From Azoarcus sp. (GTDB taxonomy: Bacteria > Pseudomonadota > Gammaproteobacteria > Burkholderiales > Rhodocyclaceae), in assembly GCA_020725025.1 (NCBI GenBank), contig DYFV01000023.1, positions 1 to 64,000 of the forward strand: a DNA stretch of 64,000 nt. The letters are read 5' to 3'. The translations under genes were made by a program, and so were the position numbers. Below, one piece after another: positions 1 to 64,000 of this stretch. The notes below the pieces were generated by a model that saw nothing but the letters and a program-made list of their open reading frames with translations, did not search any database and was not told the DNA's origin. Position 1 is the first letter of the stretch. Every line of letters begins with the position of its first letter.

Positions 1-2
1 TC

Positions 3-53
3 AACTGGGTGACGCCTCAGGGCGGCGAAGGGCCGATCTACCAGGGGATGTGA
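3..53 (+). CDS. C-terminal end of a CDS truncated by the window start (NWVTPQGGEGPIYQGM*)
   Basis: Open reading frame 3 from the window edge to TGA at 51-53; too short to identify. Confidence 0.35.
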   Translation, partial: NWVTPQGGEGPIYQGM

Positions 54-99
54 GGCATGGACGCGGCGGCCAGGCCGCCGCGCGCCCCGAATCGACCCC

Positions 100-1011
100 T
101 CAGGTCGCGCGCCGCGTCGCGCCGGGCGGCAGCTCGCTTGCGGAAGGGGTCGCGATCGAGCCTGGTGCCTGGGTCGTCGACGGCGTAGCGGCTGCCGGCC
201 CAGCCGTCTCGGGACGCCGCGGCTCGGCAGCGGTCGAAGCGCCGGTCGTTCCGGGTGCCTGCTGGCGTTGCGCCTCGTCGGCGCTCGCCTGCCGCCCCTT
301 TTCCACGACGTGCTCGGCCTTGCGCAGCTGTTCGCTGCCGGTCTCCTTGGCCTTTTCCGCGAGCCGGTCCCTCGTTTCACCCATCAGCTCGTCCTCGCGG
401 CGCGTGCGCGGGATGGCGGCTGCGACCATCGCCCCCACGGCGACGCCGATCGCGCCCAGGGCGAGCGGCCGTTCGCGCAGCAGCTGTTCGTAGCTGCCGC
501 GCGCCCGCTCATACTGCCGCCGGCCCGACTCGCCGACCCGGCCGGCGCGCTCCCGCGCGGAAGCCGCCGCATTGGAGAGACTGTCCCGGGCGGCGTGGGC
601 GCGCTCGCTCAGGCGCTGCCCGGCCTGGCGGGCCGTGTCCGACATGCGACGCGTAGCCCCCTCGCCTTCGTGCGTGCCGCCGTGCGTCTCCTCTATGCCC
701 GTTTCCGACGAGGCGTAGCCGGCATGGCTCCGCATTCCGCCGCCGTAACGATCCTGCCGTTCCGCCATCATGAGCCAGGCGATGCCCAGGCCCACCAGGG
801 TGACCGGCAGGGGATGGTGCTTGACCGACTGCCCCAGGTTGGACACGAACTCGTTGCCTCCGCTGTGCCGAAGGTAATCCATGCCCTGATCCAGCAGCTC
901 GCCGGGCGTCAGGCGTCCCTCGATGGCGCTCAGCGTCGCGTCCATGTTCGCCCGGGTGCGCTCGATCTCGGCCTCGATCTCCTCGGGCCTTCTTTCGCCG
1001 TTGTGTTTCAT
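100..1011 (-). CDS. DUF3618-like membrane-associated stress protein
   Basis: 303 aa ORF; N-term RRPEEIEAEIERTRANMDATLSAIEGRLTPGELLDQ is typical of DUF3618; TM segment HPLPVTLVGLGIAWLM; overlaps the next gene on the same strand. Confidence 0.8.
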   Translation of the reverse strand: MKHNGERRPEEIEAEIERTRANMDATLSAIEGRLTPGELLDQGMDYLRHSGGNEFVSNLGQSVKHHPLPVTLVGLGIAWLMMAERQDRYGGGMRSHAGYASSETGIEETHGGTHEGEGATRRMSDTARQAGQRLSERAHAARDSLSNAAASARERAGRVGESGRRQYERARGSYEQLLRERPLALGAIGVAVGAMVAAAIPRTRREDELMGETRDRLAEKAKETGSEQLRKAEHVVEKGRQASADEAQRQQAPGTTGASTAAEPRRPETAGPAAATPSTTQAPGSIATPSASELPPGATRRAT

Positions 1012-1442
1012 CGCATGTGCTCCCGTGCAAGTGCGGCGTCGCGCCGCAGGGATCGCGTGGTTCGGTCAGGCTTGAGCGAGCTGGCGCGCAGGCTGCTTCG
1101 TCCCTTGGCCAGAACCACCGCTCCGATCGCCACGACGACGAGGCCGATGATGAGCGGCGACAGCCAGGCGGCCGAATCGGGCGGCAACACCTCGGCCAGC
1201 GCCGCGACGGCGGCGAAGAGCAGGACGAGCACGCCGGCGAACAGCACCGCGGCGCCGATGGCCAGCGAGGCGATGGCCGATTCCATTTGCTCGACCTTTT
1301 CCGAGATCTCGGCCCGGGCGAGTTCCGCTTCTTCGCGGACCAGGGTCGAGGTCTCGCGCCACAGGTCGGAAAAGAGCCCGATGAGCGAGCGGCCGCCCGC
1401 GTGGCTTCCTGCAGTAGTCGTTTCCATGCGCTCCTCCTTCAA
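1008..1442 (-). CDS. Phage holin family / YqjE-like (DUF1469) membrane protein
   Basis: 144 aa; SLIGLFSDLWRETSTLVREEAELARAEISEKVEQ plus two hydrophobic helices; start overlaps the neighbouring gene. Confidence 0.75.
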   Translation of the reverse strand: MKEERMETTTAGSHAGGRSLIGLFSDLWRETSTLVREEAELARAEISEKVEQMESAIASLAIGAAVLFAGVLVLLFAAVAALAEVLPPDSAAWLSPLIIGLVVVAIGAVVLAKGRSSLRASSLKPDRTTRSLRRDAALAREHMR

Positions 1443-1496
1443 CTCCGGGCGGATCGGCCCACCCGATCGCGCCTCCGTGGAACGGTCCGGTCCGAA

Positions 1497-2021
1497 TCAA
1501 TGCAGAGGACCGGTTTCGCGATGCGTGACGTCGGTCGTCGAGCCCTCGCCCATCGCATGGGTTCGCTCGCCTTGCTGGCTGCTGCTCTTCAGAAAGCGCG
1601 CCGCCAGAAAACCGATGGCGACCGCCGTTCCGAAGAAGAGCCCCGGCTCGCGGCGGGCAAAGGACTCCGCGTCGTGCACCATCGCGTCCAGGTTCTTGTG
1701 CCGCAGCGTGTCGGCCAGCCGTTCGAGCCCCTCGGCGGCGTTGTCCACCAGCCGCGCGCTCGAGCTCTTGTGCTGCTCCTCGAGCTGGCGCGCGGCATTC
1801 CGAAGCGCGCCCGCCACATCGCCGGCCCCCGTGGCAGCCTCCTGCTGCCTACCCTCGAGTGCCGAGCGCATGTTGGCCCTGGCGTCGTCCCAGACGGCGC
1901 GCGTCCGCTCCTTGGCTTCCTGCGACGTGGCGGCGCCGCGTCCTTCGACGCCGGCCGGCGCCGCTTCCTTCGCCTGGACGCTCGACCGTTGCCCTTCGCC
2001 CGAATGGATTTCATCGACCAT
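1497..2021 (-). CDS. Hypothetical stress-related protein with C-terminal TM segment (YqjD/ElaB-like architecture)
   Basis: Internal Met start (MVDEIHSGEGQRSS) preferred over the longer 2159 start; C-terminal GLFFGTAVAIGFLAARFL followed by polar tail. Confidence 0.6.
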   Translation of the reverse strand: MVDEIHSGEGQRSSVQAKEAAPAGVEGRGAATSQEAKERTRAVWDDARANMRSALEGRQQEAATGAGDVAGALRNAARQLEEQHKSSSARLVDNAAEGLERLADTLRHKNLDAMVHDAESFARREPGLFFGTAVAIGFLAARFLKSSSQQGERTHAMGEGSTTDVTHRETGPLH

Positions 2022-2176
2022 GGCGATGCCTCCTTCATCGAAAACTGCCCCGGAGTGCCGAGCAATCGCGATGCCTGCCCGGGAAGCCCCCGGTGAACCG
2101 AAAACGGATCGAAGAACGGGAAATCTTGCAGGGTGTGGGTAAGAAACGAGCCGCGACACCCGCCCCCGGGCCCCAC

Positions 2177-2190
2177 TTGACGCCGATCAA
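2177..2190. promoter_or_regulatory. Putative FNR/Anr-type box TTGACgccgATCAA
   Basis: Direct match to TTGAY-N4-RTCAA in the divergent intergenic region upstream of the DsrC-like gene. Confidence 0.5.
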
Positions 2191-2244
2191 GGCAATCCTG
2201 GCGGCAGGGGGACCACGATGCCCCCAAACGAGGAGGAGACCGAC

Positions 2245-2607
2245 ATGAACAAGCCCCTGCCCCTTCATACCCGCGCGCTCACCGTCTCCGGACGGCAGGT
2301 CCTGACCGACTCCGAAGGCTATCTGCAGGATCTGGACGACTGGTCCGAAGACTTCGTCGTAGCGCTCGCGGACCAGGAGGATCTGACCCTCACCGACGAG
2401 CATTGGGAGGTCATCCGCTTCCTGCGGGAGTACTATCACGAGCACGCAGTTCAGGCCCAGGTGCGCACCATGATCGGGCACTTCCGCGAGCGCTGGGGCC
2501 CCGAGCGCGGAAACAATCGCTACCTGCACGATCTGTTTCCCAGGGGCGGTCCGCAGAAACAAGGCAACCGGCTTGCCGGCCTCCTCCGCACCAAGGGCGA
2601 ACACTGA
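2245..2607 (+). CDS. DsrC/TusE-family sulfur relay-like protein lacking all cysteines
   Basis: ORF 2218..2607; start at 2245 follows AGGAGGAG. TDSEGYLQDLDDWSED, LTDEHWEVIRFLREYY and GNNRYLHDLFPRGGPQKQGNRLAGL align with DsrC/TusE; C-terminus LLRTKGEH has no Cys. Confidence 0.85.
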   Translation: MNKPLPLHTRALTVSGRQVLTDSEGYLQDLDDWSEDFVVALADQEDLTLTDEHWEVIRFLREYYHEHAVQAQVRTMIGHFRERWGPERGNNRYLHDLFPRGGPQKQGNRLAGLLRTKGEH

Positions 2608-2653
2608 GCCGCGGCTCGCCCGAAGGACGAGCGGCACCGGAGGGTGATAAGGG

Positions 2654-3172
2654 ATGAGTGAAGACGACGGCCTTCGGGCGCTCACACGCCGATTCCCCCG
2701 GGACGGGCGCCTGGAAACCATCGTGCTGCGCGGTGCGCGACGCTCCGAGGCCCATACCGTCGACCAGGCGGTGGCACAGGCCGGGCGGGGGCTGGAGGGC
2801 GACCACCGCGCCGCACGCGGCAGGAGCGGCAAGCGCGAGGTGACCCTCATCCAGGCGGAGCATCTGCCGGTACTGGCCGCGCTCACGGGCGGCGCAGCGA
2901 TCGACCCGGTCCGCCTGCGCCGCAATCTGGTGGTTTCGGGCCTCAACCTGCTGGCCGCGCGCAGCCTCTTCGAGGATCAGCCCCTCGTCCTGCGCATCGG
3001 TGAGGAAGTCGTACTCGAGGTCACCGGCCCCTGCGATCCGTGCTCGCGCATGGAGGAGATACTCGGCCCGGGCGGCTACAACGCCATGCGCGGCCACGGC
3101 GGCATGACCGCCCGGATCCTGGTGGGCGGCACGCTCCACCGCGGCGACGCGGTGGTGTGCGCACCGGTTTGA
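2654..3172 (+). CDS. MOSC domain-containing protein
   Basis: 172 aa; [42 protein letters not shown] and [11 protein letters not shown] are MOSC motifs. Confidence 0.85.
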
Positions 3173-3181
3173 ACGGACCGA

Positions 3182-4582
3182 TCAGGACGACTTCGCCGGG
3201 GCCGGCTCCGCCTCCTCGTGGGGCATGTTGTCCGCCACGTGGATCGGCTCGTCGGCCGGCACGTTGCGCCCGCGCCGCTCGATCATGAAGTACAGCACCA
3301 GCCCCGCGCCCAGGCCGGCGGCAGCGCCGTGGGTGGCGAGCACCACCCCCATCACGCCCGCCACGCCCATGGCGGTGGCGTTGTCGATCTGCTCCACGGC
3401 GACCGCGATGCACAGGTAGCCCGTGATGAGCAGCGTGATCGACAGCGCGATCGGCAGCACCGGCTTGAAGAGGGTGATCAGCGGCAGCAGGAAGAGCGCG
3501 ATGAAGCCGACGATCCAGAACACCCCGGCGCCCGAGTAGATCGTGTCCATGGCGCGGCGGCCGTAGCGGTAGCGCTCGGCGATGGTCGCCATGGCCCCGG
3601 TGAACAGCGGCCCCGCGAGACCCGGATAGGGCGCGAACAACGAATGCAGCAGGTTGCGCATGCCGGTCACCAGATGCACCCGGTCCACGTCCACCTCGAT
3701 CTTCTCGTCCGGGCGCAGGTGGTCGACCCGGCTGATGAGGCTCTGGCCGACGATGATGTCGCCGAAGGCGATGATGTAGGCGATCACCGCGGTGGGCACG
3801 GCCGCCATCAGGAGCTCCGCGCCGGGGAAGCCCACCGTGAAGGGGAGGTAGTTCCAGATCTCGCCGAAGGCGGGCGTGGCCAGCCCCCACTCGACGCTCG
3901 GCAGCGGATACTCCGAGACGGCCCAGCCGATGCCCATCGCCACCAGCATTCCCGGCACCATGCCGTAGCCGGCGACGACCTTGGCCCAGCGATGCTTCTC
4001 GGTCCAGTCGCGGAAGGACAGCGAGAAGAGCACGTAGGCGGTCACCATGCCGCCGATGCCGAGGGAGATCGGCGTGTTGTAGGCCCGTCCGCCCTGGCTG
4101 ATCTCGCCGCTGATGGCGGCGATGCCGGCGCCGAGCAGGATCCCCGCCTTGATGGAGCTCGGGATGTTGTCCACCAGCCGGGAACCGAGCCGCGTGACCG
4201 CCATGAACAGGAAGATGAAGGTCACCACGAGCTGCAGCGCCACCAGCGCGCGGATCGCGTCCGGGCCGGGCTCGAACTGCCCGACGAAGAGCAGCACCAC
4301 CGGAATCGCCGGCGTGATCCAGCCCGGCACGAAGGGCACGCCCAGCAGGTTGGGCAGGAGGAAGCCGACGCCGCACACCACCACGTAGGCGAGCGCCACG
4401 TCGTAGGGCAGGCCGAGATACTTCTGCAGCAGCGGGATCATGCCCATGGCCACCACGAACATGACCAGCGCCTGAATGGTCTCGGCGACCTCCCAGCGGT
4501 AATGGATGAAGGGCAGCCGGACCTTGAAGGGGCCGGCGGGCCAGTAGGGGTGTTCCTCCCCGTGTTTGCGCGTGAGCAGCAC
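3182..4582 (-). CDS. NCS2/xanthine-uracil permease-like transporter
   Basis: GTG start at 4582 preceded by GAGGGAG on the minus strand; about 12 hydrophobic segments; the longer 4744 start has an atypical N-terminus. Confidence 0.65.
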   Translation of the reverse strand: MLLTRKHGEEHPYWPAGPFKVRLPFIHYRWEVAETIQALVMFVVAMGMIPLLQKYLGLPYDVALAYVVVCGVGFLLPNLLGVPFVPGWITPAIPVVLLFVGQFEPGPDAIRALVALQLVVTFIFLFMAVTRLGSRLVDNIPSSIKAGILLGAGIAAISGEISQGGRAYNTPISLGIGGMVTAYVLFSLSFRDWTEKHRWAKVVAGYGMVPGMLVAMGIGWAVSEYPLPSVEWGLATPAFGEIWNYLPFTVGFPGAELLMAAVPTAVIAYIIAFGDIIVGQSLISRVDHLRPDEKIEVDVDRVHLVTGMRNLLHSLFAPYPGLAGPLFTGAMATIAERYRYGRRAMDTIYSGAGVFWIVGFIALFLLPLITLFKPVLPIALSITLLITGYLCIAVAVEQIDNATAMGVAGVMGVVLATHGAAAGLGAGLVLYFMIERRGRNVPADEPIHVADNMPHEEAEPAPAKSS

Positions 4583-4823
4583 TGTGGTTTTCTCCCTCGT
4601 TGTGTTTCTGGTTCGGTTTGGTATTGCGGGGACGAGCAGGCTCCTCGCGCGGGACGCGATGAAGCCTGTATCGATCTGGCGTTCGTTAATGGTCGAGATG
4701 GACGGGCGGGAGGGCTGCGATGGCGGTCGCGGACGAACGCGCACCCCTCCCCGGCCGGGGGCCGGCTTTGCACAGCCCGCCCGGGCGGCGCGAAGCGGCG
4801 CTTCGCGAAACGCCGCCCTCTTT

Positions 4824-6464
4824 CTACCCGATCGCCGACGCCGACTTCGCCTGCTCGCGCAGGACGAACTTCTGGATCTTGCCGGTCGAGGTCTTGGGCA
4901 GCACGCAGAACTCCACGTGCTTGGGCACCTTGTAGCGCGCGAGGTGGTCGCGGCAGTGGGCGATGATGCCCTCGGCGGTCACGTCGGCGCCCTCCTTCAC
5001 CTCGATGTAGGCGGCGGGCACCTCGCCCCACTTCTCGTCGGGCTTGGCCACCACGGCGGCGGTGAGGACGGCGGGATGGCGGTAGAGCACTTCCTCCACC
5101 TCCAGCGAGGAGATGTTCTCGCCGCCGGAGATGATGACGTCCTTGGAGCGGTCCTTGATCTTCACGTAGCCGTCCGGATGCATCACCGCGAGGTCGCCGG
5201 TGTGGAACCATCCGCCGGCGAAGGCCTCGTCGCTCGCCTTCTCGTTCTTGAGGTAGCCCTTCATCACCAGGTTGCCGCGGAACATGATCTCGCCCATGGT
5301 CTCGCCGTCGGCGGGCACCGGCTGCATCGTCTCGGGGTCGAGCACCGCGATCGCTTCCTGCATGTGGTAGCGCACCCCCTGGCGGCCGTTGCGCTCGGCG
5401 CGGCGGTCGATCGCCAGCGCGTCCCACTCGGGGTGCTTGGCGCACACCGAGGCCGGTCCGTAGGTCTCGGTGAGGCCGTAGACGTGGGTGATGTCGAAGC
5501 CGATGCGCTCCATGCCCTCGATGATGGCGGCCGGGGGCGCGGCGCCGGCGATGAGGCCGGAGACCTTGTGTTCGATGCCGGCGCGCAGGCTCTCGTGGGC
5601 GTTGATGAGCATGCCGTGCACGATGGGCGCGCCGCAGAAGTGGGTGACCCGGTGCTGGCGGATGAGCTCGAAGATGAGCGCCACGTCCACCTTGCGCAGG
5701 CACACGTTCACCCCGGCGTTGGCCGCCATGGTCCAGGGGAAGCACCAGCCGTTGCAGTGGAACATAGGCAGCGTCCACAGGTAGACCGCGTGCTGCGGCA
5801 TCCCCCAGCTGATGATGTTCGAGGCGGCGTTCAGATATGCACCGCGGTGGTGGTACACCACCCCCTTGGGATTGCCGGTGGTCCCGGAGGTGTAGTTCAG
5901 CGCGATCGCGTCCCACTCGTCGGGCGGCAGGCGCCAGGCGTACTCGGGGTCGCCGGCGGCGAGGAACTCCTCGTACTCGATCTCGCCGAGGCGCTCGGTG
6001 CCCGGGTACTCGGGGTCGAGCGCGTCCACCACCACCGGCCTCGGCCCCTCGAGCCGGGCCAGCGCGGCGCGGATGGTGGGCGCGAACTCGGGATCGGTGA
6101 TCAGGACCTTGGCCTCGCCGTGGGCGAGCATGAAGGCGATCGCCTCTGCGTCGAGCCGGGTGTTCAAGGTGTTCAGCACCGCGCCGATCATCGGCACGCC
6201 GAAGTGGGCCTCGAACATCGCCGGCACGTTGGGCAGCATGACCGCGACGGTGTCGCCCCGCTCCACCCCATGCTGCACCAGTGCGCTTGCCAGCCGCCGG
6301 CAGCGTGCGTAGGTTTCGCTCCAGGTGAAGCGGCGCGCGCCATGGATCACCGAGGTGCGCTGCGGATAGACGTAGGCCGAGCGCTCCAGGTAGCTCAGCG
6401 GGGAAAGGGGCACGTAGTTGGCCGCGTTGCGGGCCAGCCCTTGGTCATACGGACTCGTCGACAA
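4824..6464 (-). CDS. Acyl-CoA synthetase (AMP-binding, fatty-acyl-CoA ligase family)
   Basis: 546 aa; AMP-binding motif YTSGTTGNPKGVVYHHRG, GGWFHTGDLAVMHPDGYVKIKDRSKDVIISGGENIS, C-terminal KTSTGKIQK. Confidence 0.95.
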   Translation of the reverse strand: MSTSPYDQGLARNAANYVPLSPLSYLERSAYVYPQRTSVIHGARRFTWSETYARCRRLASALVQHGVERGDTVAVMLPNVPAMFEAHFGVPMIGAVLNTLNTRLDAEAIAFMLAHGEAKVLITDPEFAPTIRAALARLEGPRPVVVDALDPEYPGTERLGEIEYEEFLAAGDPEYAWRLPPDEWDAIALNYTSGTTGNPKGVVYHHRGAYLNAASNIISWGMPQHAVYLWTLPMFHCNGWCFPWTMAANAGVNVCLRKVDVALIFELIRQHRVTHFCGAPIVHGMLINAHESLRAGIEHKVSGLIAGAAPPAAIIEGMERIGFDITHVYGLTETYGPASVCAKHPEWDALAIDRRAERNGRQGVRYHMQEAIAVLDPETMQPVPADGETMGEIMFRGNLVMKGYLKNEKASDEAFAGGWFHTGDLAVMHPDGYVKIKDRSKDVIISGGENISSLEVEEVLYRHPAVLTAAVVAKPDEKWGEVPAAYIEVKEGADVTAEGIIAHCRDHLARYKVPKHVEFCVLPKTSTGKIQKFVLREQAKSASAIG

Positions 6465-6678
6465 TTTCTTCTCCTCCCTCTACGGCGCAGGCTCTCGTGT
6501 CGCGCCCGCCCCCCTGGCGATGCGCGAGCGCGCCGACCACGAAGCTTCGCAGAAGAAATTGTCATGAATTGCGTGAAAATGTACTGAATCTTGTCGTGAC
6601 GCCTGGGAGTCCGATGCGGACGCTAGAATCGTTCTGAAACAAGGGCTTTGCCCGCGGCGTGGCAGTCTGGAGAACTGG

Positions 6679-8355
6679 ATGACGATGGATGCAAGGGCGG
6701 ACGCGGCCGGCGAGCGGCGCTACCGCGAGCTCGAGGAGTACGTGCACCGGCGCACCGCCGAGCTCACCGCAGCCAACGCCGAGCTCACGGCAGCGATCGA
6801 GGCCAACCGGCGCATGACCGCCGCGCTGCAGCGCTCCGAGGCGCGGCTGCGCGAGATCACAGACGCCATACCCGCCCACATCGCCTACTTCGACCACGAG
6901 TGGACCTACCGCTATGCCAACCGGCCCTACGCGCGCTGGTTCGGGCTCGAGCCGGACGAAATCGTCGGCCAGCGCATCGAGGCGGTGACGCCGGCCGAGG
7001 TGATCGATGCGGTGGGCGGATACGTGCGCCGCGCCCTCGCCGGCGAGCACGTCACTTACGAGTACACCCTGCGAGGTGCCGGCGGCGACCCGCGCCATGC
7101 CCGTATCACCCTGGTGCCGGACGTGGTGCCCGACGGCACCGTGCTCGGCTGCTACGTGCACGCGGTGGACGTCACCGAGCAGCGCCACACCCAGAACGCG
7201 CTCGCCCAGGCGCAGAAGATGGAGGCGATCGGCCAGCTCTCGGGCGGCCTCGCCCACGACTTCAACAACATGCTCACCGTGGTGATGGGCAATCTCGCCG
7301 CGCTGCGGGAGGAGCGGCCCGACGATCCAGCGATCGAGGAGTACGTGGGCCCCGCCATACAGGCTGCCGAGGGCGGCGCGCGGCTCGTGCGCCGGCTCCT
7401 CACCTTCGCCCGCCAGCAGCCCCTGGAGCCGCGTCCGGTGGAGGTGAACGAGCTCATCCTCGGCATCGCGCGCCTGTTGCGCCGCTCGCTGCCGGAGACC
7501 ATCGCGCTGCAGACCTCGAGCCGCAACGCCGAGCTGGTGGCGCTGGTCGATCCGCACCAGCTGGAGAGCGCGCTGGTGAATCTCGCGCTCAATGCCCGCG
7601 ACGCGATGCCGCGCGGCGGTGAACTCAGGATCGAATCCTCCCTCGAGCGGCTGGAAGGCGCGGCGGCGAGCGACCTGGAGCTGCCGCCCGGCGAGTACGT
7701 GCAGATCGCGGTGAGCGACAACGGCACCGGCATGGACGGAAGCACGCTCACCCACGTCTTCGAGCCCTTCTTCACCACCAAGGAGTTCGGGCGCGGCAGC
7801 GGCCTGGGGATGGCCATGGTCTACGGCTTCACCCGCCAGTCGGGCGGCGGCGTGCGCATCCGCAGCCGTCAGGCGCGCGGCACCACCGTCGCCCTGGTGC
7901 TGCCCCGCGCCGTCGCCATACCGGCCGCGAAATCCCCGGCGCACCCCTCCCCGCCTCCCTCCGCCGGTCTGGCGGGCCGCATCGTGCTGCTCGTCGAGGA
8001 CGACCCCGAGGTGCGCAAGGTGGTCCGCCGCCAGCTCGCCGCGCTCGGCTGCAACGTGCTCGAGGCGGAGAACGGCGCGGAGGCCGCCGACATGATCGAG
8101 AACATCCCGGCCATCGCCCTCGTGCTCTCCGACATCGTGATGCCCGGCGGGATGGACGGCCGGGCCCTGGCACGCTTCACCCGCCGCTTCCGCCCGGGGC
8201 TTCCCCTGGTCCTCATGAGCGGCGAGGTGGACAAGGCCGCCGACCTCGCCGAGGAGTTCGCCATCCCCCTGCTCGCCAAGCCTTTCAGCCGGGACGAGCT
8301 GTCGGATATCCTGCGCGCCGTCGAAAGCCGACCTGCCCCGGAGCGCGCCCCGTGA
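6679..8355 (+). CDS. Hybrid sensor histidine kinase (PAS, HisKA, HATPase, C-terminal receiver)
   Basis: 558 aa; PAS-like IPAHIAYFDHEWTYRYAN, H-box GGLAHDFNNMLTVVMGN, N-box NLALNARDAM, receiver ILLVEDDPEVRKVV..SDIVMPGGMDG. Confidence 0.93.
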   Translation: MTMDARADAAGERRYRELEEYVHRRTAELTAANAELTAAIEANRRMTAALQRSEARLREITDAIPAHIAYFDHEWTYRYANRPYARWFGLEPDEIVGQRIEAVTPAEVIDAVGGYVRRALAGEHVTYEYTLRGAGGDPRHARITLVPDVVPDGTVLGCYVHAVDVTEQRHTQNALAQAQKMEAIGQLSGGLAHDFNNMLTVVMGNLAALREERPDDPAIEEYVGPAIQAAEGGARLVRRLLTFARQQPLEPRPVEVNELILGIARLLRRSLPETIALQTSSRNAELVALVDPHQLESALVNLALNARDAMPRGGELRIESSLERLEGAAASDLELPPGEYVQIAVSDNGTGMDGSTLTHVFEPFFTTKEFGRGSGLGMAMVYGFTRQSGGGVRIRSRQARGTTVALVLPRAVAIPAAKSPAHPSPPPSAGLAGRIVLLVEDDPEVRKVVRRQLAALGCNVLEAENGAEAADMIENIPAIALVLSDIVMPGGMDGRALARFTRRFRPGLPLVLMSGEVDKAADLAEEFAIPLLAKPFSRDELSDILRAVESRPAPERAP

Positions 8356-9068
8356 CGACCAAGTCGAAGGACCTCATCCACGTCGTCGAGGACGATCTGG
8401 CGATTGCGCGCCTCATCGGCCAGACGCTGGAAAAGTTCGGCTACGGAGTCGAGTTCTTCAGTACCGGGGCGGAATTCCTGCGACGGCTGAAGAGCGCGCC
8501 GCCGGGGTTGTGCATCCTCGACCTGGGCCTGCCGGACATGGACGGGATGGAGCTCCTGCCTCACGTACGGGCACGTCACGCCTTCGGCCTGCTCATCGTC
8601 ACCGGGCGAAGCGACACCCACGACCGGGTGCTGGGCCTCGAGCTCGGCGCCGACGACTACATGGTGAAGCCCTTCGAGCCCCGCGAGCTAATCGCCCGGG
8701 TGCGCAGCATCCTGCGCCGTTACCAGCCCGCGCCCGCCAATCCTGCCGCCGACGCGGTGCGCGTCGCGGAGTTCGCCGGCTGGCGCTTCGAGCTCGGCAG
8801 CAACGCCCTCACCAGCCCGGACGGCCGCACCGAGACCCTGGGCATGGCCGAGGCGCAGCTGCTGTGCGCCCTGCTCGAGCGGCCCAATCAGATCCTGACC
8901 CGCGACCAGCTGTTGGGCGGACGCGACGTCGCCGCCCTCGACCGCAGCATCGACCTGCGCGTGTCGCGCCTGCGCAAGCGCCTCGAGGAGAACCCGGTGC
9001 ACGCCCGCCTCATCAAGACGGTGTACGGCGCCGGCTACCTCTTCTCGGCGAGCGTGAGCTGGAGCTAG
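8352..9068 (+). CDS. OmpR-family response regulator
   Basis: 238 aa, GTG start overlapping the kinase stop (GTGA); receiver CILDLGLPDMDGMELL and GADDYMVKPFEPRELIAR; C-terminal winged helix. Confidence 0.93.
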   Translation: MTTKSKDLIHVVEDDLAIARLIGQTLEKFGYGVEFFSTGAEFLRRLKSAPPGLCILDLGLPDMDGMELLPHVRARHAFGLLIVTGRSDTHDRVLGLELGADDYMVKPFEPRELIARVRSILRRYQPAPANPAADAVRVAEFAGWRFELGSNALTSPDGRTETLGMAEAQLLCALLERPNQILTRDQLLGGRDVAALDRSIDLRVSRLRKRLEENPVHARLIKTVYGAGYLFSASVSWS

Positions 9069-9144
9069 GCGCGATCTCCCGATAGCGCCTGGCCCGGACG
9101 AAGCGCAAGAAAACCGGGAGCCGGCGGGGAGTCGCTCGGCGGCT

Positions 9145-9176
9145 CCCGGATTCCGCTCAGGCTCCATCCGGGCTAC
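9145..9176. repeat. REP-like element, unit A
   Basis: CCCGGATTCCGCTCAGGCTCCATCCGGGCTAC; shared with 5 other units in this window; between convergent genes. Confidence 0.8.
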
Positions 9177-9197
9177 ACGGAGACGGCGTCGGAGCCC

Positions 9198-10163
9198 CTA
9201 GAACCCGATCTTGCGCTTGCGCGCCCCGCGCAGACTGTCCAGGTCGTCCGTGACAAGGTGATCACGCCCGGCCAGCTTGGCAGTGCCGAAGGCGGCCATC
9301 AGCGCCCGCCGCTGCTCGCGGGGCGGCATGGTGGCCAGGCGCTCCATGACGTCCGTGGGCGGCTCGTCCGGAAAGCCCCAGTCGTGCTCGGCCACGATGT
9401 CCCGGTACAGGCGGCAGGCGATGGCGAAGGACTCGTCGGCGTCCGGCCGCGGCACGGCGTACACGTTCATCCGGTTGAGGATGGGCTCGGGGATGCTGCG
9501 CTCGTCGTTGGCGGTGGTCACCCACAGCATGTGGCTCGCGTCGATCTCCACGTCCACGTACTCGTCCCGGAAACGACGCGCGGTGTCGTGCTCGAGCAGT
9601 TCGTAGAGCGGCCCGAAGGGGTCGTAGCGGTTGTCCCCGCCGGCCTTGTCCACCTCGTCGAGCACCATCACCGGATTGGCGAGCTCGCCGGCCACCAGGG
9701 CCTGCGCCACCTTGCCCGGCTTGCTGTGGTTCCACTGGGCGGAGGCGCCCGAAAGGATCCAGCCGGCGGTGAGCGAGCTCATGGACACGAAGTGGTAACC
9801 GGTGCCGAGCTCCTCGGCCAGCGCCCGCGCGAAATGCGTCTTGCCGATGCCCGGCTCCCCCAGGAGCAGGATGGGCGCGAAGGACACCGGCTCGTTTCCG
9901 GACACGGCCAGCGCCAGCGACTTCTTCACGTCGTCGATGACTTCCCCGAAGTTGGGGCACCGCTCGTAGAGGCCATCCACCGCGTCGGCACGACTGGGCT
10001 TCACCACGAAGCGGGTGCCGCCCATCGTCTTCATCCGCTCGTAGAACGCGGCCAAGGCCTCGTTGCGTGCCGGCGCGCTCTGTTCCATCGCGCGATCCAC
10101 GTCCTCCACGCGATAGATCTGCCGGGCTTCCGCCAATGGGATACGCATTGCAGTGGTGGTCAT
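9198..10163 (-). CDS. AAA+ ATPase with Lon-like ATPase module, no protease domain
   Basis: ORF 9198..10337; start MTTTAMRIPLAEARQIYR near 10163 preferred. Walker A LLGEPGIGKTHFA, Walker B VMVLDEVDKAG, sensor WVTTANDERSIPEPILNRM; ends at KRKIGF. Confidence 0.85.
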   Translation of the reverse strand: MTTTAMRIPLAEARQIYRVEDVDRAMEQSAPARNEALAAFYERMKTMGGTRFVVKPSRADAVDGLYERCPNFGEVIDDVKKSLALAVSGNEPVSFAPILLLGEPGIGKTHFARALAEELGTGYHFVSMSSLTAGWILSGASAQWNHSKPGKVAQALVAGELANPVMVLDEVDKAGGDNRYDPFGPLYELLEHDTARRFRDEYVDVEIDASHMLWVTTANDERSIPEPILNRMNVYAVPRPDADESFAIACRLYRDIVAEHDWGFPDEPPTDVMERLATMPPREQRRALMAAFGTAKLAGRDHLVTDDLDSLRGARKRKIGF

Positions 10164-10380
10164 GGTGGCCTCCGTCGCATTCCTGGCACGAGTTCCGATA
10201 GGGGCTCCCCCCTCGCAGGCCGCGCCTGCACGAATCGGCAAGCAAGACCTGCGCCTGTTTCGCGCATGTCGTTTCGACGCGTCGTTTGCAGCATAGCAGC
10301 GATCGCCAGGCAGTCTCCATACCCATGCAGGCGACATCCGGCCGGGAGCACATGCACCAGACTGGTGCTCTGGACGCCCC

Positions 10381-11310
10381 TCAGTAGACCTGCACGCTCA
10401 CTGCGTTCTTCCCGCTTCGCTTGGCCCGGTACATGAGCTCGTCGGCCATCTTCACCATCTGCGCGATCGACTCGGGCATGCGTTCGCAGCACAGCACGCC
10501 GATGCTGAAGGTGACCGGCCAGCGATGCTCCCGCATCTGGAGGTCGAGCAGGCCCTGGACCTTGCGCGCGACCTGCTCCGCCGGCTCGGCCGGCGTGTCC
10601 GGCAGCAGTACTGCGAACTCGTCGCCCCCGAGCCGCCCCACCGCATCGGAGGCGCGCAGCGCAGTGGTGATGGTGTGGGTGCAGGAGATCAGGAGGCGAT
10701 CGCCCTCGTCGTGACCGCCCGTGTCGTTGACCGCCTTGAAGTTGTCCGCATCGAGGAACACCAGGGTAAGCGGCGTCTGCTTGCGCTTCTTGCGCAACAG
10801 CTCCGTCTCGACGCGACGGTAGAAGGCCCGCTTGGAAAGGGCCCCGGTCAGGAAGTCGGTGTCCGCCAGGGACTTCTGCATTTCCAGGTCCTTCAGCACC
10901 TGCGCCATCAGCAGGACGATCACGCCCTGGATGAGGATGCGCGTGAACGAGTTCCAGTAGGGAATCAGCGGGTGGCTGTAGGCGACGGTCGCCGCCTGGT
11001 TGGCGAGGTGCCACTCGATCGCGCTCATCACGGTGAGGATCAGTCCCCAGTTGCGCCCCATGAACCACGTCGCGAAAAGGACGGGGATCAGGTAGAACAC
11101 CGAGAAGGAGATTTCCACGCCGGTCAGGTAGTCGGCGACCCCGAGGATGGCCGTCGTTCCGATGGCCACCGCCAGCTTGACCCTGGGATGCCATTGCTCG
11201 ATGGCGCTCACCGACGATCGTAGATACGGGCTCATCCCGGCTGGGTCCTGGTTCTTCTTCGCGGGCGACCGCGCACGTGGGTTTGAAACCCGTCCGGAGC
11301 GAGTGTTCAA
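10381..11310 (-). CDS. Membrane-anchored diguanylate cyclase (GGDEF)
   Basis: 309 aa; N-terminal TM segments; RASDAVGRLGGDEFAVLL with RxxD five residues before GGDEF. Confidence 0.93.
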   Translation of the reverse strand: MNTRSGRVSNPRARSPAKKNQDPAGMSPYLRSSVSAIEQWHPRVKLAVAIGTTAILGVADYLTGVEISFSVFYLIPVLFATWFMGRNWGLILTVMSAIEWHLANQAATVAYSHPLIPYWNSFTRILIQGVIVLLMAQVLKDLEMQKSLADTDFLTGALSKRAFYRRVETELLRKKRKQTPLTLVFLDADNFKAVNDTGGHDEGDRLLISCTHTITTALRASDAVGRLGGDEFAVLLPDTPAEPAEQVARKVQGLLDLQMREHRWPVTFSIGVLCCERMPESIAQMVKMADELMYRAKRSGKNAVSVQVY

Positions 11311-11535
11311 CTCCCTGCCCGCAAATCGCCGACCGAGAACACGCCCGGATACGCGGACGCGCTGTTGCCCGCTGCGGATTCCTGTCCGGATTCACGGACC
11401 GGCCGAATACTCGCGTTATTTCATGGCCTTACCCGAAGCAGCGGCCTCATCCGCGTTCGATGGACCGGATTCCGGCGAATCGGACGTCGATCAGTTTTTT
11501 CCATGGAATCATAAGTTTGCACGACATGACGGATG

Positions 11536-11550
11536 TGGCACGGAGCGTGC
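11536..11550 (+). promoter_or_regulatory. Putative sigma-54 (-24/-12) promoter TGGCACggagcGTGC
   Basis: GG-N10-GC spacing and complete TGGCAC -24 element; about 190 bp upstream of dctP; a sigma-54 activator is encoded at the 3' end of the same gene run. Confidence 0.5.
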
Positions 11551-11740
11551 GAATAGAGTCGTGCCCGACCCCGAGTCGAGCACCGGCCCCGGCCGCGAAG
11601 CCGGGGCGACTCTCCGCCGCACTCGCTTGCGGCGGCTGAAAAACACGCCGAAGGGCGAGGAGACCACGGAACGCGACGCACGATCGGCGCGGGACGCCTC
11701 GCTTTCGGCCTGCTCACAGTCCGAACGGAGGAAGACCCCC

Positions 11741-12814
<1,074 letters not shown>

Positions 12815-12843
12815 GGAGGCGGTCTTACTCCTCCCCCTTCAAG

Positions 12844-12899
12844 GGGGGCGAAGCCGGGATTTCGCGAAGCCTCCTCCGCGAAACCCCGGCTTCGCCCCC
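12844..12899 (+). promoter_or_regulatory. Intercistronic 23-bp stem-loop between dctP and dctQ
   Basis: GGGGGCGAAGCCGGGATTTCGCG (12844-12866) pairs with CGCGAAACCCCGGCTTCGCCCCC (12877-12899), 22/23 complementary, 10-nt loop. Confidence 0.85.
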
Positions 12900-12915
12900 G
12901 CGGAGAGACAAGAAC

Positions 12916-13530
12916 ATGAGCAACCTCAACGACACCGCCGATCTCGCAGCCGTGCGCCCCGAGCCCGACGGCTTGCACCACATCATCCACCATGCCGAGC
13001 TGCCGGAGACGCGCTTCTCGCGCACGGTCGACCGCGCCCTCGTGCGCATGGGCGCCGCCATCTCCTGGCTGTGGCTCGCCCTGATGGCCGTGATCGTGGT
13101 GAACGTGGCGATGAAGAACCTCCTCGGCGACGGCCGCATCGAGTTCGAGGAGATCCAGTGGCACATCTACTCGGCGCTCTTCATGCTGGGCCTGTCGGTG
13201 ACGCTCGCGACCGACGACCACGTGCGCGTCGACCTCTTCTACGAGCGCTTCGGCCTGCGTACCAAGGCCTGGGTGGATCTCCTCGGCATCGTCTTCCTGC
13301 TGATGCCCTTCCTCGTGATGCTGGTCTGGTACGGGATCCCCTTCGTTGAGGATTCCATCGCCACTGCCGAGCGCTCTAGTTCCCCCGCGGGCCTGCCGAT
13401 GCGCTGGGTCATCAAGAGCATGCTGGTGGCCGGATGCGCTCTGCTGGCGATCGCGGCACTCGCACGGGCGCACCGCGCCGTGGCCCTGCTCTTCCTCGGA
13501 CACGCGCCCCAGTCGATCGCCAAGGAGTGA
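12916..13530 (+). CDS. dctQ: TRAP transporter small permease (DctQ family)
   Basis: 204 aa, 4 TM; WLALMAVIVVNVAMKNLLGDGRIEFEEIQWHIYSALFMLG. Confidence 0.9.
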   Translation: MSNLNDTADLAAVRPEPDGLHHIIHHAELPETRFSRTVDRALVRMGAAISWLWLALMAVIVVNVAMKNLLGDGRIEFEEIQWHIYSALFMLGLSVTLATDDHVRVDLFYERFGLRTKAWVDLLGIVFLLMPFLVMLVWYGIPFVEDSIATAERSSSPAGLPMRWVIKSMLVAGCALLAIAALARAHRAVALLFLGHAPQSIAKE

Positions 13531-13533
13531 GCC

Positions 13534-14925
<1,392 letters not shown>

Positions 14926-14945
14926 CCTCGACCGGAGAAATCGTC

Positions 14946-16553
14946 ATGCACGAAAAGATCGTTTCCGCCGCCCAGGCTGCGGCGCTGGTCGCCTCCGGCG
15001 ACACCGTATGCACCTCGGGCTTCGTGGGCATCGGGGTACCCGAGGAGCTGCTCGTCGCCCTGGAGGACCGCTTCCTGGCAACCGGCGCCCCGCGCGACCT
15101 GACCCTGGTGTTCGCCGCCGGCCAGGGCGACGGCAAGGAGCGCGGGCTCAACCGCTTCGGCCACGAGGGCATGGTGCGCCGGGCGATCGGCGGGCACTGG
15201 GGGCTCATCCCCAAGCTCGGCCGGCTCGCGGTCGAGGGGCGCATCGAGGCCTGGAACCTGCCCCAGGGCGTCATCTCCCACCTCTACCGCGACATCGCCG
15301 CCGGCCGGCCCGGTGTGGTGAGCAAGATCGGACTCGACACCTTCGTCGATCCGCGCCTGGAGGGCGGGCGGGTGAGCGCGGCCGCCGCCGAGGAGCTGGT
15401 CTCCCTGGTGGAGCTCGCGGGCGAGACCCACCTCTTCTACCGCGGCTTCCCGATCGACGTGGCACTGATCCGCGGCACCACCGCCGACGAGCGCGGCAAC
15501 ATCGCCATGGAGCGCGAGGCCCTCACCCTGGACTGCTTCGCCATGGCTTCGGCAGCGCGCAACTGCGGCGGCCGGGTGATCGCCCAGGTCGAGCGGGTGG
15601 TCGCCGCCGGCTCGCTCGATCCGCGCCAGGTGGTGGTGCCCGCGGCGCTGGTGGACGCCGTGGTGGTGGCCCGCCCCGAGCATCACCAGCAGACCTTCGC
15701 CACCGCCTACTCCCCCTACTTCTCCGGCGAGGCGCGCGCCCCGCTCGCGCTGGGCTCCCCGATGCCGCTCTCCGAGCGCAAGATCATCGCCCGCCGCTGC
15801 GCCCTCGAGCTGCCCGCGGGCGGCGTGGTGAACCTCGGCATCGGCATGCCGGAAGGCGTGGCCGCCGTGGCGGCCGAGGAGCGGGTGCTGGACCGCGTCA
15901 CCCTCACCGCCGAGCCCGGCGTGATCGGCGGCTGGCCCGCCGGCGGCCTGGACTTCGGTGCGGCGGTGAACACCGACGCGGTGGTGGCGCAGAACCAGCA
16001 GTTCGACTTCTACGACGGCGGCGGTCTCGATCTCGCGGTGCTCGGCATGGCCGAGGTGGACCCGGCCGGCAACGTCAACGTGAGCCGCTTCGGCGGCCGG
16101 CTCGCCGGCGCCGGCGGCTTCATCAACATCAGCCAGAGCGCGCGCAAGGTGGTGTTCGCCGGCACCTTCACCGCGGGCGGGCTGGCGCTCGCCGTGGCCG
16201 ACGGCCGCCTCGAGGTCGTGCGCGAGGGGCGCGCCCCCAAGTTCGTCGAACGGGTCGAGCAGCTCACCTTCAGCGCGCGCCGCGCGGCGGCGGCCGGCAA
16301 GACGGTGCTCTACGTCACCGAGCGCGCCGTATTCCGGCTCACCAGCGACGGCGTGGTGCTCGCCGAGATCGCACCGGGCGTGGACCTGGAGCGGGACATC
16401 CTCGCCCACATGGCCTTCCGTCCCATCGTGCATGAACCAAAGAGCATGGATCGGCGTCTGTTCGAAAGCGGGCCGATGGGCCTCGCCGAGGACCTGCGGG
16501 AGGCGCCCCGCGCCGCCCGCAAGCACCCCTCCCCCGGGGAGGCGGTGGCGTGA
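14946..16553 (+). CDS. Acyl-CoA:acetate/3-ketoacid CoA-transferase (fused alpha/beta)
   Basis: Start MHEKIVSAAQAAALVASGDTVCTSGFVGIGVPEELL; catalytic-type motif ELPAGGVVNLGIGMPEGVA and TAEPGVIGG. Confidence 0.92.
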   Translation: MHEKIVSAAQAAALVASGDTVCTSGFVGIGVPEELLVALEDRFLATGAPRDLTLVFAAGQGDGKERGLNRFGHEGMVRRAIGGHWGLIPKLGRLAVEGRIEAWNLPQGVISHLYRDIAAGRPGVVSKIGLDTFVDPRLEGGRVSAAAAEELVSLVELAGETHLFYRGFPIDVALIRGTTADERGNIAMEREALTLDCFAMASAARNCGGRVIAQVERVVAAGSLDPRQVVVPAALVDAVVVARPEHHQQTFATAYSPYFSGEARAPLALGSPMPLSERKIIARRCALELPAGGVVNLGIGMPEGVAAVAAEERVLDRVTLTAEPGVIGGWPAGGLDFGAAVNTDAVVAQNQQFDFYDGGGLDLAVLGMAEVDPAGNVNVSRFGGRLAGAGGFINISQSARKVVFAGTFTAGGLALAVADGRLEVVREGRAPKFVERVEQLTFSARRAAAAGKTVLYVTERAVFRLTSDGVVLAEIAPGVDLERDILAHMAFRPIVHEPKSMDRRLFESGPMGLAEDLREAPRAARKHPSPGEAVA

Positions 16554-16609
16554 GGCGGGTATCCGTGGCTATGCTCAGGACCACGAGCGATCCAGGCAGG
16601 AGAGTACCC

Positions 16610-18028
16610 ATGGAGCGGGCAGATTTCAGCGCGGCTTTTCCCGATAATGAAGCCATGGAGCACCTGCGCGATGCCATGGCGCTGTTCTGGACGATGAGCG
16701 AAGGCTCGGTCGCGGTCGACCGTGAGGCGCGCATCACCTGGATCAACGAGAAGTACTGCCGCCTGCTGGGGCTCGCGGACGCGACCGAGGCGATCGGCCA
16801 CCCGGTCGAGGAGATCATCCCCGAGAGCCGCATGCGCCAGGTGGTGGAGACCGGGCGCCCCATCCTGCTCGACGTGATGCGCTTCGGCGAGCGCCACTTC
16901 GTGGTGTGCCGCCTGCCGATCAAGGACGCCGCCGGCGAGGTGGAGGGCGCGCTCGGCTTCGTCTTCTACGACCGGGTCGACTACCTGCGCCCCATCATCG
17001 ACCGCTTCCTCGCCCTGGAGGCCCAGCTCGACAAGGCGCAGTCCGCCCTCGCGCGCGAGCGGCGTGCCCGCTACTCCCTCTCCAACTTCGTGGGCGTGAG
17101 CCCGGAGATTGTCGAGCTCAAGGCCAAGGCCCGCCGCTTCGCGGTGCGGGAGGGTCCGGTGCTGATCCTCGGCGAGACCGGCGTGGGCAAGGAGCTTTTG
17201 GCCCAGGCGATGCACGTCGCCTCCCAGCGCACCGCCGGGCCCTTCGTCGCGGTGAACATGGCGGCGGTACCCGAGACGCTGCTCGAATCCGAGTTCTTCG
17301 GCGTCGCCCCCGGCGCCTACACCGGGGCCGAGCGGCGGCCGCGCCCGGGCAAGTTCGAGATCGCCGACAAGGGCACGCTCTTCCTCGACGAGATCGGCGA
17401 CATGCCCCTGGCCATCCAGGCCAAGTTCCTGCGCGTGCTGCAGGAAGGCGAGATCGAGCCGCTGGGTTCCAACCAGCTGAAACGGGTGGACGTGCGCATC
17501 ATCGCCGCCACCAGCCAGGACCTGGAGGCCAAGGTGAAATCGGGCGAGTTCCGCGCCGACCTCTACTACCGCCTCGCGGTGCTGCCGCTGCGGGTGCCGC
17601 CGCTGCGTGCGCGCACCGAGGACATCCCGGCGCTCGCCGAGCGCATCCTCGACGACATCCCCAAGGACCCGGGCTTCGGCAACTGGTACGTCACCGAGGA
17701 GGCGCTGGAGCTCCTGCAGCGCCACAGCTGGCCGGGCAACGTTCGCGAGCTGCGCAACGTGCTCGAGCGGGCGACCGCGCTGTCGGACTCGGAGGCGCTC
17801 GACGCGGACACCATCCGTAGCGGCCTGAGCTTCAGTCCGGGCGCAGAGGCAGGTGCAGACGACGAGACGCCCACCCGCCTCGCCGACGTGGTCGCCCAAG
17901 CCGAGCAGGCCGCCATCCTGCGCGCCGTCGCCCAGTGCGGCGGCGACAAGACGCGAGCGGCCAAGCTGCTCGGCGTGTCGCGCTCCCAGCTCTACGCCAA
18001 GCTCAAGGGGTTCGGGTCGGAGGAGTGA
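16610..18028 (+). CDS. PAS-containing sigma-54-dependent Fis-family activator
   Basis: ILGETGVGKELLAQAMH, GAYTGA (APGAYTGAERRP), GTLFLDEIGDMPLAIQAKFLRVLQ, Fis-type HTH TRAAKLLGVSRSQLYAKLK. Confidence 0.95.
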   Translation: MERADFSAAFPDNEAMEHLRDAMALFWTMSEGSVAVDREARITWINEKYCRLLGLADATEAIGHPVEEIIPESRMRQVVETGRPILLDVMRFGERHFVVCRLPIKDAAGEVEGALGFVFYDRVDYLRPIIDRFLALEAQLDKAQSALARERRARYSLSNFVGVSPEIVELKAKARRFAVREGPVLILGETGVGKELLAQAMHVASQRTAGPFVAVNMAAVPETLLESEFFGVAPGAYTGAERRPRPGKFEIADKGTLFLDEIGDMPLAIQAKFLRVLQEGEIEPLGSNQLKRVDVRIIAATSQDLEAKVKSGEFRADLYYRLAVLPLRVPPLRARTEDIPALAERILDDIPKDPGFGNWYVTEEALELLQRHSWPGNVRELRNVLERATALSDSEALDADTIRSGLSFSPGAEAGADDETPTRLADVVAQAEQAAILRAVAQCGGDKTRAAKLLGVSRSQLYAKLKGFGSEE

Positions 18029-18040
18029 TGCTCCCGGTCG

Positions 18041-18072
18041 CCCGGATTCCGCCGGGGCTCCATCCGGGCTGC
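18041..18072. repeat. REP-like element, unit B
   Basis: CCCGGATTCCGCCGGGGCTCCATCCGGGCTGC; between convergent genes. Confidence 0.8.
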
Positions 18073-18076
18073 ATGC

Positions 18077-18511
<435 letters not shown>

Positions 18512-18521
18512 GGTCCGCTCC

Positions 18522-19256
18522 TCAGCCCGCGGAGGCCGCGCGCAGCGGGGTCACGCGAGCGGGTGTCGCCTGGCCGCCGACCCGCACGCCGGCCACGAGA
18601 TAGGCGTGGAGGCTATGGGCGAAACCGTCCAGCTGCGCGAGCACCAGGCGGTTGGCGCGGGCGAAGGCGTTGTAGGCGAGCACTGCGGGGATCGCCACGA
18701 ATAGCCCCGCGGCGGTCATGATAAGCGCCTCGCCCACCGGGCCGGCGACCCTGTCGAGCACCACATGGCTCGCGCCGGACAGCCCGATCAGCGCGTGGTA
18801 GATCCCCCACACGGTGCCGAAGAGACCGACGAAGGGAGCCGTCGAGCCCACCGAGGCTAGGGAGGTGAGGCCGCGCTCGACGCGCGCCTGGGCGAGCACG
18901 ATGGATTGCTGCAGGCTGCGGCCGACGAACTCGCTGGCGTCGACGCCTGCGCCGATGCCGCCTGCGGTGCGCGCCTCATAGGCCTCGGCGGCGGCGACCG
19001 CGTCCGCCGCCACCTCGGCGAACACGCCGCTGCCGTCCTCGCGCCGGATCACCTCGAGCGCGTCGATGCGGCTCCCGGCGGCCCAGAACGCCTGCATCGC
19101 GCGCACCACCGAGCGGCGCAGCCGGTACAGGCCCCAGATCTTGCCGAGAATGACGGTCCAGCTCGCGACCGACATCGCCAGCAGGACGATGGCGGCCGTG
19201 TGGGACACCGCGTCGCCCTGGGCCCAGAAGTGGGCGAGTCCGAGTTTGTCGTTCAT
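18522..19256 (-). CDS. exbB: ExbB/TolQ/MotA-family proton channel
   Basis: Start MNDKLGLAHFWAQGDAVSHTAAIVLLAMS; GLTSLASVGSTAPFVGLFGTVWGIYHALIG. Confidence 0.92.
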   Translation of the reverse strand: MNDKLGLAHFWAQGDAVSHTAAIVLLAMSVASWTVILGKIWGLYRLRRSVVRAMQAFWAAGSRIDALEVIRREDGSGVFAEVAADAVAAAEAYEARTAGGIGAGVDASEFVGRSLQQSIVLAQARVERGLTSLASVGSTAPFVGLFGTVWGIYHALIGLSGASHVVLDRVAGPVGEALIMTAAGLFVAIPAVLAYNAFARANRLVLAQLDGFAHSLHAYLVAGVRVGGQATPARVTPLRAASAG

Positions 19257-19294
19257 GGTTCGTTTCTCCGTTTGCGCCGGGATGGGGACCCGGT

Positions 19295-19768
19295 CTACTT
19301 GCGGGCGAGGCCGAGCGCTTCGCGCACCGCGGCCGGGTCGACGACTCCCGACACCGCGACGCGCCCGCCGCGGCCGTCGAAGAAGAAGGTGCGCGGCAGC
19401 TCGCCGCGCCATTTCGGGTCCAGCGCATAGGCGAGAGCCTCGGGGGCGTCGCTGCCGTAGGCGTAGCGCGCCCCCGGCACGCGGAGCCGATCCAGCAGCT
19501 CGGCGAGCGCGGGCTGGGCGGGCTCGACCGCCACGGTCACGAGCTTCACGCGGGGATCCGTCTGCGCCAGTTCGGCGAAGGCCTTCAGGTTCTTCTTGCA
19601 GTGGACGCATTCGAGCGACCACAGGGCGACCACGGTCGGCGCGCCGTGGCTCGCCGGATCGGCGAGGCGCCGGGCGGTGGCGCGGTCGAGGTCGGTGAAG
19701 CCCTCCCCTGCCACGGCGAGGGCCGAGCAGGCAAGGAGCAAGCTGGCCGCGAGCATTTTCGATTTCAT
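19295..19768 (-). CDS. TlpA/thioredoxin-like periplasmic protein
   Basis: Signal peptide MKSKMLAASLLLACSALAVAGEG; VVALWSLECVHCKKNLKAF (CxxC), RTFFFDGRGG. Confidence 0.8.
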   Translation of the reverse strand: MKSKMLAASLLLACSALAVAGEGFTDLDRATARRLADPASHGAPTVVALWSLECVHCKKNLKAFAELAQTDPRVKLVTVAVEPAQPALAELLDRLRVPGARYAYGSDAPEALAYALDPKWRGELPRTFFFDGRGGRVAVSGVVDPAAVREALGLARK

Positions 19769-20952
19769 GGCAGCGGATACCCCTCGAGTCCTTCGTTTGC
19801 GGTGCGCCAGAAGGCGACGAGCGCGTCGCCCCGGCGGACGATGCGCGGCTGATCGGAAGCGCCCTCGGTGGCGGCGAGCGCCACGCGGGCGAAGCTCGCC
19901 CCGCCATCGGCGGAGAGCTCGGCGTAAAGGCGGGTGCGCTCGCCGTCGAACTCCTTCCACACGATCGCCACGCGGCCGCCTGCCACCGCGAGGTCGGCGT
20001 GCGCCGCGCGCTCGCCGCCCACAGGGCGCTGGCCTTCCACCCCGCCCGACGCGAGCCGGCCGTAGAAGACCCGCCCTTCCCCCTCCCGCTCGTTGAACCA
20101 CACCGCGTGACGGGTGCCGTCCGCGGCCACCGCCAGCGACGGACCATGGTGGGGGCAGGCGTCGATCTTCCAGCGGTCGAAGGTGGCACGCTCCACCTTC
20201 TCCGGCCTTCCGTCGGGGCCGAGCCTGGCGATGGCGTGGTCGCGCTCGTTGGGCGCGAAGACATGGCGCCACATCACCAGCGGGGCACCGTCCGTGTCCT
20301 CGGCGAGCGCGATGCGGCAGCACTCGCAGGAGTGGTCGGCCACCCTGGCCTCGGGCCGGAAGCTCCGTCCGCCGTCGTCCGACACGGCGGCGTAGATCGC
20401 CGCGCCGCGGTAGTCCGTCCCCGCACTCTTGGCGGCCTCCAGGTCGCGCTTGTCGATCCAGGTCAGGAGCACCCGGCCGTCGCGCGTCACCATCAGCGAG
20501 TCGAAGCGGTGGGTGATCTCGCTGCGGTCGCGATGCACGGTGATCGGCGCGGCGAAGCGGCCGCCGGCCTCGGCCCGCGCGAGACGGATCTCGCCGGTAT
20601 AGGGCTTGCCCAGCGGGCGGGTCCACGACACCAGCACCGCCCCGTCGCGGCCGAGGGCGACCTTGGGGCGGTTCTCGCCATCGGCGGCGATCGCCTCGGG
20701 CTCGGCGTTCACCGGGACCGGTACCTCCCAGCTCGCGCCGCCGTCGCGGCTCGCCTGCAGGACGACGTGCTGCCCGGCCTTCGACACCGCATACGCGGTG
20801 CCGTCCGGCGCGAAGGCGACGCTGGTGCCGAGCTCCGGACGCGCCGCGCGGGCCGCGACATGACCGTGATCGTGCTGCGCGGCGGCGCCGGCACAAGCGA
20901 GGGCGAGCAGCATGGCCGCGAGGTGGCGGCCGTATCGGGCGGCCTTCACCAT
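19765..20952 (-). CDS. BNR-repeat (exo-alpha-sialidase-like) secreted protein with Cys/His motifs
   Basis: Start MVKAARYGRHLAAMLLALACAGAAAQHDHGH; SWTRPLGKPYTGEI, VSDDGGRSFRPEARVADHSCECCRIALAEDTDG, SADGGASFARV (Asp-box-like). Confidence 0.8.
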   Translation of the reverse strand: MVKAARYGRHLAAMLLALACAGAAAQHDHGHVAARAARPELGTSVAFAPDGTAYAVSKAGQHVVLQASRDGGASWEVPVPVNAEPEAIAADGENRPKVALGRDGAVLVSWTRPLGKPYTGEIRLARAEAGGRFAAPITVHRDRSEITHRFDSLMVTRDGRVLLTWIDKRDLEAAKSAGTDYRGAAIYAAVSDDGGRSFRPEARVADHSCECCRIALAEDTDGAPLVMWRHVFAPNERDHAIARLGPDGRPEKVERATFDRWKIDACPHHGPSLAVAADGTRHAVWFNEREGEGRVFYGRLASGGVEGQRPVGGERAAHADLAVAGGRVAIVWKEFDGERTRLYAELSADGGASFARVALAATEGASDQPRIVRRGDALVAFWRTANEGLEGYPLP

Positions 20953-23081
20953 TTCGCCTCGACCCCCGCCATGACCGTGCGCGGCAGACCGGGCGAGTAC
21001 ATCGCCGCGCCGCGGGAGAGCTGCGCGCTGTCCGCGTAGCGCCGGTCGGTCAGGTTGTTCACGCTGCCGAAGAGCGACACCCTGGGCGTGAGCGCGTAAT
21101 TGCCGCGCAGATTGAAGACGCTGTGACCCCCGTATTTCGCGGTGTTCGCGTCGTCCAGCCAGTAGGCGCCCAGGCGCACCCACTCGAGCTGGGCGCGCAG
21201 CCCGTCGCTCGGCGTCCAGGTGAGCCGCGTGTTGCCGATGAAGCGCGGGGCGCTCGGCTGCTCGTTGCCGCTCAGGTCGCCCTGGTCGGTCACCCACTCC
21301 ACATACTCGTGCAACGCATACGAGAGCGCCGCGTCCAGGCGCAGGTTGCGCGCCAGCGGCACCCCCAGCCCGATCTCCACGCCACGGTGACGGGTCTCGC
21401 CGGCGTTCCGGGTGATCCGGTCGTCGGTGGCAGGATCACGCTGGCTCACGATGTCGTCACGCTTGGTGAGGTGGTAGGCGACCAGATCGTAGGACACCGG
21501 CCCCGCCACGCCGCGCACGCCCAGCTCGTACTGCTCGGCCTTGATCGCCTTCAGGCTCAGGGCCGACTGGGCGAGGGCTCGCGCGTCCGCCGCGTTGCCC
21601 GCCCGCGAGGCACGGAAGAGCTGCGACTCGGACGGCGCGCGGAATCCCTGGTTGTAGGAGGCGAAGAGGTGGGCGTTGCCGCTCAGGGCATAGGTCGCCC
21701 CGAGCTTGGGCGTGGCGCGGCTGAAGCGCACCGTGGTATCGGCCGCCTGGCCGTAGAAGTTGCTGCCGACCTGCACCACGGACGCGGCGATGTCGTTGTC
21801 GAAGCGGTAGCGCATGTCGTCGTAGCGCAGGCCGGCGGTGACGCGCAACCGGTCGGTGGGCGAGATCTCGCCATGGACGTAGGGCGAGATCCCCCGGAAC
21901 TCGACGTCGTAGTCAAAGATCCGCGGCCCCACCGTGTAGTCGACGAATTCCTGGGTCGCACCCGAACCGCGGGTAACCGGGTCGATCCGGTTCTCCTTGC
22001 GCCCGCCCGGGCTCACGTCGAGGTCCACCCCGGCGATCAGCCGCGCCCGCATCGGCGCGAAGTCCCGGCGCCATTTCGTCATCAGGCCGTAGGAGCGGTT
22101 CTGCGTCTTCGAGAGCGTCGGATCGAAGCGCAGCGCGAAGCTCGCCAGCAGGTCCATGCGGTTGTCGCGGACGTAGGGCGTGACCGACAGCAGCGAATCG
22201 CCCGTGTCACGCTCGTAGGCGGTGGAAAGCCGCAGGGCGCTCACCTCGCGGAAGGCGATCGGCAGGTAGTTCCGCGTCGGGTCGTGCTCGTAGTCCTCAC
22301 GCACCAACGGCGAGTTGGCCCCCGTTTCCTGGTCGATCTCCGAGAAGCCGAGCACCGTCTTCAGGGACGTGTCGTCGCCGACGTAGTGGTCCCAGCGGAA
22401 GGTGCCGCCATGCCGGTCGTAGGCGGTGTCGTCGCGCCAGCCGTCGGTGCGGGTGAGGTTGAGATCGGCGCGCCAGCCGCCGTTCCCGTAGCCGTTGCCG
22501 CCGCTCACCAGCCCGCGGCGCCAGCCGTGCCCGCCCACCTCCAGCGAGCCGCCGAGCTCGGCCTCCATGGGCGGCGTACGGGTGAGCACGTTCACCACTC
22601 CGCCGATCGCGTCCGAGCCGTAGAGGGCCGAGGACGGACCGCGATTGACCTCGATGCCGCCCGATTGCGGGATGTTGATCTCGTAGAGTCCGTTGTGGTT
22701 GAAGAAGCCGGTCGAGCGCGTCGGGATGCCGTCTTCCAGGAAGAGATAGACCGGGCTCGTGGTGAAGGGCTGGCGGATCGCGGTGGTGTGCCCTTCCCCG
22801 TTGGTGACCGTGACCGCCGCCCCCGGGATCTGGCTCATCACCTGGGCGGGATGAGCCGGCCTGTCGGCGGCGATGGCCTCTTCCCGGACCGTGCCGACCG
22901 CAGCCGGGGTCTCGACGAGCCGCGCCGCTTCGCGGGTGGCGGTGACGGTGACCTGCTCGAGCACCGTGTCGGCGGCAGCAAGGCTGCCGCCGGTCGCGGC
23001 CAGGCAGGAAATGGCGAGGGCGAGCGGAAGCGGGCGCGGGTTCGCGCCTCGCGGAATGGTGGACGTGAATCGATGCGACAT
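20946..23081 (-). CDS. TonB-dependent outer-membrane receptor
   Basis: Start MSHRFTSTIPRGANPRPLPLALAISCLAATGGSLAAADTVLEQVTVTATRE; plug GIEVNRGPSSALYGSDAIGGVVNVLTR; C-terminal ..VNNLTDRRYADS..GLPRTVMAGVEAKW. Confidence 0.95.
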   Translation of the reverse strand: MSHRFTSTIPRGANPRPLPLALAISCLAATGGSLAAADTVLEQVTVTATREAARLVETPAAVGTVREEAIAADRPAHPAQVMSQIPGAAVTVTNGEGHTTAIRQPFTTSPVYLFLEDGIPTRSTGFFNHNGLYEINIPQSGGIEVNRGPSSALYGSDAIGGVVNVLTRTPPMEAELGGSLEVGGHGWRRGLVSGGNGYGNGGWRADLNLTRTDGWRDDTAYDRHGGTFRWDHYVGDDTSLKTVLGFSEIDQETGANSPLVREDYEHDPTRNYLPIAFREVSALRLSTAYERDTGDSLLSVTPYVRDNRMDLLASFALRFDPTLSKTQNRSYGLMTKWRRDFAPMRARLIAGVDLDVSPGGRKENRIDPVTRGSGATQEFVDYTVGPRIFDYDVEFRGISPYVHGEISPTDRLRVTAGLRYDDMRYRFDNDIAASVVQVGSNFYGQAADTTVRFSRATPKLGATYALSGNAHLFASYNQGFRAPSESQLFRASRAGNAADARALAQSALSLKAIKAEQYELGVRGVAGPVSYDLVAYHLTKRDDIVSQRDPATDDRITRNAGETRHRGVEIGLGVPLARNLRLDAALSYALHEYVEWVTDQGDLSGNEQPSAPRFIGNTRLTWTPSDGLRAQLEWVRLGAYWLDDANTAKYGGHSVFNLRGNYALTPRVSLFGSVNNLTDRRYADSAQLSRGAAMYSPGLPRTVMAGVEAKW

Positions 23082-23175
23082 GGGACCCCCCTGAGTTGGT
23101 TGCCTGCCGCGCAGCGCGCGCGGCGGCGGATTCGACGGACGCGCGAGCGCGCCCCGCAACTTCGGATCGAACCGC

Positions 23176-23592
23176 TCAGGCGTCGGGGGGACCTCGTGGA
23201 ACGAGGGGTGTGAGGATCGCGAGGGCTTGCCGCCGCGCGTCGGCGGCAGGCGGCGCGCGCGCCGTGATGGTCGCGCGGCCGAGAACGATCACCGCCTTGG
23301 GATCCGCATCGCCGGGCACCACCGCCGTACGTGCGCCGCACACGTCGCAGCAGCGCATCTCGGCCGCCGCGTCGGGCGCCTCCGACTGCTGCGGATCGAG
23401 CCAGGGCGCGTCGAGGCGCACGATCCCGGCGTGGGTGCAGATCTCGAGCGCCGCCTTACCCGGCGCCGCGCCGCCGATATGGGCGAATCCCGCCAGGGCG
23501 TTCATCGCCAGGGCGAGCATGGCGAGCCACAGCACGAGGCGCGCACGACGCAGGCGGCGTACGGTGCGGAGTGGGCGCGAAAGCGTGCTCAT
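23176..23592 (-). CDS. DUF2946-like protein (copy 1)
   Basis: 138 aa; one N-terminal TM helix; ICTHAGIVRLD and RCCDVCGART motifs. Confidence 0.7.
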   Translation of the reverse strand: MSTLSRPLRTVRRLRRARLVLWLAMLALAMNALAGFAHIGGAAPGKAALEICTHAGIVRLDAPWLDPQQSEAPDAAAEMRCCDVCGARTAVVPGDADPKAVIVLGRATITARAPPAADARRQALAILTPLVPRGPPDA

Positions 23593-23598
23593 GCCGTC

Positions 23599-24339
23599 TC
23601 ACGCATCCAGGGCGAACACGATGGGCACCACCACGCTGGCCGCGACCGGCTCGCCGCCGCGGCGCGCCGGCGCGAACCGCCAGCCGCGCACCGCCTTCGC
23701 CGCCGCCTCGTCGAGCCGCGGGTGGCCGCAGCTGTGCTGCACCTCGACGTGCTGGGCGGCGCCGTCCGCGCTCACCCTCACGAGCAGCATCACCGTGCCC
23801 TCCTCGCCACGGCGGCGCGAGATCAGCGGGTAGGCCGGGGCGGGATTGTCGAGGTAGGCGGCGTCGAAGCGCGGCGCCTGCAGGGGCGCCTCGCTCGCCG
23901 GCGCGACCGGTGCCTGCGGCGCCTGGGATGCGACCGGCGCAGGCGCGTGGACCGGCGCCGCCTCCACCGGCGGTGCTTCCGCCGGGGCCGCGGGCGATGC
24001 GACGGCCACGGGGGCCGGCCGGACCGGCGCGGGCGTCGGCCGGGCCTGCGCGGAAGCCGGCGTCGGCCTCGGGGCGGGCGTCGGCGGGACGGCCGCCCGC
24101 GGCGGGGGCTCGAGCGCCTTCAGGGCCGCCGCCGGCCGGGGCGCCGCGATCGTCCGCACCTCCATGCGCAGCGGCTCGGGACGCGCAGGCGCATCGGCCG
24201 GCGAGGTACCGCTCGCCAGCCAGGCGATCAGCCCGCCGTGCAGCAGCACCACCGCCAGCACGCGCAGCGCCGGCCCGGCGCCGGCTTCGAAGGCCAGCGC
24301 GCCGGGCCGGCCTGCCGGAAAGGTCGATGCAATCACCAT
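23599..24339 (-). CDS. tonB: TonB-family energy transducer
   Basis: Start MVIASTFPAGRPGALAFEAGAGPALRVLAVVLLHGGLIAWLAS; Pro/Ala-rich linker; C-terminal NPAPAYPLISRRRGEEGTVMLLVRVSADGAAQHVEVQHSCGHPRLDEAAAKAVRGWRFAPARRGGEPV. Confidence 0.93.
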   Translation of the reverse strand: MVIASTFPAGRPGALAFEAGAGPALRVLAVVLLHGGLIAWLASGTSPADAPARPEPLRMEVRTIAAPRPAAALKALEPPPRAAVPPTPAPRPTPASAQARPTPAPVRPAPVAVASPAAPAEAPPVEAAPVHAPAPVASQAPQAPVAPASEAPLQAPRFDAAYLDNPAPAYPLISRRRGEEGTVMLLVRVSADGAAQHVEVQHSCGHPRLDEAAAKAVRGWRFAPARRGGEPVAASVVVPIVFALDA

Positions 24340-24446
24340 GGGCTCCGGTTCAACGGCTTGCCGGCCTCGCTCCATGCCCGCGATGCCGCGCGAGCGGCTT
24401 CGGTGGCGGCGAGCGCGAGCAGGGCTGCGGCGATCATCTTCTTCAT
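24333..24446 (-). CDS. Small ORF (37 aa) with signal-peptide-like N-terminus
   Basis: MKKMIAAALLALAATEAARAASRAWSEAGKPLNRSPW; overlaps the tonB start by 7 bp. Confidence 0.4.
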   Translation of the reverse strand: MKKMIAAALLALAATEAARAASRAWSEAGKPLNRSPW

Positions 24447-24639
24447 GGACGTGCACCTTCTTTCACGGCCGTGATCCGGCGCCCTCACCGATCGGGCAGT
24501 GAGGCCGGAGGCACGACCGGCACGATGCAGGGACGGCGCCCCCCCGCGGCGGGCGGCCACGAGGCAGGCGAGACGGGAATGACTCCCGAACCGGGCCGCG
24601 CCTGCCTCCCGGAAGGAAGGCGGCGGCGCGGCGGGACGA

Positions 24640-25035
24640 TCAGAACAGGCGGGGCGGTGCGCGCGGATGGGACGCGGCCCAGGCGAAGAGCGGGCGCGGC
24701 GCGCGATGGTAGAGAATGGGCTGCAGGTCCGGGACGACCGGCAGGGAGAAGCTCACGGGCGGCGCGGGTGGCAGGCCGAAGGAGCCGGCGTGGGTGCCGC
24801 AGCAGGGACAGCGCTCGGCGAAGCCGCCGGCGGCATCGCCCTCCCCGTCCGCGCCCGCGGCGTCATCGACTGCGACGAGCTCGAGTCCCGCCGCGGTGCA
24901 GATCTGGATCCACCGGAAGTCGTCCCCGGTGGCCCAGGACACGGCCTGGCTCACGGCCGGCGCCAGCGCGCCGAGCAGGATCGCCAGCGAGGCGATCCAG
25001 GCGGTGAGGCGACGGTGCGGGCGTGCGCGGAGCAT
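24640..25035 (-). CDS. DUF2946-like protein (copy 2)
   Basis: 131 aa; TM helix WIASLAILLGALAPAVSQA; ICTAAGLELV and RCPCCGTHAGSFGLPPAP motifs. Confidence 0.75.
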   Translation of the reverse strand: MLRARPHRRLTAWIASLAILLGALAPAVSQAVSWATGDDFRWIQICTAAGLELVAVDDAAGADGEGDAAGGFAERCPCCGTHAGSFGLPPAPPVSFSLPVVPDLQPILYHRAPRPLFAWAASHPRAPPRLF

Positions 25036-25073
25036 GGGCGAAGGGCGAAAAGCGGGCGGGTTGTCGAAGGCGA

Positions 25074-25079
25074 ATGATA
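25074..25079 (-). promoter_or_regulatory. Putative -10 element (TATCAT) downstream of the FNR-type box
   Basis: 5/6 match to TATAAT, 21 nt from the box edge as expected for a class II FNR promoter. Confidence 0.45.
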
Positions 25080-25100
25080 GGGAAACCGCAGTCGATGCCC

Positions 25101-25114
25101 TTGACAGGCATCAA
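25101..25114. promoter_or_regulatory. Putative FNR/Anr-type box TTGACaggcATCAA
   Basis: Between the purL stop and the DUF2946-2 start (25035, minus strand). Confidence 0.55.
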
Positions 25115-25145
25115 CTGCGTTCCGGCGCCCGCCCCCTGCGCCGGC

Positions 25146-28100
25146 TTACGCCAGCCAGCGCCGCGCGTTGCGGAACATCCGCATCCACGGCGAATCCTCG
25201 CCCAGCTCTGCCGGATGCCAGCTCATCTGCACCGTGCGGAAGGTCCGCTCCGGGTGCGGCATCATGATGGTGAAGCGCCCATCCGCGGTGGTGAAGCCGG
25301 TGACGCCGCCGGGCGAGCCGTTCGGATTGAACGGATAGGTTTCGGTCGGCGCACCCCGGTTGTCCACGTAGCGCAGCGCGGCGAGCGCGCGATCGCGGTC
25401 GGCCGGATCGGCGAACACCGCCTGCCCCTCGCCGTGGCTCACCACGATGGGCATGCGGCTGCCCGCCATGCCGGCGAGCAGGATGGAGGGGCTGTCCAGC
25501 ACCTCGGCCATCACGAAGCGCGCCTCGAACTGCTCGCTGCGGTTGCGGTGGAAGGTCGGCCAGTGCTCTGCGCCCGGGATGATGGCGGCGAGGTTGGCCA
25601 TCATCTGGCAGCCGTTGCACACGCCCAGGGCGAAGGTGTCGGAGCGACCGAAGAAGGCCTCGAACTCCGCGCGCAGCTTGGGGTTGAACAGGATGGACTT
25701 GGCCCAGCCCTGGCCCGCACCCAGCACGTCGCCGTAGGAGAAGCCGCCGCAGGCGGCGAGCCCGTGGAAGGTCTTCAGATCGACCCGGCCAGCCTGCAGG
25801 TCGGACATGTGCACGTCGAAGGGCGCGAAACCCGCGCGCTCGAAGGCGGCCGCCATCTCGGCCTGGGAGTTCACCCCCTGTTCGCGCAGGATGGCGATGG
25901 CCGGGCGCGCGCCGGTGGCGATCATGGGCGCGGCGACGTCCTCGGCCGGGTCGTAGGTGAGCGACACCGACAGACCGGGGTTGCCCGCGTCGGCCAGGGC
26001 CTCGAACTCCTCCCGCGCGCACTCGGCGTCGTCGCGCAGGCGCGCGATCCGGTGGCTGGTCTCCGACCAGGCCTGGACCAGCTCGCTGCGGGAAGCCGAG
26101 AACACCAGCTTGGCGTTGCGCCACAAGCGGATCTCGTCCTTGTCGTTGGGCTCGCCGATGAAGTGGTAGGCGATGCCGGCGGCGCGCAGCGGCGCGGTGA
26201 CGCGGGCGCGGTCGGCGCGGCGGATCTGCACCACCGCGCCCAGCTCCTCGGCGAAGAGGCCGGCGAAGAGCCGGTCGTTGAGCCGGCCCTTGATCGTGTC
26301 GGGCTTCTTGTCGAGGCCGTCCACGTCGTTCATGTAGGGGTCGAAGCACACCGTGTCGAGCACGACGGAGAGCCCGCAGCGAGCCGCGAAGGCCATCTCG
26401 CACAGGGTGGCGAAGAGGCCGCCGTCGCTGCGGTCGTGGTAGGCCAGGAGCAGGCCTTCGTTCCGGAGCTCCTGCACGACGGCGAAGAAGGCGGAAAGCT
26501 GCTCGGCCGCGATGTCCGGCGCGTGCTCGCCCACCGATTTGTAGACCTGCGCGAGCGCCGAGCCGCCGAGGCGGTTGCGGCCTTCGCCGAGGTCGATCAG
26601 CACCAGCTCGGTCTCCTCGCCGTCGGGCAGCTGCAGCTGCGGCGTGAGCGTGCGGCGGATGTCCGCCACCGGCGCGAAGGCGGTGACGATGAGCGAGAGC
26701 GGCGCCACCACCTGGCGGTCCTCGCCGTCCTCCTGCCACGCGGTCCGCATGGACAGGGAGTCCTTGCCCACCGGGATCGACAGCCCGGCGCTCTGGCAGA
26801 ACTTGGAAACCGCGCTCACGGTGTCGAAGAGCTTGGCGTCCTCGCCGCGGTGGCCGGCGGCGGCCATCCAGTTGGCGGAGAGCTTCACCTGGCCCAGCTC
26901 GGGGATGTCGGCCGCGGCGATGTTGGTGATCGCCTCGCCCACCGCCATGCGGCCCGAGGCGGGTGCGTCGAGGCAGGCTACCGGGGTGCGCTCGCCCATG
27001 GCGAAAGCCTCGCCGCGATAGCCCTTGAAACTCATGGCGGTGACCGCCACGTCGGCCACCGGCACCTGCCAGGGGCCGACCATCTGGTCGCGGGCCGTCA
27101 TGCCGCCCACCGAGCGGTCGCCGATGGTGATGAGGAAGCTCTTGCTCGCCACCGTGGGCAGGCGCAGCACCCGCAGGCAGGCCTCCTTCAGCTCGATGTC
27201 GGTGAGGTCGAAGGGCGGCAGGTGCACCGCGCGGCGCGACACGTTGCGGGTCATGCGCGGCGGCTTGCCGAGCAGCACCTGCATCTCCATGTCCACCGGC
27301 TTGTTGCCGAAGTGGCGGTCGGTGACGGTGAGGTGACCGTCGGCGGTCGCCTCGCCCAGCACCGCGAAGGGGCAGCGCTCGCGCTCGCAGATGGCGCGGA
27401 ACTCCGCCAGCCGCTCGGGCGCGATGGCGAGCACGTAGCGCTCCTGGGACTCGTTGCTCCAGATCTCGCGCGGGCTCATGCCCGGCTCCTCGATGTGCAC
27501 CTCGCGCAGTTCGAAGCGCGCACCGAGGCCGGCCGAGTCGGCCAGTTCCGGCATGGCGTTGGAGAGGCCGCCCGCGCCCACGTCGTGGATGGACAGGATG
27601 GGGTTGTGGCTGCCGAGCTGCCAGCAGCGGTCGATCACCTCCTGGCAGCGGCGCTGGATCTCGGGGTTGCCGCGCTGTACCGAGGCGAAATCCAGGTCGG
27701 CGGTGTTGGTGCCGGTGGCCATGCTGGAGGCGGCGCCTCCGCCCAGGCCGATGAGCATGCCGGGGCCGCCCAGCTGGATCAGCAGGGTGCCGGGCGCGAA
27801 CTGCTCCTTGAAGGACTGCTGCGCCTGAATGCTGCCCAGGCCGCCGGCGATCATGATGGGCTTGTGGTAGCCGCGCACCTCGCCCTGCACCGCCTGCTCG
27901 AAGCTGCGGAAGTAGCCGGCGAGGTTGGGGCGGCCGAACTCGTTGTTGAAGGCGGCGCCGCCGATCGGCCCTTCGATCATGATGTCGAGCGCCGAGGCGA
28001 TGCGCTCGGGGCGGCCGTAGGGCACTTCCCAGGGCTGCTCGAAGCCGGGGATGTTGAGGTTCGACACCGAGAAGCCGGTGAGGCCCGCCTTGGGCTTGGA

Positions 28101-29078
28101 GCCCCGCCCGGTCGCGCCCTCGTCGCGGATCTCGCCGCCGGCGCCGGTGGCCGCGCCCGGGAAGGGCGAGATCGCGGTCGGATGGTTGTGGGTCTCCACC
28201 TTGGCGAGGATGTGGGTCTCCTCGTTGCGGAAGCGCCACTGGCCTTCCGCATCCGGGTAGAAGCGCTCGATGGAGGCGCCCTCGATCACCGAGGCGTTGT
28301 CCGAGTAGGCGACCACCGTGCCCTCGGGATGGGCGGCGTGGGTCTCGCGGATCATGCCGAAGAGCGTCTTCTCCTCGGGGCGCGCGTCGATCACCCACTC
28401 GGCGTTGAAGATCTTGTGGCGGCAGTGCTCGGAGTTCGCCTGGGCGAACATCATGAGCTCGACGTCGGTCGGGTTGCGCCCGATGCGGGTGAAGTTGTCC
28501 ACCAGGTAGTCGATCTCGTCCTCCGAGAGCGCCAGGCCCAGCTCGGCGTTGGCGGCGACCAGCGCATCGCGGCCGCCGCCCACCACGTCCACGGTCGTGA
28601 GCGGCTGCGGCGAGTAGTGGTGGAAGAGCGCCTCCGCGGCTTCCGCCGAATGGAGCACCGATTCGGTCATCCGGTCGTGCACGCGCGGCAGCACCGCGGC
28701 GCGCTGGCGCTCGTCCAGCCCGTTCTTCAGCTCCAGGGTGTAGGCCACGCCGCGCTCGATGCGCACCACCTTGTCGAAGCCGCACTGGCGCGCGATGTCG
28801 GTCGCCTTGGAGGACCATGGCGAGATCGTGCCCAGCCGCGGCACCACCAGCAGCAGCGCGCCGGCGGGCGGCTGGGGCGTCGCGGGTATCGCGCCCAGCA
28901 GCTCGACCAGGCGATCCTGCTCTTCGGGCGCAAGCGGCGCGGCGAGCTCGACGAAGTACCAGTGCTCGGCGGCGAGCCCCTTCATCTTCGGCAGCACTTC
29001 GGCGATGGAACGCGACAGGCGCGCAAGGCGGGACGGAGAGAGCGCCGGGGCGCCGCGCAGCTTGAGGAATTCGGACAT
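25146..29078 (-). CDS. purL: Phosphoribosylformylglycinamidine synthase
   Basis: About 1310 aa; start [62 protein letters not shown]-terminal GATase [12 protein letters not shown]. Confidence 0.98.
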
Positions 29079-29266
29079 TTGGGTCGGTACGGACGGTGGG
29101 AACGGGGCGACCGGCACGCGCCGGTCGGAAACCGCGAATTATACCCGAGCCCGCCTCGCCGCCCGACCTCCCGTCGACAGGCACGGCTACCCGATTCTGC
29201 GTAAGCCATACGAGGCAGGGCGGACGCCGATCGGCTAGAATTCGCGTTTTTGTTCCGCGCCACCCG

Positions 29267-30067
29267 ATGACCGTTTCGACGCCGCCCGCCACCCAGGACG
29301 ACCGGGGCCTTTACTGGATCGCCACCCCCGCCCTCCTGCTCGCGCTGCTCGCGGTGCTCACGATCGGCAGCGACGCGAATCTCGCCTGGTTCCACAGCTG
29401 GAACCAGTGGGCGCTCGCCGTGCCCGCCTTCGTCTGGGCCGGCGCGACCAATCTCGGCTCCACCGCCGGCGCCTACGCTCTGCTGGGCGGGGCGCTCGCC
29501 TGGCGCCCGCGCTGGGTCGCGGCGGGCCTGCTGGCCCTGCCGGCGGGCGCGCTCTATACCCACGGCCTCAAGGAGTTCTTCGCCGAGCCGCGCCCGGCGG
29601 CGGTGCTCGACCCCGAAAGCATCAACATCATCGGCAAGGCGCTCCTCACGAGCTCGTTCCCCTCGGGCCATTCGGCCACCGCCTTCGGCATCGCCGCCAC
29701 CGTCGCCCTGTGCAGCCTCGCCTCGGGCCAGCGCTGGATCGCCTGGGCGGTCCTGCCGGTGGCCGGGCTCGTCGCCTTCTCGCGAGTGGCGGTGGGTGCC
29801 CACTGGCCGCTCGACATCCTGGCGGGCGGTGCGGGCGGCTGGCTGTGCGGCGCGATCGGCGTATGGTGGTCCGCGCGCTGGCCCTTCTGGCAGAGCGAGC
29901 GCGGCGTTCGGGTGCTGGCGGTCGTCGTCGCGCTGATCGCGGTGGCGCTCTTCTTCGAGGACCTCGGCTACCCCGAGGGCCGCTGGGTCCAGTATGCGCT
30001 CTCCGCCTGGGGACTCGCGGGCGCGGCAATCGCCTTCGCCGCCGGACGGCGCTGGAGCCTCGCTTGA
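29267..30067 (+). CDS. PAP2-family phosphatase (membrane)
   Basis: Start MTVSTPPATQDDRGLYW; SSFPSGHSATAFGIAATVAL and FSRVAVGAHWPLDILAGG motifs. Confidence 0.9.
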   Translation: MTVSTPPATQDDRGLYWIATPALLLALLAVLTIGSDANLAWFHSWNQWALAVPAFVWAGATNLGSTAGAYALLGGALAWRPRWVAAGLLALPAGALYTHGLKEFFAEPRPAAVLDPESINIIGKALLTSSFPSGHSATAFGIAATVALCSLASGQRWIAWAVLPVAGLVAFSRVAVGAHWPLDILAGGAGGWLCGAIGVWWSARWPFWQSERGVRVLAVVVALIAVALFFEDLGYPEGRWVQYALSAWGLAGAAIAFAAGRRWSLA

Positions 30068-30996
30068 AGCGCGCGCTGGCGGTCCTTTTCACCCTCGCGC
30101 TGCTGGCCTGGCTGGCCGGGGACGCGCGCTGGCGCGAGCTGGGCGACGCCTTCGCCCGCCTCAGCCCGGCGATGCTCGCCGTGGGCGCGGGCGGCTTCCT
30201 GGCGAGCTACCTGCTGCGCGCGCTGCGCGTCTACGACGAGTTCCGGGCCGACGCGCGAGGGCGCTTCGGCGCCTGCCTGCGCATCGTGCTGCTCCACAAC
30301 GCGATGGTGAACGTGGTGCCTTTCCGCGGCGGCGAGGCGGCCTTTCCGCTCCTGCTGCGCCGGACCTTCGGCACCCCGCTCGGGCGGGCCGTCGCCTCGC
30401 TCTTCTGGTTCCGCCTTCAGGACGCGCTGGTGGTGGCCGTGCTCGCCGTCGCGGTGTGGCCCGGACTGCCGCCCGCCCTGCGCGCAGCGGGCGTCGCCGC
30501 GCTCGTCGCCGGCGCCTGGTACCTGCCGCGCTGGGCCCGCGCGCCCCACGCCTGGGCCGAGCGCGGTGCGCTCGCCGCCAAGCTCGGCAAGCTGCGGGAC
30601 GCCTTCGCCGAATCGACCCGCCACGCGCGCTACGGCTGGCTTTGGACCGTCGCCAACTGGAGCGTGAAGCTCGCCGTGCAGGCATGGCTGCTGGCCGCGC
30701 TGGTGGCCGGGCCGCTCGCCACCGGCGCAGCCGGGGCGCTCGGGGCGGAGCTTGCCGCCATCCTCCCGGTGCAGGGGGTGGCGGGCTTCGGCACCTACGA
30801 GGCGGGCGCCGCCGCAGCCCTCCTGCCCAACGGCATCGATTTCGAGAGCGGGCTCCAGGCCGCCCTCGTCCTCCATCTCTTCGTGATCGCCTGCGCGCTC
30901 GCCGCCGGCGCAGTGGCGTGGCTCGCACCCGGCCCTGCGCCGCGCGTGTCCGCCGCCACCGATAGCCAACCTCCTCTTTCCGGAAATTCCCGATGA
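30064..30996 (+). CDS. Lysylphosphatidylglycerol synthase TM-domain / UPF0104-like membrane protein
   Basis: TTG start overlapping the previous stop (TTGA); HNAMVNVVPFRGGEAAFPLLLRRTFG and LPVQGVAGFGTYEAGAAAAL. Confidence 0.8.
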   Translation: MKRALAVLFTLALLAWLAGDARWRELGDAFARLSPAMLAVGAGGFLASYLLRALRVYDEFRADARGRFGACLRIVLLHNAMVNVVPFRGGEAAFPLLLRRTFGTPLGRAVASLFWFRLQDALVVAVLAVAVWPGLPPALRAAGVAALVAGAWYLPRWARAPHAWAERGALAAKLGKLRDAFAESTRHARYGWLWTVANWSVKLAVQAWLLAALVAGPLATGAAGALGAELAAILPVQGVAGFGTYEAGAAAALLPNGIDFESGLQAALVLHLFVIACALAAGAVAWLAPGPAPRVSAATDSQPPLSGNSR

Positions 30997-32042
30997 GCAA
31001 GTCTCCCCTGCCCCCGGCCGAACCGCAGATCCCGGCGGGCTTGCCCGCCCACACCCTGTCGGTCGTCGTGCCCATGTACAACGAGGCCGACAACGTCGAG
31101 CCGCTCCTGGAGCGCATCCACCTCGCGCTGGGCCCCTATCCGTGGCCCTGGGAGGTGGTGCTGGTGGACGACGGCAGCTCGGACGCCACTCCGGCCGAGC
31201 TCGCGCGCTGTGCCGACAAGTTCGGCCCGCATGTGCGCGTGGTGGAGCTGGTGCGCAACTTCAAGCAGACCGCCGCGATGCAGGCCGGCCTCGACGCGGC
31301 CCGCGGCAGCGTCATCGTCACCATGGACGGCGACCTCCAGAACGACCCGATCGACATCCCCCGCCTGGTGCACCGGCTGCTCACCGAGGACCTCGATCTC
31401 GTCGCCGGCTGGCGCAAGAACCGACAGGACGGGCTGCTGTTGCGGAAGATCCCGTCGCGCATCGCCAATCGCCTCATCGCGCGCATGACCGGCGTGCACC
31501 TCAAGGACTACGGCTGCAGCCTCAAGGTCTTCCGCGGCAGTGCCATCAAGAGCGTGCGCCTGTACGGCGAGATGCACCGCTTCATCCCCGCCTGGCTCGC
31601 CACGGTCACCACGCCGCGGCGCATCGCCCAGGAGGTGGTGACCCATCACGCGCGCGTCTTCGGCCAGTCGAAGTACGGCATCTCGCGCACCTTCCGGGTG
31701 ATCCTGGACCTGGTCTTCGTCTACTTCTTCATGCGCTACCGCACCCGCCCCGGGCACTTCTTCGGCGGCATCGGCATCGCGCTGGGTGCGATCGGCTCGC
31801 TGATCCTCGCCTACCTGTTCGGCGTGAAGGTCTTCTTCGACGAGGACATCGGCACCCGCCCGCTGCTCTTCGGCGGCTTCTTCCTGCTGATCGCCGGCGT
31901 GCAGATGGTCACCTCCGGCGTGCTTGCGGAGCTCCTCACCCGCATCTACTACGAGTCGGGCACCTCCCAGGCCTATCTCGCGCGCCCCTCCGTGCCGCTG
32001 GGCGAGCACGAGGGCTGGCACCGCACGGCCGAGGCCGCATGA
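30993..32042 (+). CDS. Family 2 glycosyltransferase (polyprenyl-phosphate sugar transferase type)
   Basis: 349 aa; LSVVVPMYNEADNVEPLLERI, VLVDDGSSDATPAEL, VTMDGDLQNDP, two C-terminal TM helices. Confidence 0.93.
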   Translation: MSKSPLPPAEPQIPAGLPAHTLSVVVPMYNEADNVEPLLERIHLALGPYPWPWEVVLVDDGSSDATPAELARCADKFGPHVRVVELVRNFKQTAAMQAGLDAARGSVIVTMDGDLQNDPIDIPRLVHRLLTEDLDLVAGWRKNRQDGLLLRKIPSRIANRLIARMTGVHLKDYGCSLKVFRGSAIKSVRLYGEMHRFIPAWLATVTTPRRIAQEVVTHHARVFGQSKYGISRTFRVILDLVFVYFFMRYRTRPGHFFGGIGIALGAIGSLILAYLFGVKVFFDEDIGTRPLLFGGFFLLIAGVQMVTSGVLAELLTRIYYESGTSQAYLARPSVPLGEHEGWHRTAEAA

Positions 32043-33592
32043 ACGGCGCCGCTCCGCTGCCGGTCCCGCCGCTGCGCTGGGTCCTGCTGATCTTCGCGCT
32101 GCCGCTCGTGGCGTTCTTCCTGCGCCTGGGCGGGGCGCCGCTGTTCGACGTGGACGAGGGCGCCTTCTCGGAGGCCACCCGCGAGATGTTCGAGCGCGGC
32201 GACTTCCTTTCGACCTACCTCAACGGCGAGCCGCGCTTCGACAAGCCCATCCTCATCTACTGGCTGCAGGCGCTCGGATACCTGCTCTTCGGCGCGAACG
32301 AGTGGGCTTTCCGGCTGCCCTCGGCGATCGCCGCCGCCGGCTGGAGCTACGCCACCTGGGCCTTCGCCCGCGAGCGCTTCGGTGCGAACACGGCCTTGGC
32401 CGCGCTGGCGGTCGCCGCCACCTCCCTGGGTGCCTTCGCCATCGGCCGCGCCGCCACCGCGGATGCGCTGCTTAACCTCCTCATCGCCCTGGCGATGTTC
32501 GACGCCTGGCGGCATCTCGAGTCGGGGCAGCGCGCGCCGCTGCTGCGAAGCTTCGTATGGATCGGCCTGGGCGTGCTGACCAAGGGCCCGATCGCGGTCC
32601 TCGTGCCCGGTGCGGTGACCCTCCTCTACTGCGCCACCCGCGGCGAGTGGAAGCTGTGGGTGCGCACCGTGTTCGACCCCGTGGGCCTGGCGATCCTCGC
32701 CGCGCTGGTGGTGCCGTGGTACGCCGCGGCGCTCGCCATCCACGGTCAGGCCTTCATCGACGGCTTCATCCTCAAGCACAACGTGAAGCGCTTCACCGGC
32801 ACCATGGAAGGCCACGCCGGCAGCCTGTTCTACTACGTGCTGGCGGTGCCGCTCCTGCTGTTGCCCTGGACCGGCCCGCTCTTCGCGAGCCTGCGCCAGG
32901 TGCGCACCGACTGGGACACCGGTGTGCGCCGCTTCCTGTGGCTGTGGGCGGCCTTCGTGGTGGTGTTCTTCTCGCTGTCCGGCACCAAGCTGCCGCACTA
33001 CGTGCTGTACGGTTCCACGCCGCTTTTCCTGCTCATCGCCGCCCACCGCAACACCCTGCGCCGCGCGTGGCTGCACCTCGCCGCCCCGACCGCCTTCCTG
33101 GCGCTGCTGGCCCTGCTCCCCTTCGTCTTCGAGCTGCTGTCCACGAGCCGGGCGGGCAATGCCTACTACCGGGCACAGCTGAGCCTCGCCGCGGAGGAAG
33201 CCGGACTCGCCTACTACGCCGTCACCCTGGGCGGGCTCGTGCTGTGGCTCGCCCTGGCGCTGCGCTGGCGGGCCGCGGCCTGGCTCAAGCTCACGGCCGC
33301 CGCGACCATCCAGGTGACGGTGCTCGCCCTGGTCGTGGTGCCCTGGGCCGGCGCGGTGCTGCAGGGTCCGGTCAAGGAGGCGGGGCTCATGGCGCGCGCC
33401 CTGGGCGAGCCGGTCGTCGCGTGGCGGTTCACCGCACCGAGCTTCAGCGTGTATCGTGAGGCGGTGACTCCCGACCGTCCTCCCGAGCCCGGCGAGCTCG
33501 CGCTCACCCGCATCGACCGCGTGCCGCCCGAAGGCTACGAGACCCTCTACGCCAGGGGCGGGGTCGCGCTCGTGCGCAGGCTGCCGCAATGA
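32039..33592 (+). CDS. Family 39 glycosyltransferase (ArnT/PMT-like)
   Basis: Start MNGAAPLPVPPLRWVLL; FDVDEGAFSEATREMFERGDFLSTYLNGEPRFDKPILIYWLQALGY; multiple TM helices. Confidence 0.92.
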   Translation: MNGAAPLPVPPLRWVLLIFALPLVAFFLRLGGAPLFDVDEGAFSEATREMFERGDFLSTYLNGEPRFDKPILIYWLQALGYLLFGANEWAFRLPSAIAAAGWSYATWAFARERFGANTALAALAVAATSLGAFAIGRAATADALLNLLIALAMFDAWRHLESGQRAPLLRSFVWIGLGVLTKGPIAVLVPGAVTLLYCATRGEWKLWVRTVFDPVGLAILAALVVPWYAAALAIHGQAFIDGFILKHNVKRFTGTMEGHAGSLFYYVLAVPLLLLPWTGPLFASLRQVRTDWDTGVRRFLWLWAAFVVVFFSLSGTKLPHYVLYGSTPLFLLIAAHRNTLRRAWLHLAAPTAFLALLALLPFVFELLSTSRAGNAYYRAQLSLAAEEAGLAYYAVTLGGLVLWLALALRWRAAAWLKLTAAATIQVTVLALVVVPWAGAVLQGPVKEAGLMARALGEPVVAWRFTAPSFSVYREAVTPDRPPEPGELALTRIDRVPPEGYETLYARGGVALVRRLPQ

Positions 33593-33709
33593 CGCCCCTC
33601 CAAGTCGCACCACGGGGGCGTTTCACCGAACGGGACCGACCTGCTCAATGCGTAACGAAACGGATCCGATGATCGAGGACACCCGCCATCTGCGTGGAGC
33701 GGCCGCACG

Positions 33710-34426
33710 ATGAGCCGCCTGACGCTGACGATGTTCGCGAGCCTGCTGTGCTTCGCGGCGCTGTTCGCCTTCTTTCCGGAACTGGACCTGATCGTCTCGG
33801 CCGCCTTCTACGATCCCGCGCGCGGCTTCGTGGGCGACCATGTCCCGGTGGTTTGGGCGATCTTCAAGGGCGTGCCGCTCATGTCGCGGGCGATCATGCT
33901 CGCCTTGGCCATCGCACTGCTGGCCTATGCCTTCCAGCGGGGCGAAGCCGGCCGCCGCCGGCGGATGCAGGTCGCCTACCTGGTCGCAGCCCTGGCGCTG
34001 GGGCCGGGCCTGCTGATCGACGTGGTACTCAAGGACAACTGGGGCCGGGCCCGTCCCGCCAAGGTGGTCGAGTTCGGCGGCACGAGAACATTCACGCCTG
34101 CCCTCGTGCCCACCGACCAGTGCGAAAAGAACTGCTCCTTCGTGAGCGGGCACGCCTCGGCGGGGTTCTACCTCGTGAGCCTGGGCTTTCTCGGCGGCGC
34201 CGCGGCGCGCCGGCGCTGGACCCTGGTTGGACTGGCCGCGGGAGCCCTGTTCGGGTTCGGGCGCATCACCCAGGGCGGACACTTCCTGTCCGACATCGTC
34301 TTCTGCTTCTACGCGACATGGTTCGCCGCCTGGGCGACCTGGCTGGTCTTCCATCGCTTAGGATGGCTGCGGGAGAACGACCCGGCGGCCTCTGCCACGG
34401 GGGACGCCCGGGCTGCGGCTTCCTAG
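33710..34426 (+). CDS. PAP2-family lipid phosphatase
   Basis: 238 aa; KDNWGRARP, CSFVSGHASAGFYLVS, GRITQGGHFLSDIVF phosphatase motifs. Confidence 0.9.
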   Translation: MSRLTLTMFASLLCFAALFAFFPELDLIVSAAFYDPARGFVGDHVPVVWAIFKGVPLMSRAIMLALAIALLAYAFQRGEAGRRRRMQVAYLVAALALGPGLLIDVVLKDNWGRARPAKVVEFGGTRTFTPALVPTDQCEKNCSFVSGHASAGFYLVSLGFLGGAAARRRWTLVGLAAGALFGFGRITQGGHFLSDIVFCFYATWFAAWATWLVFHRLGWLRENDPAASATGDARAAAS

Positions 34427-34457
34427 CTTCCTAGGAGCGGCGGAATCCGGAAAACCG

Positions 34458-34886
34458 TCAGCGCGCGCCGCCAGCCGCGTGCTGGGACGCGAGCGGTACC
34501 ACGTTGCCCTCCTCGGCCGCCTCGCCGGTCTTCTCCAGCTTGCCCTCCACGGTGGCCCCGCACTCCATCTGCAGCTGGCGATAGACGATGTTGCCGGAGA
34601 TCCGGGCACCCGCCTGCAGCTCCAGGAAATGCTCCACGTCGAGATCGCCCTCGATCCGTCCGTTCACCACCGCGTCGTAGACCTTGACCCTTCCGGTCAC
34701 CGAACCTTTGTCACTCAGCACGAGCAGCGTGCGCTCGCCCTCCTTGTTCGAGACGTTGCCTTCGATCTTGCCGTCCACCCGCAGTCCGCCGGAGAAGATC
34801 ACGTCGCCGACGATCTGCACGTTATCGGCGATGAGGCTGGAGAGCTTGGTCACTTCGATCGACTTGTTGCGTTTGCGTCCGAACAT
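34458..34886 (-). CDS. Bactofilin
   Basis: 142 aa; LIADNVQIVGDVIFSGGLRVDGKIEGNV..VYDAVVNGRIEGDLDVEHFLELQAGARISGNIVYRQLQME. Confidence 0.93.
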   Translation of the reverse strand: MFGRKRNKSIEVTKLSSLIADNVQIVGDVIFSGGLRVDGKIEGNVSNKEGERTLLVLSDKGSVTGRVKVYDAVVNGRIEGDLDVEHFLELQAGARISGNIVYRQLQMECGATVEGKLEKTGEAAEEGNVVPLASQHAAGGAR

Positions 34887-34919
34887 CGGTTGTCCCCTTA
34901 TGGCAATGCTTCGGATGGC

Positions 34920-35285
34920 TCAGCGTCCACCCGGTCTTGTCGTCGCGGCCCTGAAGAAGGCCAGCTCTTCCTCGGCCTGCCTGAGCCGTTCGTTCAGCTG
35001 CCCCAGTTGGCGCTCGAGCTCGTTGCGGGTGGCCAGCTCCACCTCGAGCTCGACGCGCGCCTTGTCCAGCGCAACGCGCAGCTCGCGGTTCTGCTGCTCC
35101 AGCTCGCTCACGCGCGAGCCCGACTCGAAGTACTCCAGATAGAAGCGGACGCCGCCGGCGGCCAGCGCCAGGGCAGCACCCAGGGCGAGCACGAGGAGCA
35201 CGCGGCGCGTGTAACCCCGGCTGTCGGTGAGCACATACGCGCCGCCCGTCAGGCCTTGGGTCTCGGAGCGGCGGCGGAAGAGCAT
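34920..35285 (-). CDS. Single-TM coiled-coil protein
   Basis: 121 aa; one TM (RRVLLVLALGAALALAAGGVRFYLEYF) then heptad-rich helix. Confidence 0.7.
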   Translation of the reverse strand: MLFRRRSETQGLTGGAYVLTDSRGYTRRVLLVLALGAALALAAGGVRFYLEYFESGSRVSELEQQNRELRVALDKARVELEVELATRNELERQLGQLNERLRQAEEELAFFRAATTRPGGR

Positions 35286-35298
35286 CCCTCGGGAGCGT

Positions 35299-36210
35299 TC
35301 AGAAGCGCGCGAGATAGCGCGCAGGATCGGCGAAGCGTCCGTCCTTGAGGACTTCGAAATGCAGGTGCGGTCCGGTCGAACGCCCGGTGGAGCCGACGCT
35401 GGCGATCTTCTGGCCCGGAATCACGACCTGACCGGCCTTCACGTGCAGCTTCGAGGCGTGGGCGTAGCGCGTGACGAGTCCTGCCACGTGCTCGATCTCG
35501 ACGGTATACCCGTATTCGCTGCGGTAGCCGGCAAAGATGACCCGCCCCCCCGCGCTGGCGAGGATCGGCGTCCCTTTGGGCGCCGGGAAGTCGACGCCGC
35601 TGTGGAACGCGAGGCGTCGCTTGAAGGGATCGATGCGGTTGCCGAAGCTCGAGGTGAAGCGGACGTCGGGAATCGGGGAGCGTCCTGGAAAGGACATGTA
35701 GGCGAGGTGGTAGGAGGTGGCCAGCTCGTCGAGCTGCTCGAAACTGCCGGCCACCCGAGACAGCTCGCGCTCCATCCGTCCCAGCTCCAGACTGAGCGGA
35801 TCGGCGGAATCGGCCTCATGCCCCAGTATCGAGGCCGGCTCGGCCTCGCCCGAATCGGGGCGCAGCATGGGACCGCCGGCCGGCGCCCCTGGCGGCGTGC
35901 GGGCCACCCGCGCGCGCTGCTTGCCCTTCACCGTATCGAAGCTCAGCCGCGACTCGAACTCCTTCATCGTGCCGATGCGGGCCGCAAGTTCGACCGCCTC
36001 GGCTTCGAGCTGCGCGAGCCGCCCGGCCATCTCCCCGAAGCGGTCGATCAACACCTTGCCATGCGAATCCTCGAGCACCACCGGGAGGGGCGCCTCGGTC
36101 TGCACCACGTTGCGGCTGTATCCATACCCCAGGGCGAAGCCGCCCGCCAGGACGATACCGATAACGACGGTCACGATGCCGGCGAATGCCCGGGTGCTGA
36201 TCGTACGCAT
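35299..36210 (-). CDS. M23-family metallopeptidase (murein DD-endopeptidase-like)
   Basis: Start MRTISTRAFAGIVTVVIG; HSGVDFPAPKGTPILASAGGRVIFAGYRSEYGYTVEIEH..GRSTGPHLHFEV. Confidence 0.95.
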   Translation of the reverse strand: MRTISTRAFAGIVTVVIGIVLAGGFALGYGYSRNVVQTEAPLPVVLEDSHGKVLIDRFGEMAGRLAQLEAEAVELAARIGTMKEFESRLSFDTVKGKQRARVARTPPGAPAGGPMLRPDSGEAEPASILGHEADSADPLSLELGRMERELSRVAGSFEQLDELATSYHLAYMSFPGRSPIPDVRFTSSFGNRIDPFKRRLAFHSGVDFPAPKGTPILASAGGRVIFAGYRSEYGYTVEIEHVAGLVTRYAHASKLHVKAGQVVIPGQKIASVGSTGRSTGPHLHFEVLKDGRFADPARYLARF

Positions 36211-36593
36211 CCTGGACTGGGCCAGCGTGCCGGCGGAAAGAATGACTAAGGCCACTCATCTCCTCCACATCTCGTCTGCAGTCGGTGCGGCGTCGAATGC
36301 CGCGCTGCAGGATCCAATCGGGGTCCGGCCCTTTCGCATTTGCACAAAATCTACGGGCCGAAACAAAGTTGGCGAAGTCTATCACCAATGACGGGTACTC
36401 ACGCCAGTAGACGCCGGATGGAAGGCACTTTCGGCGTGACGTCCGGATGAAGCTCGCATCTTTTCGGCGGCTTTCTGCCTTGATGTAGTTCGGGTGCCCC
36501 GGGCGCAGACTTTGCAAGGTGCGGGAGGCCGAGACGATGGACCGTGTGCGCTCCGGATCTCGCTCGGCTCCCTCACTGCCAAGGAGCTGCGAG

Positions 36594-37454
36594 ATGATCG
36601 ATGCGAGCCCATCCTCCCCACCCGCCCCGGCGCGCCCCTTCCGGTCTTGGGCACAACGGGCCGGCCGCTCCGCGCTCGCCTGGCTGGCCGCGTGCGCGGC
36701 GGCCGGCACGGTCCATGCGCGAGACGCGGTGCGGCTCGACGTGCCTTACGTGCCCACCCCGCAGCACGTGGTGGAGCGCATGTTCGAAGTTGCCGAACTC
36801 CAGCCCCGGGAATACGTGGTCGACCTCGGCTGCGGCGACGGGCGCATGGTGGTGACCGCCGCCAGCCGCTTCGGCGCACGCGCGCTGGGCGTCGACATCA
36901 ACCCGGCACGGATCGACGAGGCGAAGGACAATGCCGCGCGCGCCGGGGTGAGCGACAGGGTCGAGCTGAAGGTCGGAGATCTCTTCGAGGCCGACATCGG
37001 CGATGCCGACGTGCTCGCCGTCTATCTCCTCGACTCCATCAACCTGCGGCTGCGCCCGAAGATCCTGGAGACCATGCGCCCGGGCGCCCGGGTCGTGTCC
37101 CACGCCTTCGACATGGGCGAATGGCGGCCCGATCGGATCGAGAAGATCGACGGGCGGACCATCTACTTGTGGTACGTGCCGGCGAAGGTGGCCGGCCGCT
37201 GGCAGATCTCGCAGGGCGATCGGCGTATCGAGATCGATCTGCGCCAGCGGTTCCAGGATCTGTCCGGCACCGCCACGATCGATGGACGCTCCGTGCCCCT
37301 GCGCGAAGGCCGGGTGCGGGGCGACGAGGTCGTCTTCCGGATGGAAACCGCACCGGGAGAGACGCGGACCTTCCGGGGGCGCGTGGACGGCAACCGAATG
37401 ATCGCCCTCGGCACCGGGGTCGCCCCCTGGCGGGGCACGCGCCGGACGCTGTGA
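36594..37454 (+). CDS. SAM-dependent methyltransferase (secreted/anchored)
   Basis: ORF 36519..37454; VVDLGCGDGRMVVTAASRFGARALGVDINPARI motif I. Confidence 0.85.
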   Translation: MIDASPSSPPAPARPFRSWAQRAGRSALAWLAACAAAGTVHARDAVRLDVPYVPTPQHVVERMFEVAELQPREYVVDLGCGDGRMVVTAASRFGARALGVDINPARIDEAKDNAARAGVSDRVELKVGDLFEADIGDADVLAVYLLDSINLRLRPKILETMRPGARVVSHAFDMGEWRPDRIEKIDGRTIYLWYVPAKVAGRWQISQGDRRIEIDLRQRFQDLSGTATIDGRSVPLREGRVRGDEVVFRMETAPGETRTFRGRVDGNRMIALGTGVAPWRGTRRTL

Positions 37455-37471
37455 GCAGGTGGTGAACGGCC

Positions 37472-38827
37472 ATGAGCGAGCCGGACGCGTCGAAGCCGAA
37501 GCCGTCCCTGTCGGTACTCGACGGCATCGCCATCACGGTCGGCATCGTCGTCGGCATCGGCATCTTCGAGACGCCGCCGCTGGTCGCCGCGAACGTCGGC
37601 AACGAAGCCGCCTTCCTCGGTGCCTGGCTGCTGGGCGGTGCCATCACCCTCGCCGGGGCGCTGGTCTACGCGGAGCTCGCCGCGACCTACCCGAGCACCG
37701 GCGGCGAGTACCATTTTCTCGCCCGCGCCTTCGGCCGGCCGGTCGGATTCCTGTTCGCATGGGCGCGCATCTCCGTGATCCAGACGGGCGCGATCGCCGC
37801 GGTGGCCTTCGTGTTCGGCGACTACGCCCAACAGGTTCACGGACTGGGCCCCTACGGCGCCTCCTTCTACGCCGGCGGCGCACTGCTCGCACTGACCCTG
37901 CTCAACATGGCGGGGACCGCCCACGGCAAGCGCGCCCAGAACCTGTTCACCGGGCTCACGCTGCTGGCCGTGCTCGTCGTCGCCGGAGTCGGCCTCACCG
38001 CGCCCAGCGCGGCGGCACCGAACGACGCCGCTCTCCTGGCGCAGCCGTCCCCGGCCGCCGACGCGAGCGGAGCCCTGGGGCTCGCCATGATCTTCATCCT
38101 CCTCACCTACGGCGGATGGAACGAGGCAGCCTACCTGTCGGCCGAGGTCCGCGACACACCGCGCAACATGGCGCGGGTGCTGGTGCTCGGCACCGCCACG
38201 ATCGCGACGCTATATTTGCTGGTGAACCTCGCCTTCCTCCAGGTGCTCGGCCTGGAGGCGCTGCGCGGAAGCGAAGCGGCTGCGGCGGACATGATGCGCT
38301 ACGCTGCCGGCGAGGAGGCCGCCCTGCTCCTCAGCGTGGTGATCTGCTGCACCGCCGTCAGCACGCTCAACGCCTCCATCCTCACCGGCGCGCGCGTGTA
38401 CCACGCCCTTGGCGAGGACCTGCCGCCGCTGCGAAGGCTGGGGCTTTGGAACCGGGACGGAAACAACCCGCGCATCGCCATTTTCGTGCAGAGCGCCATC
38501 GCGTTCGCGCTGGTGGTGTTCGGCGCCTTCATGAAGGACGGCTTCCAGGCCATGGTGGAATACACCGCTCCCGTGTTCTGGCTCTTCCTCCTCCTGGTCG
38601 GCATCGCCTTCTTCGTGCTCAGGCGCCGCGACGCGCATCTCGAGCGGCCGTTCCGTGCGCCGCTCTACCCTCTGAAGCCCGCGCTTTTCTGCCTCACCTG
38701 CGCCTATCTGCTCTATTCGAGCATCGCCTACACCGGCCTGGGCGCCCTCGTCGGCATGGCCGTGCTGCTGCTCGGGGTGCCGCTCTTCCTGCTCCTGAGA
38801 CCGGCGCGGAAGGCCGCGCCGCACTGA
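37472..38827 (+). CDS. APC-family amino acid permease
   Basis: 451 aa; SVLDGIAITVGIVVGIGIFETPPLVA, ALVYAELAATYPSTGGEYHFLARAFG, about 12 TM. Confidence 0.9.
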   Translation: MSEPDASKPKPSLSVLDGIAITVGIVVGIGIFETPPLVAANVGNEAAFLGAWLLGGAITLAGALVYAELAATYPSTGGEYHFLARAFGRPVGFLFAWARISVIQTGAIAAVAFVFGDYAQQVHGLGPYGASFYAGGALLALTLLNMAGTAHGKRAQNLFTGLTLLAVLVVAGVGLTAPSAAAPNDAALLAQPSPAADASGALGLAMIFILLTYGGWNEAAYLSAEVRDTPRNMARVLVLGTATIATLYLLVNLAFLQVLGLEALRGSEAAAADMMRYAAGEEAALLLSVVICCTAVSTLNASILTGARVYHALGEDLPPLRRLGLWNRDGNNPRIAIFVQSAIAFALVVFGAFMKDGFQAMVEYTAPVFWLFLLLVGIAFFVLRRRDAHLERPFRAPLYPLKPALFCLTCAYLLYSSIAYTGLGALVGMAVLLLGVPLFLLLRPARKAAPH

Positions 38828-38843
38828 GACCCGAGGCGGCGGC

Positions 38844-40454
38844 GTGGACAAGCTCGATGCGCTCGTGATCGGCGGCGGCCACAACGGGCTCACCTGCGCC
38901 GCCTACCTCGCCCGCGCCGGCCTCTCCGTGAGGGTCCTCGAACGCCGCCCCGTGGTCGGCGGGGCGGCGGTGACCGAGGAGTTCCACCCGGGTTTTCGCA
39001 ATTCGGTGGCGGCCTACGCCTTGAGTCTCCTCGATCCGAAGATCATCCGCGAGCTCGAGCTCGCCCGGCACGGCCTCGTGGTGGTGGAGCGGCGCGCCCA
39101 GAACTTCCTGCCCACGCCCGACGGGTCTCACCTCCTGACCGGCCCGGGACGCACCCGGCAGTCGATCGCGCGGCTGAACCGGCACGATGGGGACCGCTAC
39201 GACGCCTACGCCGCCGAGCTCGGGCGCATCGCCGACGTGCTGCGCGCTCTCGCCCTTCAGCCGCCGCCGAACGTGGTGAGCGGCTGGGGCCGGCGAGGAC
39301 TGTCCGAGCTGCTGCGCGCCGCCCGCCTCGGCAACCGCCTGCGCCGCCTCGACATGCCGGACCGGCGCGCACTGCTGGACCTCTTCGCCAAGTCGGCGGC
39401 GGACTATCTCGAGGGCTGGTTCCAGTCGGAGCCGGTTCAAGCGCTCTTCGCCTTCGACGCCGTCGTAGGCAATTACGCGAGCCCCTACACGCCCGGCACC
39501 GCGTACGTGCTGCTGCATCACGCCTTCGGCGAGGTCAACGGGCGCAAGGGGGCATGGGGGCACGCCATCGGCGGCATGGGAGCGGTGAGCGAGTCCCTCG
39601 CCCGCGCCGCGCGCAGTCATGGCGCCGGGATCGAGACCGGGGCCGAGGTACGCGAGATCCTGGTGGAGAACGGCCGGGCGATAGGCGCGACGCTCGCCGA
39701 CGGCCGCACGCTGCGCGCGCCGCTCGTCGCCGCCAACGTCAATCCGCGCCTGCTCTACGGCGCCCTCGTACCCGCCTCCGCCCTGCCCGCGGGGTTCGCG
39801 CGGCGCATGGCGCGCTGGAAGTGCGGCTCGGGGACCTTCCGGATGAACGTCGCGCTCTCCGAGCTGCCGAGCTTCACCGCCCTGCCCGGCAGGACCGTTC
39901 AGGACCACCACACCTCGGGCATCATCCTCGCGCCGAGCCTCGCCTACATGGATCGCGCCTGGCTCGATGCGCGCACCCTCGGCTGGAGCCGCGAGCCGGT
40001 GGTCGAGCTCCTGATTCCCTCGACCCTCGATCAAAGCCTGGCCCCGCCCGGCGGCCACGTGGCGAGCCTCTTCTGCCAGCACGTCGCGCCCGTCCTGCCG
40101 GACGGCAGTTCCTGGGACGCACACCGCGAGGCGGTTGCCGACCTGATGATCGACACGGTGGATCGCTACGCCCCGGGCTTTCGGTCGAGCGTGGTGGGGC
40201 GCCAGGTCCTCAGCCCGCTCGATCTCGAGCGGGTCTTCGGCCTCACCGGCGGAGACATCTTCCACGGCGCGATGACCCTGGACCAGATCTTCTCGGCGCG
40301 CCCCATGCTTGGTTACGCGGACTACCGCGGCCCCGTGGCCGGGCTCTACCACTGCGGCGCGGGCGCACACCCGGGCGGCGGTGTCACCGGCGCGCCGGGG
40401 CACAATGCGGCCCGGGCGATGATTCACGACCATCACCGGCACCGTTGGCGCTAG
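38844..40454 (+). CDS. NAD(P)/FAD-dependent oxidoreductase (phytoene-desaturase-like)
   Basis: GTG start; [30 protein letters not shown] and C-terminal [27 protein letters not shown]. Confidence 0.92.
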
Positions 40455-40637
40455 ATACCCCCTATGCAGGACCGGACGACCGGCTTCGATCGGGTAGAGT
40501 GTGGCGAACGGCGGCCCGAGCGGCGTCGGCGCGCCTCCTGGCGGAGGACAGATCGCGCTCGGCGGGCGGCGGACAGTCACACGGTCCGGCGGCGCCCGCC
40601 CGAGCCGCCCCCCATCCCGTCCAAGAAGGAGCCCAGC

Positions 40638-40790
40638 ATGAACATCACTCTCGCCGTAGGCCCTCTGATCGCGCTGATCGCGGGCATCCTCATCCTCATC
40701 GTGCCGCGCCTGCTCAACTACATCGTCGCGGTCTACCTCATCATCGTCGGCGTGATGGGCCTGCTCGGGATGGGGCGGATGCACCTGTAG
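40638..40790 (+). CDS. DUF3096-like small membrane protein
   Basis: 50 aa [59 protein letters not shown]. Confidence 0.8.
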
Positions 40791-40802
40791 CGCACCCAAA
40801 AA

Positions 40803-40829
40803 AAACGGCGGCCAGGCAGGCCGCCGTTT
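40803..40829. terminator. Bidirectional intrinsic terminator
   Basis: AAACGGCGGCC-aggca-GGCCGCCGTTT with A-tract on the left, between convergent DUF3096 and ppsA. Confidence 0.9.
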
Positions 40830-40849
40830 CGTGTTGCCGTGTGCAGGCC

Positions 40850-43216
<2,367 letters not shown>

Positions 43217-43324
43217 GAATGGCCTTCCGAAATTGTTGGGGAGAAAGCAAAATGCGATTTTAACGGCTTTTGCTGCCCTGCCGCACGGCAGGTTTTCCCC
43301 AATGTCCTTTTCCGGGTCCGTCAC

Positions 43325-44158
43325 ATGAGCGAAACCCCTACCCGAACCGTCTTTTTCGTGTCCGACGGCACCGGGATCACGGCCGAGACGCTCGGTCACA
43401 GCCTGCTCGCCCAGTTTCCGGAGATGCGCTTCCGCCAGGTGCGCATTCCCTTCATGGACGACCGCGACAAGGCCATCGACTGCGCCCGCCAGATCCGCGA
43501 GGCGGCCGCCGCCGACGGGGTTCGCCCCATCGTCTTCAGCACCCTGGTCAACCCGGATCCGCTGTCCGGGCTGCGCGAGGCCGATGCGCTCTTCATCGAC
43601 CTCTTCGAGCAGTTCATCGGCCCGCTCGAGACCGAGCTCGGGCAGCGCTCCACGCACACTGTCGGGCGCTTCCACGGCATCGCGGACAGCAGCGACTACA
43701 AGGCGCGCATCGAAGCCATCAACTTCGCCATGGCGCACGACGACGGTGTCTCGTCCGACGGCGAGCTCTCCGATGCGGACGTGATCCTGGTCGGCGTGTC
43801 GCGCTCGGGCAAGACGCCCACCAGTCTCTACCTCGCGATGCAGTTCGGGGTGAAGGCCGCGAACTACCCCCTGATCCCGGAGGATTTCGAGCGCAACAAG
43901 CTCCCGGGCGAGCTCCACCGCTACCGCAGCAAGCTCTTCGGGCTTACCATTGCGCCCGAGCGCCTGGCGCAGATCCGCCAGGAACGCCGGCCCAACAGCC
44001 GCTACGCCTCGCTGGAGAACTGCCGCTACGAGATCGAAGCCGCACAGAAGCTGATGCGGCGCGAGAACATCCAGTGGCTCGATTCCACGGTCAAATCGAT
44101 CGAGGAAATCTCCGCCACCATCCTCCAGGCGGTAAGACTCAACAAACCCGCCTACTGA
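43325..44158 (+). CDS. ppsR: PEP synthase regulatory protein (kinase/pyrophosphorylase, DUF299)
   Basis: Start [60 protein letters not shown]; divergent from ppsA. Confidence 0.97.
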
Positions 44159-44193
44159 ACCGGGCGCCGCGCGCGCCCCGCACAGGAAACCCG

Positions 44194-45366
44194 ATGAAAC
44201 GCACCCGTCAGAAGCGCCGCGGCGGCTTGAGCCGCCAAGCCGAACAACTCGTCTGGCTCGCGACCGGGCTGGCCGAATCCGGCAGCCGGGCCGAAGACCG
44301 CTACTGGGACCAGCACCTCACCAGCACCATCGACGCCGTTCTCGCCGACGACGACGAGGACACGCTGAACGCCGCCCTCGACCACCTGTACACCGCCCAT
44401 CCGCGAGCCTACGACGAGCTCGCCGACTTCATCGAGTCGCGGGCGGAAAGCGCCCCGGGCGTCTCGCGCGATCACGACATCCTGCTCGTGGCCGCGCCCG
44501 TGCTGGCCTGGTCGCGCTACCGCATCCCCGCCAACACGATCCCGCCCGCCGTGCTCGCCAACCTGCGGGTGCACCTCCAGGCGCATGTGCTGGCGAGCGG
44601 GGTGAAGCTCGCCCTCGCCGACTTCCTCTTCAGCCCCGACCAGCTGCCGCAAGGCTACTGCGCCACCGCCGCCTTCGCCTCCACCCTGGGCCGCGCCGCA
44701 CTCGAGGGCCACGACCTGCACGTGGAAACCGAGGGCATGCCCGAGACGGCGGTGTTCCTGTCCGACACCCGCTATCTCCTGGCCGCCGTGGCGGTCCCCA
44801 AGGGCCAGCCCCTCTTCGGCTGGCAGCAGCCCGACGGCGCGCGCGAGCAGGCGCTCACCCAGTGGCGCAAGCAGGGCGGCGCCTGCCTCACCCCGCTCCT
44901 GCCCGGCTGCGCGATGGAGGTGGTGCTGCCCGAAGCCTACTTCGCCGCGAGCCGCCAGGCCGACCGCGACAGCCGTCCCTACGCCATCCGCGCCTCGGTC
45001 GCCTTCCTCGGCGCCGAGCTGGAGACGCCGGCGGCGAACCTGCGCGCGGTCATCGCGCCCTTCCACGAGCGCGAGCTCGAGGAGTACCGCGTCGGCTTCA
45101 CCGTGCGCGGAAACGAGCAGGTGGTGCATGGCGTGGTGTGGCCCCTGCTGGGCGCCGAGGACGACAACTCCGACAGCCCGACCGAGATCGAGGCGGTGCT
45201 GCGCGACTGCGGCGTCACCGACATCGTGAACCTCGACCACCGTTTCCCGCTCGAATACTGCGACGACTGCGGCGCCCCGATGTACCCCTCGCCCGACGGC
45301 GAGGTCGTCCACGCCGAGATGCCGGAGCAGGAGCACGGCGAGCAGGCACCGCGGCATCTGCATTGA
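44194..45366 (+). CDS. DUF2863-like protein
   Basis: 390 aa; [39 protein letters not shown]; follows ppsR. Confidence 0.75.
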
Positions 45367-45408
45367 GCACCGGCCGGCGTCTGGCCGGCCGTCAGCGAGG
45401 AGGCCACG

Positions 45409-45807
45409 ATGAGCCGCAAGATCGACAAATCCGACGAGGCGTGGCGCGAGGAGCTTACGCCCGAGCAGTACGAGGTCACGCGCCGGAAAGGGACCGAACG
45501 CGCCTTCACCGGCGAGTACTGGAACCACTGGGACAAGGGCGAGTACCGCTGCGTGTGCTGCGGGGCGGCGCTCTTCGACTCGGCCCACAAGTTCGACGCC
45601 GGCTGCGGCTGGCCGAGCTTCTGGACGGCTGCCGCGCCGCAGAACGTGGAGCGGCGCGACGACTACTCCCACTTCATGCATCGCACCGAGGTGCTCTGTC
45701 ACGAGTGCGGGGCGCACCTCGGTCACGTGTTCGAGGACGGGCCGCAGCCGACGGGGCTGCGGTACTGCATCAATTCGGCGTCGATCAAGTTCGAGCCGGA
45801 GGAGTGA
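45409..45807 (+). CDS. msrB: Peptide-methionine (R)-S-oxide reductase
   Basis: 132 aa; YRCVCCGAALFDSAHKFDAGCGWPSFW, HTGVLCHECGAHLGHVF-like (RTEVLCHECGAHLGHVFEDGP), RYCINSASIKF. Confidence 0.97.
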   Translation: MSRKIDKSDEAWREELTPEQYEVTRRKGTERAFTGEYWNHWDKGEYRCVCCGAALFDSAHKFDAGCGWPSFWTAAAPQNVERRDDYSHFMHRTEVLCHECGAHLGHVFEDGPQPTGLRYCINSASIKFEPEE

Positions 45808-45837
45808 GGGGGCGCCCGATCCGAACCTGCGCCGCCC

Positions 45838-46539
45838 CTACCCCGCTCCCTTTCCGCCCCCCAGCGCCGCAAGCGCCGGCGAGGCGAAATCCCGCCGATA
45901 CAGCACCACCACCACGACCGTCGTCACTGCCAGGAACAGCCACGGCTGGATGAACCACGCCACCACCGCCAACCCGAAGTAGTAGGCGCGGATGCCGCGG
46001 TTGAACTCGTCGCCGGCAAGCGAGTTCACCCGCGCGAGCCGCTCCGCTGCCTGCTCGATCGCCTCGCCGTCCGTCCCCACCGGGCTCGAGCCGATCAGGA
46101 TGGAGAGCAGGTTGAACTGGCGCAGGGACCAGGTGAACTTGAAGTAGGCGACGATGAAGACGGTGAGGAGCACCAGGAGCTTCACCTCCGAGAGCGCCCG
46201 CGAGCTCTGACGGGCGAACGGCAGGTCGGCGGCGAAGCGGATCACCTGATCGAGGGCGCCGAGCACGGCCAGCACGCCGGCGATGATGTAGATCGTGGTG
46301 CTGGCGTAAAAGGACACGCTCTGCATGAGGTTGCCCACCAGCGCCGCGTCCGGCATGCGCATCTCGCGCTTCAGCATCTGCCGCGCCCACTCCTGGCGAT
46401 GCCGGTGGCTGGTGCCCAGCAGCCCGTCCCGCGCCCAGCGGCTGCGGTCGGCGAACCAGCCGTAACCCGCCCACGCGACGAAGAACCACGCCAGCGCCGC
46501 CCAGTCGACCGCCGAGACGCCGGCGAGCACCTCGCTCAC
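45838..46539 (-). CDS. DUF599-like membrane protein
   Basis: GTG start 46539 overlapping the hydrolase stop; RREWARQMLKREMRMPDAALVGNLMQSVSFYASTTIYIIAG-like sequence; RGIRAYYFGLAVVAWFIQPW. Confidence 0.8.
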   Translation of the reverse strand: MSEVLAGVSAVDWAALAWFFVAWAGYGWFADRSRWARDGLLGTSHRHRQEWARQMLKREMRMPDAALVGNLMQSVSFYASTTIYIIAGVLAVLGALDQVIRFAADLPFARQSSRALSEVKLLVLLTVFIVAYFKFTWSLRQFNLLSILIGSSPVGTDGEAIEQAAERLARVNSLAGDEFNRGIRAYYFGLAVVAWFIQPWLFLAVTTVVVVVLYRRDFASPALAALGGGKGAG

Positions 46540-47456
46540 CGGCCGTCCTCGAGCAGGAAGTCGCGCACCACCGCGATCTGGGCGTCGTCGAGGAGCATCG
46601 GGGCGTGTCCGACGCCCGCGATCTCGACGGTACGCGCCTGCGGCCCTTCCTGGCCCATCTGCTCGTGGGTGACGCGTTCCAGCAGATCGGATTCGGCGCC
46701 GCGGATGGCGAGCGTCGGACAGCGGATGGCACGATAGACCGCCCACAGGTCCACGTCCTGATCCAGCGGCGCGTTGCGGAAGACCTCGCCGATCGCCGGG
46801 TCGTAGGTCATGGCGAAGCCGCCCTCCACCGGGCGCACCGAATACCGGGTGAGGTGCTCCCACTGGGCATCGGTCAGCGCCCCGAACGGCGCACCGACGG
46901 CACGGATCCACTGCTCCGCCTCCTGCATCGTGGCGAAGCGCGGCGCACGTCCCACGTACTCGCCGATGCGCTGCAGCGACACCGAGGTGATGAGCGGGCC
47001 CACGTCGTTGAGCACGAGGCGCGAGATCGGCGTATGCGGCTGGCTCGCGAGCAGCATGCCGATGATCCCGCCCAGCGAGGTGCCGACCCAGTGCACCTCC
47101 TCGGCGTCCAGGCGCGCGAGCAGCGTCACCATGTCGTTGGCGTAGAGAGGAAAGCCGTAGTCGGTCTTCACGCCCAGCCAGTCGCTGCGTCCGCGGCCGA
47201 CGACGTCGGGGCATACGACGCGATAGTCGTCGGCGAGCGCCTGGGCGAGGAAATCGAAATCCCGTCCGTTGCGCGTGAGCCCGTGGACGCAGACCACCAC
47301 CCTGCGGTTGGCCGGATCGCCCCACTCCGTATAGGCCATGCGATGCAGCCCGTGCGGGCCGAGGCATTGCACCGATTTCTCGCGCAACCCGTGGACGGGA
47401 CGCCGGGGCTCGGGGGGCGGCTGCAGGAAACGGCGCAGGGAGTCGATCGGATTCAT
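46536..47456 (-). CDS. Alpha/beta-fold hydrolase
   Basis: Start MNPIDSLRRFLQPPPEPRRP; VVCVHGLTRNGRDFDFLAQAL, WVGTSLGGIIGM nucleophile elbow. Confidence 0.92.
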   Translation of the reverse strand: MNPIDSLRRFLQPPPEPRRPVHGLREKSVQCLGPHGLHRMAYTEWGDPANRRVVVCVHGLTRNGRDFDFLAQALADDYRVVCPDVVGRGRSDWLGVKTDYGFPLYANDMVTLLARLDAEEVHWVGTSLGGIIGMLLASQPHTPISRLVLNDVGPLITSVSLQRIGEYVGRAPRFATMQEAEQWIRAVGAPFGALTDAQWEHLTRYSVRPVEGGFAMTYDPAIGEVFRNAPLDQDVDLWAVYRAIRCPTLAIRGAESDLLERVTHEQMGQEGPQARTVEIAGVGHAPMLLDDAQIAVVRDFLLEDGR

Positions 47457-47512
47457 GGCTGAGATGCGGTTCGGATCACGACCGCAGTGTAACCGGATGC
47501 GGGGTATGGCGC

Positions 47513-49867
47513 TTACCGCCAATACCGCGGCTCGCGCAGCCGCTGGGCGTCGACGCGGACCTCCTTCCCGACCGTCACGAGCACCGCCCCCTGGCTGTCG
47601 GTGCGCCAGTTGCGCGCTCCGGCCGCCCCCCAGCGCGCCCACACCGCCGGGTGGGGGTGGCGGAAGGGATTGAGCCTGCCCACCGAGAAGACCGCCGCCA
47701 CCGGCGCGGTCGCCTCGATCAGCGCCGGCGTCGACGAGGAGCGGCTGCCGTGATGAGGCACCACCACCACGCTGCTCGCCAGGGCCGTGCCGTGGCGCGC
47801 GACCAGGCGCCTTTCCCCCTCCTTCTCGATGTCCCCGGCCAGCAGCAGGGAGCCGCCCGGCGCCGACACGCGCAGCACGCAGGAAGCGTCGTTGTCGCGA
47901 CGAAGGGGCGGCTCGTGGGGCGACGGATGCAGGACCTCGAAGCTCACGCCATCGCGCTCCCAGCGCAGACCCGCTTCGCACGCCAATACCCGCGGATCGC
48001 TCCGCCCGCGCCACCGCTGCCTTACCCCCGGCCCCGCCACCACCGCGTCCATCGGCATGCCCACGAGCAGCGAGGCGGCGCCGCCGCTGTGGTCGCCGTC
48101 GTCGTGGGAGAGCACCAGCCGGTCGAGCCGCCGCAGCCCGCTCGCCGTGAGATAGGGCAGCAGCACGCGCTCGCCCGCGTCGCTGTCCCCGCCGTAGGCC
48201 GGTCCGGTGTCGTAGACCAGGTCGTGGCCTGCCGTCTGCACGTGCACCGCGAGGCCGTGCCCCACCTCGAGGATGGTGGCGGCGAACTCGCCCGGAGCCG
48301 GACGCGGCGGAGTCCAGGTCAGCATCGGCAGCATCGCGAAAAGGCCCGCGTGGCGCGCCGGCGTGCCGCGGGGCAGGAGCAGCCAGGCGGCGCCAGCGAC
48401 CCCGGCCGCCGTCAGCGCGGCCGGCGGAACCGCCTGCTGCCACAGGGCGACGGGTAGCGCGGCGAGCCGCTCCAGCCCCTGCATCATCGCCCACGTGAGC
48501 CAGTGCGCCAGCTCCAGCAGCCAGCCGAAGGGCAGCACCACCGCGAGCAGGGTGAGCGGCGTGACGAGGAAGCTCACCACGGGAATCGCCAGGGCGTTGG
48601 CCAGCGGAGAAACGAGGGAGAAGGCGTTGAACAGCGCGAGCAGCGCCGGGACGGTCGCGAGGGTGATGCCCAGCTGGACCCTGACCGCCTCCCGCCACCC
48701 GGAACGCGGAGCCGGACGCCCGGCAAGGAGGAAGAGGATCACCCCGACCGCACCGAAGGAAAGCCAGAACCCCGCCGACAGCACTGCCCACGGATCCACG
48801 ACCAGCACCGCGAAGAGCGCGAGCGCCATGACCCGGCTGCCGGCGGCCTCGCGCCCGGCCAGCAGGGCCAGCGCCACCACCGCGAGCATCACCAGCGCCC
48901 GCTGCGTCGGAATGCCCAGCCCGGCCAGGAGCGCGTATCCGGCCGCACACGCCAGCCCGCCGAGGGCCGCCGCCTTGCGTGCCGGCCAGTGCAGCATGAG
49001 GCGGGGCACCCGTCGCCACAGCCGGCCCGCGACCGCCCCGCCCAGCAGCGCCACCAGCGACACGTGCAGGCCCGAGATGCTCACGAGGTGCGACACGCCG
49101 GTGTTGCGGAACACGGTCCACTGCTCCCTGGGAATCGCGCGCTGGTCGCCGACTGCCAGGGCGGTCAGCACCCCGGTATAGGCGCCACCGGCCAGGGCCG
49201 CTTCGAAGCGGGCGCGGATGCCGTCGCGGGCGCGGTGGACCAGGAGCATCGGCTCGGGCACCAGCGCAGCGAGCCGGAGCGGCGCCGGACTGGCCCGCAC
49301 GTAACCGGTGGCGCGCAGGTTGCGCTCGAGCAGCCAGGCCTCGTAGTCGAAGCCGTGGGGATTGGCGAAACCGTGGGGGCGCTTGAGGCGGACGGCGAAG
49401 CGCCAGCGCTCGCCCGCACGCACGGCCGGAGCCGGCCCGTCCCCGCCTTGCCCGCCGTACCAGGAGACGAGGATCCGGCGCGGCGTCGTCCCCTCGGCCT
49501 CGTCGACGTTGAAGACGAAGCGCACGCCGCGCTCGAGCCTCTGGGGCAGATCGGCGACGACGCCGGTCACCACCACGTCGCGCCCCTCCCGATCCGAGGG
49601 CAACTCGTCGGCGAGCCGCCATTCCGCGCGCCAGGAGGCCCAGAGGAAGCCCGCTGCGAGCGCCAAGAGCCCGAGGGCGACGCATCCCCCTCCCCCTCTA
49701 CGCCGACGGCTGCGCAGAAACGCCGCCGTGCCGGCGACGGTCAAACCGCAGGAACACGCTCCCAGCCACGCGATCGACGGCAAGGAGGGAAGCTGCTGGC
49801 ATGCCCAGATGCCCAGCGCGAACATGACGATGGCAACACGCATGGATCGCAATGATGCCCTTGGCAT
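47513..49867 (-). CDS. comEC: DNA internalization competence protein ComEC/Rec2
   Basis: 784 aa; competence domain HLVSISGLHVSLVALLGGAV; C-terminal MBL domain LVLSHDDGDHSGGAASLL, VVVPHHGSRSSST; start may be at 49843. Confidence 0.95.
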   Translation of the reverse strand: MPRASLRSMRVAIVMFALGIWACQQLPSLPSIAWLGACSCGLTVAGTAAFLRSRRRRGGGGCVALGLLALAAGFLWASWRAEWRLADELPSDREGRDVVVTGVVADLPQRLERGVRFVFNVDEAEGTTPRRILVSWYGGQGGDGPAPAVRAGERWRFAVRLKRPHGFANPHGFDYEAWLLERNLRATGYVRASPAPLRLAALVPEPMLLVHRARDGIRARFEAALAGGAYTGVLTALAVGDQRAIPREQWTVFRNTGVSHLVSISGLHVSLVALLGGAVAGRLWRRVPRLMLHWPARKAAALGGLACAAGYALLAGLGIPTQRALVMLAVVALALLAGREAAGSRVMALALFAVLVVDPWAVLSAGFWLSFGAVGVILFLLAGRPAPRSGWREAVRVQLGITLATVPALLALFNAFSLVSPLANALAIPVVSFLVTPLTLLAVVLPFGWLLELAHWLTWAMMQGLERLAALPVALWQQAVPPAALTAAGVAGAAWLLLPRGTPARHAGLFAMLPMLTWTPPRPAPGEFAATILEVGHGLAVHVQTAGHDLVYDTGPAYGGDSDAGERVLLPYLTASGLRRLDRLVLSHDDGDHSGGAASLLVGMPMDAVVAGPGVRQRWRGRSDPRVLACEAGLRWERDGVSFEVLHPSPHEPPLRRDNDASCVLRVSAPGGSLLLAGDIEKEGERRLVARHGTALASSVVVVPHHGSRSSSTPALIEATAPVAAVFSVGRLNPFRHPHPAVWARWGAAGARNWRTDSQGAVLVTVGKEVRVDAQRLREPRYWR

Positions 49868-49941
49868 CTATCCGGGACAAGCTCGTCGCGCGCAGACACT
49901 CCGGCGCACAAGTACAATGACGCGCCCGACCGCGAACCGAC

Positions 49942-50490
49942 ATGCGCAAGACGCTCAAGCAATTCCTTCCCGACCATGAGGCGATTCGCTCGAATCGCTG
50001 GCTGCGGCCGTTCGCCAATACCCTGCTGCACCCGCGCCTGTGGCACCTCAACCGCCATTCGGCGGCGGGCGGGGTGGCGGTGGGGCTGTTCTGCGGCCTG
50101 ATCCCGGGCCCGGTGCAGATGCCCAGCGCCGCCATCGCCTGCATCCTGTTCAAGGTGAACCTGCCGGTCGCCCTCATCACCACGCTCTACTCCAACCCAC
50201 TCACCATCCTGCCGCTCTACGTGATCGCCTACGCGATAGGAAACTGGGCCATGGGCCTGCCGCCGCAGCGCTTCGTGCCGCCGCCCGAGATGGGGGACCT
50301 GGGATTCCTGGCGTGGAGCGGCGAGCTGTCGCAATGGATGGTCGGGCTGGGCAAGCCGCTTGCGCTCGGTCTGGTCCTGCTCGCCGCCACCCTCTCGCTC
50401 GTGGGCTACCTGGGGGTCAAGGCGGCCTGGCGCACCTGGCTCATCCGCAGCTGGAACCGACGCCGGGAACGGCGCGCGAGCACGCCCTGA
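49942..50490 (+). CDS. DUF2062-like membrane protein
   Basis: 182 aa; RHSAAGGVAVGLFCGLIPGPVQMPSAAIACILFKVNLPVALITTLYSNPLTILPLY. Confidence 0.9.
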   Translation: MRKTLKQFLPDHEAIRSNRWLRPFANTLLHPRLWHLNRHSAAGGVAVGLFCGLIPGPVQMPSAAIACILFKVNLPVALITTLYSNPLTILPLYVIAYAIGNWAMGLPPQRFVPPPEMGDLGFLAWSGELSQWMVGLGKPLALGLVLLAATLSLVGYLGVKAAWRTWLIRSWNRRRERRASTP

Positions 50491-51933
50491 TCAGCAGCGC
50501 AGGATCGAGGGCGTGCCGCCGTTCGGACCCGACAGTTCCACGGTGGTCGTCTTCCGCCCGAGATCGACCGTCAGGCGGCACGCGTCCTCGCCGCGGCGCC
50601 ACCCCATCACGACGCTCGCATGATCGGAGTAGCACAGCTCGAACTCGCCACCGAAGGCGGGATGCTGCGTGCGCAGACGCATCAGGCGCAACAGGCGCTG
50701 CACCACCGGCGTGGCGACCGCCTGCTCGGCCTCGTCGAAGCCGTAGCAGTGCCGGTTGATCTCGCGCGGATCCGTCCCCGCCTGCTCGCGGGCCTCGTCG
50801 TTGCCGCCCGCCAGCAGTCCCACGTAGTACACCTGCGGGATGCCCGGCGCGAAGAGCTGGATGGCCCGGGCGGCGATGTAGGCATCGTCGTCGCCGTGCA
50901 GCGCGTCGTAGAAGGTGCAGGTGAGCTGGTAGATCGCCCCGACGCTGTGGGCGCCGCCACCCCGCCGGCGCAGGATGGGATCGGCGCTGCGCTCCGACAC
51001 GTTGCTCACCACCGCCTCGACGCGGTCGCGGGGCAGCACGCCCTCGGCGTCGGGAATGGAGATCCCGTCGTGGGTGTCGAGCACGGTGACCTGGTTTTGC
51101 GGACACATGCGCAGCCAGCCCTTGAGATGGCGGCTGTCGGCGTCGAACAGCGCCTGTAGCACGAGCGGCGGCAGGGCGAAGCCGTAGGCCCAGGCGCCGC
51201 GCCGCGCGATCGCGTGCTGGAAGGAGGGATGGTCGTGCACCTCGGGCAGGATCTCGACCCCTTGCGCCGCGGCGGTCGCCCGAAACCACTCCATGACGCG
51301 CCACACGTCGGGTTCCACCATGAAGCAGCTCGTGCCGATGCGCTTGGTGACGTAGCCGAAGGCGTCCAGCCGCAACAGCCTGACCCCACGCTCGGCGAGG
51401 AAAGCGATGTTGTCGGCCATCAGCGCGAAGGTGGCCGGCGAGCGGTAGTCGAGGTCGATCTGCCGGTCGGTGAAGGTGCACCACACCCGCCCGCTGCTGC
51501 CGTCCGCGAAGGCGACGGTACGGAAGGGCTCCCGCTCCTTGCGGATGTGGATCCTGGCGAGATCCTCGGCGGAAATGCTGCCGAGGGCGTCCACGTCCAC
51601 GAAGAGCGCCGCGTGCGGCGAGGCGCGCCCGCGCCGGACGAAGTCGGCGAACTCGGGCGAGGCGTCCGAGAGATGGTTCAGCACCAGGTCGAGGCAGAGG
51701 TCGTAGCGCGCAGCCAGCGCCTCCACGTCCGCCCAACTGCCATAGGCCGGATCGATCTCGCGATGGGTGAGCGGCGAGAACCCGCCGTCGGCGTTCGAGG
51801 GATACGGCGGCAGCAGATGCAGGCCACCGATGGCATCGCTCAGGTGCCCATCGATGAAGCGGCGCAGATCGCCTAGGTTCTTTCCGATCCGGTCGGGGTA
51901 GCAGATGAGCTGGACGGCATTCCTCAGGGGCAT
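50491..51933 (-). CDS. GH13 sucrose-phosphorylase-like enzyme
   Basis: 480 aa; AVQLICYPDRIGKNLGDLRRFIDGHL, LRLDAFGYVTK, LDTHDGI, GIPQVYYVGLLAGGND. Confidence 0.88.
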   Translation of the reverse strand: MPLRNAVQLICYPDRIGKNLGDLRRFIDGHLSDAIGGLHLLPPYPSNADGGFSPLTHREIDPAYGSWADVEALAARYDLCLDLVLNHLSDASPEFADFVRRGRASPHAALFVDVDALGSISAEDLARIHIRKEREPFRTVAFADGSSGRVWCTFTDRQIDLDYRSPATFALMADNIAFLAERGVRLLRLDAFGYVTKRIGTSCFMVEPDVWRVMEWFRATAAAQGVEILPEVHDHPSFQHAIARRGAWAYGFALPPLVLQALFDADSRHLKGWLRMCPQNQVTVLDTHDGISIPDAEGVLPRDRVEAVVSNVSERSADPILRRRGGGAHSVGAIYQLTCTFYDALHGDDDAYIAARAIQLFAPGIPQVYYVGLLAGGNDEAREQAGTDPREINRHCYGFDEAEQAVATPVVQRLLRLMRLRTQHPAFGGEFELCYSDHASVVMGWRRGEDACRLTVDLGRKTTTVELSGPNGGTPSILRC

Positions 51934-52042
51934 CGAGCGCTTCCGTGCATGGACGATGTCGCAACCCTAGCCACCTGCGTGCCTGCCCGCAATGGGTGCG
52001 TGCGGCATCGCCGGGCCGGGATGCGCTCCGAGCGCAGCGCGC

Positions 52043-52721
<679 letters not shown>

Positions 52722-52729
<8 letters not shown>

Positions 52730-53975
52730 AGCGCAGTGCCTCCGCGGGATTCACGCGCGACGCCCGCCAACTCGGGTAGAGCGTCGCCACCAGGGTCAGC
52801 ACGAAGGAGAGCGACACGATGGTGATCACGTCGGCCGGCAGCACCTTCGACGGCAGCTCGCTGATGTAGTAGATCTCCTTGTTCCACAAGGTGGCGCCGG
52901 TCACGCCCTCGAGGAAGGGAATCACAACGTCGAGGTTGTTGGCGAGCAGCAGCCCTCCGACCACGCCCGCCGCCAGCCCCACCATGCCGATGATCGCGCC
53001 CTGCAGCACGAAGATCGCCATCACCGAGCCGGGGCTCGCCCCCAGGGTGCGCAGGATGGCGATGTCGGCGTACTTCTCCTGCACCGCCATCACCAGCGTC
53101 GACACGATGTTGAACGCCGCCACCGCGACGATGAGGAAGAGGATGATGGTCATCATGGTCTTCTCGAGCGCCACCGCGCGGAAGAAGTTGGCGTGGCTGC
53201 GGGTCCAGTCGGCCACCACGACGTTCTCGTCGATGGCCGCGGCGAGCTCGCGGGCCACCCGCGGGGCGGAGAACAGATCGTCGAGCTTGAGGCGCACCCC
53301 GCTCACGCGCTCCTCCATGCGGTAGAGGGTCTGCGCGTCCTGCAGGTGGATGAGCGCGAGCCCCGAGTCGTACTCGAACATCCCCGCCTCGAAGATGCCC
53401 ACCACCTCGAACTGCTTCACCCGCGGCAGCACGGCGGCGGGCGTCACCAGGCCCTGGGGCGCGATCAGCGTCACCTTGTCGCCCACGCCCACGCGCAGCG
53501 CGAAGGCGAGATCGCGGCCGAGCACGATGCCGAAACGTCCCGCCTCGAGCGCCTCGAAGCTGCCCGCCCGCATGTAGCGCACGAAGTCGGCCACCCGGTC
53601 CTCGGCCGCCGGCAGCACGCCTCGCACGAGCGTGCCGCGCACCGCCTGGTCGAAGGACAGCATGCCCTGCTCCTGCACGTAGGGTGCGGCGGCGCGCACC
53701 TCCGGATGACGCACCGCCTGATCGGCCACCTGCTGCCAGGCCTCGAGCTCGCCGTCGAAGCCGGTCACCTGCACGTGCGAGGCCACGCCCAGGATGCGGG
53801 TGCGCAGCTCCTCCTGGAAGCCGTTCATGACCGACAGGACCACGATCAGGGCCGCCACCCCGAGCGCCGTGCCGAGCATGGACACCAGCGAAATGAAGGA
53901 GATGAAGCGATTGCGACCCTGCGCGCGCTTGCGCGAGCGGGTGTATCGCAAACCGACCAGGATTTCGTAGCGCAT
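52722..53975 (-). CDS. lolC: Lipoprotein-releasing ABC transporter permease (LolC/E family)
   Basis: Start [58 protein letters not shown]. Confidence 0.95.
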
Positions 53976-54109
53976 CGGGTTGGGGAGCCGCGAAAAGGCG
54001 CCATTCTGCCGCAAGCGGGCAGTGAACGCGATGACGCCGGCGCCCCGGGAACGGGGTCGGGCGCCCCCCCGGCTGTGCTAGACTCCGCCACCTGAATCCT
54101 GCCCCGCCG

Positions 54110-55129
54110 ATGTCCATCCACCTCGTTCTCCCCGGCCTGGTGTGGCCCGCCGCCAGGACCCCGGCGCTGACCGCCGGCCTGGCCCTTCCCGCCCTCGAAG
54201 CCCTGCTCGGTCATGCCCGCGTGCGCAACGCCCCCGCCGAAGCCGCCGACGCGTGGCTGATGCGAGCCTTCGGCGTGAGCGGCGACCGGCTTCCCGTCGC
54301 CCCGCTGCGCCGCATGGGCGAACCGGACGCCGCCGAAGCCCCCGGCGAGTGGCTGTGCGCCGACCCGGTGCATCTGCACTTCTCCCGAGAGCACCTGCTC
54401 CTCACCGACGCCTCCGCGCTGGCCATCACCGGGGAGGAGGCCGCTGCGCTGGTGTCGAGTCTCAACGACTACCTCGACGAGGTGGAACCCGGGCTCGGCC
54501 GCTTCGAGGCCGGCGCCCCCGACCGCTGGTATCTGCGGCTGGCCGCCCCTGCGCGGGCGAGCTTCCACGCGCTCGGCGAAGTGGTGGGCCGGCCGGTGAA
54601 GCACTTCCTCCCCGAAGGCGAGGCCGCACGCACCTGGCACCGCCTCATCAACGAGGTGCAGGTCATCCTCCACAACCACCCGGTGAACCGCGCCCGCGAA
54701 GCGGCGGGCCGGCGACCGGTGAACAGCATCTGGCCGTGGGGCGGCGGCGCGCTGCCCGGGAAGCTCGGCGTTCCGGCAAGGGCGGTCCAGGCCGAGAGCG
54801 CGATGGCCCGCGGGCTCGCCCGTGCGGCCGGGCTCCCCCTCGCCGCGCCGGCGCCGGTACCGGCCGAGGGCACGCTGGTCGTGCTCGATCCGCTGCTCGC
54901 CCCGACCCTGCACCTCGACCTCGACGCCTGGCGCGAGGCCCTCGCGGCCCTCGAAGCCGAGTGGTTCGCACCGCTCCTCGCCGCCCTCAAGGCGCGCCGC
55001 CTGCCCGGCCTGCGCATCAGCGCGCCGGGCGATCGCGCCACCCTCGAACTCGACTGCACCACGCGCGATCTGTGGAAGTTCTGGCACCGCCCGCGCACCC
55101 TGGACAGTCTCATCGCCCCCCTCCCATGA
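54110..55129 (+). CDS. Phosphoglycerate mutase-like regulatory protein
   Basis: 339 aa; NEVQVILHNHPVNRAREAAGRRPVNSIWPWGGGALP; translationally coupled to recJ. Confidence 0.75.
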   Translation: MSIHLVLPGLVWPAARTPALTAGLALPALEALLGHARVRNAPAEAADAWLMRAFGVSGDRLPVAPLRRMGEPDAAEAPGEWLCADPVHLHFSREHLLLTDASALAITGEEAAALVSSLNDYLDEVEPGLGRFEAGAPDRWYLRLAAPARASFHALGEVVGRPVKHFLPEGEAARTWHRLINEVQVILHNHPVNRAREAAGRRPVNSIWPWGGGALPGKLGVPARAVQAESAMARGLARAAGLPLAAPAPVPAEGTLVVLDPLLAPTLHLDLDAWREALAALEAEWFAPLLAALKARRLPGLRISAPGDRATLELDCTTRDLWKFWHRPRTLDSLIAPLP

Positions 55130-56817
55130 CCCGCATCCGCCCCCGCGCCGTTTCCCCGCGCATTGTCGAACGCCTGATCGATGCCGGCACGCCGCCGCTG
55201 CTCGCCCGCATCTACGCCGCCCGCGGCATAGCCCGCCGCGACGAGCTCGACTACGGCCTGAAGTCCCTGCTCCCGCCCGACGCGCTCCGCGGCGCCCGCG
55301 AAGCGGCCGAGCTTCTGGCCGACGCCATCGAGGCCGGCGCGCGCATGGTGATCGTGGCCGACTACGACTGCGACGGGGCCACCGCCTGCGCGGTCGGCGT
55401 GCGTGCGCTGCGCGCCTTCGGCGCCGATGTGGGCTATCTCGTGCCCAACCGCTTCGAGTACGGCTACGGGCTCACCCCGGCCATCGTGGAGCTTGCGGCG
55501 CGCATGGAGCCGGATCTCCTGATCACCGTCGACAACGGCATCGCCAGCGTCGAAGGCGTCGCCGCCGCGCGCGCCTACGGCATGGCGACGCTGATCACCG
55601 ACCACCACCTGCCCGGCGATACCCTGCCGGATGCGGACGTGATCGTGAATCCCAACCAGCCCGGCTGCGACTTCCCCAGCAAGTCCCTCGCCGGGGTGGG
55701 CGTCATGTTCTACGTGATGCTGGCGCTGCGCGCCGAGATGCGCGAGCGGGGCGCCTTCGCCGGCCGCCAGGAGCCGAACCTGGGCGAGCTCCTCGACCTG
55801 GTGGCGCTCGGCACGGTGGCCGACGTGGTGAAGCTCGACCACAACAACCGCATCCTCGTCGCCCAGGGCCTCGCCCGCATGCGCGCCGGGCGCATGCAGC
55901 CCGGGCTGCGCGCGCTTTTCGCCTCGGCCGGCCGCGAGCCGGCCCGCGCCAGCACCTTCGACCTCGGTTTCGCGGTGGGCCCGCGCCTGAACGCCGCCGG
56001 GCGGCTCTCCGACATGAGCCTGGGCATCGAATGCCTGCTCGCCGACGACATGGGCCGCGCGCTCAACATCGCCCAGGACCTCGACCGCCTGAACCGCGAG
56101 CGGCGCAGCATCGAGCAGGAGATGCAGGACGGGGCGCTGGCCCGGCTCGCCGGCTTCGACGCGGGCAGCGCCGCCAGCGTGAGCCTTTTCGAGCCGGACT
56201 GGCACCAGGGTGTGGTGGGGCTCGTGGCCGGGCGCATCAAGGAGAAGCTGCATCGGCCGGTGATCGCCTTCGCCCGCGGCGACGAGGGCGAGCTGAAAGG
56301 CTCCGGCCGCTCCATCGCGGGCCTGCACCTGCGCGATGCCCTCGATCTCGTGAGCAAGCGCCACCCCGATCTCATCCTGCGCTTCGGTGGCCATGCGATG
56401 GCGGCCGGCCTCGCCATCCGCGAGCCGGACTTCGCCCGCTTCCAGGGGGTGTTCGAGGAGGTGGTGCAGGAGCTGGTGGATCCGACGGACCTCGCGCGCA
56501 CCCTGGAGACCGACGGAGCCCTGGAGACCGGCTACATCAGCCTCGCCTCGGCGCGGCTCCTCGACGAAGGCGTGTGGGGCCAGGGGTTCCCGGCGCCGGT
56601 CTTCGACGACGTCTTCCGCGTGGAGCGCCAGCGCCTGCTCAAGGACCGCCACCTCAAGCTGCAGCTCGCACGCAACAACGTGCGCTTCGACGCGATCCGC
56701 TTCAACTGCACGGACTCCGTGCCGGGCCAGATCCACGCCGCCTACCGGCTGGAAGTGAACGAGTACAACGGAGTGGCCGACGTGCAGCTCAACCTGGAGC
56801 ATTTCGAGCCGGCGTAA
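55126..56817 (+). CDS. recJ: Single-stranded-DNA-specific exonuclease RecJ
   Basis: Start MTRIRPRAVSPRIVERLIDAGTPPLLARIYAARGI; VIVADYDCDGATACAVG, LITDHHLPGDTLPDADVIVNPNQPGC. Confidence 0.97.
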   Translation: MTRIRPRAVSPRIVERLIDAGTPPLLARIYAARGIARRDELDYGLKSLLPPDALRGAREAAELLADAIEAGARMVIVADYDCDGATACAVGVRALRAFGADVGYLVPNRFEYGYGLTPAIVELAARMEPDLLITVDNGIASVEGVAAARAYGMATLITDHHLPGDTLPDADVIVNPNQPGCDFPSKSLAGVGVMFYVMLALRAEMRERGAFAGRQEPNLGELLDLVALGTVADVVKLDHNNRILVAQGLARMRAGRMQPGLRALFASAGREPARASTFDLGFAVGPRLNAAGRLSDMSLGIECLLADDMGRALNIAQDLDRLNRERRSIEQEMQDGALARLAGFDAGSAASVSLFEPDWHQGVVGLVAGRIKEKLHRPVIAFARGDEGELKGSGRSIAGLHLRDALDLVSKRHPDLILRFGGHAMAAGLAIREPDFARFQGVFEEVVQELVDPTDLARTLETDGALETGYISLASARLLDEGVWGQGFPAPVFDDVFRVERQRLLKDRHLKLQLARNNVRFDAIRFNCTDSVPGQIHAAYRLEVNEYNGVADVQLNLEHFEPA

Positions 56818-56850
56818 GCCGCCGCACGGGGGCGGTCACCCGAACGGCAC

Positions 56851-56882
56851 CCCGGGTTCCGCCGGGGCTCCATCCGGGCGAC
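56851..56882. repeat. REP-like element, unit C1
   Basis: CCCGGGTTCCGCCGGGGCTCCATCCGGGCGAC; paired with inverted unit C2. Confidence 0.75.
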
Positions 56883-56904
56883 GGGGAACCGCCGCGGGTC
56901 ATTC

Positions 56905-56933
56905 GTAGCCCGGATGGAGGAACTGAATCCGGG
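56905..56933. repeat. REP-like element, unit C2 (inverted)
   Basis: GTAGCCCGGATGGAGGAACTGAATCCGGG. Confidence 0.75.
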
Positions 56934-56950
56934 GCCGGCCGGTGTTCCCG

Positions 56951-58052
<1,102 letters not shown>

Positions 58053-58066
<14 letters not shown>

Positions 58067-59201
58067 CTCCCTCGGCTTCGCCGATCGCGATGCCGGTGAG
58101 CGTCTGATTCACGTGTACGCCGTAGTACTGCTCACCGTAAGTGCTGAAGCCCACCACGTTGTTCCGGCGCATCAGCGCCTCCACGTCGTCCTTGATCCCG
58201 GCCTGGGTGATCTCAAGGTTGCGCAGGATGCAGTCGCAGGCGATGACCAGCTGGGGCGGCCCGATCTCCGCCCGCAGCCTGCCGAAGGTCTGCTCGAGAT
58301 TGGCGACGAGGTCCATGCCGCGCGCCACCCGCAGCACGATCCCCTCGTCGATGGCGCAGTAGAACACCAGGCTGCCGTCCGGCAGCACCTGCCGGATGGA
58401 GCGCACGTAGTCCGCCCCCTCGATCAGCACCACCACCGGTGAGGCGGCGAAGCGCTCGGGGGAAAGTTCGCTCACGTCGACGCCGATCAGCCGTGCGTAC
58501 TCCTCCGCCGCCGGCAGGCCGTTGATCTCTCGTACCAGGCGCCGCGCGGGATCGGCCTCGGTGACGACCAGGCGCTCGTCCAGCGTGACGAAATGCTGGG
58601 TCTTGAAAAGCCGGAACGGGAAGACCGTGGACATCAGCACCATGACGGCACTGTCCTCATGGAAGGCGCCGCGGTGGAAGACGCGGGTGCGCTCGAACTT
58701 CAGGTCGTCGCCCGCCGAGCCGCCGAACAGCGCGATGTCGCGCAGCGCGCTCTGCAAGGCCCCACCCACCGGCTCTTCGCGGATGGAGAGCCCGTCGATG
58801 AGCAGCAGGCCGAAACTGTTGTGGCCATCGGCCTGCGGTGCCCGCGCCTCGAGTTCGCCGCGCAGCGCCTGCACGAAAGACTGTCCGTCCGCCATGGCGA
58901 AACGCTGGAGGTCCCCCAGCCGTCCGCTTACGGCCGTACAGGCACCCGCGGGAAAGCTCGCGCCGGAAAGGGTGCGTCCCCGATACCCGGCCGGTCCGAT
59001 CTCGCCCGCCGTGGTGCAGCCGACGACCGGCACGTCGCCGAACACCGCGTTCATTTCGGCCGCCAGCGCGTCCAGGTCGTAAGCGCTGGAACAGAAGAAG
59101 ACGACCAGCTCGGCATCGGGCTGGCAGACGCCGGCGTGGAACTCGCGGACGGCGGTTCGAGCGTCGGGCGCGCACGATTGCATGCTGCGGATCTGACCCA
59201 C
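58053..59201 (-). CDS. FIST-domain sensor protein (FIST_N/FIST_C)
   Basis: 382 aa; DLDALAAEMNAVFGDVPVVGCTTAGEIGPAGY, NSFGLLLIDGLSIREEPVGGALQSALRDIALFGGSAGDD. Confidence 0.92.
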
Positions 59202-59391
59202 GGTCTACCCCTTGGCGATTGTGCTTGTCGGCGGACTCCGCCTCCGCCGTCACGTGCCGCAAGGTTATCACCAACCCGGCCGGCGTATCGGTCCCTGCGT
59301 ACCGCAAATCGTGTACTGCGTCACGTCGGATATACCGGATAGCAGGTACTTGCGTGCTGCACTGCGACATCCGCGTGCGAGTGCACGTTGT

Positions 59392-59405
59392 TTGATCTGG
59401 GTCAA
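59392..59405. promoter_or_regulatory. Putative FNR/Anr-type box 1, TTGATctggGTCAA
   Basis: Upstream of ompW; centre 33 bp from box 2. Confidence 0.6.
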
Positions 59406-59424
59406 CTGTGCGCAGCGTCGCTTA

Positions 59425-59438
59425 TTGATCTCGATCAA
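59425..59438. promoter_or_regulatory. Putative FNR/Anr-type box 2, TTGATctcgATCAA (perfect consensus)
   Basis: Exact TTGAT-N4-ATCAA; 21 nt before a TAGCAT -10-like hexamer (59460-59465). Confidence 0.75.
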
Positions 59439-59506
59439 ATGCGCATATCCCCATGGGCATAGCATGAGCCCCGGTTTTTCATAACGAAACGCTCAGGGAA
59501 TAGCAC

Positions 59507-60178
59507 ATGAAAACTCGTACCCTCCTTGCATCGGCAGTCGCTCTTGCCCTCACCAGCCCGCTTGCTTTCGCCCACAAGGCCGGCGACCTGATCCTGCGCG
59601 CAGGTGCCGCCATGGTCAGCCCGCAGGAAGACAGCGATAACCTGAAGTTGAACGGAACCGAGCTCCCCGGCACCGAGGCGACCGTCAACGACAACACCCA
59701 GCTCGGCCTGACCCTGAGCTACATGGTCACCGACCACATCGGCGTCGAGCTCCTGGCCGCCACGCCGTTCACCCACCGCGTCAGCGTCAAGGGTCTGGGC
59801 GCCCTCGACGGCAAGCTCGCAGACGTGAAGCACCTGCCGCCCACGCTGAGCCTCCAGTACTACCCGATGGACGCTGCCTCGTCCTGGCAGCCCTACGTCG
59901 GCGCCGGCCTCAACTTCACCACCTTCTTTGAAGAAGACCTCACGAGCACCCGGAAGGCACAGGGCTTCTCGGACCTCGAGCTGGAAGACTCCTGGGGCCT
60001 CGCCCTGCAGGTCGGTTCCGACTTCAAGCTGAGCGAGAACCTGCTGCTCAACGCCGCGGTCTGGTACATCGACATCAACACCACGGCGACCACCAAGTTG
60101 GGCGGCGTGAATGAAGTCAAGGTCGACGTCGAGATCGATCCCTGGGTCTTCATGCTGGGCGTCGGCTACAAGTTCTGA
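59507..60178 (+). CDS. ompW: OmpW-family outer membrane protein
   Basis: Signal peptide MKTRTLLASAVALALTSPLAFA; HKAGDLILRAGAAMVSP, LQYYPMDAASSWQPYVGAGLNFTTFFEE, C-terminal ..WVFMLGVGYKF. Confidence 0.95.
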   Translation: MKTRTLLASAVALALTSPLAFAHKAGDLILRAGAAMVSPQEDSDNLKLNGTELPGTEATVNDNTQLGLTLSYMVTDHIGVELLAATPFTHRVSVKGLGALDGKLADVKHLPPTLSLQYYPMDAASSWQPYVGAGLNFTTFFEEDLTSTRKAQGFSDLELEDSWGLALQVGSDFKLSENLLLNAAVWYIDINTTATTKLGGVNEVKVDVEIDPWVFMLGVGYKF

Positions 60179-60198
60179 CCGGGTTCCCCCTTCCCCCG

Positions 60199-60220
60199 CC
60201 CCCCCCCCCCCCCCCCCCCC
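60199..60220. repeat. 22-nt poly-C homopolymer
   Basis: Uninterrupted C run read directly, 20 bp after the ompW stop. Confidence 0.9.
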
Positions 60221-60231
60221 GATGGCGGGTG

Positions 60232-60271
60232 CATGGCGGCGACTGCGCAAGCGGTCGCCGCCATGTTTTTT
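60232..60271 (+). terminator. Intrinsic terminator downstream of ompW
   Basis: CATGGCGGCGACTGC-gcaa-GCGGTCGCCGCCATG-TTTTTT (one G-T pair). Confidence 0.92.
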
Positions 60272-60330
60272 CCGGGGAGCAGCGCCCTTGTTATACTCCT
60301 GCGTTTTCCCAAAATTGCCGGAGCGCCCCC

Positions 60331-61435
60331 ATGGAAGCCGAACGCCTCAACGCCATCGCCGATAAACTCGACGACCTCCGCACCCGGGGTCGTGAACTTC
60401 GGAGGTATCTTTGACTACGACGAGAAAGCGTCGAAGCTCGAAGAAGTAACCCGCGCCCTGGAAGACCCGGCGGTCTGGAACGACGCCGCGCGCGCCCAGG
60501 AGCTCGGCAAGGAGAAGCGGCAGCTCGAAGGCGTGGTGCACAACCTGCGCGACATCGAGCAGATGTCGACCGACCTGAAGGATCTCTACGACCTGGCCGA
60601 GGCCGAGGACGACGAGGACACGCTCGCTGCAGTCGAGGCCGATCTCGGCACGCTGGAAGAAAAGGTGCACGAGCTCGAATTCCGCCGCATGTTCTCCAAC
60701 CCGATGGACCCGAACCCCTGCTTCATCGAGATCCAGGCGGGTGCCGGCGGCACCGAGGCCCAGGACTGGGCCGGCATGCTCGAACGGATGTACCTGCGCT
60801 ACTGCGAGCGCAAGGGCTTCGACGTGGAGGTGCTGGAAGAATCCGAGGGCGAAGTCGCGGGCATCAAGGGCGCCACCATCAAGGTGAGCGGCGAGTACGC
60901 CTACGGCTTCCTGCGCACCGAGACCGGCATCCACCGCCTGGTGCGCAAGAGCCCGTTCGACTCCAACGCGCGGCGCCACACCAGCTTCTCTTCGGTGTTC
61001 GTGTACCCGGAAGTGGACGACTCGATCGAGATCGAGATCAACCCGGCGGACCTGCGCATCGACACCTATCGCGCCTCCGGTGCGGGCGGCCAGCACATCA
61101 ACAAGACCGACTCGGCGGTGCGGCTCACCCACGAGCCGACCGGCATCGTGGTGCAGTGCCAGAACGACCGCTCGCAGCACAAGAACAAGGCCGAGGCCAT
61201 GTCCATGCTGAAGGCGCGCCTGTACGAGCTGGAGCTGCGCAAGCGCCAGGCCGAGCAGCAGAAGCTCGAGGACTCGAAGAGCGACATCGGCTGGGGCCAC
61301 CAGATCCGCTCCTACGTGCTCGACCAGTCGCGCATCAAGGACCTGCGCACCAACTACGAGGTGGGCAACACCCAGGCGGTGCTGGATGGCGATCTCGACG
61401 ACTTCATCGCGGCCAGCCTCAAGCAGGGCGTCTGA
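60331..61435 (+). CDS. prfB: Peptide chain release factor 2 with programmed +1 frameshift (join 60331..60411, 60413..61435)
   Basis: [27 protein letters not shown] ends at CTT TGA C; upstream SD-like GGAGG and TATCTTTGAC slip site; second ORF has GGQ motif [20 protein letters not shown]. Confidence 0.97.
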
Positions 61436-61451
61436 GTCATGAGACTGCTTC

Positions 61452-61483
61452 GTAGCCCGGATGGAGCCCCGGCGGAATCCGGG
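61452..61483. repeat. REP-like element, unit D1
   Basis: GTAGCCCGGATGGAGCCCCGGCGGAATCCGGG. Confidence 0.8.
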
Positions 61484-61511
61484 CGCGGCGGAGGGGCACG
61501 GCATGTTGTCC

Positions 61512-61542
61512 CCCGGATTCCGTTGCACTCCATCCGGGCCAC
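61512..61542. repeat. REP-like element, unit D2 (inverted)
   Basis: CCCGGATTCCGTTGCACTCCATCCGGGCCAC. Confidence 0.8.
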
Positions 61543-61563
61543 GGGTCTGCGCGTGGAGCCCGC

Positions 61564-62862
61564 GTGACGCCTGACCTCGCCGACTTCCTCGCCCCCGGGG
61601 TCGAGGCGGACGACGTGCCCGAGCTCGCGCCGCTCACCGCCGCGCGTCCGCTCATCGACGCCTTCATCACGCTGTTCCGCGGCTCCGAGGCGGAGGTGCT
61701 GCTGCGCCTCTTGGTCCTGCGCGAGATCGGCCAGGAGGCGGAGAACCCGCGCTGGGCGCCGGAAACCCTGCGCGCACGCTTCACCTACCTCGACCCGGTC
61801 AAGCTCGAGACGGTATTGAAGCGCCTGCGCGACAACCAGCTCCTGGCCTTCGGCGAGGACGGGCTCTACCACCTCTCGGATCTGGGCCGCAACGCGGTGG
61901 CGGCCATCGCCATGCTGCTGCGCTTCTCGGACGAGGAGGACGCGGAGCTGGGCTTCCTCACCGCCCAGCTCGCCGGCCTGCAGGCAGTGGGCAGCGTCAC
62001 GCCCGAGGCGCTGGGTCACCTGCTGTCCAAGCTCAACGACCTCACCTGGCACTTCGAGGAGGCGATCGCCTCCGGCTCGGAGTTCCAGATCCTGGCCTCG
62101 CGCCGGCGGCTGTCGGCCAACGAGCGCTGGCTCGCCCGCGGCACCGAGATCCTCAAGGGGCTGCTCGCGGACCCGGAGGTGGACTTCGAAATCGCCCGCG
62201 TCGCCCAGCGCATCGGCCTCGCCCAGTCGCGGCTCGCGCGGGTGGATGCCGGCTTCCAGCGGGCGCTGAACAAGATCGAGGCGCAGCGGGTGACGCTGGG
62301 GGCCTCCGGCATCTCTTCGTCCGATGTCGCGACCTGGCTGCGCGGGCTCGACGCCGGGCAGTTCGCCGCCTTCGCCGACGGCGCGCTCTTCGTGGTGCCC
62401 GAGCTGCCGCTGCTCGCGGGCGGGCACGAGCTCCTGGACCGGGCCGAGAGCGTGCTCTCGGATGAAGTCCGGGCCCGCGAGGCCGACACGGCGCTGCCGC
62501 CGCCCGATGCGGCCGAAGTCAACGCCGCCCCCGAGCAGGACGACCTGGCGCTGCTCGAACATTTCTCGCGGCGGCTGGACGCCCTGCCCGAGGCCGCACC
62601 GCTCGAGGCGGTGGTGGCCGGCGGCGGCTTCGCGCCCGCCTCCTACCGGCTGTCCCTGCTCGCGCTGCTCGCCGACGGCGAATCCGCCGGCCCCGCCGAC
62701 GGCCCGGTGGGCGAGTTCATGCGCCTGCCTCTGGATGTCCTCTTCGGCGACGCCCTGGTGCCGGTGGGCCAGGACGAGATCGCCGCCATCTCGGACGGCC
62801 GCGTCGCCCCGCGTGCCGCCGCGCCCGCCGCATCCGGCGAGCGCCCCCTCATGGACGCCTGA
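61564..62862 (+). CDS. Putative kleisin-like subunit (MukF/MksF/JetA-like)
   Basis: 432 aa, GTG start; N-terminal winged-helix-like RARFTYLDPVKLETVLKRLRDNQLLAFGEDGLYHLSDLGRNAV; first of three overlapping genes ending in an SMC-type ATPase. Confidence 0.6.
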   Translation: MTPDLADFLAPGVEADDVPELAPLTAARPLIDAFITLFRGSEAEVLLRLLVLREIGQEAENPRWAPETLRARFTYLDPVKLETVLKRLRDNQLLAFGEDGLYHLSDLGRNAVAAIAMLLRFSDEEDAELGFLTAQLAGLQAVGSVTPEALGHLLSKLNDLTWHFEEAIASGSEFQILASRRRLSANERWLARGTEILKGLLADPEVDFEIARVAQRIGLAQSRLARVDAGFQRALNKIEAQRVTLGASGISSSDVATWLRGLDAGQFAAFADGALFVVPELPLLAGGHELLDRAESVLSDEVRAREADTALPPPDAAEVNAAPEQDDLALLEHFSRRLDALPEAAPLEAVVAGGGFAPASYRLSLLALLADGESAGPADGPVGEFMRLPLDVLFGDALVPVGQDEIAAISDGRVAPRAAAPAASGERPLMDA

Positions 62863-63569
62863 TGGAACACGAACTCAAGACCCTCACCGCGCGGCTCCTG
62901 GCCCAGCGCTGGCTGCCGCGCACCGATCGGCTGGTGCGCCGGGCGCTGGTGGACGAGACCTTCCGCGTCGAGCTGGAGCACCGGCTGGGCGCGGTCGGAC
63001 TGCAGCTCCAGGACAACCCCTACGCCGGCCACGTCGCCGCGGTGCTCGCCCCCGACATGCTGGAGCCGGTCTTCGGCGCCAGGCGCGAGTACGCCGCGAG
63101 CAACGTCGGCCTCACCCGCGACGAGATCGCGCTGCTGGTGGTGATCTGGTCCCTCGTCATCCTGCCCAAGCGCGAGCGCCAGGTGACCCGGCGCGAGGTC
63201 GCCGACGACGGCCAGGGCGACATGTTCGGCGCGGAAAAACCCGTTGCCCACGGCGAGACGGTCTCGGGCGGCCTGTCGGAGGCCTCGCTCATCGCCGACT
63301 TCGGGCCGCTGCTGGGCGGCAAGACCAAGGTCAAGAACTTCATGCTCGGCAAGCTCGCCCGCCTGGGCTTCATCGAGCGGCGCAACGGCGTGCTCTTCGA
63401 GGGGCCGCTCCTCGACGTGGCCCTCGACTACCGGGTGCTCGCCGACCGCATCATCCACGGCACCCTCGCCGATGTGCTGAAACGCGCCGGCCACGCCGTG
63501 CCAGAGGCCAACGCCTTCGAGGAGGCGGACGTGCTGCCGGACGAAGACGACGAAGAGGAAGACGCCTGA
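62862..63569 (+). CDS. Putative KITE-like subunit (MukE/MksE/JetB-like)
   Basis: 235 aa; TGATG overlap with upstream gene; winged-helix-like FMLGKLARLGFIERRNGVLFEGPLLDVALDYRVLADRI; acidic C-terminus. Confidence 0.6.
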   Translation: MEHELKTLTARLLAQRWLPRTDRLVRRALVDETFRVELEHRLGAVGLQLQDNPYAGHVAAVLAPDMLEPVFGARREYAASNVGLTRDEIALLVVIWSLVILPKRERQVTRREVADDGQGDMFGAEKPVAHGETVSGGLSEASLIADFGPLLGGKTKVKNFMLGKLARLGFIERRNGVLFEGPLLDVALDYRVLADRIIHGTLADVLKRAGHAVPEANAFEEADVLPDEDDEEEDA

Positions 63570-64000
63570 TGTTCCACATCAAGCAACTCGAGCTGGTGCA
63601 CTGGGACTACTGGCGCCGTTTCTCGCTGCCCCTGGATGCCCAGATCATCACCATCGTCGGCCCCAACGGCTCGGGCAAGACCACCCTGCTCGACGCCCTG
63701 CGCACGCTGTTCGCCCTGCGCTGCTCGGGCAAGCGCGACTTCCGCCGCTACGTGCGCCGCGCCGACCGCAGCTTCGCCTGGATCCGCGCGGTGGTCGCCA
63801 ACCAGCCCGGCGGCTCCGGGCGGCGCCCCTTCTTCCCCTGCCTGCACGACGAGGTGACGCTCGCCTGCCGCATCCGCCGCGCCGGCGGCGAGTGGACGCG
63901 CGACTACACCATCGTCGACGGCGATGTTTCCGTCGAGGCACTGGAGCAGACCGAGGACTGGATCGGCCTGCGCGACTACCAGCACCGGCTCGCCTGGGGC
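63569..64000 (+). CDS. SMC-type ATPase N-terminus (MukB/MksB/JetC-like), truncated by window end
   Basis: Start at TGATG overlap; MFHIKQLELVHWDYWRRFSLPLDAQIITIVGPNGSGKTTLLDALRTLFALRCSGKRDFRRYV; open to window end. Confidence 0.75.
   Translation, partial: MFHIKQLELVHWDYWRRFSLPLDAQIITIVGPNGSGKTTLLDALRTLFALRCSGKRDFRRYVRRADRSFAWIRAVVANQPGGSGRRPFFPCLHDEVTLACRIRRAGGEWTRDYTIVDGDVSVEALEQTEDWIGLRDYQHRLAWG

Follow-up and report, generated by a model that had tools for sequence, protein, structure and literature searches.

A putative Fnr-type class II promoter in front of a CruR-type leader ORF and a predicted copper-uptake cluster in Azoarcus sp.

The region behind purL on the minus strand of a 64,000-nucleotide stretch of Azoarcus DNA (the window) contains a short box resembling an FNR operator, followed by a cluster of DUF2946, TonB and receptor genes. 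This raises the question of whether the cluster is controlled by oxygen, and by which regulator. A first-pass annotation of the window had described an FNR/Anr-type box with class II geometry and suggested that the uptake cluster is switched on at low oxygen, in keeping with a demand for copper. The features discussed here are listed in Table 1.

Table 1. Features of the purL–cruR-A intergenic region and the downstream cluster, in the order of reading on the minus strand
Feature	Position	Strand	Basis or remark
purL (FGAM synthase), upstream neighbour	25146..29117	-	outside the regulated unit
Hairpin, 14-bp stem with G-U pairs, 5-nt loop, then GUUUCCC	25087..25119	-	overlaps the box
FNR-type box TTGAT-GCCT-GTCAA (TTGATGCCTGTCAA)	25101..25114	-	sequence; position kept in 15 congeners and other genera
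Gap between box and -10 element, 21 nt	25100-25080	-	
-10 element TATCAT, separated from the box by 21 nt	25074..25079	-	sequence
Predicted transcription start	25066..25067	-	from the position of the -10 element
cruR-A, DUF2946 leader ORF, CPCC - 45 residues - RAPP at the C terminus	24640..25035	-	
Candidate Rho-utilisation region, rich in C and poor in G, over the 3' half of cruR-A	24630..24827	-	as in B. pertussis cruR (PMC9426467)
tonB (TonB_C)	23599..24456	-	start codon uncertain
cruR-B, second DUF2946 ORF, CDVC - 47 residues - RGPP	23176..23592	-	directly before the receptor gene
TonB-dependent outer-membrane receptor	20946..23081	-	YncD and the PQQ transporter are the nearest solved structures; outside the OprC type
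exbD, where the cluster ends	18077..18511	-	exbB- and thioredoxin-like ORFs between receptor and exbD

The box, its spacing and its conservation

The stop codon of purL occupies 25148-25146 on the minus strand and is followed by the box. The letters of the box, its coordinates (25114-25101), its strand and the 21 nt that separate it from the TATCAT at 25079-25074 are exactly those of the first-pass annotation, and the distance to the DUF2946 start, estimated there as about 70 bp, was measured as 66–79 bp to the ATG of cruR-A (25035). The box is asymmetric, with one FNR half-site TTGAT and another half that reads TTGAC on its own strand, and TTGATGCCTGTCAA is one base away from the symmetric consensus TTGAT-N4-ATCAA. 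If transcription starts 7–8 nt after the -10 element, the centre of the box would be at -40.5/-41.5, close to the -41.5 proposed earlier. No -35 hexamer is present 16–18 nt before the -10 element, the best match having at most 3 of 6 positions, as expected of an activator-dependent promoter. A centre near -41.5 relative to the predicted start, a good -10 element and a poor -35 region together correspond to class II geometry.

The whole 5.44-Mb assembly contains 32 TTGAYNNNNRTCAA sites, so the chance expectation in the 110-bp spacer is about 0.0007. Four of the 32 fall in the 64-kb window: one at 2177, two before ompW and one before cruR-A. The two FNR-type boxes before ompW are at 59392-59405 and 59425-59438, and one of them is a perfect TTGAT-N4-ATCAA. 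Some 35 nt downstream of the box at 2177-2190, TTGATCGGCGTCAA, begins an ORF of 129 aa, which by eye looks TusE/DsrC-like.

Conservation in relatives, a check named by the first-pass annotation, was assessed with purL and its downstream region from 16 congeners. Fifteen of the congeners retain a cruR-type ORF behind purL, and every one of them has the box, as TTGACTGCAGTCAA in 13 and as TTGACTGCAATCAA in two. It is accompanied by TAGAAT at 21 nt in 14 of them and by TAGGAT at 22 nt in the other (G013). The purL stop codon and the box are 39–76 nt apart, and the flanking sequences are divergent. Among six representatives, the invariant columns are the TTGA/TCAA halves, the GG after them and the TA..AT of the -10 element. 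The single congener without a cruR-type ORF (G012) has a PCuAC-like gene directly after purL and no box. When all same-genus upstream regions are counted (16 orthologues and the paralogue of this genome), 17 of 17 have the box and a -10 element at 21–22 nt, against a shuffle mean of 0.00. The congeners are related, and these counts are not independent; the same holds within the clades of other genera. Two features are less favourable: TTGAC-N4-GTCAA is the form in most congeners, where the textbook box is TTGAT-N4-ATCAA, and the TATCAT and box of the species studied here are weaker than their congener counterparts.

The arrangement extends to six other genera. Upstream regions of 62 homologues from other genera in the same family were compared. 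Within 200 nt, 24 of them contain a box when one mismatch is allowed, compared with a mean of 0.79 after dinucleotide shuffling, and in 18 the box is combined with TANNNT 21 or 22 nt away, compared with 0.01. A scan of the spacing shows a sole peak at 21–22 nt. Less favourably, the full arrangement is missing in 44 of the 62. In a separate collection of 79 loci, 75 of which entered the box count (four were left out), 12 have the box and the -10 element. At the level of these sequences the box is lineage-linked and not a general part of cruR, because all 12 come from Azoarcus, Aromatoleum or Thauera, and it occurs in none of the 31 loci of Janthinobacterium, Massilia, Duganella and Rugamonas in the same collection. 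The lineages that bear the box are mainly denitrifiers, and the others are mainly aerobes.

Candidate regulators and the purL hairpin

The reader of the box is most likely the oxygen-sensing Fnr encoded in the genus, as judged from the company in which such boxes occur and from the protein itself. The palindrome TTGACTGCAGTCAA is also found in two congeners before napF (NCBIfam napF, 116 bits), the first gene of the periplasmic nitrate reductase operon. In the genome studied here, two similar boxes each precede ccoN (at C15:13583 and 13797), a gene for a hydrogenase small subunit and ompW, and others are found before the divergent hemN/fnr pair, usp, hsp20 and a cytochrome c gene. Of these, ccoN and hemN/fnr are typical oxygen-controlled genes. 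The congeners encode a full-length Fnr (NCBIfam NF008365, 249 bits, cut-off 228) with CSQCNLVELC near its N terminus, and the nearest solved chains are FNR. In this genome, Fnr with its cluster-binding cysteines is encoded by a gene that is split, the N- and C-terminal parts lying on two contig ends (C30 and C15). The FNR-type reading of the first-pass annotation is supported by the conserved box, -10 element and spacing, by the boxes at anaerobic genes and by the cysteine-bearing Fnr. The locus shares with class II FNR/ANR promoters the half-sites, the N4 spacing, the place relative to the -10 element, the lack of a -35 hexamer and an Fnr gene in the genome. It differs in its target, a predicted copper-uptake cluster with a leader ORF, and in the TTGAC half-site that is common in the genus.

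An unlikely alternative is that the box is read by Dnr, an NO-responsive, cysteine-less relative of Fnr, in which case induction would follow denitrification intermediates and not lack of oxygen as such. This genome encodes two Dnr-like Crp/Fnr proteins (L094 and L095) that have the ETLSR recognition helix but lack the N-terminal cysteine motif, and nosZ is present in 17 of 17 genomes. The published beta-proteobacterial Dnr motif, CTTGATnnnnATCAAG, is nearly the same as the box, and the outer-membrane copper receptor gene nosA is a predicted member of the NnrR regulon of Brucella (PMC1274295). The Dnr/NnrR regulons of denitrifiers therefore use the same motif class and include a comparable predicted target, although they are described there without a cruR leader ORF (PMC1274295). 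Against Dnr, ccoN and hemN/fnr of this genome have boxes of the same kind in front of them, though the sequence of a box alone cannot decide. As the two motifs are practically the same, Fnr is preferred, not proven.

It is much less probable that a factor other than an Fnr-type protein, such as a copper-responsive regulator, uses the palindrome TTGACTGCAGTCAA as its operator. The central TGCA is also conserved in most congeners, which goes beyond the needs of an Fnr box. However, the identical palindrome stands before napF, and the TTGA/TCAA halves and the spacing are constant where the centre varies, both in the species studied here and in other genera. A MerR-type copper operator was rejected because the palindrome is not situated between -35 and -10 and also occurs before napF.

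A hairpin that the first-pass annotation had missed, CGCAGTTGATGCCT-gtcaa-GGGCATCGACTGCG (25119-25087), lies directly 3' of the purL stop codon and is probably the 3' end signal of purL. Judged as an intrinsic terminator, its stem is strong, but the T run is short (GTTTCCC only), and it is absent from the terminator-scan list. The hairpin covers the box at this place in this species only, so the end signal of purL and the cruR promoter appear to be fused here, and the operator reading is weaker if this species is taken alone. In the congeners, the best hairpin is upstream of the box in 14 of 15 and downstream in one of 15, from which it follows that the box is kept independently of the purL hairpin. 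That the box is a mere by-product of this terminator hairpin with no operator role was the first explanation considered, given the overlap with the 14-bp stem and a fold z-score of -3.2 for the stem-loop that holds the box, and it was dropped as barely credible, since the 15 congeners maintain box, spacing and -10 element although their best hairpin never overlaps the box, the symmetry axes of box and hairpin differ, and homologues elsewhere in this genome carry the box without purL.

CruR-type leader ORFs and the proposed control of the cluster

The preferred reading, activation by Fnr, accounts for one signal only. The first gene of the cluster, cruR-A (131 aa), is a predicted copper-responsive leader ORF that the first-pass annotation had missed, so oxygen would be only one of two probable inputs. 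In B. pertussis, CruR is a copper-sensing leader ORF and governs Rho-dependent termination upstream of the gene for a copper receptor (PMC9426467). Ribosomes are arrested by RAPP and by RGPP, and arrest on CruR has been shown in vitro (PMC12992588). As in the cruR-bfrG/crtA-bp2921 operon of B. pertussis (PMC9426467, PMC12914433), a DUF2946 leader ORF comes first in a TonB-receptor operon, with CXXC and a C-terminal RAPP 45 residues apart and a C-rich 3' half. cruR-A stands at the head of a predicted copper operon, and its relatives head PCuAC, SCO1 and OprC-type genes. In contrast to B. pertussis, the next genes here are tonB and a second, RGPP-bearing cruR, and an Fnr-type box is present in front, of which there is no mention in PMC9426467.

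When compared with the pattern of CXXC and RAPP at 45 ± 2 residues, cruR-B has CDVC-47-RGPP, with RGPP instead of RAPP. Two CruR-type leader ORFs, one with RAPP and one with RGPP, are therefore found in one cluster with tonB between them; the congeners have one cruR, then PCuAC and the orthologous receptor. A two-step copper attenuation by cruR-A and cruR-B is possible. The leader of cruR-A (25036-25066) is C-rich and has no Shine-Dalgarno-like sequence before the start codon, and the congeners are alike in this respect; weak translation of CruR may be by design.

A tblastn search with tonB and the receptor found a linked receptor in 15 of 15 congeners; its tonB hits were limited to two genomes, this one included. 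The link to copper made by the first-pass annotation is borne out by both DUF2946 proteins and by the copper-chaperone neighbours in relatives, and CruR and PCuAC point to copper as the probable cargo. Two copper sinks are encoded, ccoN and the nosZ shared by all 17 genomes. The cbb3 oxidase and nitrous-oxide reductase, both produced under low oxygen, require copper, which is otherwise toxic. A literature search on copper uptake in Aromatoleum, or on PCuAC with FnrL, yielded nothing useful. Within the cluster, 19765-20944 of the window encodes a periplasmic protein of the repeat type that contains a CECC motif and matches no Pfam family.

The sequence contains the box, its spacing, the -10 element in a promoter that lacks a -35 hexamer, their conservation, an Fnr gene, the CruR motifs at their spacing and the C-rich stretch. 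From these we infer binding, activation at low oxygen, the start site, the extent of the operon, the copper response and the copper cargo. We consider it likely that the cruR-A-tonB-cruR-B-receptor-exbBD cluster is under Fnr-type class II activation at low oxygen, followed by copper attenuation through CruR and Rho. In this scheme, an Fnr-type activator would bind the box at the class II promoter, and low oxygen would lead to transcription from cruR-A through tonB, cruR-B and the TonB-receptor gene to exbBD. When copper is scarce, the ribosome translating CruR-A would stall at RAPP and transcription would pass; when copper is present, the ribosome would be released and Rho would end the transcript. 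CruR-B is probably also a copper-sensing leader ORF. Expression of the operon would require both low oxygen and a shortage of copper.

Each of these elements is known already; CruR and FNR together with copper were not found as a combination in the literature searched. If the scheme is true, an Fnr-type promoter before a copper-sensing leader ORF ties copper import to the moment of need. It would also have a bearing on N2O emission, because NosZ needs copper.

Other cruR loci and the OprC/NosA receptors

Two further loci of the same genome carry boxes. A cruR, 55% identical, at C111:4504 (L116/L119) is preceded by ATGATCTCGATCAA and, 21 nt on, by TAGAAT, and it heads SCO1-PCuAC. A DUF2946 ORF at C8:5769 (L280) is preceded by TTGATCGAAATCAG with TAGCAT 23 nt further. 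The latter ORF is followed by a receptor that bears GGCGGRM, a motif of OprC/NosA-like proteins. The window receptor itself was tried as an OprC/NosA protein and rejected, as TIGR01778 gave 36.5 bits against a cut-off of 472.

OprC is reported to be induced anaerobically, and NosA to be anaerobic and copper-repressed (PMC8610252); a cruR homologue is found in front of oprC (PMC9426467). The third cruR of this genome resembles the OprC/NosA systems of Pseudomonas (PMC8610252) in preceding a GGCGGRM receptor, and it has the box; the window receptor is unlike them in lying outside that family. The boxes at both other cruR loci would explain the anaerobic induction and copper repression of NosA/OprC receptors. 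On balance, we lean towards a broader proposal, namely that in denitrifying beta-proteobacteria several copper-acquisition operons (those of YncD-like and OprC/NosA receptors and SCO1-PCuAC) share an Fnr-type class II promoter and a CruR leader ORF, which would form a gate for low oxygen and low copper and would explain the long-known anaerobic, copper-repressed expression of NosA/OprC-type receptors. The anatomy of box, -10 element, cruR and receptor would then provide a concrete mechanism for both properties. In another genus, a cruR-PCuAC-OprC-type receptor locus also has the box, and TIGR01778 gave 293 bits over the available N-terminal third of the receptor.

A class-wide search for cruR relatives was thin, with relatives in 8 of 368 other genomes, and exact boxes were present at two of the five loci checked. 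At two loci from two distant families of the class (L271 and L272), perfect FNR boxes stand before DUF2946-like ORFs that precede TonB receptors; in these ORFs CXXC is apparently absent and RAPP is retained.
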